39,476 nucleotides of DNA. Source: Gammaproteobacteria bacterium. GTDB taxonomy: Bacteria > Pseudomonadota > Gammaproteobacteria > Pseudomonadales > Azotimanducaceae. Below, in pieces: positions 1 to 39,476 of the stretch (position 1 is its first letter; each line of letters starts with the position of its first letter). The stretch covers positions 1-39,476 of the forward strand of contig JAFIFL010000008.1 of assembly GCA_020832055.1 (NCBI GenBank), given 5' to 3'. Made by a program: the position numbers and the translations under genes. Under the pieces are notes generated by a model. The model saw only the letters and a list, made by a program, of their open reading frames with translations, was not told where the DNA came from and searched no databases.

Positions 1-40
1 CCACAGAAGCGGCAACGCCAGATTCAGGCGACACGCCATT

Positions 41-74
41 GTGGGAGCGCGCTATTTCGCACAGCGAAATGCGC
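41..74 (+). repeat. REP-like palindromic element, copy 1
   Basis: It begins with the head GTGGGAGCG, followed by a hairpin with stem ATTTCG (54-59) / CGAAAT (65-70) and outer GCGC arms (49-52 and 71-74). The same head-plus-palindrome plan recurs at 7521, 23966, 39318, 39372 and 39451, always outside genes. Confidence 0.6.
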
Positions 75-203
75 CGATCTGCATGAGCTTCAGCGAAGAC
101 AACGACGTCAGCTTCGGCACAGCGCCACGAGATCGGCCCAATTGCTGCGCAATTAGGGCCTTCCCACAGAAGCGGCAACGCCAGATTCAGGCGACACGCC
201 ATT

Positions 204-237
204 GTGCGAGCGCGCTATTTCGCACAGCGAAATGCGC
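204..237 (+). repeat. REP-like palindromic element, copy 2
   Basis: This is the counterpart of the element at 41-74 inside the second duplication copy. The head has one change (GTGCGAGCG) and the ATTTCG/CGAAAT stem is intact. Confidence 0.55.
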
Positions 238-304
238 CGATCTGCATGAGCTTCAGCAAAGACAACGACGTCAGCGCGGACCGCTACAGTTTCAATGGAC
301 GCCT

Positions 305-1699
305 TCAAGGCTGCGCCCCGCGGAAGGCGAACACATCCGGGCGCTGCAGGCGCGGCAACTCGAGATCCACCAGCAGCGTCTGGTGAGGCTTGAACAGCGC
401 TTCAGCTTCTGCGCCATCGAGACTGAGATCGAGGATGTCTTCATCGCCGAAGGTCTGGAATCCCACCGGCTGGAGGTCATCGAGGACCGGTGTGGCCGTG
501 ATGGAGAGGCCAAAGCGGGTGTCGCCCCGGGCCAATGCCGCGCGCAACGCCGCAGTATCGATGTAGAGCGCCCTAAAGGACGGGTCGCCACGATACAGAT
601 GCACCTTCTTGATGGCGCCGTCGTGGATGGCCTTGGCCAGGGCGCCACCGTCACGCTTGCGGATGTCGTAAAACTCGAGCAGGTAGTCCTCCACCCTGGC
701 GCCGAAATCATCCCGGACCCGCACCACCATGTTCTGCATGGCCGCCGAACCCTTACGGCTGCCAGGCTGGCAGGTGAGGGCCGCCGTCTCCGCGTCACAG
801 CGATCGCAGAAGCCATCGAATTCGGCATCGTCGACCGTCAGGGCCTGCTCGATGAGATCGAGCGCCATCGCCTCCGGTTTGTTCGCTTTCACCTTGCCAT
901 TGAGCGTGATGCTCGAGTGATCGATCCGGTCAAGCAAACGAAAGGCTGTCCGCCCCTGACACTGCAGCAGTCTGATCGGCTTCGGCACGGTGCGCCGCCG
1001 CGAGGGCTCCTCCGGGTCGGGCTCGGATTCGAAGCGGATCGACAGATGGGCGCATTGCAGATTGGCGGTGGCGGTACGCACGGTACCGTCGCTGCCCACC
1101 TCGTTGGCGATGGCGCGAATGCCGCTGTACCCGGTGTTTCCCATCAGCACCGTGCACAGCACCCGCCCCGGCGCGTAGCGCCCCTTGCCGCGACCGAAGC
1201 GATCGCGCATGGCCAGATCCCAGGAGTGAGGACTCGCCAGCTCCAGGCCATCGAGGATGTGGGTGCCGGTGTTGAACAGGGGCTGATTGGGCTGCCGGCT
1301 GAAGAAACCTTTGGCCGTCCGGCCCAGGAAGGAGCGCCCTTTGTGGGCCAGCGGCGAACCGAAATTGGCCGGTGCCAGCATCACCAGGTGCTTGATGGGC
1401 GACTTGTCAGGCGCGAAGTTGCGATCGAGCCAGTCGCGTATCACCAGGCCGCCAGTGGAGTGGACGATGGCGTCGACGCTGTGGGGCTTGCGCGGCAGAG
1501 ACCGCTCGGACCACGCGCGCTCCATCGCAGCCTGCAGATCATCGAAACGCACGTCGTCGTGCATGGACAGGTAATCACCGATGGACACCCGCTCGATGGT
1601 GAAATCAGTGAGTCGGGATGCAAGATGCCTGGCCAGGGCATCGAAAGAACTGCTGTCATCGCTCCAGCCGTGGAGGATGACCAGGGGACGTCCAGTCAT
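305..1699 (-). CDS. Alpha/beta-hydrolase (lipase/esterase-like)
   Basis: The 464-residue product opens with a classic hydrolase strand and oxyanion segment (LVILHGWSDD, residues 7-16). The nucleophile elbow is VHSTGG, with Ser81 where the family usually has GHSxGG. After it come LAPANFGSPLAHKG and, mid-protein, a GSDGTV segment that could supply the acid residue; both are typical of bacterial lipase/phospholipase-like esterases. I see no signal peptide, so it is probably cytoplasmic. I chose the ATG at 1699 because GAGGG lies about 8 bases upstream. An in-frame ATG at 1729 would add ten residues, but with a poorer ribosome site. The C-terminal ~180 residues are not a hydrolase core I recognise and may form an accessory domain. 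The substrate is unknown. The gene is divergent from the S9 peptidase gene. Confidence 0.75.
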   Translation of the reverse strand: MTGRPLVILHGWSDDSSSFDALARHLASRLTDFTIERVSIGDYLSMHDDVRFDDLQAAMERAWSERSLPRKPHSVDAIVHSTGGLVIRDWLDRNFAPDKSPIKHLVMLAPANFGSPLAHKGRSFLGRTAKGFFSRQPNQPLFNTGTHILDGLELASPHSWDLAMRDRFGRGKGRYAPGRVLCTVLMGNTGYSGIRAIANEVGSDGTVRTATANLQCAHLSIRFESEPDPEEPSRRRTVPKPIRLLQCQGRTAFRLLDRIDHSSITLNGKVKANKPEAMALDLIEQALTVDDAEFDGFCDRCDAETAALTCQPGSRKGSAAMQNMVVRVRDDFGARVEDYLLEFYDIRKRDGGALAKAIHDGAIKKVHLYRGDPSFRALYIDTAALRAALARGDTRFGLSITATPVLDDLQPVGFQTFGDEDILDLSLDGAEAEALFKPHQTLLVDLELPRLQRPDVFAFRGAQP

Positions 1700-1832
1700 G
1701 GCTGCGACCCTCGCAAACGTCGAATCCATGCCGCCCGCTCCGCGGGCACCTGCGCCAAGCGTACAGCCCCGGCACCCCCGCCAGTGTAGGACCGTCGCCC
1801 GAATGCTTGTGAGACATCTCGCACAGCCATGG

Positions 1833-1854
1833 CTGGCAACAAGACTGGCAACAA
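1833..1854. repeat. Two direct copies of CTGGCAACAA in a divergent promoter region
   Basis: CTGGCAACAA occurs at 1833-1842 and again at 1845-1854, a 12-bp period, in the 277-bp gap between the divergent hydrolase and peptidase genes. Spacing of about one helical turn suits an operator for a dimeric or tandem-binding regulator. That role is inference; no other copy was noticed in the window. Confidence 0.4.
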
Positions 1855-1976
1855 CGCATTTGCACCGCACAGCCATTCCGGGTTTCATCGCTGTCCCGAA
1901 AACCGCGAGAGGCCAATGCGAGGACTGTTTTCGAGGTTCGAAAATGTCTGCAATGACCGCAACATAGAACCATGCC

Positions 1977-4139
1977 ATGCCAACGAGACTGATCCTGATG
2001 GCGGCGATCCTCGTGACCGCCTGCACCCGCCCCCCCGAACCGGAAGGAGCCACCATGGAGCCCACCGCTGCTGCCAGTACCGGGCGCATCGAAATCGACC
2101 CCGCCGCCGACCCCCGACTGTGGCTGGAGGAGGTGGAAGGTGAGCGCGCCCTGGCCTGGGCCCGGGAAGAAAACCGCCGCAGCTTCGCCCGTCTGCGCGA
2201 CGACCCGCGCTACGCCGAACGTTTCGAGGCCGCCCTTAAGGTCTATCAGAGCGAGGACCGGATTCCCTACGGCCGACTGCGGGACGGGCAGGTGTACAAC
2301 TTCTGGGAGGACGCAGAGCGTCGCCACGGATTGTGGCGACGCGCCTCGCTGTCGAGCTATCTCGACGCAACCCCGGAGTGGGAACCGCTGCTGGATCTCG
2401 ATGCCCTGGCGGCGGCCGAAGACCGCAACTGGGTCTGGCAGGGTGCCAACTGCGCGCCCAACGGCTCGTCCCGCTGCCTGCTGACCCTGTCCGATGGCGG
2501 CACCGATGCGGCAGTCCGCCGCGAATTTGATCTGGCAGATCGACGCTTCGTCGTAGGTGGCTTCGAGACGCCTGTGGCCAAGGGCAACGTGGCCTGGATC
2601 AACGAGGACGCCCTGCTCGTCCTGCTGGCGGCCGACCCTGCCGAGACCACCACTTCCGGCTATCCCTTCGTGGCCCGGCGCTGGCAGCGCGGCGCCCCCC
2701 TGGGGAACGCGAAGGAGGTGCTGCGAGGAGAGGTCAGTGACGTCGGCTTGTGGGCGTATCGCCTGGAAGGCACCGACAACGAATCCTACGTGGTCGTCAG
2801 CCAGGGCCATACCTTCTATGAATCCACCCAGTGGCTGATCCCCGGCGACGGCGCGCCGGTTGCCCTGCCGCTGCCGCGTCAGGTCGACATCCACGGCCTG
2901 TACCGGGGTCAGCTCATTTTCACCATCAACGAGTCCTGGTCTCCGGGCGGCGATCGCGACCATGCGGCCGGGACGGTACTGTCGTTCGACCTGAAGTCGT
3001 TTCTCAATGCGGGAAAGCTGCCCAGCGTGCATGAGGTGTTCGTTCCCGGCGAGCGTCAGGCCGCGCGCAATCTGGTGGTCATGGCCACCGGGTTGTTGCT
3101 GATCGTGGACGACAATGTGGTCGGCCACCTGATGGTCATGGAATTTGACCATCAGGCCTGGCAGGCACGGGAGGTGGCGCTGCCCGACAATCAGAGCCTG
3201 AGCCTCATCCACAGCAGCCCCCGCGAGGACACCGCATTCCTGGCCGCCGAAGGCTTTCTGCAGCCGGCGACACTGTATGCCATCGACGCCAAAGCAGCGA
3301 ACGCGACCCCGATCCGCGCTGCCCCGGCGTGGTTCGACAGCAAGGGCCTGATCGTCGAACAAAGAGAGGTGGCGTCCAGCGACGGCACCCGCATCCCCTA
3401 CTTTCTCGTCCGCCGCGAGGAACTGGCCTTCGACGGCGACACGCCGGTCCTCCTCTATGCCTACGGCGGCTTCCAGATCAGCATGACACCAGGCTACTCA
3501 GGCATCCGGGGCCGCCTCTGGCTGGAACAGGGTGGCGCCTTTGCCCTGGCCAACATCCGCGGCGGCGGCGAGTTCGGTCCGCGCTGGCATCAGGCCGGCC
3601 TGAAGACGAACCGCCAGCGCACCTTCGATGATCTCATCAAGGTGGCCGAGGACCTCATCGCCAGCAAGGTCACCCGGCCGGAGAGGCTGGCCGTGGACGG
3701 ACGCTCCAACGGCGGGCTGCTCACCGGTGTGATGTACACCCAGCGCCCCGATTTGTGGGGCGCGGTGATCAGTGGCGTACCGCTGCTGGACATGCTGCGC
3801 TATCACCATCTGCTGGCCGGTGCGAGCTGGATGGGGGAGTACGGTGATCCCGACGACGAAATCGAAGGCGCCTTCCTGCGCCGCATTTCGCCCTACCACA
3901 ACGTCACCCGTGACGGCGTCTATCCCGAAATCTTCCTCTACACCTCCACCAAGGACGATCGAGTGCATCCCGGCCACGCCCGCAAGTTCGCGCACCTGTT
4001 GAGCGAGGCCGGTCATCCCTACCTGTACTACGAGAACATCGAAGGTGGCCACGCCGGCGCGGCCAATCTCGAGGAAACCGCCCACCGCGACACCATGCTG
4101 TTCCAGTTCCTCGTTCAGCGCCTGATGGACCCACAGTAA
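1977..4139 (+). CDS. Prolyl oligopeptidase family (S9) serine peptidase, probable lipoprotein
   Basis: The 720-residue protein has the S9A plan: an N-terminal segment (DPRLWLEEVEGERALAW), a beta-propeller region and a C-terminal alpha/beta-hydrolase domain. The nucleophile is Ser577 in DGRSNGG; the acid lies in STKDDRVHPGH (D660/D661) and the base is His692 in EGGHAG. Upstream of the active site, LLYAYGGFQISMTPGYSG and NIRGGGEFGPRWHQAGLK are standard S9A signatures. The family cleaves short peptides, often after proline. Starting at 1977 gives a lipoprotein signal ending in LVTAC (Cys16), implying membrane anchoring. An in-frame ATG at 2055 has a much better ribosome site (AAGGAG, 6-base spacing) and would give a cytoplasmic form, so the location depends on the start. 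It ends 19 bases from the convergent DUF456 gene. Confidence 0.92.
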   Translation: MPTRLILMAAILVTACTRPPEPEGATMEPTAAASTGRIEIDPAADPRLWLEEVEGERALAWAREENRRSFARLRDDPRYAERFEAALKVYQSEDRIPYGRLRDGQVYNFWEDAERRHGLWRRASLSSYLDATPEWEPLLDLDALAAAEDRNWVWQGANCAPNGSSRCLLTLSDGGTDAAVRREFDLADRRFVVGGFETPVAKGNVAWINEDALLVLLAADPAETTTSGYPFVARRWQRGAPLGNAKEVLRGEVSDVGLWAYRLEGTDNESYVVVSQGHTFYESTQWLIPGDGAPVALPLPRQVDIHGLYRGQLIFTINESWSPGGDRDHAAGTVLSFDLKSFLNAGKLPSVHEVFVPGERQAARNLVVMATGLLLIVDDNVVGHLMVMEFDHQAWQAREVALPDNQSLSLIHSSPREDTAFLAAEGFLQPATLYAIDAKAANATPIRAAPAWFDSKGLIVEQREVASSDGTRIPYFLVRREELAFDGDTPVLLYAYGGFQISMTPGYSGIRGRLWLEQGGAFALANIRGGGEFGPRWHQAGLKTNRQRTFDDLIKVAEDLIASKVTRPERLAVDGRSNGGLLTGVMYTQRPDLWGAVISGVPLLDMLRYHHLLAGASWMGEYGDPDDEIEGAFLRRISPYHNVTRDGVYPEIFLYTSTKDDRVHPGHARKFAHLLSEAGHPYLYYENIEGGHAGAANLEETAHRDTMLFQFLVQRLMDPQ

Positions 4140-4158
4140 AGTGCGGGCGGAAACGCGG

Positions 4159-4644
4159 TCAGAACAGCAACGCGAACACGAACAGTCCCAGCATGACGAA
4201 GGCGATGGCCACCTTGAACACGGCACCGACGATGATGCCGGCCCAGGTGGCGAGGCCAACCCGGGTGGCGCTGTGCAGTCCGGGCCGATACATCAGTTCA
4301 CCGGCCACGGCGCCCATCAGGGGCCCGAACAGAATGCCCGGCAAGCCGAAGAACAGGCCGACGACGGTACCGATGGCGGCCCCGACCAACCCCCCGCGAC
4401 TGGCACCCACCCGCCTCGCGCCGAGCAGGCTGGCGAGCAGATCCACCGCCACCGATAGCAGCGTGAGGATGGCCAAAATCCACAGGATCACCGGGCCGAC
4501 GTGGACGAAATCCTGCGCCCAGGCCAGCAGCCACATGCCTGCGAACATCAGCGGAATGCCGGGAATGACCGGCAGGATGACGCCGGCAAGGCCCATGGCG
4601 ATCAGCAGTCCCGCAGCGATGTAGCTGAGCCAGAGCAGTAACAT
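4159..4644 (-). CDS. DUF456 family membrane protein
   Basis: The 161-residue protein is almost all hydrophobic helices. It has the DUF456 hallmarks: an N-terminal helix ending in a Gly/Pro-rich turn (GVILPVIPGIPLMFAG), a second helix, then GARRVGASRGGLVGAAIGTV and GLFFGLPGILFGPLMGAVAGEL, and a final C-terminal helix. The function of the family is unknown. The start at 4644 has a GAGG motif about 8 bases upstream, and the length fits the family. A start further upstream would run through the adjacent 29-codon ORF in another frame and is less likely. One base separates this ATG from the stop of that ORF, which suggests translational coupling. Confidence 0.85.
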   Translation of the reverse strand: MLLLWLSYIAAGLLIAMGLAGVILPVIPGIPLMFAGMWLLAWAQDFVHVGPVILWILAILTLLSVAVDLLASLLGARRVGASRGGLVGAAIGTVVGLFFGLPGILFGPLMGAVAGELMYRPGLHSATRVGLATWAGIIVGAVFKVAIAFVMLGLFVFALLF

Positions 4645-4645
4645 T

Positions 4646-4735
4646 TCACGCCTCGGCCCGTCGCAGATCACGACGGGCATGGAGCATGGTCCCAATGCCG
4701 ACCGCGATGACCGCGACTGCAACGAGCCTTCTCAC
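4646..4735 (-). CDS. 29-residue hydrophobic small protein / leader peptide ahead of DUF456
   Basis: A GTG at 4735 is preceded by a near-perfect Shine-Dalgarno (AGGAGGTGTC then GTG). The frame reads MRRLVAVAVIAVGIGTMLHA, continues with RRDLRRAEA and stops (TGA) one base before the DUF456 ATG at 4644. The peptide has a positive N-terminus, a ~15-residue hydrophobic stretch and an Arg-rich tail, like a small single-span membrane protein. It could be a real small protein or a leader that couples translation into DUF456. The start codon and the short 4-base spacer after the AGGAGG are the weak points. Confidence 0.5.
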   Translation of the reverse strand: MRRLVAVAVIAVGIGTMLHARRDLRRAEA

Positions 4736-4803
4736 GACACCTCCTCCCTGGACGTGAACCCATCAGGATCATGCCACGATCTCCGCGCCGCAAGGCCGGA
4801 CAG

Positions 4804-4833
4804 TGTCCCGCTGCAGGCAGCCGTGGTAATAAT
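4804..4833 (+). promoter_or_regulatory. Candidate promoter for the DUF885 gene
   Basis: An AT-rich TAATAAT at 4827-4833 stands out in GC-rich sequence and would serve as a -10 box, with a weak TGTCCC-type -35 near 4804-4809. Transcription would begin near 4840. That supports the ATG at 4863 as the true start of the next gene and argues against the in-frame ATG at 4839. Confidence 0.35.
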
Positions 4834-4862
4834 CACCGATGCCGTCCGGTCGAGAGGTCTTC

Positions 4863-6632
4863 ATGCACTGGTTGATGCCCGCCCTCACGATAGCTGCGCT
4901 CGCGCTTGGGGCCGCACCGCTGCAGGCCGATCCGCGCGCTGACTTTACCGCCTTGGTCGCCGATTTCGACGCCCACGAGCAGGCCCGCGATCCGATCACC
5001 GCTGGCCGTGATGGCGATCTCGAAGCCCTCGGGCAATGGCCCGACGGCAGCCCCGGCGCAGTGGAACAACGGCTGGAGCAGGAACGCGCCTTCCGTGATC
5101 GCCTCAGGGCCATCGATCGCGACGATCTCGAAGCCAGTGATCAGGTCAGCCACCGTGTGCTCGCCTATCTGCTGGACTCACGGTTGATGCTCGGCAGATT
5201 TCAGAGTCAGCGCATTCCGTTCACCAATGACAGCGGCTTCTTCTCCACGCCGATCCGCATGGCCACATCCACCCGTCCCCGGTCCGTCGCCGAAGCACAG
5301 GCCTGGATTCAGCGGCTGAACGCGATTCCCGACTATCTCCAGGGGCACCTGGCCTGGATGGAGCAGGGCGTCGCCACCGGCTTCGTCCAGCCGGAATCCA
5401 TCGTCCGTGAGGTCATCGATCAGGTGCGCGCCATCGCCGAGGCCGAACCGGAGCACAGCGAGTTGCTTGCACCCATGACCCGACTGCCGGCCTCCCTCGC
5501 AGACGATGAACGACACCGTCTCGAGCAGGCGGCGCTGGATGCCGTGGCCGGCCGCGCCCTGCCGGCCTATCGCCAGCTGCTGAGCTTCCTGGAGCAGGAC
5601 TACCTGGCGACCCCACGCCAGAGCCTCGGCATTGTCAAGGTGCCCAACGGCGAGGCCTACTATCAGGCCCTGGTGCACTACCACACCACCCTGCAAATCA
5701 GCCCGGAGGAGATTCACCAGCGGGGGCTTTCCGAGGTGAAGCGGATCCGGGCCGAAATGGATGCGGTTATCGAGACCACGGGGTTCGAAGGCAGCTTCGA
5801 GGCGTTTCTCGACTACCTCCGCACTGACCCGCGCTTCTACGCTGACACACCGGAACAGCTGCTGATGGACGCCAGCCGCATCGCCAAGCTCGCCGATGAC
5901 GCCATGCCGGCCTTCTTTCGCAAGTTGCCGCGCCTTCCCTACGGCGTTCGCCCCGTCCCCGACTCCATGGCACCCCACTACACCACGGCGCGCTACTGGC
6001 CCGGCAATCTCGAAGCCGGCGAGGCGGGAGGCTACATGGTCAATACCTACGCCCTCGATCAGCGCCCGCTCTACGAGTTGCCGGCGCTGACGTTGCACGA
6101 GGCCGTACCCGGCCACCACCACCAGATCGCCCTGGCCCAGGAACTCGAAGACGTTCCCGAGTTCCGCCGTCGCGCCAGCATCACCGCGTTCGTGGAAGGC
6201 TGGGGCCTGTACGCCGAGTTTCTGGGCAAGGACATGGGCATCTACCGGACGCCCTACGAGCACTTCGGCCGCCTGACCTACGAAATGTGGCGGGCTTGCC
6301 GGCTGGTGGTGGACACCGGGTTGCACTGGTACGGCTGGAGTCGGGAGGAAGCGGAAGCCTGCTTCCTGGAAAATTCCGCCCTCGCCCCGCACAACATCCG
6401 TACGGAAGTCTCGCGCTACATTGCCTGGCCGGGTCAGGCGCTGGCCTACAAGAGCGGCGAGCTGCTGATCCGGGCCCTGCGCCAGGAGGCGGAAGCCACC
6501 CTGGGCGATCGCTTCGACCTGCGCGCCTTCCACGATCGACTGCTGGACGAGGGTGCCATGCCGCTGTCCGCGGTCGAAGCCAAGATGCGGGCCTGGATCC
6601 GCGAGCAGAACGACACCAACGAATCCTCATGA
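4863..6632 (+). CDS. Secreted DUF885 family protein (predicted metallopeptidase-like)
   Basis: The 589-residue protein begins with a Sec signal peptide (MHWLMPALTIAALALGAAPL, then QA) likely cleaved before DP at residue 23. The DUF885 signature HEAVPGHH sits at residues 412-419; it is followed about 30 residues later by AFVEGWGLYAEFLGKDMG, whose Glu is the expected third metal ligand. The family is usually annotated as uncharacterised or as a putative Zn peptidase; its substrate is not established. The length matches the family. The start at 4863 has GAGAGG five to ten bases upstream. The next gene begins 20 bases after the stop, so the two may be co-transcribed. Confidence 0.88.
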   Translation: MHWLMPALTIAALALGAAPLQADPRADFTALVADFDAHEQARDPITAGRDGDLEALGQWPDGSPGAVEQRLEQERAFRDRLRAIDRDDLEASDQVSHRVLAYLLDSRLMLGRFQSQRIPFTNDSGFFSTPIRMATSTRPRSVAEAQAWIQRLNAIPDYLQGHLAWMEQGVATGFVQPESIVREVIDQVRAIAEAEPEHSELLAPMTRLPASLADDERHRLEQAALDAVAGRALPAYRQLLSFLEQDYLATPRQSLGIVKVPNGEAYYQALVHYHTTLQISPEEIHQRGLSEVKRIRAEMDAVIETTGFEGSFEAFLDYLRTDPRFYADTPEQLLMDASRIAKLADDAMPAFFRKLPRLPYGVRPVPDSMAPHYTTARYWPGNLEAGEAGGYMVNTYALDQRPLYELPALTLHEAVPGHHHQIALAQELEDVPEFRRRASITAFVEGWGLYAEFLGKDMGIYRTPYEHFGRLTYEMWRACRLVVDTGLHWYGWSREEAEACFLENSALAPHNIRTEVSRYIAWPGQALAYKSGELLIRALRQEAEATLGDRFDLRAFHDRLLDEGAMPLSAVEAKMRAWIREQNDTNESS

Positions 6633-6651
6633 CCCAAAAGGGAAGTAAACG

Positions 6652-7419
6652 ATGCTGGAAATCCGTGACGAGGGCGCCGTTCGCGTCCTGACCCTGGCCC
6701 GCGAGAAAGCGCTCAATGCCTTCAACGGGGCCCTGTTCGACGCCCTGGTGGAGGGCCTGCTGGAGGCCCAGGCCGACGACAATGTGGCCGTGGTGGTCAT
6801 CACCGGCAAGGGCCGGGCCTTCACCGCCGGCGCCGACCTGACGGAGATGGGTCAGAAGACGGCGCCGCCCAAGCACGGATTCGCCGGCGCAGTGGATCTG
6901 CTGATCGACTATCAGAAGCCGGTGATCGCCGCGGTCAACGGGCTCGCCATCGGTGTCGGCGGCACGATTTGCGGCCTCGTGGACATCGTCTACGTGGCGG
7001 AAAGCGCACGCATGCGCTGCCCCTTCACCGCCCTCGGCATCAATCCCGAGGCCGGCAGCTCTCTGACCTTCCCGCAGATGATGGGACCGCAACGGGCCGC
7101 CTGGTTCCTCTATGCTGCAGACACCCTCAACGCCCGGGACTGTGTGGAACAGGGCATGGCCCTGGAGGTTCTCGGTGACGAGGGTTTCATCGATCAGGTC
7201 CTCGAACGTGCCGCAACACTGGCCGCCCAGGCGCCGCAGGCCCTGCGCGAGACCAAGGAACTGCTGTGGGCACCACGGCGCGAAGCCCTGCGCGCAGCCG
7301 TGGCGGCCGAGAACCTCACCCTGAAGCGAACCGTTGGCAGCCCGGAGAACCGCGAGGCCATTGCCGCCTTCATGGAGAAGCGCACGCCGGACTTCGGCAG
7401 CCTGCGCCGGCAGGCCTGA
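6652..7419 (+). CDS. Enoyl-CoA hydratase/isomerase family; resembles delta3,delta2-enoyl-CoA isomerase
   Basis: This is a 255-residue crotonase-fold protein. The CoA-binding/oxyanion motifs are GRAFTAGADL and VNGLAIGVGG. In true enoyl-CoA hydratases one catalytic Glu lies in a 'PEI' segment; here that position reads CPFTALG and lacks it. A Glu is present instead in GINPEAGSSLTFPQMMG, which closely mirrors the PEGCSSYTFPKIM segment of the ECI2/PECI isomerases, whose single catalytic Glu is there. The likely activity is therefore shifting a 3-enoyl double bond to the 2-trans position during oxidation of unsaturated acyl-CoAs. A hydratase function is less likely. The ribosome site is AAGGGAAG. 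Confidence 0.85.
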   Translation: MLEIRDEGAVRVLTLAREKALNAFNGALFDALVEGLLEAQADDNVAVVVITGKGRAFTAGADLTEMGQKTAPPKHGFAGAVDLLIDYQKPVIAAVNGLAIGVGGTICGLVDIVYVAESARMRCPFTALGINPEAGSSLTFPQMMGPQRAAWFLYAADTLNARDCVEQGMALEVLGDEGFIDQVLERAATLAAQAPQALRETKELLWAPRREALRAAVAAENLTLKRTVGSPENREAIAAFMEKRTPDFGSLRRQA

Positions 7420-7520
7420 ACCGCGCTTCACGCACCCCGTTGGAGCGGCTTCAGCTGAGAATACGACACGCGAGATCAACAACTTGCGTTCCACTTGCAG
7501 GGAGCCGGTCGCGGAGTGCT

Positions 7521-7545
7521 GATCGCGGACAAGTCCGCTCCCACA
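7521..7545 (-). repeat. REP-like element (inverted orientation)
   Basis: Reads GATCGCGGACAAGTCCGCTC then CCACA, the reverse complement of the GTGGGAGCGGA...TCCGCGA type seen at 23966 and 39318. The GCGGA/TCCGC arms form the palindrome. It lies between the crotonase and LLM genes. Confidence 0.65.
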
Positions 7546-7624
7546 GGGGCTCGTCGCTGACTTTTGGGACAAAAGTATCGGTGGCACCCACGCGAATCGA
7601 ACGAGATCAGGACAAGGAGACGAC

Positions 7625-8668
7625 ATGAAACTGGGTCTGATGCTGGGTTACTCCGGCGCCGAACTGAACATCCCCTTAGAACGGGTCAAACTGGCCGAGC
7701 GCCTCGGCTACGACTCGGTGTGGACGGCCGAAGCCTACGGCTCCGACGCCATCACACCGCTGGCCTACATCGCCGCCCACACCGAGCGCATCCGGCTCGG
7801 CACGGCAGTACTGCAGCTCGCCGGCCGCACGCCGGCCAACTGCGCCATGGCCATGGCGACCCTGGATGCCCTGGCCGGCGGCCAGCGCGCCATCTGCGGC
7901 CTCGGCGTATCCGGGCCGCAGATCGTCGAGGGCTGGTACGGTCAGCCCTGGGGCCGGCCCTACTACCGTCTGCGGGACTACGTGCAGATCATGAAGAAGA
8001 TCTTCGCCCGCGAGGAACCGGTCAGCCATGAGGGCGACGAAATCAGCCTGCCCTATAACGGCCCAGGAGCGCTGGGCGTGGGCAAACCGCTGAAGTCCAT
8101 CCTGCACATGAATCCGAAGCTGCCGATCTGGCTCGGCACCGGCATGGAGGCGACGGTGAAACTCACCGCCGAGGTTGCCGACGGCTGGTTGCCCCTGGGT
8201 TACGTCCCGGAAACCGCTGCGCTATACGAAGACTGGATCGCCGAGGGCCTCGCCCGCTCCGGTCGCAGCCGCGACAACTTCGAGATTCAGGCCATGGCCC
8301 AGGTGGAAGTCACCGAGGATGTGCAGGCCGCCCTTGATCGGCTCAAGCCCACCATTGCGCTCTACGTCGGCGGCATGGGCCACAAGAACAAGAACTTCCA
8401 CAAGGAAATGATGATCCGAAGGGGCTTCGGCGACGCCGCCGAGCGCATTCAGGAGCTGTATCTCGCCAAGCGCAAGGATGAGGCCATCGCCGCAGTCCCG
8501 GACGAATTCGTCGATCAGGGTGCCCTGGTGGGGCCGGAACAGCGCATCCGCAAGCGCTTCCGGGCCTGGGAGGATTCAGGCGCATCAGGACTCACCGTCG
8601 CCGGTGACGAGCGCGCCGTCCGCTTCATGGCCGACTGCGCCCGGCTCAACGTCCAGGCCAGCGCCTGA
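7625..8668 (+). CDS. LLM-class flavin/F420-dependent oxidoreductase (Rv3520c-like)
   Basis: The 347-residue protein has the luciferase-like monooxygenase TIM barrel. The N-terminus MKLGLMLGYSG, TAEAYGSDAITPLAYIAA, RIRLGTAVLQLAGRTPAN and especially LGVSGPQIVEGWYGQPWGRP match the actinobacterial Rv3520c subfamily of predicted F420-dependent oxidoreductases (TIGR03559). The cofactor (F420 or FMN) cannot be settled from sequence alone. RIRKRFRAWEDSGASGLTV near the C-terminus is also typical. The ribosome site AAGGAGA precedes ATG 7625. It lies 205 bases after the crotonase gene with a REP element between them, so co-transcription is uncertain. Confidence 0.88.
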   Translation: MKLGLMLGYSGAELNIPLERVKLAERLGYDSVWTAEAYGSDAITPLAYIAAHTERIRLGTAVLQLAGRTPANCAMAMATLDALAGGQRAICGLGVSGPQIVEGWYGQPWGRPYYRLRDYVQIMKKIFAREEPVSHEGDEISLPYNGPGALGVGKPLKSILHMNPKLPIWLGTGMEATVKLTAEVADGWLPLGYVPETAALYEDWIAEGLARSGRSRDNFEIQAMAQVEVTEDVQAALDRLKPTIALYVGGMGHKNKNFHKEMMIRRGFGDAAERIQELYLAKRKDEAIAAVPDEFVDQGALVGPEQRIRKRFRAWEDSGASGLTVAGDERAVRFMADCARLNVQASA

Positions 8669-8691
8669 CGCTCCCGGCTCGTTGTTGAGCA

Positions 8692-8714
8692 GCGTCGGCG
8701 GGGCCCACCGACGC
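8692..8714. terminator. Hairpin between convergent LLM genes
   Basis: The stem GCGTCGG (8692-8698) / CCGACGC (8708-8714) has a 9-base loop. It is nested inside a longer pairing of GCCTGAC near 8663 with GTCAGGC near 8716. It lies between two convergent stop codons and has no T-run, so at best it is a weak intrinsic terminator serving both strands. Confidence 0.35.
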
Positions 8715-8716
8715 GG

Positions 8717-9613
8717 TCAGGCCGTCGCTGGGGCCTCCAGGGTTCCGCCCCACTTGCGCACGTTCGCGGCAAAGGCTTCGAGCGCCCCCCGCACCTCGGC
8801 CATGGGCTTTGGCGGCACCCGCAGCACCCAGCGCTCCACGTCGAGTTCAAGCAAGCGATGCACTGCGGATTCCTCCAGCGGCAGTCCGGTGACCACCACC
8901 GCAGGCCGATCCCGCCCGAGATCCTCGGCTTGCCTGCGCAATTCGGGAACGAGCTGTTCAAGCTCGTCCAGCGACGTCACCCGGCCGGCCATGGCCGGCA
9001 CCGCCGCCGGGGTCACGGAAGGCATCCAGCCGTCACCGTAGGTGAGGACCCGCTCGAGTACGGTGGGACCGGCACCACCAACCAGCACCGGGGGATGGGG
9101 GGCCTGCAACGGCTTCGGCCACTGCCAGGACGGCCCAAAGTCCACGAGGCGGCCGTGATACTCGGCCACCTCCTGAGTCCACAGCGTCTTCATGGCCTCC
9201 ACCCGCTCACGCATGAGCCTAAAGCGGGTGGCCGGATCGGTACGGTGATGCTGCATCTCGACTTCGTTCCAGCCGGCACCGATGCCGAGTTCGAAGCGGC
9301 CACCGCTGATGAGATCCAAGGTCGACACCGATTTGGCACAGTTGATCGGATCACGCTGGGTGATCAGGCAGATCGCCGTACCAAGGCGGATGCGCGTGGT
9401 CACCGCGGCCGCGGCGGTGAGCGCCAGAAAGGGATCGAGCATCGCGCAGTAGTCCCGCGGCACCTCGGCACCGCCGGGAAATTCCGTTGCCACAGGCATA
9501 TGGGAGTGCTCGGAGACCCACAGCGACTCAAAGCCGAGTTCTTCCACGGCCTTAGCCACCTCGATGGGTGACGCACTCTGATCCGTCGGAAAGATGCCGA
9601 TGCCGAACTTCAT
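8717..9613 (-). CDS. LLM-class flavin/F420-dependent oxidoreductase (TIGR03619-like)
   Basis: The 298-residue product starts MKFGIGIFPTDQSASPIEVA and carries ELGFESLWVSEHSHMP, IRLGTAICLITQRDPIN, LDLISGGRFELGIGAGWNE and PVLVGGAGPTVLERV. This is the standard order of motifs in the predicted F420-dependent luciferase-like family TIGR03619 (Rv2161c type). It belongs to a different subfamily from its convergent neighbour, so the two are not recent duplicates. The start at 9613 has a textbook AGGAGGATCATC upstream. A longer reading from further upstream would be spurious. The product is probably cytosolic; substrate and cofactor are unknown. Confidence 0.88.
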   Translation of the reverse strand: MKFGIGIFPTDQSASPIEVAKAVEELGFESLWVSEHSHMPVATEFPGGAEVPRDYCAMLDPFLALTAAAAVTTRIRLGTAICLITQRDPINCAKSVSTLDLISGGRFELGIGAGWNEVEMQHHRTDPATRFRLMRERVEAMKTLWTQEVAEYHGRLVDFGPSWQWPKPLQAPHPPVLVGGAGPTVLERVLTYGDGWMPSVTPAAVPAMAGRVTSLDELEQLVPELRRQAEDLGRDRPAVVVTGLPLEESAVHRLLELDVERWVLRVPPKPMAEVRGALEAFAANVRKWGGTLEAPATA

Positions 9614-9773
9614 GGATGATCCTCCTGGAAAGTCCTCCCATGGTAACAAGCATGCGTGCTGGAAAGCTTGCGCAGCGGACCAACTGCAGCCAAGGTAACC
9701 GCTGGTACTGGGCACCCGGGACGTTATCGGACGCCCAACATTTCGTGCCGTTCGGCTACGGGGGAGTGAGCCC

Positions 9774-10871
9774 ATGAATGCCAAGGCAGCACTGGTGCGC
9801 AGCGCCGGGGCACCGTTCGAGTTCATCGACGTGGAGCTCACGCCGCCGCGGGCGGAAGAGGTACTCGTCCGCATCGTCGCCAGTGGCATCTGTCACACCG
9901 ACGTGGCAGTTCGCAACCAGGACGTCCTCCTGCCTCTGCCCATGGTCCTCGGTCACGAGGGCTCCGGCATCGTCGAGGCCGTCGGCAGCGAAGTCCGCCA
10001 CCTCGCAGTCGGCGATCACGTGGTGCTGTCTGGCGACTCCTGCGGTCATTGCCAATCCTGTCATCGCGGCCTGCCGTCCTACTGCGACGAGTTCATTCCC
10101 CGCAATCTCACCGGCCAGCGCATCGACGGCAGCAGTCCCATGCGCGGTGCAGAGCAGGATCTGCGAGGCCGCTTCTGTGGCCAATCATCGTTCGCCACCT
10201 ACACCGTCGCCAGCGGCCGCTCGGCCATCAAGGTCCCCAAAGATCTGCCACTGGAGTTGCTCGGCCCGCTCGGTTGCGGTCTGACGACCGGCGTCGGAAC
10301 CGTCATGAACGCCCTGCGCCCGTCTCCGGGATCGAGTCTGGTGGTCTTCGGCGTCGGTACAGTGGGCCTCGCTGCAGTGATGGGCGCGAAACTCTGCGGC
10401 GTCGCCAAGATCATTGCCGTCGATCGACTGGATGCGAGACTCGATCTCGCGCTGGACCTCGGCGCACATCATGCGCTGCGTGCCGACGACAAGGTGGTGG
10501 CGAGCATCCGGGAACTCACCGGCGGCGGCGCAGACTTCGCGGTGGAATGCTCCGGCGTTCCCATCGCCGTCAGGCAGGCGGTGGACTGCCTTGGCCGACC
10601 CGGCATGGCAGCCCAGGTCGGTGCCACGCCGGCAGGGACCGAAATCGCCATGAGCATGGATCACATGGGCTTCGGCCGCGGCCTGAAAGGGGTGGTGATG
10701 GGAGACGCCGCGACGGCCACCTTCGTGCCCTATCTGGCCGAGCTGCATCGTGCGGGACAGCTGCCCTATGACCGCTTTGTTCGCTACTACGACTTTTCCG
10801 ACATCGAGCGCGCCATCCACGATTCGTCGGTGACCGGGGAGGTGATCAAGCCGATCCTGACAATGCCCTGA
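9774..10871 (+). CDS. Zinc-dependent, NAD-linked alcohol dehydrogenase (aryl-alcohol type)
   Basis: The 365-residue enzyme is a medium-chain dehydrogenase. Catalytic zinc ligands are Cys40 (SGICHTD), His61 (LGHEGSG) and Cys168 (LGCGLTTGVG). The structural zinc site is Cys90, Cys93, Cys96 and Cys104 (DSCGHCQSCHRGLPSYC). The Rossmann motif FGVGTVGLA (G193-x-G195-xx-G198) is followed by Asp217 in AVDRLD, which favours NAD over NADP. The overall pattern is closest to benzyl/aryl-alcohol dehydrogenases, so an alcohol-to-aldehyde step for a larger or aromatic substrate is likely. The start has GGGGAG about 8 bases upstream. It is divergent from the LLM gene, with about 160 bases between their starts. 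Confidence 0.92.
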   Translation: MNAKAALVRSAGAPFEFIDVELTPPRAEEVLVRIVASGICHTDVAVRNQDVLLPLPMVLGHEGSGIVEAVGSEVRHLAVGDHVVLSGDSCGHCQSCHRGLPSYCDEFIPRNLTGQRIDGSSPMRGAEQDLRGRFCGQSSFATYTVASGRSAIKVPKDLPLELLGPLGCGLTTGVGTVMNALRPSPGSSLVVFGVGTVGLAAVMGAKLCGVAKIIAVDRLDARLDLALDLGAHHALRADDKVVASIRELTGGGADFAVECSGVPIAVRQAVDCLGRPGMAAQVGATPAGTEIAMSMDHMGFGRGLKGVVMGDAATATFVPYLAELHRAGQLPYDRFVRYYDFSDIERAIHDSSVTGEVIKPILTMP

Positions 10872-10955
10872 TCCTTCGGGTATGGATGCCAAGTGACGTC
10901 GCCGTGCCGAGGGCAATGCCGCCAGCGTCAGGGCGGGGCCGTTGAGAGAACGCGA

Positions 10956-12638
10956 TCAGAAGTCGATGTACTCGACCTCGATGCCGGTATCCACCGGCGG
11001 GGCGTGACTGCCGAGTTCATGGAAGCTGAAATTGTCGAAGCTCGGAGTCTGCCGCTCGAGGTCCTCGAGCCGAGCCCGCATCTCCACACCGGACTGGTTC
11101 AGCGCAATTTTCTGGCCCGCGTCGAAGCGGCCCGCCCGGGTGATCATGTGGGCAGGCTGTTCTAGGGCCTCGATCTCGGGCAGGATCAGCGCCGCGCCCC
11201 ACTTGCGTCGACTCGGGTCGTTGCTGACCGGCCGCACACAGGCCGTCAGCGCCTGCGGCGCCAGGATTTCGACACCGAATTCGACCGCATCAGGTTCGTT
11301 GCGACACCAGCGTACCGCGCCGATGCTCCAATGGCTGTCCTCTGGCTCCCGCAGCCCGAGCAGCTCACCGGTTTCCAGCCTCGGGTGCACCAGGCCCTTC
11401 CACACGAGCCGATAACCGCGTGGAGACATGTCCGCAACCCTGACCTGCATGACCGGGTAGGCGTCAGCCTCATCGCCCTCCGCCGTGGCATCCGGCTCGA
11501 AGACGTCCGGATCGACGGACCCGCGCACGGACCGGTAGCCGCGCAGCTGCTGCTGCAGCGGAATGCCCCCGGCGCTGTGATAGTGCAGCGCGCGCAAACC
11601 CACACAGAGCTCGATTTCGCCGTCCGCCGACGATCGCTCGAAACTGCGCCGGGCACCGCTGCCCCAGGCATCGACCAGATGACCTAGAAGTTGACGATTG
11701 GCCGCCCCCGCCAGATCCGTAACGGACTCGGTGTCGTGGCCGTCGAGCCAGCCTTGCAGGCGCTCGCGAAGCCTCTTCGTATCGAGGCAGCGCAGATCCT
11801 CTTCGCTCCGATGCACGTAACGGATCGCCTCCGTCGGCCCTCTGTCTGACGCCAGATCCACCAGCAGGTTGTGGTCAGGCACCTCGTCCACGTAGGCGAG
11901 TACCGCTTCGCTCGACCAATCCTCGAGCGCCGCAAACAGCACGCCCAACGGTTCCGGGCGCAGCATGTTCGGACGCGCACTTCCGAGCAACAGCGAGCGC
12001 AGATAGGCCTCGACGATGCTGTTTGGTGCCTGCAGCCTGTGGGCATCGTCGCGGACCCGGTAGTTCAGCGCCTTGCGGTGCTCGGCCAGGATGAAGAGTT
12101 GATGGAGTTGTTCCCAGAGCCGGCTTGGAGCCGGCGTGTAAAGCTGCAGGGCTCGGAGCAGCGTCTGGGCGAGTTCGTCCAGCGCACGGTGCAGCGCGAC
12201 GGTCGCCCTGGCACCGGCGCCATCGCTGCGTTCCGGATCAGCGAGATCGTGGCCCCCGCGAACGATGCTCGCGAGCGCGACCTTGTAGCCACCAGCAAGC
12301 TGGTACTGGAGCAGTTGGGCCCGGTTGAGCAGACGTCGCCCCTCGCTGCCGAGGTTGAGCGGTTGCCTGAGCGCATCAGCGGAAATCCGATTGCAGATCC
12401 CGCGGGCGAAAGGGCGCAGCATCTCGAGCTGCTCGAAGCGATCTTCACCGGGCATCCGGCAGCGATTCAGCTCCGTCAATCCAGCCAGCAGTCCCGCGGC
12501 GGCCTGGGATTCGTCCGCGGTGACCCCATGCAGCCGCATGGCCCAGTCGCGGAGTGCGGCCGCCGAGCCATCACAGAACGAAACCTCGTCTCTGTCCTGC
12601 CCGATGACGGAAAGTCTGACCGGCCTGCTGCGACTCAT
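10956..12638 (-). CDS. Large uncharacterised protein, possible PilZ-like C-terminal region
   Basis: The 560-residue protein has no signal peptide or membrane helix. Residues 1-~330 are mostly alpha-helical and Leu/Arg-rich, with segments such as LHRALDELAQTLLRALQLY and RLWEQLHQLFILAEHRKALN. The last ~150 residues look like beta strands: MQVRVADMSPRGYRLVWKG, TGELLGLREPEDSHWSIGAV and RWCRNEPDAVEFGVEIL. An 'S-x-x-G-h-x-h' strand followed by an intent-to-barrel pattern of this kind is found in PilZ-type domains, but I do not see a full RxxxR...D/NxSxxG set, so c-di-GMP binding is only a possibility. Proteins of this shape occur in gammaproteobacteria as conserved unknowns. The start at 12638 has only a weak ribosome site. 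Confidence 0.6.
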   Translation of the reverse strand: MSRSRPVRLSVIGQDRDEVSFCDGSAAALRDWAMRLHGVTADESQAAAGLLAGLTELNRCRMPGEDRFEQLEMLRPFARGICNRISADALRQPLNLGSEGRRLLNRAQLLQYQLAGGYKVALASIVRGGHDLADPERSDGAGARATVALHRALDELAQTLLRALQLYTPAPSRLWEQLHQLFILAEHRKALNYRVRDDAHRLQAPNSIVEAYLRSLLLGSARPNMLRPEPLGVLFAALEDWSSEAVLAYVDEVPDHNLLVDLASDRGPTEAIRYVHRSEEDLRCLDTKRLRERLQGWLDGHDTESVTDLAGAANRQLLGHLVDAWGSGARRSFERSSADGEIELCVGLRALHYHSAGGIPLQQQLRGYRSVRGSVDPDVFEPDATAEGDEADAYPVMQVRVADMSPRGYRLVWKGLVHPRLETGELLGLREPEDSHWSIGAVRWCRNEPDAVEFGVEILAPQALTACVRPVSNDPSRRKWGAALILPEIEALEQPAHMITRAGRFDAGQKIALNQSGVEMRARLEDLERQTPSFDNFSFHELGSHAPPVDTGIEVEYIDF

Positions 12639-12691
12639 GGATCCACTGCCTCACCTCGCTCATCGCTGCCTGCTGCCGACATCGGCCCAAC

Positions 12692-12745
12692 AACCAGTGG
12701 TTTACAGACCATTATGCCACTATTGACCAAGCATCAACCAAGCAT
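12692..12745 (-). promoter_or_regulatory. Candidate promoter with palindrome and direct repeats, upstream of the 560-residue gene
   Basis: On the minus strand TTGGTT (12740-12735) and CATAAT (12716-12711) form -35 and -10 boxes 18 bases apart, giving a start near 12704. An 11-base palindrome AACCAGTGGTT (12692-12702) lies at the predicted start site. Two direct copies of ACCAAGCATC (12725-12734 and 12736-12745) overlap the -35 region. Both could be operators. This is the only AT-richer patch in the gap. Confidence 0.4.
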
Positions 12746-13059
12746 CGGCGGACTCGGAGTCATGGGTCTTTCCCGAGCCAACGGAGGATGCCGGGCAGGT
12801 CATCGGTGGTCAACGGCGCGACCCTGCAATCCATGGCGGCGAATCTCGCGGACCAAGCGACTGGCTGGTTGTGTGCGAGTCGGGCAGATCGACACCCACA
12901 GGAAGACGGGAAAGGAGGCCACACGGAAGTAGAGCCGCAGTGGGGCATCAGCTCCTCGAACCGGAACCAACGCGCGATGGCGTTCGCATCAACGGCCCGC
13001 TGCGGCTAGTATCGCCCCGGGGGCGCCATTCGATGCGCGAAGCTATGGAGACGACAATC
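12746..13059. other. Intergenic stretch, no convincing gene
   Basis: Short open frames exist on both strands (for example minus-strand 12760-12948, ending ...LPGILRWLGKDP), but none has a ribosome site or recognisable family. A possible promoter for the lipoprotein gene is TTCGCA (12983-12988) - 18 bases - TAGTAT (13007-13012). Confidence 0.4.
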
Positions 13060-13983
13060 GTGACCCTGAGCATCAGTAAACGGATCGCAATGTTGACCTT
13101 TCCTGCGCTGCTGGCGCTCGGCTGTGGCGGTGGCAGCAGTCCCTTCGACCGCCAGCCGGTAGGCCCCCAGCCCCATCAAACCACCGTCTCAGGCAACGCA
13201 GTCAAGGGCGCGGTACGTAATGCCCTGGTGACGGTCAGTCCGATCGCCGGCGGAGCGGTCGGTGAGCCGATCGCCGCCACCGCAACGACGGACGTCTTCG
13301 GAGACTTCGCGATCACCGGTACGCAATCGCTCTCGGGCCCGGTTCTTGTCGAGCTCCGGGCGGCGGCCGACGGCACCAGCTCCATGGTTTGCGACCTGCC
13401 GCGCGGCTGCGGCGGCGGCATGGGATTCGGCGACGTCTTTCCGCTCGAAGGGGATTTCAAGCTGCGCGCGCTGATCCCCGACATTTCCGGCGGTCTCCAG
13501 GGCATCAGCCTGAACATCTTCTCTGAACTCGCGGCAACGCTGGTGCTCGATGGCGCCGGGACCATTGACGGAGGCGCGATCACGGCAGCCAACAATCAGG
13601 TGGTCGGGCTGTTCGACCTCGACGGCCCCCCGTTCCGCCTGAACGTGCGAGACCCGAGCGGCGACCGCTTCCCCGAAGTCGACGCCGACGACCAACTCGC
13701 CTCGCTGCTCTCAGTGGGAATACTGGGCAGTGTTTCCGAGTCGCCGCGTCATGACATCGGCTTCGCGCTGGAAGGCTTCCGTCAGGCCTTTCTCAATGCA
13801 GGCGGCCAGATACCCGTTGCCGGCGAAACCGCCGATGACCCACTGCTCAGCCTGCGGCGCATTCTGACGGAGGCGCTGGCTGCAGCTGAAGATCCGCTGA
13901 TCCGGGAGCGCATGCGGGAAGAGGCACTGGACCGCCTGCGCTCCCGCGCCGAGGCAGCCGGCGCACTCGCCACAGACGAGTGA
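13060..13983 (+). CDS. Lipoprotein of unknown function with carboxypeptidase-regulatory-like segment
   Basis: With the GTG at 13060 the 307-residue product reads MTLSISKRIAMLTFPALLAL then GC. This is a lipoprotein signal with Cys at residue 22, followed by a Gly/Ser linker. Residues ~40-95 (VKGAVRNALVTVSPI, ATTDVFGDFAITG) resemble the beta-sandwich of carboxypeptidase-regulatory/Ig-like repeats found in surface lipoproteins. The middle and C-terminal parts are unrecognised; the end is helical and charged (RERMREEALDRLRSRAEAAG). The GTG has GGAG nine bases upstream. In-frame ATGs at 13033 and 13045 are alternatives with weaker sites, and the extra residues would not disturb the signal. Envelope location is confident, the role is not. 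Confidence 0.7.
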   Translation: MTLSISKRIAMLTFPALLALGCGGGSSPFDRQPVGPQPHQTTVSGNAVKGAVRNALVTVSPIAGGAVGEPIAATATTDVFGDFAITGTQSLSGPVLVELRAAADGTSSMVCDLPRGCGGGMGFGDVFPLEGDFKLRALIPDISGGLQGISLNIFSELAATLVLDGAGTIDGGAITAANNQVVGLFDLDGPPFRLNVRDPSGDRFPEVDADDQLASLLSVGILGSVSESPRHDIGFALEGFRQAFLNAGGQIPVAGETADDPLLSLRRILTEALAAAEDPLIRERMREEALDRLRSRAEAAGALATDE

Positions 13984-14022
13984 GTACGGGCGCATTCGCG
14001 ACGTCTCAGCAACGCATCATCC

Positions 14023-14052
14023 GGCTGACGCGCAATTCATGGCGCGTCAGCC
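14023..14052. terminator. Strong hairpin downstream of the lipoprotein gene
   Basis: GGCTGACGCGC (14023-14033) pairs perfectly with GCGCGTCAGCC (14042-14052) across an 8-base loop, 39 bases past the stop. No T-run follows, so termination may depend on other signals; it may also protect the mRNA 3' end. The rest of 13984-14276 shows only a further GC-rich inverted repeat near 14110-14140. Confidence 0.5.
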
Positions 14053-14235
14053 GCGGCGGCCTGTCGAGGCCGACTGTCATGCCCCGTCGACACCTCGACA
14101 AACTCGCGGAGCCCGCCGCCGCGCAGCAGGCTTCGGCGGCGCGCCCCGGCCTGACACCCGGTACCAAAATCCGCACATTGTCCGTATCATGAGGCTGCTC
14201 AGTGCAGGGTAAATCAACCACCTACAACACTATCG

Positions 14236-14252
14236 GCGGGGCGCAGCCCCGC
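14236..14252 (+). promoter_or_regulatory. 5'-UTR hairpin ahead of the outer-membrane barrel gene
   Basis: GCGGGGC (14236-14242) and GCCCCGC (14246-14252) form a 7-bp stem with a 3-base loop, ending about 6 bases before the AGGGAAGGG ribosome site of the next gene. Such a structure can stabilise the mRNA or tune initiation. A TATCAT at 14185-14190 is a possible -10 box for the transcript. Confidence 0.4.
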
Positions 14253-14276
14253 TGAAGCTAGGGAAGGGTACGAAAA

Positions 14277-14843
14277 ATGCGCAAGCTCATGACCGCAGCG
14301 CTGCTGGCCGGCGCCACTGTCGTTTCGATGACCGCCGCGGCCAATGAAAGGCCGTCCTATACCTACCTGAGTGGCGGGTACGCCAACGTCAATCCCGACA
14401 ATCTGAGCCGGCTCGACGGTTTCTTCGTCGATGGTTCATTACAGGTCCATCCCTGGTTCCATCTCAAGGCGGACTTCGTCCGAGGCAAGGACAGCCCCGT
14501 CACCGTTTGGCGCGCGCGCCCACTTGCCGGGTTTCACATACCGCTGAACAGCCAGGCCGACTTCGTGATGCGGGCCGGCTGGTCCTTCGTCGATGTGGAC
14601 ATCGACGGGGTTGGCAGTGCCGATGCGGACGGATTCTTCGGGCAGGCGGGCTTCCGGACCATGGTGACCGACGGGCTGGAGTTCAATGCCTTCATCGGCT
14701 ACGACGATATCGACAACAACGCGGTGTTCGATGTCGGTGCGGTGGTGAATTTCACGCGCAACTTCGCCGGACAGGTCAGCTACAGCCACAGCAGCGATGT
14801 CAAATTCATCGAAGTCGGGCTCCGCTACTACTTCGACCTCTGA
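14277..14843 (+). CDS. Small outer-membrane beta-barrel protein
   Basis: The 188-residue protein has a Sec signal peptide (MRKLMTAALLAGATVVSMTA, then AA) cleaved before NERPSYTYLSGG. The mature part is made of alternating hydrophobic/polar strands rich in Gly and aromatics (YTYLSGGYANVN, VMRAGWSFVDVDIDG, NAFIGYDDIDNN) and ends GLRYYFDL. That fits an eight-stranded barrel of the porin-like/OmpA-like/opacity class. No OmpA peptidoglycan-binding domain is present. A strong ribosome site (AGGGAAGGG) precedes the ATG. Specific function cannot be assigned. Confidence 0.82.
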   Translation: MRKLMTAALLAGATVVSMTAAANERPSYTYLSGGYANVNPDNLSRLDGFFVDGSLQVHPWFHLKADFVRGKDSPVTVWRARPLAGFHIPLNSQADFVMRAGWSFVDVDIDGVGSADADGFFGQAGFRTMVTDGLEFNAFIGYDDIDNNAVFDVGAVVNFTRNFAGQVSYSHSSDVKFIEVGLRYYFDL

Positions 14844-14860
14844 CTGACGCAGCCATCTCA

Positions 14861-14920
14861 CCAGCGGATTGCTCCAGGATCCGCTGGTGACCTCCAGCAC
14901 CGAACCGCCCTTCGGGGCGG
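14861..14920. terminator. Two hairpins between convergent ompA-like gene and gcvPB
   Basis: The first is CCAGCGGAT (14861-14869) / ATCCGCTGG (14879-14887), a perfect 9-bp stem 17 bases after the barrel gene's stop. The second is CCGCCC-TTCG-GGGCGG (14905-14920), a UUCG-type tetraloop stem. They lie between convergent genes and probably end the plus-strand transcript. The long gcv operon may end on the same structures read in reverse. The remainder to 15095 holds no gene. Confidence 0.55.
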
Positions 14921-15095
14921 GCGGCAGTGCGAGATCGCGTGAGCCCGCCAGCATGGAGCAGGCTGGCAGGGCTGTCCGACCTCCCGCCCCGCGAACACAT
15001 CGAGCGCCATCCAGGACGCCCTCCCCCTCGCGCCTCCGTTCCCCCGTTCGATTCCAGCCCAGGTTCGAAGCCAAGCGCATCGGATTCCGCCACCG

Positions 15096-16589
15096 TCATC
15101 CATTCGCCGCCGGCCTCCACACCAGATCGAGCTGCCGGGCAGCACGCACGTCATCGAGACGCTTTACTGGCAGCGTCAGCGGTGCCGAACGCACCAGTTC
15201 CGGGGTCTGCTCCGCCTCCGTGCGGATGGCGATCAGCGCCTCGATGAAGGCGTCGAGTTCCTCCTTGCTCTCGGTTTCCGTTGGCTCGATGAGCCAGCAT
15301 TCGGGTACCAGCAATGGGAAGTAGGTGGTGGGTGCGTGCGGGCCGTAATCCAGCAGGCGCTTGGCCAGATCCATGGCGTTGACGTCGTGCTCCTTGGCCA
15401 TGCGCGCGAAGGTGAGGATGAACTCGTGGGTGGCGCGGCGGCGCGGATAGGCCAGTTCGAAGCCTTCTGCTGCCAGCCGCCGGGCCAGGTAATTGGCATT
15501 CAGGGTGGCGTAGTCCCCCACGCGATGCATGCCTTCGCGACCAAGCATCATCGCGTAGGACAGCGCCCGGACCAGGATGCCCGCATTGCCCATGAACGCC
15601 GACAGGCGACCAATGCTGCCGGGCAGTTCGTCCTCGTCCTGCCAGCGGTACCACGGCGCACCATCGCGATCCTCGCGGACCACGATGGGTGTCGGCAGAT
15701 GGGGCAGCAGCCGCTGGCCGACACCCACTGGACCTGCACCCGGCCCCCCACCGCCGTGAGGGGTGGCAAAGGTCTTGTGCAGATTCATGTGCAGGACATC
15801 GAAACCCATGTCGCCTGGCCGGACCTTGCCGAGAATGGCATTGAGATTGGCACCGTCGTAGTAGAGCAGGCCACCGGCTGAGTGCACGGCGTCGGCGATC
15901 TCCTTGATGCGACGCTCGAAGACGCCGCAGGTGGAGGGGTTCGTCATCATCAGACCTGCGGTCTGGGGACCGAGGGCGGCAGTGAGGCTTGCGAAGTCCA
16001 CGTCGCCATCGGCGTCCACCGCCACTTCCCGCACCTTGTAGCCACACATGACTGCCGTGGCCGGATTGGTGCCATGGGCCGCGGTCGGCACCAGGATTTC
16101 CTGGCGCTCGTGATCTCCGCGGGCCTCGTGATAAGCGCGGATCATGGCCACGCCGGCGAACTCGCCCTGGGCACCCGCCATGGGCGTGAGCGACACGCCG
16201 CGCATGCCGGTCACCGCTTTCAGCGTCTGCTGCAGTTCGAAGAACACGCTCAACAGGCCCTGGGACAAGGACTCCGGCGCCAGCGGATGACGACCCAGAA
16301 AGCCCGGCAGGCTGGCCGCGCGATGGGCGCCGCGTGGATTGTATTTCATGGTGCAGGAGCCGAGCGGGTAGAAACCGGTGTCGATGGAGAAGTTCTGCCG
16401 CGAAAGGTTGGTGTAGTGCCGCACCACCTGCAGTTCGGACACCTCCGGCAGGGGCGCGGGTTCCTGGCGCAGCAGCGTCTCGGGCAGATCGTCCGCGGCT
16501 GGCGGCTCGGGCAGCATCTGCGCGAGGGCGCGACGGCCAGGGGCTGACACTTCGAACAGGGTGCGGCCCTGGGTATCCGGACGACTCAT
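15096..16589 (-). CDS. gcvPB: Glycine dehydrogenase (decarboxylating) subunit 2
   Basis: The 497-residue PLP-binding subunit of the two-subunit P-protein of the glycine cleavage system. The PLP lysine is Lys272 in [16 protein letters not shown]. Other family landmarks are [29 protein letters not shown] and [10 protein letters not shown]. With subunit 1 it decarboxylates glycine and transfers the aminomethyl group to the lipoyl arm of GcvH. The start codon overlaps the end of gcvPA by four bases (ATGA), so the two subunits are translationally coupled, as expected for a heterotetramer. It is the last gene of the long minus-strand operon. Confidence 0.96.
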
Positions 16590-17959
16590 GACCGCATCTC
16601 CTTCAGGGCCGATTCCAGGGCGTTCCCGAGCCGCTCGATCTCCGCATCGGTCCGTTTCTCGGTAGCGCAGACCAGCAGCTCGTGACGGCGATCGGGCCAG
16701 AACTCCGACAGCGCCACGCCGGGCAGCAGCCGTTGTCCGGCCAGCGCCTCCACCACTGCCGCGGCCGGTTGCGGCAATCGCAGCAGCGCCTCGTGGAAAT
16801 ACGGCCCTTCATGCACCCGCTCGACACCATCAATGGCCGTGAGTCGCTCCACCAGCGTTCGCGTCCGGGCGTGGCAGTGGCCAGCCACCCGTCGCAGGCC
16901 ATCGCCGCCGAGCAGCGCCATGTAGATGGTCCCCGCAGTCACCAGCAGCCCCTGGTTGGTACAGATGTTGGAAGTCGCCTTGCCGCGGCGGATATGCTGC
17001 TCCCGGGCCTGCAGGGTCAACGTGTAGCCAGTGCGGCCATCGAGATCTACGGTACGGCCGATGATCCGACCCGGCATTTGTCGGACGTGCTCCTGCCGGC
17101 AGCAGATGAAACCGAAGTAGGGCCCGCCGGAGGCCATGGGAATGCCCAGCGGCTGACCATCTCCGACAACGATATCGACGCCGGCCTCGCCCCAGCGTCC
17201 AGGCGGCTCCAGCAGCGCCAGCGAGGTGGGATTGACCACCGCGATCACCAGCATGCCGGCGCCATGGGCGGCGTCCGTGAGGGTATGGACGTCCTCCAGC
17301 CGCCCGAAGAAGTTCGGGTGCTGAATGACCAGCGCCGCAAAATCCTCGCCATCTCCCCTGACTGCAGCCATTGCTTCCGGCGCCACCGTGCCGTCGGCGT
17401 CCGCCGGCAGTTCCACCAGATCCATGTCCTGGTTGCGGACGATGGCCTCAGTGGCGCGCCGATACAGCGGATGCAGGGAGCCGGCCACCAGCACCCGCCT
17501 CGACTTCGACTTGCGGTTGGCACGGATGGCCATCAGGCAGGCTTCGGCGAGTCCCGAACCGCCGTCGTAAACCGAGGCGTTGGAGACGTCCATGGCCGCC
17601 AGACCGGCGATCATGGTCTGGTATTCGTAGATGACCTGCAGCGTGCCCTGGCTGGCCTCGGCCTGATAGGGCGTATAGGCCGTCATGAATTCACCGCGGC
17701 CCACCAGATCCCAGACCGCCGCCGGAATGTGGTGGTCGTAGGACCCGGCCCCGGCAAAGCAGGTGACGTCCGCATCCCGCGCGGCACGGGCGCCGAGTTC
17801 GGCCAGCATGGCCATCTCGGAAACCCCCTCGGGTACTTCGTCGAGATCGCCGGCGCGCAGCGCCTTGGGAATCTCGTCGAAGAGGTTCTCGATGCGCTCG
17901 ACGCCGATGGCGTCGAGCATGGCCCGGGTGTCGTCTTCGGTATGCGGTATGAAGGGCAT
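16586..17959 (-). CDS. gcvPA: Glycine dehydrogenase (decarboxylating) subunit 1
   Basis: The 457-residue N-terminal-half homologue of the one-piece P-protein. Typical motifs are [55 protein letters not shown] (substrate channel) and [13 protein letters not shown]. It lacks a PLP lysine and forms the alpha2beta2 enzyme with GcvPB. The split arrangement is found in many bacteria but not in E. coli, where a single gcvP encodes both halves. A 132-bp gap separates it from gcvH, containing a hairpin just after gcvH. Confidence 0.96.
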
Positions 17960-18054
17960 GCGTTAAGGTTCCGGCGCCGGCTGCGGGCGGCGAGAAGACC
18001 GGGGCCTGCGCTTGACGGCGCGGCCCTGTGGGACCCGTGTTCAAGAGCTGTGGC

Positions 18055-18082
18055 GCGGGACGTTCAGCGCCCGAAGTCCCGC
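18055..18082 (-). terminator. Intra-operon hairpin between gcvH and gcvPA
   Basis: Arms GCGGGAC (18055-18061) and GTCCCGC (18076-18082) form a 7-bp stem ten bases beyond the gcvH stop on the minus strand. No U-run follows. It may act as partial terminator or mRNA-stability element to set the ratio of H protein to P protein. Confidence 0.35.
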
Positions 18083-18091
18083 AGCAGAGCG

Positions 18092-18487
18092 TCAGTCACT
18101 CTCGTCCTCGGCCACTTCGCCATAGCCTTCGGCATCGAGCAACTCGTCGAGTTCCGCCGTATCCAACGGGCGCAGCTTGAAGAACCAGCCGGAACCGTAG
18201 GGGTCTTCGTTGATGGTCTCGGGCGCGTCTTCCAGAGCCTCGTTGATGGCGATCACGGTACCACTCACAGGCGCATAGATATCCGAGGCTGCCTTGACCG
18301 ACTCCACTACGCCGGCTTCGGTACCAGCCTGGATGTCGATGTCGAGTTCAGGCAGTTCCACGAACACCACGTCACCGAGGGCCTCCTGGGCATGGTCGGT
18401 GATGCCGACCGTGACGGTGCCGTCTTCCTCGAGGCGCGCCCACTCGTGGGTGGCAGCGTAGCGCAGTTCGGCCGGGATGTTGCTCAT
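18092..18487 (-). CDS. gcvH: Glycine cleavage system H protein
   Basis: The 131-residue lipoyl carrier protein shuttles the aminomethyl group between the P, T and L proteins. The lipoylated residue is Lys65 in [18 protein letters not shown]. The N-terminus ([20 protein letters not shown]) and length are standard. The start at 18487 has GGAG about ten bases upstream; a longer frame upstream would add residues without homology. The acidic tail ([13 protein letters not shown]) is normal for the family. Confidence 0.96.
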
Positions 18488-18619
18488 CTGGAATCGTCTC
18501 CATGGCTTGGGTGTAAAGGTGGTGCCCCACCCACTGATTCGTGACACGTCTGCCGGCCCACGCCACGCCTTCGCTCCAGCGCGCGCATCAGGCCGGGGCC
18601 CAACGATGCGGGCTACCGG

Positions 18620-19696
18620 CTACCGGGATTCACCGCGGCGGACGAAAGGCAGCTTCACCCGCGACACCGGCAGCGCCTTGCCACGCATGTCCACTTCCAG
18701 CTGTTCTGCGTCCACATCGGCGGCGATGCGTGCGAAACCGATCCCCGCTCCCAGCGTCGGCGAGAAGGCGCCGCTGGTGAGTTCTCCGATCACCCGCCCA
18801 TCGTACGACAGCTGCTGCCCCCGACGCAGGACCCCGCGAGTCTGAAGCTGCACGCCCACCAGTCTTCTGGGCACGCCCTGATCGCGCTGTCGCGTCAGCG
18901 CCGTCCGCCCGATGAAGTCCCGCTCCGGCGGCTTAAAGGCCACGGTCCAGGCCAGGTTGGATTCCAGCGGCGTCGCCGTTTCGTCCATGTCCTGGCCATA
19001 GAGATTCAAGCCGGCTTCAAGGCGCAGCGTATCCCTGGCCCCGAGCCCGGCCGGGGCAATGCCCGCCGCCAGCAGCGCCTGCCAGGCCGCGGCCGCTGCT
19101 TCACCGGGCAGAATGACCTCGAAGCCGTCCTCACCCGTGTAGCCCGTGCGGGCAATGAAACGGTCGCCATGCTGCAGGAAGCCGAAGGGTTTCAAGGCCA
19201 CCACAGCCTCTGCCGCCTCACCGAGCCATGACGCCGCGCGTTCCAGCGCTGCCGGACCCTGCACTGCAATCATGGCCAGCTCGGGCCGCTCGATCAGAAC
19301 CACGTCTTCCCGCAAATGCGATGTCATCCAGGCCAGGTCCGTCTCGCGGGTGGCGGAGTTGACCACGAGCCGCCAGCCCACGTCACGCCGGTAGACGATG
19401 AGATCGTCGAGAATGCCTCCGTCATCATTGAGCATCGCGGAATAAAGCGCCCGACCGGGTGTGTCGAGCTTCGCCACGTCGTTGGCCAGCAACCAGCGCA
19501 GCCAGCCGCCAGCGTCGCTGCCATCCACATCCACCACCGTCATGTGCGACACGTCGAACATGCCCGCCGCCCTGCGGACAACATGGTGCTCCTCCACTTG
19601 GGAGCCGTAGTGCAAAGGCATGTCCCAGCCGTGGAAGTCCACCATCTTGGCCCCGCAGGCCAGATGCTCGGCGTACAGCGGCGTGCGTTCGGTCAT
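18620..19696 (-). CDS. gcvT: Aminomethyltransferase (glycine cleavage T protein)
   Basis: The 358-residue enzyme releases ammonia from the aminomethyl-lipoyl H protein and forms 5,10-methylene-THF. Family landmarks: LYAEHLACGAKMVDFHGWDMPL, FDVSHM, MLNDDGGILDDLIVY (containing the conserved active-site Asp, 97/98), GYTGEDGFE and ARDTLRLEAGLNLYG. Its first four bases overlap the stop of the upstream ubiquinone hydroxylase gene, so gcvT is translated as part of the pepP-ubi operon. It is followed by a 132-bp gap before gcvH. Confidence 0.96.
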   Translation of the reverse strand: MTERTPLYAEHLACGAKMVDFHGWDMPLHYGSQVEEHHVVRRAAGMFDVSHMTVVDVDGSDAGGWLRWLLANDVAKLDTPGRALYSAMLNDDGGILDDLIVYRRDVGWRLVVNSATRETDLAWMTSHLREDVVLIERPELAMIAVQGPAALERAASWLGEAAEAVVALKPFGFLQHGDRFIARTGYTGEDGFEVILPGEAAAAAWQALLAAGIAPAGLGARDTLRLEAGLNLYGQDMDETATPLESNLAWTVAFKPPERDFIGRTALTRQRDQGVPRRLVGVQLQTRGVLRRGQQLSYDGRVIGELTSGAFSPTLGAGIGFARIAADVDAEQLEVDMRGKALPVSRVKLPFVRRGESR

Positions 19697-20919
19697 GCAG
19701 GCTCTCCTGCGGTCGAATCGAGTCCCATGGCTTGGCGCAGCAGGGTGCGTTTGACCATGCCGAGGTCACCCACCCGGCGCAATCCCTCGTTGCGCAACCA
19801 ACGCACGCCCGGGTCCTCGGCGGCGAACAGGCGCTTCAAGCCATCCATCGTCCGCAACATGATCGCATTTTCGCCCCGCCGGATGCGCTCGTAGTGATAG
19901 AGCAGATCCGGGTCACCGAGCATGGCCCGGCCCGGGCCGCGCAGCGGACGCCGCAGTTCATCGCGCAGCACGCGCACGTCCTGCAGGCCCAGATTCACGC
20001 CCTGGCCCGCCAGCGGATGCAGGACATGAGCGGCATCACCCACCAGCACCACGCCCTGCGCGCGATAGGTCCGCGCATGACGCTGCTGCAGCGGAAATCC
20101 CACCCGACGGTCCACCGCCATGACCGCACCGAAACGATCCTCCATGGCCGCTCCGAGGGTGGCTGCAAAGTCGGCATCGGCCAGCGCCTCCATGGCCAGG
20201 GCGCGATCGGTATCCAGCGACCAGACCACCGAGACCCGATGCCCGCCATCGACATCCGGCAGCGGCAGAAAGGCCAGCGGACCGGTCGGCAGAAAGCGCT
20301 GCCAGGCGGTGTTCTCGTGAGGCCGCTCGATCACCGCCAGGGTGGCCATGGCGCGCTGGCCGGTATCCTCCGTGCTGATCTCGATCCCCGCCAGAGTCCG
20401 GACCCGGGATTCACCGCCGTCAGCCGCCACCACGAGCGCAGCCTCCACCTCGGACCCATCGTCCAGGCTGACCGCGGTACGACGGCCGCGAGCTGCCATC
20501 CCGGAGACACTCGCGCCGGTGAGGCAGACAATCCCCTCCCGGGCCAGGGCCTGCCAAAGCGCAAACGCCAGGGGGTGATGCGGGACGAGGAGGCCGAGCT
20601 CCGCCACCCCGATTTCATCAGCCGTGAAGCGCAGACGACCGGTGCCTTCCGCATCCCAGACTTCCATGGCGCCATAGGCGCACCCCGCCGCGGCCCACCC
20701 GGTCTCATCGACATCCAGTTCCGCAAGCAGGGCGATGGATGCCGGCGACAGCGCCAGCGTGCGCAGATCCTCCCCGAGGCTGCCGGCGGTGGGCGCCGTG
20801 GCACCTGGCGCGCGCCGTTCGACGACCATGACCTCTGCGCCGAGACGTGACAGCGCCAGCGCCGCGCAGGCACCCACCACACCGGCGCCGACGACGACAA
20901 TGTCCACGTTGCGGGTCAC
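19693..20919 (-). CDS. Ubiquinone biosynthesis flavin hydroxylase (UbiH/UbiI/COQ6 family)
   Basis: The 408-residue FAD monooxygenase has an N-terminal dinucleotide-binding motif (VVVGAGVVGACAALALSRLG), the mid-protein AADGGESRVR and the C-terminal GDAAHVLHPLAGQGVNLG signature of the UbiH/VisC family. It hydroxylates the aromatic ring of ubiquinone precursors. Gene order says ubiH and/or ubiI: E. coli has pepP-ubiH-ubiI-gcvT, but here only one hydroxylase gene fills that slot. It may be a UbiH, a UbiI or a broader-specificity enzyme; position cannot decide. Four-base overlaps join it to both pepP and gcvT. Confidence 0.93.
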   Translation of the reverse strand: MTRNVDIVVVGAGVVGACAALALSRLGAEVMVVERRAPGATAPTAGSLGEDLRTLALSPASIALLAELDVDETGWAAAGCAYGAMEVWDAEGTGRLRFTADEIGVAELGLLVPHHPLAFALWQALAREGIVCLTGASVSGMAARGRRTAVSLDDGSEVEAALVVAADGGESRVRTLAGIEISTEDTGQRAMATLAVIERPHENTAWQRFLPTGPLAFLPLPDVDGGHRVSVVWSLDTDRALAMEALADADFAATLGAAMEDRFGAVMAVDRRVGFPLQQRHARTYRAQGVVLVGDAAHVLHPLAGQGVNLGLQDVRVLRDELRRPLRGPGRAMLGDPDLLYHYERIRRGENAIMLRTMDGLKRLFAAEDPGVRWLRNEGLRRVGDLGMVKRTLLRQAMGLDSTAGEPA

Positions 20920-22328
20920 CCGCCGTCGACCGACGACGTCTCGGCCATCAGCGCCTCGATGGCATCCGGCGCCTTCGGCACCCCGCCGGTGAGCACTTCC
21001 GGTTCTCCCCGGGTGATGACCACATCGTCCTCGATGCGAATACCGATGCCACGGAAGCGTTCCGGTACACCTTCGAGGTGGGGAGGGAAATACAGACCGG
21101 GCTCCACCGTCAGGACCATGCCCGGCTCCAGCACCCGCCAGGCACCGCCGACCCGATAGTCGCCCACGTCGTGAACGTCGAGACCGAGCCAGTGCGACGT
21201 CTTGTGCATGCAGAATTTGCGCGCCGCCTCGGCCGCCAGCAACTCATCGAGACTGCCCTCGAGGAGACCATAGCTGAGCAGTGCCTCGGTGAAGACCCGC
21301 TCCGCCGCCTCGTGGGGCGCATTGAAATGAGCGCCCGGCCGGGCAGCCTCGATGGCGGCATGCTGGGCGGCCAGCACCAGTTCGTAGAGTTCACGCTGCA
21401 CCGACGTGAAACGTCCCGAAGCGGGAAACGTCCGGGTGATGTCCGAGGCATAGCCCTGCAGCTCGCAGCCGGCGTCGATCAGTACCAGAGCGTCCTCCGG
21501 CACGGCGGCGTCGTTGCGGACGTAATGCAGGGTGCAGGCATTCACGCCAGCGGCCACGATGCATTCGTAGGCCGACTCTCGCGCGCCGCCGAGCCGAAAG
21601 GCGTAGAGCAGTTCAGCCTCGAGATCACGTTCGTTCATGCCTGGACGGCAGGCCTGCATGGCGCGGCGATGGGCGGCGGCGGAAATGGCTGCAGCCTGGC
21701 GCATCAGCCGCAGTTCCGCTGCGCTCTTCACCAGCCGCAGGTCATGCAGCAGATGGCCGATGTCCACGAACTCGCATTGGGGCAGGGCCTCCGAGCCCAC
21801 CCGGTTGCGCAGGCTGTGGACCCAACCCAGCACCCGACGGTCGAACTCGGCGTCGCCACCGAGGGGAAAGTAGATTCGCCGCCGACCTTCGATCAGCCCC
21901 GGAAGGATGTCGTCGAGATCGTCCGCCGGAAAGGCGTCATCGAGGCCGAGGGCCGCTGCTGCCCGTTCCGGGCCGAGGCGTTCGCCGTCGTAAAGTTCGC
22001 CGCGCGGGTCCCGCTCGCGGCAGAACAGGATGCTCTCGCCCGCAGCACGCCCGGGGACCAGCACCAGCAGACCCTGGGGCTCGTTGAATCCGGTCAGATA
22101 GAGGAAGTTGGAATCCTGCCGGAAAGGATAGGCGGTATCGCCGTTGCGCAGACGCACGCTGGCACCCGGGATCAGCGCAACGGCGTCCTCCGCCAGCCCG
22201 TCCATGAGACGACGGCGGCGCCGCACGTATTCGGAGGCGGCAATGCCGGTGGCCTTGAGCGTGGCGGACTCGGCCTCCGGTGCGACAGGCTTCGACGCTG
22301 AACGACGCGTCCGGCCGGCAGTGCTCAC
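20916..22328 (-). CDS. pepP: Xaa-Pro aminopeptidase (M24B)
   Basis: The 470-residue dinuclear metalloenzyme removes an N-terminal residue when proline is second. The metal ligands of the pita-bread fold are all visible: the two Asp in LIDAGCELQGYASDITRTFP, His in HWLGLDVHD, Glu in TVEPGLYFPP and Glu in GIRIEDDVVI. The N-terminal AMP_N domain begins around SEYVRRRRRLMDGL. About 25 residues before this are Ser/Arg/Ala-rich and longer than in E. coli PepP (~440 residues); an internal start could be used instead. The GTG start at 22328 overlaps the ygfB stop by four bases, which supports the longer form. Confidence 0.95.
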   Translation of the reverse strand: MSTAGRTRRSASKPVAPEAESATLKATGIAASEYVRRRRRLMDGLAEDAVALIPGASVRLRNGDTAYPFRQDSNFLYLTGFNEPQGLLVLVPGRAAGESILFCRERDPRGELYDGERLGPERAAAALGLDDAFPADDLDDILPGLIEGRRRIYFPLGGDAEFDRRVLGWVHSLRNRVGSEALPQCEFVDIGHLLHDLRLVKSAAELRLMRQAAAISAAAHRRAMQACRPGMNERDLEAELLYAFRLGGARESAYECIVAAGVNACTLHYVRNDAAVPEDALVLIDAGCELQGYASDITRTFPASGRFTSVQRELYELVLAAQHAAIEAARPGAHFNAPHEAAERVFTEALLSYGLLEGSLDELLAAEAARKFCMHKTSHWLGLDVHDVGDYRVGGAWRVLEPGMVLTVEPGLYFPPHLEGVPERFRGIGIRIEDDVVITRGEPEVLTGGVPKAPDAIEALMAETSSVDGG

Positions 22329-22882
22329 GATGCGCCCCGCTGCTCGCCGGCGACCCGCTGCTGCAGCAGGAGCAGCACGACGACCCGGACGTACTCCACC
22401 AGTTCCGCGTAATTCTCTTCCGCATCCACATCCCTGCTGTCCGGGTCCAGGTCGGCGATGGCCGCGAGATCACTCAGTCCTGCGACTCCGTCCTCATCGA
22501 GGTGATGGCTCTGACCGCCGGCGAGGCCGAAGCCCGACAGGAACCCAGAGCTCCAGGCCGCCAGGGCATCCAGCCGATCGGCCAAAGGCGCATCCTCGTC
22601 CGGAAGCAGCAAGTCGAAGCGCAGGTCGGCGTCGCCGAGGTTCACCAGAGCCCGGTTGCGGAACCAGATCAGCGCCGCCTCATCCGCCGTCCGGGCGACG
22701 TCCTCTCCGGCATGCTCCACCAGTCGACCCAGCCAGGCCCGATCCTCCAGGGCACCCCCGGCGCAGGCACTGCCGCAGAGCAGTCCATGGAGTTCAGCAG
22801 GGCGAATCCAGTCCAGAACGGCCACGAGCCGGGTCTCGGCTTCGTCCCAATCGAGGGCGGCGGCGGAAATACGGGTATCCAT
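22325..22882 (-). CDS. ygfB: YgfB / UPF0149 family protein
   Basis: The 185-residue all-helical protein of the UPF0149 family has landmarks ELHGLLCGSACAGG, LADRLDALAAWSSGFLSGFG, EENYAELVEYVRVVVLLL. It is often described as having a 'YecA-like' fold, and members have been linked to regulation in Pseudomonas. The start at 22882 has GGAG six bases upstream; an open frame upstream runs into a repetitive stretch and is ignored. It is first in the operon ygfB-pepP-ubi-gcvT-gcvH-gcvPA-gcvPB. A TATCAT at 22908-22913 on the minus strand is a candidate -10 box, with no good -35. Confidence 0.93.
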   Translation of the reverse strand: MDTRISAAALDWDEAETRLVAVLDWIRPAELHGLLCGSACAGGALEDRAWLGRLVEHAGEDVARTADEAALIWFRNRALVNLGDADLRFDLLLPDEDAPLADRLDALAAWSSGFLSGFGLAGGQSHHLDEDGVAGLSDLAAIADLDPDSRDVDAEENYAELVEYVRVVVLLLLQQRVAGEQRGAS

Positions 22883-22935
22883 GACAACTCCAATTCCAGG
22901 AAGGGTGATGATACCTGCTTCCCGCGGCGGCGCTC

Positions 22936-23033
22936 GACCGGGTCGCGCTCGACTGGGTCTCACAGACCGGGTCGCGCTCGTCTGGGCTCCACAGGCTGGG
23001 CCTCACAGGCTGGGCCTCGCGGGCTGGGCCTCG
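22936..23033. repeat. Degenerate 14-15-bp tandem repeat
   Basis: About seven units of the type GGCTGGGCCTCACA lie head to tail (22936-22950, 22951-22964, 22965-22979, 22980-22993, 22994-23007, 23008-23021, 23022-23033). The last three are nearly identical, while the first ones alternate GACCGGGTCGCGCTC and GACTGGGTCTCACA. This GC-rich minisatellite fills the divergent space between ygfB and the zapA operon, upstream of the zapA-side -35 box. Confidence 0.8.
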
Positions 23034-23073
23034 TTCAACCGGCCCCACAGACCCTGCCCATTCTGCCATCGCG

Positions 23074-23102
23074 TTGACCGGCCCCTGGGCCACTCCTATA
23101 GT
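23074..23102 (+). promoter_or_regulatory. Sigma-70 promoter for the TIGR02449-zapA operon
   Basis: TTGACC (23074-23079), a 17-base spacer and TATAGT (23097-23102) give a near-consensus sigma-70 promoter. Transcription would begin near 23109, about 35 bases before the first ATG. Confidence 0.75.
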
Positions 23103-23143
23103 GGCGCGGTTGTTTCCCGTCCGCCCTGCCCCAGGTTCCGGCC

Positions 23144-23353
23144 ATGAGCGAGACCGATCTCCACGCCCTCGAACGCCGCATCGACGAACTCGTGCGCCTG
23201 TGCGAGCAACTCGCCCACGAAAACCAGGCGCTGATGGGAAGACATTCAGACTGGGCCAGCGAACGCGCCCAGCTCATCGAGAAGAACGAGCTGGCCAAGA
23301 GCAAGGTGGAAGCCATGATCAGCCGCCTCAAATCACTGGAGCAGGATGGATGA
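23144..23353 (+). CDS. TIGR02449 family small coiled-coil protein (ZapB-like)
   Basis: The 69-residue protein is one continuous coiled coil (LHALERRIDELVRLCEQLAH, ENQALM, ending in SKVEAMISRLKSLEQ). It belongs to the small family (TIGR02449) found just upstream of zapA in Pseudomonas-like genomes. It resembles the ZapB class of cell-division coiled coils, and a role beside ZapA is inferred from position. Its stop overlaps the zapA start (ATGA). Confidence 0.9.
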   Translation: MSETDLHALERRIDELVRLCEQLAHENQALMGRHSDWASERAQLIEKNELAKSKVEAMISRLKSLEQDG

Positions 23354-23655
23354 GCGACGCCATGGTCACCGTCTCGGTCAGCATCCTCGGCCGGGAGTAT
23401 CAGGTCAGCTGCCCCGCCGAAGAACGCGAAGCCTTGGAGCGTGCGGCCCGCCATCTCGACGAGCAGATGCGCGAGATCCGCAGCTCCGGGAAGATCGTCG
23501 GCAGCGAACGCATCGCCGTCATGGCCGCGCTGAATCTCTCCCACGAGATTCTCGGACTCGACCGGAATCGCGGCGAGACCGAGCGCATCGTCAAGCGTCT
23601 CGGTGAACGCATCGACCGCGTGCTCGGCGAAGTTCGTGAACTGCGCGCCGGCTGA
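23350..23655 (+). CDS. zapA: Cell division protein ZapA
   Basis: The 101-residue FtsZ-binding protein has the ZapA fold: VTVSVSILGREYQVSCPAEE, then EALERAARHLDEQMREIR and a C-terminal coiled coil ending RIDRVLGEVREL. It bundles FtsZ filaments at midcell. The start at 23350 overlaps the upstream stop by four bases; longer open reading upstream lies in another gene and is not used. It is followed by 6S RNA, as in other gammaproteobacteria. Confidence 0.95.
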   Translation: MSDAMVTVSVSILGREYQVSCPAEEREALERAARHLDEQMREIRSSGKIVGSERIAVMAALNLSHEILGLDRNRGETERIVKRLGERIDRVLGEVRELRAG

Positions 23656-23686
23656 CCCCAGCACATTTGGGCCGTCACTGCATCCA

Positions 23687-23715
23687 TTGGGACGCCATGC
23701 TTTCTGCGTTATGAT
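23687..23715 (+). promoter_or_regulatory. Sigma-70 promoter of the 6S RNA gene
   Basis: TTGGGA (23687-23692), 17 bases, TATGAT (23710-23715). The predicted start, 6-8 bases downstream, coincides with the 5' arm of the 6S RNA terminal stem. Confidence 0.8.
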
Positions 23716-23720
23716 CCGTC

Positions 23721-23902
23721 CTCGTTCCCTGGGATGCGCGCCAGTCGGTGTACGTCCTCGAGCTTATATAAGCACCAGGGGGTGAAGTGCAGATGCCGGT
23801 GTGCATGTCCGCGCGACGGAAAGCCTGAGGCATCGCCTGAACCTCCACCTTGGACTCTTAGGTTCAAGGGCCCTATCGACAGCGGTACGCCCGGGGAACG
23901 AG
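23721..23902 (+). ncRNA. ssrS: 6S RNA
   Basis: About 182 nt between zapA and fau, the standard location of ssrS in gammaproteobacteria. The ends form a long stem: CTCGTTCCCTGGG (23721-23733) with CCCGGGGAACGAG (23890-23902), one G-U pair. The 3' half carries the conserved internal hairpin CACCTTGGAC ... GTTCAAGGGC (23846-23871), closely matching the E. coli segment CACCUUGAACC...GUUCAAGGG. 6S RNA mimics an open promoter and sequesters sigma-70 RNA polymerase in stationary phase. The exact 3' end is not visible, and a fau co-transcript is likely. Confidence 0.95.
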
Positions 23903-23965
23903 CTTTACCCGAGCGGCAACCCGAATCCATGACACCAGCGTCCCCCAGCTCCCGAGGCCCGCACC

Positions 23966-23989
23966 GTGGGAGCGGATTCATCCGCGAAC
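23966..23989 (+). repeat. REP-like element between 6S RNA and fau
   Basis: GTGGGAGCGGATTCATCCGC then GAAC, with GCGGA/TCCGC arms. It is flanked by GCAC and GTGC, which extend the hairpin. It is the same sequence class as the element at 39318. Confidence 0.7.
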
Positions 23990-24055
23990 CGTGCAGCCAT
24001 GCATGGCGTGCCATCCAACGCTTCCCGGATGGCCGTATCCTCATGAGGAGTCGTC

Positions 24056-24676
24056 GTGCCAGCTGACCCCACCGCCCGCCAGGCTTTGCGCCGTCAGCTC
24101 CGCAAGGCACGCCGCGCGCTATCTCAGCAGGAACAAAGCAACGCCGCGCACAGCCTGCTCGCTGTGCTCCGAAGACGCCCCGAAATCCGCCGCGCCCGCC
24201 GGGTCGCGGTCTACCTGCCCCAGGACGGCGAGATCGATCCCGGCCCGTTGGCCGCATGGCTTGCTGCCCGAGGGTGTCTGGTCTGTCTGCCGGTGATCGA
24301 TCCCATCGCCCGCGGCAGTCAGCGGCTGCGCTTCGCGCCCTGGCATCCGCACACGCCGTGGCAGACCAACCGCTACGGAATCGATGAACCGGTCACCGCG
24401 CGCAGCCTTCGGCCCTGGACCCTGGAACTGGTGTTCCTGCCGCTGGTGGGCTTCGATGCACAGGGCAACCGCCTGGGCATGGGCGGCGGGTTCTACGACC
24501 GGACCTTTGACCACAGGCGCCCGCGCGCCCATCGTCCGCGCTTGATCGGCCTCGCCCACGGCCTGCAGCAGGTCGACGCCCTGCCCCGCGCCGCACACGA
24601 CGTACCGCTCGACGCCATCGCCACCGACCAGTCATTCCTCGCCGTGGCGCCGAACCCCATGCGAGGAACCTTCTGA
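24056..24676 (+). CDS. fau: 5-formyltetrahydrofolate cyclo-ligase
   Basis: The 206-residue enzyme (YgfA/Fau) converts 5-formyl-THF to 5,10-methenyl-THF using ATP. The N-terminal basic segment (ARQALRRQLRKARRALS), RVAVYLPQDGEIDP and the diagnostic LGMGGGFYDRTF motif are present. It uses a GTG start at 24056 with GAGGAG upstream. The 6S-fau link is conserved. Its stop overlaps the def start by one base (TGATG). Confidence 0.95.
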   Translation: MPADPTARQALRRQLRKARRALSQQEQSNAAHSLLAVLRRRPEIRRARRVAVYLPQDGEIDPGPLAAWLAARGCLVCLPVIDPIARGSQRLRFAPWHPHTPWQTNRYGIDEPVTARSLRPWTLELVFLPLVGFDAQGNRLGMGGGFYDRTFDHRRPRAHRPRLIGLAHGLQQVDALPRAAHDVPLDAIATDQSFLAVAPNPMRGTF

Positions 24677-25224
24677 TGGCGGTCCGCGAGATCATCCGCA
24701 TGGGCCATCCGGTCCTGCGTCAGCGCGCCCGGGAACTGACCCCGGAAGAGATCACCAGTCCGGGACTGCGCGATCTCATCGACGACATGGTGGACACCCT
24801 GGCCGCCTCCGGCGGCATCGGCCTCGCTGCCCCCCAGATCGCCGAGCCGGTGCGGCTGGCCATCATCCGCATTCCCGGTGGGCCGAGCCGCTACGGCGAG
24901 ATCGAGGAAGTCCCCCTGACCATCTACGTCAATCCCACCATCGAGATTCGCGACGCTGAAGAACAGGGATTCTGGGAAGGCTGCCTGTCCGTACCCGGCC
25001 TGCGCGGCTACGTCGAGCGGCCCCGCGGCATCCGCGTGCGCTGGCAGGACCTCGACGGCCAGCCCGAGACCGCGGACTACGAAGGCTTCCTCGCCACCGT
25101 GTTCCAGCACGAGTTCGACCACCTCGACGGTCGCCTCTACATCGACCGCATGCAGGACACCACCCGATTGATGTTCGAAGAGGAGTTCGCCCGTTACGGT
25201 GATGCGACCGCGGCCATCGATTGA
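24676..25224 (+). CDS. def: Peptide deformylase
   Basis: The 182-residue metalloenzyme removes the formyl group from nascent proteins. All three motifs are intact: GIGLAAPQ (residues 47-54), EGCLSVPG (Cys103) and QHEFDHLDG (His145, Glu146, His149). It is coupled to fau instead of fmt, so it is probably a second, Def2-type copy; another def beside fmt is expected elsewhere. It converges on ilvA with 27 bases between stops. Confidence 0.95.
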   Translation: MAVREIIRMGHPVLRQRARELTPEEITSPGLRDLIDDMVDTLAASGGIGLAAPQIAEPVRLAIIRIPGGPSRYGEIEEVPLTIYVNPTIEIRDAEEQGFWEGCLSVPGLRGYVERPRGIRVRWQDLDGQPETADYEGFLATVFQHEFDHLDGRLYIDRMQDTTRLMFEEEFARYGDATAAID

Positions 25225-25251
25225 GCGCCATCACCCCGAAGCATGCAGCCC

Positions 25252-26769
25252 TCAGGCCAGAAACTGCGCGCAGGCCGGATTGTCGGTCTCTTCCCAGAAG
25301 CGATAGCCCGTAGCGTTCAGCGACTTCACCAGCGCCGGTCGATCGGACTTCGGAGCCTGAAAGCCCACCAGCACCCGGCCCCAGGCGGCACCGTGGTTGC
25401 GGTAGTGAAACAGCGAGATGTTCCAGCGCTCGCCGAGGACGGTGAGGAAGTTCATCAGCGCACCAGGCCGCTCCGGAAACTCGAAGCGGAAGATCAGTTC
25501 TTGATGCTCACCCGGTGCCCGTCCACCCACCAGATGGCGGACGTGGAGTTTGGCCATTTCGTTGTCCGTCATGTCCACCACCGGGTAGCCCTCTTCCGTC
25601 AGGCGGGCAACGAAACCCTCCCGATCCCGGGCCGGCGACAATGACAGGCCGAGGAAGACATGAGCCTCGGTGGGGTCGGCGTAGCGGTAGTTGAACTCGG
25701 TGACGCTGCGCTTGCCAATGGCCCGACAGAAACGACGGAAGCTGCCCGGACGCTCCGGAATGGTCACCGCCAGAATGGCCTCGCGCTTCTCGCCGAGATC
25801 GGCGCGCTCGGAAATGTGGCGCATGCGGTCGAAATTGAGGTTGGCTCCGCTGTGGATGGCAATCAGCGTCCTGCCGGTGACCCCGTGCCGCTCCACCCAG
25901 GCCTTCATGCCCGCCACCGCCAGGGCACCGGCGGGCTCCGCCAGAGACCGAGTGTCCTCGTAGATGTCCTTCACTGCCGCACAGATCTCGTCGGTGTTGA
26001 CGATCACCACGTCATCCACGTAGCGCTTGGCGATGCGAAACGGTTCCTTGCCGATCTGCGCCACCGAAACGCCGTCCGCAAACAGATCCAGCTTGTCGTA
26101 GGGCAGCGTCACCCGCCGTCCGGCCGCCTTCGCCGCTGCAAGGCAGTGCGAGCCATCCGGTTCTACGCCGATCACAGCCACCTCGGGTCGCAGATACTTC
26201 ACGTAGGCCGCGATGCCGGCGATCAACCCACCGCCACCGACCGGGACGAAGATGGCATCGAGCCGGCCCGGATGCTGCCGCAGCAGCTCCATGCCCACGG
26301 TGCCCTGGCCGGCGATGGTGTCGACGTCGTCGTAAGGCGGCACCTGGGTGTAGCCATGCTTCGCCACCAGTTCCGCCGCGTGTTTCGCCGCGTCGTCATA
26401 GGTATCGCCGTGCAGGATCACATGAGCACCGAGCGCACGCACCGCATTGACCTTGATGGGCGGCGTGTTGCGACCCATGACGATGTGCGCCTTGATGTCC
26501 AGCCGTGCCGCCGCCAGCGCCACGCCCTGTGCATGGTTGCCCGCGGAGGCCGCGATCACACCGCGGCTGCGCTGCTCCGGATCCAGCCGGGCAATCTTGT
26601 TGTACGCGCCACGCAGCTTGAAGGAATGGATGGGCTGCAGATCCTCACGCTTGATGAGAATCTCGTTGTCCAGCCGTGCCGACAGCTGTGGCGCCGCAGA
26701 AAGCGGCGTCTCAATGGCGACGTCATAGACCCGCGCTTCCAGGATCCGCTTGACGTAACGCTCGAGCAT
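25252..26769 (-). CDS. ilvA: Threonine ammonia-lyase, biosynthetic
   Basis: The 505-residue PLP enzyme converts threonine to 2-oxobutanoate, the first step of isoleucine synthesis. The PLP lysine is Lys51 in PIHSFKLRGAYNK, and VPVGGGGLIAG binds the phosphate. Residues from ~330 form two ACT-like regulatory domains (AILAVTIPERPGSFRRF and ELIFRFEFPERPGALMNF), so isoleucine feedback is expected and the catabolic form is excluded. The length matches E. coli IlvA (514). The start at 26769 has GGAGG upstream; further upstream open reading lies in the rpiA promoter region. It is divergent from rpiA. Confidence 0.96.
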   Translation of the reverse strand: MLERYVKRILEARVYDVAIETPLSAAPQLSARLDNEILIKREDLQPIHSFKLRGAYNKIARLDPEQRSRGVIAASAGNHAQGVALAAARLDIKAHIVMGRNTPPIKVNAVRALGAHVILHGDTYDDAAKHAAELVAKHGYTQVPPYDDVDTIAGQGTVGMELLRQHPGRLDAIFVPVGGGGLIAGIAAYVKYLRPEVAVIGVEPDGSHCLAAAKAAGRRVTLPYDKLDLFADGVSVAQIGKEPFRIAKRYVDDVVIVNTDEICAAVKDIYEDTRSLAEPAGALAVAGMKAWVERHGVTGRTLIAIHSGANLNFDRMRHISERADLGEKREAILAVTIPERPGSFRRFCRAIGKRSVTEFNYRYADPTEAHVFLGLSLSPARDREGFVARLTEEGYPVVDMTDNEMAKLHVRHLVGGRAPGEHQELIFRFEFPERPGALMNFLTVLGERWNISLFHYRNHGAAWGRVLVGFQAPKSDRPALVKSLNATGYRFWEETDNPACAQFLA

Positions 26770-26919
26770 GTCGGCATTCCTCCCATAGTTCCCCGGGCCC
26801 CGCTGACCGGCCGCGCAAAGCTGCGCGCCCCTGTGGGCGAGAGCGCTTGCGGTCGGCAGCCCATCAGTTCGGCGCTGCGATGGTACGGACCCCCACTCCA
26901 CCACGCCAGCGCAAGTGCC

Positions 26920-26928
26920 TGCTAAGAT
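26920..26928 (+). promoter_or_regulatory. Extended -10 promoter for rpiA
   Basis: TGCTAAGAT reads as an extended -10 element (TGn followed by TAAGAT); no clear -35 is seen. A start near 26934 leaves a 23-base leader before ATG 26957 and rules out upstream in-frame starts (GTG 26915, ATG 26927). Confidence 0.4.
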
Positions 26929-26956
26929 GGCCGCCTCGCCAACAGGGGCCCCGGAC

Positions 26957-27637
26957 ATGGACCAGGCAGCCAAGAAGCAGGCGGTGGCCGCAGCCGCCAT
27001 CGAGGACATCCGCGGCCAGTTCGTGTCTGGAGCGATCATCGGCGTCGGCACCGGCTCCACGGCCAACGCCTTCATCGACCTGCTCGCGGTGCACAAACAG
27101 CACTTCGATGGCGCCGTGGCCAGCTCTCAGGCCACCGCCGACCGCCTCAGCAGCCATGGCATCCGCGTCCTCGATCTCAATGATGCCGGCACCCTGGCCG
27201 TCTATGTGGACGGTGCCGACGAAGCCGACGCTGACCTCAACCTGATCAAGGGCGGCGGCGGCGCGCTCACCCGGGAGAAGATCGTCGCCGCCGCCTCGGA
27301 GCGCTTCGTCTGCATCGTCGACGACAGCAAATGCGTGGCCACCCTGGGTGCTTTTCCCTTGCCCATCGAAGTGCTGCCCATGGCTCGCGAGCTCGTGATG
27401 CGCGCGCTTGAAAATCTCGGCGGACAACCCGAGGTTAGGGCAGGATTCACCACCGACAACGGCAACCTGATCGTCGATACGGCAGGGCTGGACCTCACGG
27501 ACCCGCCCGCGATGGAGCGCAGGCTGAACGATCTGGTCGGCACCGTATGCAACGGGCTGTTCGCGTTGCGGGCAGCCGATGCCCTGCTGGTCGCGGGAGC
27601 ATCCGGGGTGGTGAACCACATGCGGGGAGACCGATAG
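26957..27637 (+). CDS. rpiA: Ribose-5-phosphate isomerase A
   Basis: The 226-residue enzyme interconverts ribose 5-phosphate and ribulose 5-phosphate. Signatures: [13 protein letters not shown] (phosphate loop), YVDGADEAD (catalytic Asp residues), [13 protein letters not shown] (catalytic Lys), [22 protein letters not shown]. The start at 26957 matches the beginning of E. coli RpiA (219 residues); earlier in-frame starts add unrelated residues. The ilvA-rpiA divergent pair also occurs in Pseudomonas. Confidence 0.96.
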
Positions 27638-27726
27638 GCTCCATTGGGACACCCGCGGGGACACCCGCGCACGAGGCTGCCCCATCCCCCCGGACGCGGA
27701 CCCGAGTCAGGCCAACGCTCCCATCC

Positions 27727-28236
27727 TCAATCGCGATCCGTTCCGGGCGGCGGGTCCTGCCAGAAATGCCGCCACACCCTCCACTGACCATCCACCTTCT
27801 TCAGGACATCGAAGTAGCGGGCCACCGTGCGGGCGTCGGTCAGCGCACCCGGCTCGTTGATGCCCTCGGCTTCGGCCTTCATATCGAGATGAACGACGTA
27901 GGTGTACTCCGCAACGGCAACATCCCCGACCACCTCGATGCTGTGGGGCTCGATGACCTCGATCCGGTAGTCGGCAGCGGCAAAGACGGGTTCGAGGAAT
28001 CGTCCGTAGTTGTCGGCGCCGACGATGGCTGCCGCGCCAGGAGGCAGCAGACGGACCTCGGGATGCAGGACCGAGACATACTGCGGAATGTCGCCCGTCT
28101 CCACGGCCTCGCGCCAAGTCGCGTAGAGGGCATCGATCTCCTGAATGTCCTCCGACTCCGCTGCCGCGGCGACAGGCATGCAAGCGACGCTGGCCATGAG
28201 CAGGCCCAATGCGAGCAGGCTTATACCTCTATGCAT
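27727..28236 (-). CDS. Secreted SnoaL/DUF4440-like protein
   Basis: The 169-residue protein has a signal peptide (MHRGISLLALGLLMASVACM ... AAAAES) and a single NTF2-like domain: IQEIDALYATWREAVETGDI, YVSVLHPEVRLLPPG, VAEYTYVVHLDM and the C-terminal YFDVLKKVDGQWRVWRHFW typical of SnoaL/DUF4440 proteins. These form small cone-shaped pockets and are often of unknown function. A Cys within the signal (SVAC) could also make it a lipoprotein. A stronger call is not possible. Confidence 0.75.
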   Translation of the reverse strand: MHRGISLLALGLLMASVACMPVAAAAESEDIQEIDALYATWREAVETGDIPQYVSVLHPEVRLLPPGAAAIVGADNYGRFLEPVFAAADYRIEVIEPHSIEVVGDVAVAEYTYVVHLDMKAEAEGINEPGALTDARTVARYFDVLKKVDGQWRVWRHFWQDPPPGTDRD

Positions 28237-28354
28237 GGTGGTGCCCCCTTTCTGATCTTGTTGTCGGGTCGAAACTGGCAGGGTCGCGGCGGCCGTTGGA
28301 CAGCCACCCTGCAGAGTTCGGGCTCCCGTCCCCGGGAGCCCGCAGTCCTTCGGC

Positions 28355-28903
28355 TCAGCTTGCCAGGGCTTTGTCGATGGCGGTGGCCAGCTCGGGATTC
28401 TCCACGGTGATGTCGGGAGCGAAGCGGCCGATGACCTTGCCATCACGACCAATCAGGAACTTCTCGAAATTCCACATCACCGCCGTGGTGTCATTACCGA
28501 GCAGACCCATTTCAGTGAGCTTGCCGCGCAGCGGACTGTCCGGATTCTGGACGGCTTCCGGCCTGGCCTGAATCAGGGTCTTGTAGAGCGGATGCCGGCC
28601 GGGGCCGTTGACTTCGACCTTGGCGAACAGCGGGAACTGTACCCCGTACTGGCTCTCGCAGAACGTGGCGATCTCCTCCTCGCTGCCGGGCTCCTGACCC
28701 GCGAATTGATTGCAGGGGAAGCCAAGGACTTCCAGACCGGCATCACGATGATCTTCGTAGAGTTTTTCGAGCTGGGCGTACTGGGGCGTGAGACCGCACT
28801 GGGAGGCGACGTTGACCACCAGCAGGACTTTGCCCTTGAACTGGGACAGAGGGCGCGGCTGGCCGTCGATGGCCGTGACTTCGATGTCGTGGATCGTGCT
28901 CAT
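28355..28903 (-). CDS. Glutathione peroxidase family (thioredoxin-type) peroxidase
   Basis: The 182-residue protein carries the family signature NVASQCGLTPQY with peroxidatic Cys36 (not selenocysteine), LGFPCNQFAGQEPGS with Cys64 and Gln70, and WNFEKFLIGRDG with Trp144/Asn145. Cys64 is the usual partner cysteine of thioredoxin-dependent members. It reduces peroxides; there is no signal peptide. The next minus-strand gene (SnoaL-like) starts 118 bases downstream. Confidence 0.93.
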   Translation of the reverse strand: MSTIHDIEVTAIDGQPRPLSQFKGKVLLVVNVASQCGLTPQYAQLEKLYEDHRDAGLEVLGFPCNQFAGQEPGSEEEIATFCESQYGVQFPLFAKVEVNGPGRHPLYKTLIQARPEAVQNPDSPLRGKLTEMGLLGNDTTAVMWNFEKFLIGRDGKVIGRFAPDITVENPELATAIDKALAS

Positions 28904-29308
28904 GGGATCATGCTCCGGTGAGGTGACAGTCTATGGCGCTGAACGGAGTGGACGTCGCGGGAGCTGATGCTGTCAACCCGCGCCCGCTGATGGACCGCCG
29001 CAATGGTCGGCGCACTGCGATGGAACCTTTTCCGATGGTCCGAGCCGCATCCCGGTGCGTCATCGCAGGGACGCGCGCTATTGCTGGGCCAGTCGGGGGC
29101 GGTATTCGGCGGGTACCGGCGGTAGTGAGCCAGGATGGCGCCGAGATTGCATGGTGTTGGGTTGCCGCTCGCTTGCGGCGTACTTGGTGTCCGGGGGCTG
29201 GTACGCCGGGAGAAACATCGACAGTGATGCGACCCGACACCTGCCCCAGGCTGCATTCGTCTTCCGGCAGGGCCGGGTTGACGCCTACGGGGATCTGGAG
29301 AACCAATC
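28904..29308. other. 405-bp gap, no gene seen
   Basis: Open frames here have no ribosome site or recognisable family. The only clear signal is GGAG about nine bases before the ATG at 29309. This must hold promoters for both divergent flanking genes, but no convincing -35/-10 pair was identified. Confidence 0.5.
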
Positions 29309-30715
29309 ATGAATGGCCCACCCATCCATGCGCGCCTGGTCTGCGCCGTGCTCACAGGGGTGCTCTCAGGAGTGCTGCTGCTTACTGCCGGCGGAGTCAC
29401 AGCCCGCGATTGGCAGCTGCCCCGAGAGCTGCGTGATGAGGTTGCTGCCCTCGCAGAAGAACAGCAGCAGTTCATCGTCAGCGGCGCAGCGCTGAAGTTC
29501 CTGCCGTCACGGCAGCTCGAACACGAGATCGCAAGGCGCGATGCAGAGTCCCTGCAGGCCTTCATCACCGACCTGATGCACGTGGCCACGGAGATGGGCT
29601 ACGACCCCGAGCGCGACATGGGAGCCATACCGCTCAACCTGGACTCGAGGAACTTCAACGGCCAGACGATCCCGACGCCGGCACCGCTGCGCAAGCTCGA
29701 GCGCGAGCCCGGTCCGTTCGGCGTTCACCGCTATATCTTCCCGGCCAGCGGCGTGCCGACCTTTGCCGGGGCCAAGGTCGCCATCTTTCCCGAAGACCTC
29801 GTGGCCGGCGGCGTCGATGTAGCCATCATCGGTATTCCCAACGACATGGGCAGTGGCCGACGCAACGCCAAACACGGCCCCCGCGTGATGCGCGCGCTCA
29901 ACACCATTGCCACGCCCGACGTCCAGACCCTGCTCAATCCCCTCGATGTGCTGTCGGTGGTGGACTATGGCGACTTCTCCGTCGACAACATGAGTACGGC
30001 GCGCACCATTGGCCACGTCACAGACATGGTGGCGGAAACCGCTGCCACCGGCGCCGTTCCGATGCTGGTCGGAGGGGATACCTCCATGCTTTATCCCGGC
30101 GTGAAAGGCGTTGCCCGGCACCACGGCAACGGCAGCTTCGGGCTGGTGCACTTCAGCGCCCACCCCGATGTGCATCGCACCGCAGTGCACACCATCTCCG
30201 ATACCCAAGCCATCTTCCTGCTGCTCAGTGAAGGCATCGTCGAAGGCAGGTCGATGGTTCAGGTCGGCCTGCGCGGCAAGGACGTGACACCGGACAACCT
30301 GCAATGGCTTCGCAGTCAGGGCGTTCGCTATCACACCATGGCCTCGGTCGAGAACCGCGGCTACGACCGGGTACTCCAGCGCGTAATCAGGGAAGTGAAT
30401 CGGGGTCCGGACAAGGTGTTCGTGTCCATTGATGTCAGCGTCATCGAGCCCAGTGAAATGGTGGCGGCTGGACGGATTGCCACCAATGGATTGCGGATCG
30501 GCGAGGTCACCAGGGCGGTCCGCCATATCTGCAATGCCAAGGAGATCGTCGGCTTCGAGATCACGGACCTGGCCCCCATGCTGGACTACTCACGACTGTC
30601 CGCACTGAACGCCAACGCCATTCTCAATGCCTGTCTCGTGGGCATGGCCGCGCGCGCGGCCGGCCACAGGCCCAACTACGTCCATCCGCTGGCGCTCGAT
30701 CATGGCCAGGGCTGA
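29309..30715 (+). CDS. Secreted ureohydrolase (agmatinase/arginase) homologue with degenerate metal site
   Basis: The 468-residue protein has a Sec signal peptide (hydrophobic core residues ~10-29, likely cleavage after VTA32). An N-terminal helical region of ~130 residues follows, then the ureohydrolase alpha/beta core from ~150. The framework motifs are preserved (VVDYGDFSVDNMST, TGAVPMLVGGD, YHTMASVENRG), but three of six metal ligands are replaced: GGDHS is GGDTS (Thr258), DAHxD is SAHPD (Ser283; His285 and Asp287 kept), and DxD is DVS (Asp375 kept, Ser377). DP after the last motif is EP. A normal di-Mn or di-Ni site therefore cannot form. The next gene is a paralogue with an intact site 55 bases downstream. 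Likely a pseudoenzyme partner or regulator; altered chemistry is not excluded. Confidence 0.85.
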   Translation: MNGPPIHARLVCAVLTGVLSGVLLLTAGGVTARDWQLPRELRDEVAALAEEQQQFIVSGAALKFLPSRQLEHEIARRDAESLQAFITDLMHVATEMGYDPERDMGAIPLNLDSRNFNGQTIPTPAPLRKLEREPGPFGVHRYIFPASGVPTFAGAKVAIFPEDLVAGGVDVAIIGIPNDMGSGRRNAKHGPRVMRALNTIATPDVQTLLNPLDVLSVVDYGDFSVDNMSTARTIGHVTDMVAETAATGAVPMLVGGDTSMLYPGVKGVARHHGNGSFGLVHFSAHPDVHRTAVHTISDTQAIFLLLSEGIVEGRSMVQVGLRGKDVTPDNLQWLRSQGVRYHTMASVENRGYDRVLQRVIREVNRGPDKVFVSIDVSVIEPSEMVAAGRIATNGLRIGEVTRAVRHICNAKEIVGFEITDLAPMLDYSRLSALNANAILNACLVGMAARAAGHRPNYVHPLALDHGQG

Positions 30716-30770
30716 AGCCGAAGTCTCATCTGCCGCCAACGCGCCGACCCGAGTCCCTGGAGGTTCTGTC

Positions 30771-32483
30771 ATGCAAGCCACGTTCACGCCCCACCCGCTC
30801 CGGGGAGCCGTCGCGCTGGGACTCTCGATGGTACTCGGTTTCGCGGCCATGGTGCCGGTCGCTGCTGAGGAGGCGCCCGCCGCTGCCGAAGAGGTTCCCG
30901 TTGAGGACAGCGCGGACACTGCCGAGGCGCCCACCGTCTTCGAGGTACCCGACACGCCCGAGCACGTCGTCGGTACGAACCCCTACCCCTTCGACACGGT
31001 CGATCCGCGGGAGAAAGAGCGTCCGGGCATCGAGCTTCCGGAATCAGTGATGCCGAAGCTCGAGCTGCTGACTGAAGAGGAAATCGAGTTTCTCGCCAGC
31101 GGCGACGCCCGCCGCTTCGCGGGCAATCTCGAGAAGACCGTGGAAGAACTGGAGAAACGGACGCCGGAGGAGATCCAGGCCTGGGTCCAGGCCATGGTGT
31201 ACGTGGTCGAAGGCAGCCGCTACCAGGAAGGGCGGGATGCACCACATATTCCGCTGAATACGGATTCTCCCGAATTCAACGCCTGGCGCATGGTTCGCCC
31301 GCGCTCCATGGATCCACAGCGGGAAGCCGGCCCCATCGACCTCGGGCGCTACAACGGCCGGGGCGGCCCACCCACCTTCGGCGGGTTTCCGTTGGCGCTG
31401 ACCCAGGAGGATCTGATCGCGGGCAAGGTGAATGCGGCGATCGTCGGTGCGCCACTGAATATGGGTTCGGCCTGGCGTGATTCCGGCAGCCAGAGCACCA
31501 CCGAAATGCGCGTACTGGGCGGCATGATGGGCAGCCCCGATCAGTACGTTCAGGTGAATCCCGGCAGCGTATTGAACATCGTCGACTACGGTGACATCGC
31601 CATCGACAACGAAAGCACCGAGCGCTCCATGCAGGAGGTGCGTCGGGTGGTCCGGGAGATCGCGCAGACGGGCGCCGTGCCGCTGATCATCGGTGGCGAT
31701 CACTCCCTGTCCTATCCCAACATCGCCGGTCTGGCCGACGTCTATGGCAAGGAAGAGATCACCGTCATCCACTTCGACGCCCATTACGATGCCTGGTGGG
31801 GATCGCCGCACCTGATCAGCCATGGCGCGCCCGTGTATCGACTCCTGAACGAGGGCCACGTGCGCATCTCCGATTACATTCAGATGGGTCTGCGCTCCAG
31901 TGGACCTGATCGGGCTGCCTTCGAGTGGATGCGCGAGAACGGCATGCGCTACCACACCATGGCGGAGATCGAGCGGCGCGGCTGGGAGGCCGTGCTCGAC
32001 CGGGTGGTGGCCGAGGCCAGCGAGGAAGGCCGGAAGCTGTTCATCTCCTTCGACATCGACGTCGTCGACCCCGCCTACATGCGCGCCACGGGGACCCCGG
32101 TATCCGGCGGACTCAGCATGCGGGAATCCATCACCATCGTGCGCAGACTCTGCGCCGAGTCCAACGTCATCGGGTTCGATCTGATCGAGCTGCATCCGGC
32201 ACTGGACCCCACCTACATGACGACGCTCAACAGCGCCCACATCGTCAAGGCCTGTCTGACAGGTCTGGCCATGAACAAGGAGGGTCTCACTGCGCGGCAC
32301 TATCTGAGTCCGGTGTCGTCCGAGCATGCCATCGACAACTACTACGGCGACCAGCAGTTCTACCTCGACGCGACCGCAGCCGAGGACGCGAAAAAGGAAG
32401 CCGAGAAGGCTGAGCGTGAGGCGAAAGCTGCAAGCGAGGCAGAGGCAGCCGCAGCAGGCAGTGAGGAGGGCGAGGAAGACTGA
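30771..32483 (+). CDS. Secreted ureohydrolase (agmatinase/arginase family), intact active site
   Basis: The 570-residue protein starts at ATG 30771 (GGAGG upstream). It has a signal peptide cleaved after VAA32, an acidic linker, a helical pre-domain (~95-165) and a ureohydrolase core. All six metal ligands are present: His311 (GGDHS), Asp336/His338/Asp340 (HFDAHYDAW) and Asp428/Asp430 (SFDIDVVDP). ATGTPVSGGLSMRES resembles arginase (GTPVxGGL...RE) more than agmatinase (GTPExGGL), so the substrate among arginine, agmatine, guanidino acids or guanidine is open. The last ~40 residues are a charged Lys/Glu/Ala coiled-coil tail. It ends flush against the convergent DUF2306 gene (stops adjacent, TGATCA). 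Confidence 0.92.
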   Translation: MQATFTPHPLRGAVALGLSMVLGFAAMVPVAAEEAPAAAEEVPVEDSADTAEAPTVFEVPDTPEHVVGTNPYPFDTVDPREKERPGIELPESVMPKLELLTEEEIEFLASGDARRFAGNLEKTVEELEKRTPEEIQAWVQAMVYVVEGSRYQEGRDAPHIPLNTDSPEFNAWRMVRPRSMDPQREAGPIDLGRYNGRGGPPTFGGFPLALTQEDLIAGKVNAAIVGAPLNMGSAWRDSGSQSTTEMRVLGGMMGSPDQYVQVNPGSVLNIVDYGDIAIDNESTERSMQEVRRVVREIAQTGAVPLIIGGDHSLSYPNIAGLADVYGKEEITVIHFDAHYDAWWGSPHLISHGAPVYRLLNEGHVRISDYIQMGLRSSGPDRAAFEWMRENGMRYHTMAEIERRGWEAVLDRVVAEASEEGRKLFISFDIDVVDPAYMRATGTPVSGGLSMRESITIVRRLCAESNVIGFDLIELHPALDPTYMTTLNSAHIVKACLTGLAMNKEGLTARHYLSPVSSEHAIDNYYGDQQFYLDATAAEDAKKEAEKAEREAKAASEAEAAAAGSEEGEED

Positions 32484-33152
32484 TCAGTCGATCTCTGCTC
32501 CCAGTCTGGCTCTGCGTGGCTCGAACCAGAGTACACGCAGCAGCCAGTAACCCATGACCCCCAGCACGGCGATGACCGGGACCGACAACAGGGCGAAGTG
32601 GCGGATCGACTCAGGGAAGACCTGGGCCTGGCCTAGGAAGAACGACGCCGTGGCCACGAAAAATGCGAAGCACATGCGCCAGAGATGACGACCGATACGG
32701 CGGTGACCGACCGGCGTTCCCCGGTACAGCATGCGGATGTCACCCAGCACACCGATGGCGGCCACCGCCCCGAAAACGAAGTAGGGCGGCGCCGGGAATC
32801 CGTCCAGCTGTCCGTCATCGCGCCGCAGCGCCTCGATGCCGAAGGTGATGCCCAGCACGGTCACGGCCGCCCCGACCGCCAGCGCTGCGCCGTTGACGAG
32901 ACGGTCATCCTCGGGCGGAGGCCGGACCGTCAGCAACGCCGTCACCACCAGATACAGCGACAAGCCGGCCGCCACCACCGACAACCGCTCAGGGATGAAT
33001 GCGGCCAACGCCCCACCCGTCACCGCCATCACCACCATGGTCACCACGAACACCAGTCCTCCGCCACGGTGCAGCGTCCCACCCTTCTCGACTGCGAGCG
33101 CCAGCACGCCTGCCATCAGGGCGATCACCCCGGCGAGAATGTGTGCCGTCAT
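32484..33152 (-). CDS. DUF2306-like polytopic membrane protein
   Basis: The 222-residue protein has about six to seven hydrophobic helices. The opening HILAGVIALMAGVLALAVEK then GGTLHRGGGLVFV follows the DUF2306 (COG5395) pattern: His in helix 1 and a Lys-Gly...His-Arg turn before helix 2, features suggestive of haem or metal binding but unproven. Later GHRRIGRHLWRMCFAFF is a charged helix start. The function is unknown. The ribosome site is weak (GTGAAG). It lies just downstream of the D-2-hydroxyglutarate dehydrogenase gene on the same strand, with a 36-base gap. Confidence 0.65.
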   Translation of the reverse strand: MTAHILAGVIALMAGVLALAVEKGGTLHRGGGLVFVVTMVVMAVTGGALAAFIPERLSVVAAGLSLYLVVTALLTVRPPPEDDRLVNGAALAVGAAVTVLGITFGIEALRRDDGQLDGFPAPPYFVFGAVAAIGVLGDIRMLYRGTPVGHRRIGRHLWRMCFAFFVATASFFLGQAQVFPESIRHFALLSVPVIAVLGVMGYWLLRVLWFEPRRARLGAEID

Positions 33153-33188
33153 GACTTCACGCGGGAAGCATGCCGAAAGCCCGCCCTC

Positions 33189-34610
33189 TCAGACCAGCTT
33201 GCCGGGATTGAGAACGCCATCCGGATCGAAAGCTGTCCGAATGGCCCGCAGGTACGCGATCTCTTCCGGGGAGCGCGAGTAGCCAAGGTAGTCCTTCTTC
33301 AACAGGCCCACGCCGTGTTCGGCAGACACGCTGCCGCCGTGGCGACGGATCATGGTGAAGATCTCCTTCGACGCCCCATGGCAGCGCTCGTAAAAGTCGG
33401 CCTGAGGCATGTCCTCGGGTTTGAGAATGTTCAGGTGCAGGTTGCCGTCGCCGATGTGCCCGAACCAGACCACTTCGAGATCCGGGTAGTGGCGGCCCAC
33501 GAAGGCATCCACTTCGGCCAGGAACTCCGGGACCCGAGCGACCCGGACAGCCAGATCGTTCTTGTAGGGCGTCCAGTGGCTGATGGTCTCGGAGATGTCC
33601 TCACGCAGGCGCCACAGCTTCCTGGCCTGCTCCTCGGACTGGCTCAGGACGCCGTCCACCACCCAGCCTTGCTCGACGCAGTGCTCGAACACGGCAAGGG
33701 GTGCGTCCGCATCCTGGCTGACCTCCACCTCCACCAGGACGTAGTAGGGGCAGGTGTCGGCATCGGCCGCGAAGGGTGCCGGCAATCCGGTCCGGGCCAG
33801 CACCTTGGCCAGGGCCTTGGCGTCGAAGAACTCGAAGGCCGAGACTTCCAGACGCTGACGAAAGGCATGCAGGACCTCCATGACCACCGGGAACGCGGAC
33901 AGGCCCAGAACCAGGACCTGCTGGGCGGCCGGCTGACGGGTCAGGCGCAGGGTGACTTCCGTGATCAGGCCCAGAGTGCCTTCGGAGCCGATGAAAAGAT
34001 GGCGCAGGTCGTAGCCGGTGTTGTCCTTCACCAATCCCCGGCCCAGATCCAGCACTTCGCCGCGGCCGGTGACCACTTTCAGTCCGGCCACCCAATCCCG
34101 GGTCATGCCGTAGCGGATCACCTTGATGCCGCCGGCATTGGTGGCCACGTTGCCACCGATCTGCGACGAGCCTGCGGAGGCAAAGTCCACCGGATAGAAC
34201 AGGCCGTGTTGTTCGGCATGCTCCTGGATCGCCTGAGTGATCGCGCCGGCTTCGCAGCGCAGCAACTGTCCGGCAGGATCGAGCTCCAGGATGCGGTTCA
34301 TGCGGTCGAAAGACACCACCACTTCGCCGGCCGGGGCGACGGCACCGCCGGAGAGACCGGTGCGGCCACCCGACGGGACCAGGGCGAATCCATGCGCCCG
34401 GGCGGCCTGCACCAGCGTCACCACTTCATCGGTGCTGTTCGGGAACACCACCGCACTCGGTGCGACGGCAAAGCTGCGGGTCCAGTCCCGCCCCCAAACA
34501 GTCAGGGACTCAGCATCCTGACGCAGACGGTCGCCGAACAGGCGCGACAAGGCCTCCACGGCTGCGGCCGTGAGGGGACTCGGGACGGGACGGGAAGCAG
34601 CTGGTTCCAT
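33189..34610 (-). CDS. FAD-linked D-2-hydroxyglutarate dehydrogenase (GlcD/DLD family)
   Basis: The 473-residue flavoenzyme has the FAD_binding_4 domain (LVPSGGRTGLSGGAVA, FASAGSSQIGGNVATNAGGI, GSEGTLGLITEVTL) and the C-terminal domain with GHIGDGNLHLNILKPED and VSAEHGVGLLKKDYL. It oxidises a D-2-hydroxyacid. Divergence from serA is the same arrangement as in Pseudomonas, where D-2-hydroxyglutarate dehydrogenase consumes the D-2-hydroxyglutarate made by SerA and pulls serine synthesis forward; I assign that substrate by context. ATG 34610 is preferred because the alternative ATG at 34643 overlaps the predicted serA promoter. Neither has a strong ribosome site. Confidence 0.88.
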   Translation of the reverse strand: MEPAASRPVPSPLTAAAVEALSRLFGDRLRQDAESLTVWGRDWTRSFAVAPSAVVFPNSTDEVVTLVQAARAHGFALVPSGGRTGLSGGAVAPAGEVVVSFDRMNRILELDPAGQLLRCEAGAITQAIQEHAEQHGLFYPVDFASAGSSQIGGNVATNAGGIKVIRYGMTRDWVAGLKVVTGRGEVLDLGRGLVKDNTGYDLRHLFIGSEGTLGLITEVTLRLTRQPAAQQVLVLGLSAFPVVMEVLHAFRQRLEVSAFEFFDAKALAKVLARTGLPAPFAADADTCPYYVLVEVEVSQDADAPLAVFEHCVEQGWVVDGVLSQSEEQARKLWRLREDISETISHWTPYKNDLAVRVARVPEFLAEVDAFVGRHYPDLEVVWFGHIGDGNLHLNILKPEDMPQADFYERCHGASKEIFTMIRRHGGSVSAEHGVGLLKKDYLGYSRSPEEIAYLRAIRTAFDPDGVLNPGKLV

Positions 34611-34642
34611 GGTGCTCGCGGGGCTGGTGCCTGGGGCCGCCA

Positions 34643-34651
34643 TGCTATCAT
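34643..34651 (+). promoter_or_regulatory. Extended -10 promoter for serA
   Basis: TGCTATCAT reads as TGn-TATCAT with no strong -35. It predicts a start near 34658 and a ~34-base leader to the ATG at 34692. It lies in the short divergent space shared with the dehydrogenase gene. Confidence 0.45.
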
Positions 34652-34691
34652 GCGCGGCCTTTTCTCCCGCTACCCAGGCACGGCTCCGATC

Positions 34692-35927
34692 ATGACCAGC
34701 GCCCGCACCTCCATGTCCAAGGACAAGATCCGCATTCTCCTGCTCGAGGGTATCAGCGACACCGCCGTCGAGGGTTTCGCCCGTGCCGGCTATCGCAATG
34801 TCGAACAGATCTCAGGATCGCTGTCCCGCGAGGAACTGCTCGAAGCCGTCTCCGGCGTGCACTTGCTCGGCATCCGCTCGCGAACCCAGCTCGATGCGGA
34901 GGTCTTCGCCGCCGCCAAGCGCCTGATCGGCGTCGGCTGCTTCTGCATCGGCACCAATCAGGTGGATCTGATGGCAGCGCTGCTGCGCGGCATACCGGTA
35001 TTCAACGCACCGTTCTCCAACACCCGCAGCGTGGCGGAACTGGTGCTGGCCGAGGCCATTCTGCTGCTGCGCGGCATTCCCGAGAAGAACGCCGTAGCCC
35101 ACCGCGGTGGCTGGCAGAAAACGGCCCGCCAAAGCTATGAGCTGCGGGGCAAGACCCTGGGCATCGTCGGCTACGGCAACATCGGTTCCCAGCTCGGCGT
35201 GATGGCCGAGTCCCTGGGCATGCGGGTGCGTTTCTACGACGTCACCCGCAAGCTCAAGCTCGGCAATGCCGAACAGGTGGACAGCCTGCGCGACCTGCTC
35301 AGTGAGTCGGATGTGGTGACCCTGCACGTGCCGGATACGCCGAGCACCCGCAACATGATCGACGCCACCACACTTGGCTACATGAAGCGCAATGCCGTAC
35401 TGATCAATGCGTCCCGGGGCAAGGTGGTGGACATCGGCGCCCTGGCCGCGGCCCTGGAAGCCAGGCACATTCTCGGTGCTGCCATCGACGTCTTTCCGGA
35501 GGAGCCGCGATCCAATGACGAGCCCTTCGCGTCGCCACTGTGTGCCTACGACAACGTGATTCTCACGCCCCATATCGGCGGCAGCACAGTGGAGGCCCAG
35601 GAGAACATCGGCCGGGAAGTCTCCGAACGGCTGACGTTCTGGAGCGACAACGGTTCCAGTATCGGTTCGGTGAACTTCCCCGAAGTCGGGCTGCCTTCCC
35701 ACCCGGGCAAGCACCGCCTGCTGCACATTCACCGCAACGTGCCCGGCGTGCTGTCATCCATCAACCGTGTGTTCTCGGACAACGGGCTGAATATTTCCGC
35801 CCAGTATCTGCAGACCAACTCCGAAATCGGTTACGTGGTGATCGACACCGACGTCGAACACAGCGAGCGGGCGCTGGAGGGCATCCGCAAAGTGGACGGC
35901 ACCATCCGCACCCGCGTGCTGTTCTGA
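34692..35927 (+). CDS. serA: D-3-phosphoglycerate dehydrogenase
   Basis: The 411-residue enzyme (E. coli SerA 410) oxidises 3-phosphoglycerate in the first step of serine synthesis. It shows the NAD motif LGIVGYGNIGSQLGVMAESL, the substrate-binding LLGIRSRTQL and GVGCFCIGTNQVDL, TPHIGGSTVEAQ (catalytic His) and a C-terminal ACT domain (HIHRNVPGVLSSINRVFSDN ...) for serine feedback. A far longer open frame upstream runs through the divergent dehydrogenase gene and is spurious. ATG 34713 is an alternative start but has no ribosome site. Confidence 0.96.
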   Translation: MTSARTSMSKDKIRILLLEGISDTAVEGFARAGYRNVEQISGSLSREELLEAVSGVHLLGIRSRTQLDAEVFAAAKRLIGVGCFCIGTNQVDLMAALLRGIPVFNAPFSNTRSVAELVLAEAILLLRGIPEKNAVAHRGGWQKTARQSYELRGKTLGIVGYGNIGSQLGVMAESLGMRVRFYDVTRKLKLGNAEQVDSLRDLLSESDVVTLHVPDTPSTRNMIDATTLGYMKRNAVLINASRGKVVDIGALAAALEARHILGAAIDVFPEEPRSNDEPFASPLCAYDNVILTPHIGGSTVEAQENIGREVSERLTFWSDNGSSIGSVNFPEVGLPSHPGKHRLLHIHRNVPGVLSSINRVFSDNGLNISAQYLQTNSEIGYVVIDTDVEHSERALEGIRKVDGTIRTRVLF

Positions 35928-36003
35928 TGGCACCGATCTGCGCGCTGCCCGCCGGCGCGCTGCGCCCTGTCGGCATCATCGCTGAGCGGATCGCATCGTG
36001 GGT

Positions 36004-36034
36004 CTGATGTCGACCAGCCCGACGCCGACATCAG
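36004..36034. terminator. Hairpin between convergent serA and SRPBCC genes
   Basis: CTGATGTCG (36004-36012) and CGACATCAG (36026-36034) form a perfect 9-bp stem with a 13-base loop. It lies between two convergent stops and has no T-run. A bidirectional terminator is the simplest reading. Confidence 0.5.
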
Positions 36035-36059
36035 GTGAAGGCCACGGACCGGCCTTCGA

Positions 36060-36479
36060 TCAGCCGGCCACCGCCTTGCGCACGCCGGCAATGCCGCCCT
36101 TGTAGATCCCTTCCACCACGTTCACGGCATCCGCCTCCGGTACGCCCCTCGGCTCGAAGGTCCCGCTCCAGTCCACCCGACAGCTGCCATCGCCAAGATC
36201 GGAAATGCAAACGCTGGCAGCATAGCCCTTCACCGGCAGCGGGCTGTCGTCATTGAGGATGCTGTAGCCGAAAGTCATGGCCTCCGGCTCGAACGCATCG
36301 AGGCGCTCCACCACCTGACCACCGCCGAGACCGAGGGTACGGACCATGCCGACGCCCTCGCCCTCCACTTCGACGGAGGTAATGGGACCGCCCACCTGCA
36401 CCCCTCCAAAATCGCTGAGCAGGGCCCAAACGGTTGCGGCGGGACCGGCAATGGTCTCGGTCACAGTCACGGTGGTCAT
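36060..36479 (-). CDS. SRPBCC (START/Bet v1-like) domain protein
   Basis: The 139-residue single-domain protein begins MTTVTVTETIAGPAATVWAL, continues LSDFGG and has SVEVEGEGVGMVRTLGLGGG, MTFGYSILNDDSPLPVKGYAA and CRVDWSGTFEPRG, the order typical of polyketide-cyclase-like SRPBCC proteins with a deep ligand pocket. Catalysis or lipid/polyketide binding cannot be told apart. The start is supported by AAGGAG six bases upstream. It follows the monooxygenase gene by 69 bases on the same strand, so they probably form a unit. Confidence 0.85.
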   Translation of the reverse strand: MTTVTVTETIAGPAATVWALLSDFGGVQVGGPITSVEVEGEGVGMVRTLGLGGGQVVERLDAFEPEAMTFGYSILNDDSPLPVKGYAASVCISDLGDGSCRVDWSGTFEPRGVPEADAVNVVEGIYKGGIAGVRKAVAG

Positions 36480-36548
36480 GGCATCTCCTTGGTTTTGAAT
36501 GAATTCCGGGTGCTGCTGTTTCGTATCGGTCCGGCCGAACAAGTGGGC

Positions 36549-38366
36549 TCAGCGCAGTTCGAAGCCGTCGAGTTCGCCCTGATCGCGCCATTGCTGCAGC
36601 AGGGCGTTGAAGGCGTTGATGCCGAGACCATAGGTCTGGCCGCCGAGGCCACCGGAGGCATTGTCGAGTTCGCCTTCGTTGTTGTAGTAGCCGGGGGTAC
36701 AGGCTTCGAGGAAGTCGCGATTGTAGACGGCCACCCGCTTGATCTCCTCCACCCAGGCCGCTTCCGCTTCGGGCGTGACCTCCGCGACCTTCGCGCCACG
36801 TTTGTTCACCTCATCGATGATGTAGCTGATGTGCTGGGCCTGCTCGTCGAACATGGACGTCATGTTCACCGACAGCCCGTTCTGGGAGATGCCGACGAAG
36901 AACCAGTTCGGGAAGCCGTGGCTGGAAAAGCCGTGCAGGGTGCGCAGGCCACCCGCCCAATGATCGAACAGCGACTCACCGTCGCGGCCGATGATGTCGA
37001 AGCCGATGCGCCGTTTGGGTGACGTGGTGATTTCGAAGCCGGTGGCGAAGATGATGCAGTCCACTTCGTACTCGACGCCGTTGGCGACCACGGCGTTGGC
37101 GGTGATGCGCTCCACGCCATGGGCGTCGCTGACATCGATCAGGTGCACATTGGGGCGGTTGAAGGTGGGCAGGTACTCGTCGTTGAAGCAGGGGCGCTTG
37201 CAGAACTGGCGGTACCAGGGCTTCAGTGCTTCCGCGATTTGCGCGTCGCTGACGGCCGCATCCACCCGGGAGCGAATGCTGTTCATTTTTTGGAAGTCGG
37301 CCAACTCCGCCATGGCCGCGAAGGTTCCCAGATCCTGAGGCGCTTCGCCGGCCTGGATCATCAGCGAGCGGATGTTGTGGAAGATGTCGGTCCAGCCATC
37401 GTCCACGAGATCCTCTTCCACCGGCTGCCCCATGACTACGGCGTTGAAGTTCTCCCGCCGCTGGCGCTGCCAGCCGGGTTCCAGTGACTCGACCCACTCC
37501 GGGTCCGTCGGCTTGTTGCCGCGCAGATCGACGGAACTCGGAGTGCGCTGAAAGACATAGAGCTCTTTGGCGGCAGCACCCACGTGGGGTACACACTGGA
37601 TGGCGGTGGCGCCGGTACCGATGACGGCGACCCGCTTGTCGGCCAGGCCCGTGAGATGGCCGTTGTGATCGCCGCCGGTGTAGGCGTAATCCCAGCGGCT
37701 GGTGTGGAAGGTGTGACCTGCGAAATCCTCGATGCCGGGAATGCCCGGCAGTTTGGGCCGGCTCGCCGGGCCCGTGGCCTGAATCACGAAGCGGGCGCGA
37801 ATGTCATCCCCGCGATCGGTGGCGACCCGCCAGCGGGCGAGCTCTTCATCCCAACGGATGGCCTCTACCCGGGTCTGGAAGCGGGCGATGTCGTAGAGAT
37901 TGAAGGTTTCTCCGATGCGCCGGGAGTGCTCGTAGATCTCCGGCGCGAAGGCGTACTTCTCCTTCGGCATGTAGCCGAGTTCCTCCAGCAGCGGCAGGTA
38001 GCAGTAGGCGTCGATGTCGCACTGGGCACCGGGATAGCGGTTCCAGTACCAGGTGCCGCCGAAGTCACCGCCGGCCTCCAGAATGCGGACATCCGTGATG
38101 CCCCGCTGCTTGAGCCGCGCCGCGGCCAGCATGCCGCTGAAACCGCCGCCGATGATGACCACTTCCACCTCCTCCTGGAGCGGATCGCGTTCGACGCGCT
38201 CCGCGTAGGGATCCTCGATGAAGTGGGCAAAGCGGCCTTCCACCTCAACGTACTGCTCCTCGCCATCCGGACGCAGGCGCCGATCGCGCTCCTGGCGGTA
38301 CTTCTCACGCAGGGCGTCGGGATCGAAACCGAGGTTGTCGTACTTAAGCGGCAAGGTTCTGGCCAT
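36549..38366 (-). CDS. Baeyer-Villiger-type flavin monooxygenase
   Basis: The 605-residue protein has an FAD motif GGGFSG (73-78), the GGTWYWNRYPGAQCDI segment (103-118), the Baeyer-Villiger fingerprint FAGHTFHTSRWD (215-226), a second Rossmann motif VIGTGATAIQ for NADPH (~248-257) and FATGFE. It would insert oxygen next to a ketone, or oxidise a heteroatom. The ~65-residue N-terminal extension before the FAD domain is found in a long-form subgroup and is absent from cyclohexanone monooxygenases. The substrate is unknown. Regulation may involve a duplicated element at its promoter (38421-38448). Confidence 0.92.
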   Translation of the reverse strand: MARTLPLKYDNLGFDPDALREKYRQERDRRLRPDGEEQYVEVEGRFAHFIEDPYAERVERDPLQEEVEVVIIGGGFSGMLAAARLKQRGITDVRILEAGGDFGGTWYWNRYPGAQCDIDAYCYLPLLEELGYMPKEKYAFAPEIYEHSRRIGETFNLYDIARFQTRVEAIRWDEELARWRVATDRGDDIRARFVIQATGPASRPKLPGIPGIEDFAGHTFHTSRWDYAYTGGDHNGHLTGLADKRVAVIGTGATAIQCVPHVGAAAKELYVFQRTPSSVDLRGNKPTDPEWVESLEPGWQRQRRENFNAVVMGQPVEEDLVDDGWTDIFHNIRSLMIQAGEAPQDLGTFAAMAELADFQKMNSIRSRVDAAVSDAQIAEALKPWYRQFCKRPCFNDEYLPTFNRPNVHLIDVSDAHGVERITANAVVANGVEYEVDCIIFATGFEITTSPKRRIGFDIIGRDGESLFDHWAGGLRTLHGFSSHGFPNWFFVGISQNGLSVNMTSMFDEQAQHISYIIDEVNKRGAKVAEVTPEAEAAWVEEIKRVAVYNRDFLEACTPGYYNNEGELDNASGGLGGQTYGLGINAFNALLQQWRDQGELDGFELR

Positions 38367-38402
38367 GGGTCAGTCTCCACAGTCCGGTCAGCTGGGCGGA
38401 GA

Positions 38403-38448
38403 ATCATAACGCGTTTCAATCTAATGAGGGCAAGCTAATGAGGGCAAG
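38403..38448 (-). promoter_or_regulatory. Monooxygenase promoter with a perfect 14-bp tandem duplication
   Basis: On the minus strand TATGAT (38408-38403) is a good -10 box. Immediately upstream, CTTGCCCTCATTAG is repeated exactly twice (38448-38435 and 38434-38421), so TTGCCC of the second copy is the only -35-like hexamer, 19 bases from the -10. The predicted start is near 38396, 30 bases before the ATG. The repeat could be an operator pair or a slippage duplication. Confidence 0.5.
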
Positions 38449-38470
38449 TGACCCACCGCAACGACCCTGC

Positions 38471-38623
38471 TCAGGCGGGCAGCAACCACGCCATGGTGAG
38501 CAGGTAGATGGCGATCGACAGCGCGAATTTGGCCGGCTTGAGCCACAGGAAGGGTTGGTGTTGCCGCTGCCACCAGCGCCTGCCCCGGGAGGCTGCCGGC
38601 CCGCAAAAGCCTGACTCCTCGCG
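38471..38623 (-). other. Open frame with a membrane helix but no visible start codon
   Basis: Immediately after the HAD stop codon, and in the same frame, 50 sense codons run to a TGA at 38473-38471. The end of the frame reads QPFLWLKPAKFALSIAIYLL then TMAWLLPA. Third positions there are almost all G or C, like real genes here. No ATG, GTG or TTG occurs in frame before the helix. A GTG at 38627 overlapping the HAD stop opens a different frame (68 codons) whose product looks unnatural. This may be the C-terminus of a small membrane protein damaged by a frameshift, a non-canonical start, or stop readthrough from the HAD gene. Confidence 0.35.
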
Positions 38624-39289
38624 TCACCCGGACGATCGCGCCGCGATCAGCTCCGGGAGTTCCCGCATGTCGGCAAACACCGTGGTGTCCGGACCCGCAA
38701 GGCGCTCAGCCGGAATGAGCCCCCCCGCATAGGCGTAGACGTGCATGCCTGCGGCCCGGGCTGCGGCAACGCCATTGGCACTGTCCTCCACCACCACGCA
38801 GCGCTCAGGGGCATGGCCCATGCGCTCAGCCGCATGGAGGAATAAATCGGGAGCAGGTTTGCCTCTGGCCACGTCGTAGGCGCTGAAAATGCGTCCGGCA
38901 AAGCGCTCGTGCAGACCTGTGATGCCGAGGGTCATGGCCATCTTGCGATGGCTGCCGTTGGAGGCCACACAGGTGGCATGGGGGATGGCATCGAGGGCCT
39001 CCACCACACCATCCACCGGCGCCAGCTCGTTCCGGAACGCCTCTTGATAGCGGGCATTCACCGCCGCCCGCCAGGACTCCGGAATGGCCCGGCCGATCTG
39101 CCGGGCCACTTCACGCTCGAAGTGACCGTCAGTGCAGCCGATAAAGCGCTCCGCCAGCTCCTCGGCCGACAGCTCCCAGCCGAGTTCCGCCAGCGCCGCC
39201 TGCTCGATGCGCACCGCCAACCGCTCCGTGTCCACCAGCACCCCGTCGCAGTCGAAGATGACAAGATCGATCATCGCTCCAAGGTCCAT
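38624..39289 (-). CDS. HAD-superfamily phosphatase (YieH-like)
   Basis: The 221-residue protein has all four HAD motifs: DLVIFDCDGVLVDTE (nucleophile Asp), CVASNGSHRKM, Lys in ARGKPAPDLFLHAAERMG and VVVEDSANGVAAARAAGM. A helical cap sits between motifs I and II. It is closest in layout to E. coli YieH and related beta-phosphoglucomutase-like phosphatases acting on sugar phosphates. ATG 39289 and ATG 39274 are both possible starts; neither has a well-spaced ribosome site. It is flanked on the right by REP elements. Confidence 0.88.
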   Translation of the reverse strand: MDLGAMIDLVIFDCDGVLVDTERLAVRIEQAALAELGWELSAEELAERFIGCTDGHFEREVARQIGRAIPESWRAAVNARYQEAFRNELAPVDGVVEALDAIPHATCVASNGSHRKMAMTLGITGLHERFAGRIFSAYDVARGKPAPDLFLHAAERMGHAPERCVVVEDSANGVAAARAAGMHVYAYAGGLIPAERLAGPDTTVFADMRELPELIAARSSG

Positions 39290-39317
39290 GATTTCAACGA
39301 CGCCAGGCCGTCCGACC

Positions 39318-39393
39318 TGGGAGCGGATTCATCCGCGAATGCGTCATGTAAGCTCAACAACTCGCGTGCCCTTCGCGGACAAGTCCGCTCTTA
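39318..39393. repeat. Inverted pair of REP elements (BIME/REPIN-like)
   Basis: TGGGAGCGGATTCATCCGCG... (39318-39340) and TTCGCGGACAAGTCCGCTCT.. (39372-39393) are the same element in opposite orientation, about 30 bases apart. An inverted pair of this kind is the classic mobile REPIN unit spread by RAYT transposases. No RAYT gene lies in the window. Confidence 0.7.
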
Positions 39394-39450
39394 TGAAACA
39401 TACGGCAACTGTCTTGTTTTGAAACAACTTTTCAGATTGGCACACGCCTT

Positions 39451-39476
39451 TGTGGGAGAGCCCTATTCGCGCAGCG
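39451..39476 (+). repeat. REP-like element at right edge (possibly truncated)
   Basis: TGTGGGAGAGCCCTATTCGC then GCAGCG, a diverged copy of the head GTGGGAGCG plus CGCG arms. It runs into the window end, so its full extent is not seen. Confidence 0.5.

Follow-up and report, generated by a model that had tools for sequence, protein, structure and literature searches.

Why would a bacterium maintain, beside the gene for a ureohydrolase with a complete metal site, a second gene whose product has lost several of the same metal ligands? The question is raised by two adjacent genes in the window, which here means the whole 39,476-nt stretch of DNA that was analyzed. We refer to the upstream gene, with its substituted metal site, as D and to the downstream gene, whose metal site is intact, as I.

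Two tandem genes of the ureohydrolase superfamily

D and I are tandem members of the ureohydrolase (arginase) superfamily. Both open reading frames are located where the first-pass annotation had placed them, in tandem on the same strand (Table 1), and the spacing of 55 bp (30716-30770) holds provided that I starts at position 30771. Each product matches the Pfam Arginase model PF00491 above its curated cut-off of 22 (D, 2.4e-48 and 165.5 bits; I, 7.9e-68 and 229.4 bits), and the two proteins are 36% identical over 434 aa, pre-domain included. AlphaFold models predict the ureohydrolase fold for both: the D model matches 1gq6_A with a Z of 39.2 (rmsd 1.9, 290 aligned), and the I model matches 8ryi_E with a Z of 38.1 (rmsd 2.8, 329 aligned). 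The helical pre-domain previously ascribed to both copies lies within their alignment and is modeled as five helices in each.

Table 1. Positions of D, I and their features in the window
Feature	Positions	Strand	Basis
D, predicted exported ureohydrolase pseudoenzyme, 468 aa	29309..30715	+	ORF, Pfam match, D clade
Predicted export signal of D, ~residues 1-33	29309..29407	+	Hydrophobic N-terminus ending ...GGVTA, by eye
Helical pre-domain of D, five predicted helices, residues 39-96	29423..29596	+	AlphaFold model
T258 of D, replaces metal ligand His	30080..30082	+	Alignment
S283 of D, replaces metal ligand Asp	30155..30157	+	Alignment
D298 of D, replaces catalytic His; Asp in 46/46 non-redundant D	30200..30202	+	Alignment
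S377 of D, replaces last metal ligand Asp; Ser in 46/46 non-redundant D	30437..30439	+	Alignment
R389 of D, AGR motif where I has TGTP; Arg in 44/46 D	30473..30475	+	Alignment
D420 of D, replaces Glu277-equivalent; Asp in 45/46 D	30566..30568	+	Alignment
I, predicted exported ureohydrolase with six metal ligands, 570 aa	30771..32483	+	ORF, Pfam match, ligand alignment
Predicted export signal of I, ~residues 1-32	30771..30866	+	By eye
Helical pre-domain of I, five predicted helices, residues 91-149	31041..31217	+	AlphaFold model
I span with six metal ligands, catalytic His351 and Glu473	31701..32189	+	Ligand alignment

Signal peptides had also been claimed for both copies, and export-type N-termini are indeed seen in D and I; these calls were made by eye and with a crude hydrophobicity script, not with SignalP. 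Lipobox-like motifs were flagged by a loose pattern in 10 of 62 D proteins (for example, those of L041, L066, L071, and L088). Because they are flagged in so few, general lipoprotein anchoring was set aside as the chief mechanism for D.

A rebuilt pocket maintained in one clade

Alignment confirmed the earlier reading of both metal sites. All six ligands are kept in I (H311, D336, H338, D340, D428, and D430), and the full set of six ligands plus the catalytic His, present in I, is not found in D, where Thr258, Ser283, and Ser377 do replace His, Asp, and Asp. The description of the D site as dismantled is correct to the extent that ligands have been lost, but the site has been remodeled and not merely taken apart: five positions in the pocket carry replacements that do not vary, or hardly vary, across the D clade (46 non-redundant proteins). 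The Glu277-equivalent, for instance, is replaced in all 46 (45 Asp, 1 Gly), and D375 is retained in the pocket. The remaining metal positions drift between clades. Alphaproteobacterial D proteins of L084, L085, and L098 read HDHDDS at the six ligand positions and so keep five of six; the gammaproteobacterial D proteins in the tree have each lost at least two. The way the substitutions are distributed suggests the sequence in which D changed, with the catalytic His, the last Asp ligand, the Glu, and the loop replaced universally or nearly so and the other ligands lost variably.

The D proteins form a single clade of 46 rows (SH-aLRT 99) in a tree of 101 non-redundant rows that was built with 14 active-site columns masked and with the MefH subunits left out. 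Class I was defined in this wider set by the six metal-ligand positions and the catalytic His position, and every row but one (L028, which is neither) fits class I or class D. Recurrence of the D pattern in 46 non-redundant proteins of one clade is far beyond chance.

Purifying selection on the degenerate copy, a point raised by the first-pass annotation, is borne out by dN/dS values well below 1 and close to those of I. The values for D are 0.065-0.18 overall and, among window-type pairs, 0.077-0.179 for D vs. 0.072-0.142 for I (15 comparisons each). D-D and I-I distances are correlated over 48 non-redundant pairs (r=0.95; largest value in 2000 permutations, 0.21) and likewise inside window-type pairs (r=0.84). 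Of 27 neighbor pairs in which I precedes D, 13 have a possible D start that shares 4 bp with the I stop. Co-inheritance together with overlapping start and stop codons suggests that co-expression of D and I is fixed.

Pairing, distribution, and gene neighborhoods

An intact I gene adjoins 45 of the 48 complete D genes on the same strand (46 named loci), and the other three lie at contig ends. The proposal that the degenerate copy always stands beside an intact one thus holds as far as contigs allow. This named-locus survey picked up genes that carry one of two short peptide patterns and would miss divergent D genes; being seeded on D, it does not give the frequency of I without D. The source genome carries three D-I pairs, I-D-I-D arrays occur in other genomes, and a window-type pair is present in all six genomes of the genus that were searched (the source genome and five more). 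The D-I family extends through the Gamma- and Alphaproteobacteria and to one MAG labeled Marinimicrobia. When the top three to four candidates per genome were scored, positives at E 1e-75 numbered 1 of 369 genomes in a class sample (the source genome) and 2 of 398 in a phylum sample (the source genome and G1034); in an order sample queried with I, 11 of 390 were positive at E 1e-50.

Intact genes also occur by themselves. A clade of six intact I proteins, separate in the tree, includes members without an adjacent D. G241 and G353 each have a single I followed by PpiC and UrtABCDE, with no D, and G017 has one I alone. Because these three carry I only, an I-type enzyme apparently can work without an adjacent D.

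Gene neighborhoods, with families named by curated models, are most informative in relatives. A co-directional island in Pseudohongiella runs TonB receptor, I, D, I, PpiC, HupE, UrtABCDE, urease, and a TonB receptor adjoins D/I genes in several loci. Of the 23 loci L070-L092, 9 have UrtA near the D/I genes, whereas none of the 23 window-type loci L047-L069 does, although contig ends cut several of the stretches examined; PpiC-HupE adjoins the pair in only two window-type loci (L056 and L061). All 13 genomes tested gave HupE_UreJ_2 matches, often multiple copies each, and the PpiC-HupE cassette may be generic. The HupE/UreJ-like neighbor in some loci could be a hint of nickel dependence.

The window's own pair lies between glutathione peroxidase and SnoaL-like genes upstream and genes for a membrane protein (with a weak DUF2306 match, below cut-off) and an FAD-oxidase downstream; no transport genes or local operon were found flanking it. 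Elsewhere in the source genome, urtA and ureC occur together on contig C32. The earlier suggestion of extracytoplasmic guanidino-compound processing gains support from the TonB receptor, urea ABC transporter, and urease operon of relatives, but the window pair is not itself linked to urt.

Known ureohydrolase pairs and the role of D

Guanidinobutyrase, guanidinopropionase, and agmatinase are cytoplasmic single-gene enzymes. Their structures (3NIO, 3NIP, 4DZ4, and 7LBA) have the same ureohydrolase fold and metal motifs and are 24-30% identical to I in Foldseek alignments. Guanidine hydrolase GdmH and the Nitrospira guanidinase are likewise encoded by single genes and are not known to have a degenerate partner. 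GdmH (7ESR) is the best PDB sequence match for both D and I, which have the fold of GdmH and of the guanidinase (9FEK); the sequence matches begin past the pre-domain.

It had been assumed that ureohydrolases are normally cytoplasmic homo-oligomers, but heteromeric ones are already known. Those closest to D-I are metformin hydrolase (MefH, MetCaCb, or MfmAB; PMC11271267, PMC11399263) and dimethylguanidine hydrolase (DmgH), with structures 8RYI, 8X3G, and 8SNF in the PDB, and PMC11399263 mentions one further tandem ureohydrolase arrangement. Metformin hydrolase is a nickel-dependent alpha2-beta4 complex of an active alpha and a metal-free beta that is required for activity; neither subunit is active alone, and MetCb makes MetCa more soluble. 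Tandem intact and degenerate genes are common to this type and to D-I. The degenerate subunit of the MefH/DmgH type has lost four or five of six metal ligands, and its subunits are ~33-34% identical, vs. 36% for D and I.

Metformin hydrolase is cytoplasmic, whereas the D-I pair is predicted to be exported; PMC11399263 nowhere uses the term "signal peptide" in its text. Alignments of the MefH/DmgH chains (348-378 aa) with D and I start past the pre-domain, and arrays, TonB receptor, urt, and urease neighbors in relatives set the D-I family apart. Guanidine hydrolase scores above the MefH chains for both D and I. Against an independent origin, the profiles prefer MefH-beta over MefH-alpha, more markedly for D (101.9 vs. 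77-80 bits) than for I (110 vs. 103-106 bits). A plasmid search for MefH sequences returned Novosphingobium RL4 instead. On balance, the D-I pair may have arisen independently of metformin hydrolase. Pseudoenzyme-enzyme pairs are already known in the superfamily (PMC11271267, PMC11399263), and what differs here is the predicted export and the extra domain; the D-I family looks like an independent origin of such a pair in a different compartment. Among the open-access literature matches listed, no description of D-I pairs and no substrate lead was found.

With metformin hydrolase as a direct precedent (PMC11271267, PMC11399263), the mechanism we consider likeliest is a mixed oligomer of a prozyme-like kind. 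We lean toward a model in which D is an obligate non-catalytic subunit, and I the catalytic subunit, of an exported, urea-releasing ureohydrolase that feeds urea uptake. The TonB-dependent receptor encoded first in the fullest loci would presumably import the substrate, and I, with its binuclear metal site, would hydrolyze a guanidino compound to urea in the periplasm. D, having lost catalysis and kept its fold and pre-domain, would be needed for assembly, stability, or active-site shaping of I, a role modeled on MefH-beta/MetCb. UrtABCDE would then import the urea for cleavage by urease. We infer the complex, its metal, its substrate, and its catalytic activity. The operon of relatives points to nitrogen being drawn from guanidino compounds by urea release before the inner membrane is crossed, and this route is directly testable in culturable relatives. 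What is observed, on the other hand, is that D and I have N-termini of export type and occur as pairs, that the substitutions in D are fixed, that both genes evolve under purifying selection, that relatives have the operon, and that urtA and ureC share a contig in the source genome. Weighing against the subunit model are the I genes that lack an adjacent D (G241, G353, and G017), the broken D beside an intact I in L083, the lack of UrtA near window-type loci and of transport genes around the window's pair, and the possibly generic nature of the PpiC-HupE cassette.

D could instead be a binding protein, its rebuilt pocket (S377, D298, R389, D420, D375) holding a guanidino compound or urea uncleaved and presenting it to I, the TonB receptor, or UrtA. 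The fixation, or near fixation, of five pocket columns to new residues, the lipobox of some D proteins (those named above), and the adjoining TonB receptors agree with this. Lipobox-like motifs are nevertheless few and loosely defined, and the other metal positions drift between clades, perhaps more than a tight binding site would permit, so we regard the reading as unlikely, if well worth keeping in mind. Similarly doubtful is the wider proposal that the pocket has become a metal-free site for guanidino compounds or urea, within a periplasmic nitrogen-stripping relay made up of the TonB receptor, D, I, and UrtA; if true, this would be a nitrogen-scavenging route with a pseudoenzyme as receptor or carrier and urea stripped outside the cytoplasm.

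In trypanosomatid prozymes a dead paralogue partners an active enzyme; these are eukaryotic, belong to other enzyme families, and have had their activation measured. The proposed likeness to D-I lies in a catalytically dead paralogue beside an active enzyme. If D were such a regulator, I would be basally active alone and D would activate or repress it on a signal. Co-inheritance with overlapping start and stop codons and the existence of I relatives without an adjacent D are compatible with this. However, the data give no hint of a signal or of an allosteric site, and the metformin hydrolase precedent is of subunits each inactive alone and of improved MetCa solubility with MetCb (PMC11271267, PMC11399263); we give regulation a rather small chance. 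It is very improbable that D has kept or gained a metal-independent or one-metal catalysis of its own: the HDHDDS proteins would allow it, but all 46 non-redundant D proteins have other residues in place of the catalytic His and the Glu, and the gammaproteobacterial D proteins in the tree have lost two or more ligands. That D is a duplicate turning into a pseudogene is barely credible. Simple decay was rejected because D adjoins an intact I as far as contigs allow and is under purifying selection, with dN/dS near that of I and pocket residues fixed throughout one clade. Loss is seen at two loci: in L083, I is intact and D breaks off mid-gene, and in L092 a 99-codon remnant of D persists, but there the intact partner is gone too.

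Architecture and metal sites of the paired proteins

The first-pass annotation had described two adjacent ureohydrolase genes in the window, the upstream one with a dismantled metal site, and both open reading frames are indeed present there. The degenerate copy (D) and the copy with all six metal ligands (I) are members of the ureohydrolase superfamily. Both belong to the Pfam Arginase family and share 36% identity across 434 aa, including the region before the enzyme domain. In AlphaFold models (pLDDT 83 for D and 80 for I), this pre-domain consists of five helices in each protein and is followed by a ureohydrolase fold. An export-type hydrophobic N-terminus is visible by eye on both; among the 62 D and 71 I proteins put through a crude script, 57 and 64, respectively, had signal-like N-termini.

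The metal ligands of I are H311, D336, H338, D340, D428, and D430, accompanied by H351 and E473. At the ligand positions, D carries T258, S283, H285, D287, D375, and S377, confirming the degenerate site. Further replacements in D are D298 at the catalytic His and D420 at the Glu277 equivalent, positions that we equate with arginase His141 and Glu277, as the alignments support. In addition, the TGTP stretch of I is replaced in D by an AGR motif, which contains R389.

Features discussed, with their locations
Feature	Location	Strand	Description
D	window 29309-30715	+	468 aa
I	window 30771-32483	+	570 aa
C-terminal tail of I	window 32382-32483		charged, Ala/Glu/Lys-rich, ~33 residues; absent from D
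Flavin monooxygenase	window 36549-38366	-	
Window's own pair	contig C163		
Second pair, same genome	contig C360		I then D
Third pair, same genome	contig C21		I then D; D runs off contig
Locus L028	L028:1501-2826 (genome G001, contig C157)		distant relative; six metal ligands kept, Ala at catalytic His column; HupE/UreJ_2 gene ~1.3 kb away, same contig
Locus L083	L083:9386-10195		broken D
Locus L090	L090:2424-5248		I-D pair; record labelled Candidatus Marinimicrobia
Locus L092	L092:6555-6857		99-codon D remnant (UBA6173 MAG)

Three tandem pairs are encoded in the genome to which the window belongs, along with three shorter arginase-family matches (contigs C158, C39, and C326). The three D copies of this genome have ligand residues TSHDDS, HGHNDS, and ASHNDS, with Ser as the last ligand in all. 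The window-type pair, in which D comes first, is present in all six genus genomes searched.

Selection, history, and pairing

Five alignment columns (P0002 reference numbering) are conserved at 93% or more within both groups yet differ between them: from I to D, His changes to Asp at 351, Asp to Ser at 430, Thr to Ala at 440, Thr to Arg at 442, and Glu to Asp at 473, although columns 351 and 430 are not independent of the classes because they are among the ligand and catalytic positions that define them. All 46 D proteins have Asp at column 428. Other metal positions vary among D, namely 311 (Thr, His, Ala, Phe, or Asn), 336 (Ser, Gly, Asn, or Asp), 338 (His or Asn), and 340 (Asp, Asn, Glu, Gly, or Arg). 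Among D proteins such as the second copies of L046, L079, and L081, some have Phe at the first ligand position, and in others Asn or Arg stands elsewhere among the ligands. Such varied replacements indicate several routes of ligand loss.

A tree of 101 proteins was built by a quick method with 14 active-site columns masked and metformin hydrolase (MefH) left out; several long branches were flagged. All 46 D proteins form one clade (SH-aLRT 99), which is thus recovered even with the class-defining columns masked, and L028 is the sole row outside both classes. Paired I proteins form a 43-row clade (SH-aLRT 96). A separate six-row I clade (SH-aLRT 99) comprises those of genomes G017, G241, and G353, one from L098, and two from an Alteromonas array.

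One suggested check was whether D is under purifying selection, and this proved to be so. Pairwise Nei-Gojobori dN/dS, with some dS above 1, is 0.077-0.179 for window-type D and 0.072-0.142 for window-type I (15 comparisons each). The C360-type values are 0.065-0.094 for D and 0.051-0.082 for I (three comparisons each), and the C21-type values are 0.134 for D (one comparison) and 0.056-0.097 for I (three comparisons). Taken with the D-clade history and the fixed columns, these values argue that D is a maintained, remodeled pseudoenzyme. The low dN/dS and clade-wide residues rule out a decaying copy.

An alignment of 12 D proteins supplied two short peptide patterns, which were used to scan the genomes of 84,980 species, a survey blind to divergent D carrying neither pattern. 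It yielded 46 loci containing 51 complete I, 48 complete D, and six partial copies, from Pseudohongiella, Woeseiaceae, Glaciecola, Alteromonas, Paraglaciecola, Xanthomonadaceae, Sphingomonadales, Novosphingobium, Gluconacetobacter, several unclassified gammaproteobacterial MAGs, and one MAG labelled Marinimicrobia. The expectation that a degenerate copy sits beside an intact one held for 45 of the 48 complete D, each of which has a complete I as its neighbor on the same strand; the other three lie at contig ends (L063, where I is cut off, L076, and L087). D is first in window-type loci and I is first elsewhere, several times as I-D-I-D arrays. Of 27 I-then-D neighbors, 13 show a 4-bp overlap between the D start and the I stop, as judged from the nearest in-frame start, a choice that biases toward small gaps.

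There are counter-cases. In L083, I is intact and D ends mid-gene where unrelated downstream sequence begins, which could reflect a deletion or an assembly error. In L092, both genes are lost except for the remnant, with flanks as in L054. An I without an adjacent D occurs in G241, G353, and G017, once in L098, and twice in L088.

D-D and I-I distances correlate (r 0.95 over 48 non-redundant pairs; largest of 2000 permutations 0.21; 0.84 for the window type and 0.96 for the other type), and part of this correlation is shared species history. The L090 pair groups with alphaproteobacterial pairs, reflecting either horizontal transfer or mis-binning.

Gene neighborhoods and a possible function

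Neighboring genes were clustered and representatives named by Pfam and NCBIfam. A recurring operon contains a TonB-dependent receptor, the I/D array, a PpiC-type isomerase (PF13145), HupE/UreJ_2 (PF13795), and genes for UrtA (TIGR03407), UrtB (TIGR03409), UrtC (TIGR03408), and two ATP-binding proteins, UrtE (TIGR03410) and UrtD (by position and similarity). In Pseudohongiella (G225), this island extends into urease genes (ureC by TIGR01792, others by similarity or eye), all named genes being co-directional. Urease genes come next after the Gluconacetobacter pairs (L084 and L085), and the Novosphingobium RL4 megaplasmid (L098) has the pair, TonB receptor, PpiC-HupE, urt, and urease inside 37 kb. 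PpiC and UrtABCDE follow the lone I of G241 and that of G353. UrtA lies within the examined stretch in nine of the 23 loci L070-L092 (L071, L072, L074, L075, L077, L078, L079, L081, and L086). Of 13 genomes that contain family members, 10 have urtA, 12 have ureC, and 13 have HupE_UreJ_2; the same searches of 14 control genomes gave one, three, and zero. In the window's genome, urtA and ureC share contig C32.

Near window-type pairs, no urt genes occur within the stretches examined (0 of 23 loci), and PpiC-HupE is adjacent in only two of the 23 (L056 and L061). Because these local links are scarce, we infer what the window's pair does from its paralogs.

Metformin hydrolase has a nickel pair in its active alpha subunit and a metal-free, indispensable beta subunit that has lost four or five of six ligands (PMC11271267, PMC11399263). 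This design resembles the D/I pair and offers a precedent for D as a required subunit of I. Most likely, the two proteins form an exported hetero-oligomer in which I would be the catalytic subunit and D, itself non-catalytic, would be required; the complex would free urea from a guanidino compound, and the urea would then enter via Urt and be split by urease. The replaced pocket residues hint at a less likely alternative, a binding or relay role for D.

The D/I pair differs from MefH in its predicted export, pre-domain, gene arrays, and context. Guanidine hydrolase is also a better match for both profiles (D 162 bits, I 193 bits) than the MefH chains are (D 77-102 bits, I 103-110 bits). For these reasons the pair likely arose independently, despite the D profile favoring MefH-beta (101.9) over MefH-alpha (77-80); the gap is smaller for the I profile (110 versus 103-106). 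Literature searches at the level of titles and abstract openings found no account of such exported pairs.

Elsewhere in the window, the flavin monooxygenase resembles pentalenolactone D synthase, with a score of 764 bits that falls short of the 1100 cut-off, and is probably a Baeyer-Villiger type enzyme.
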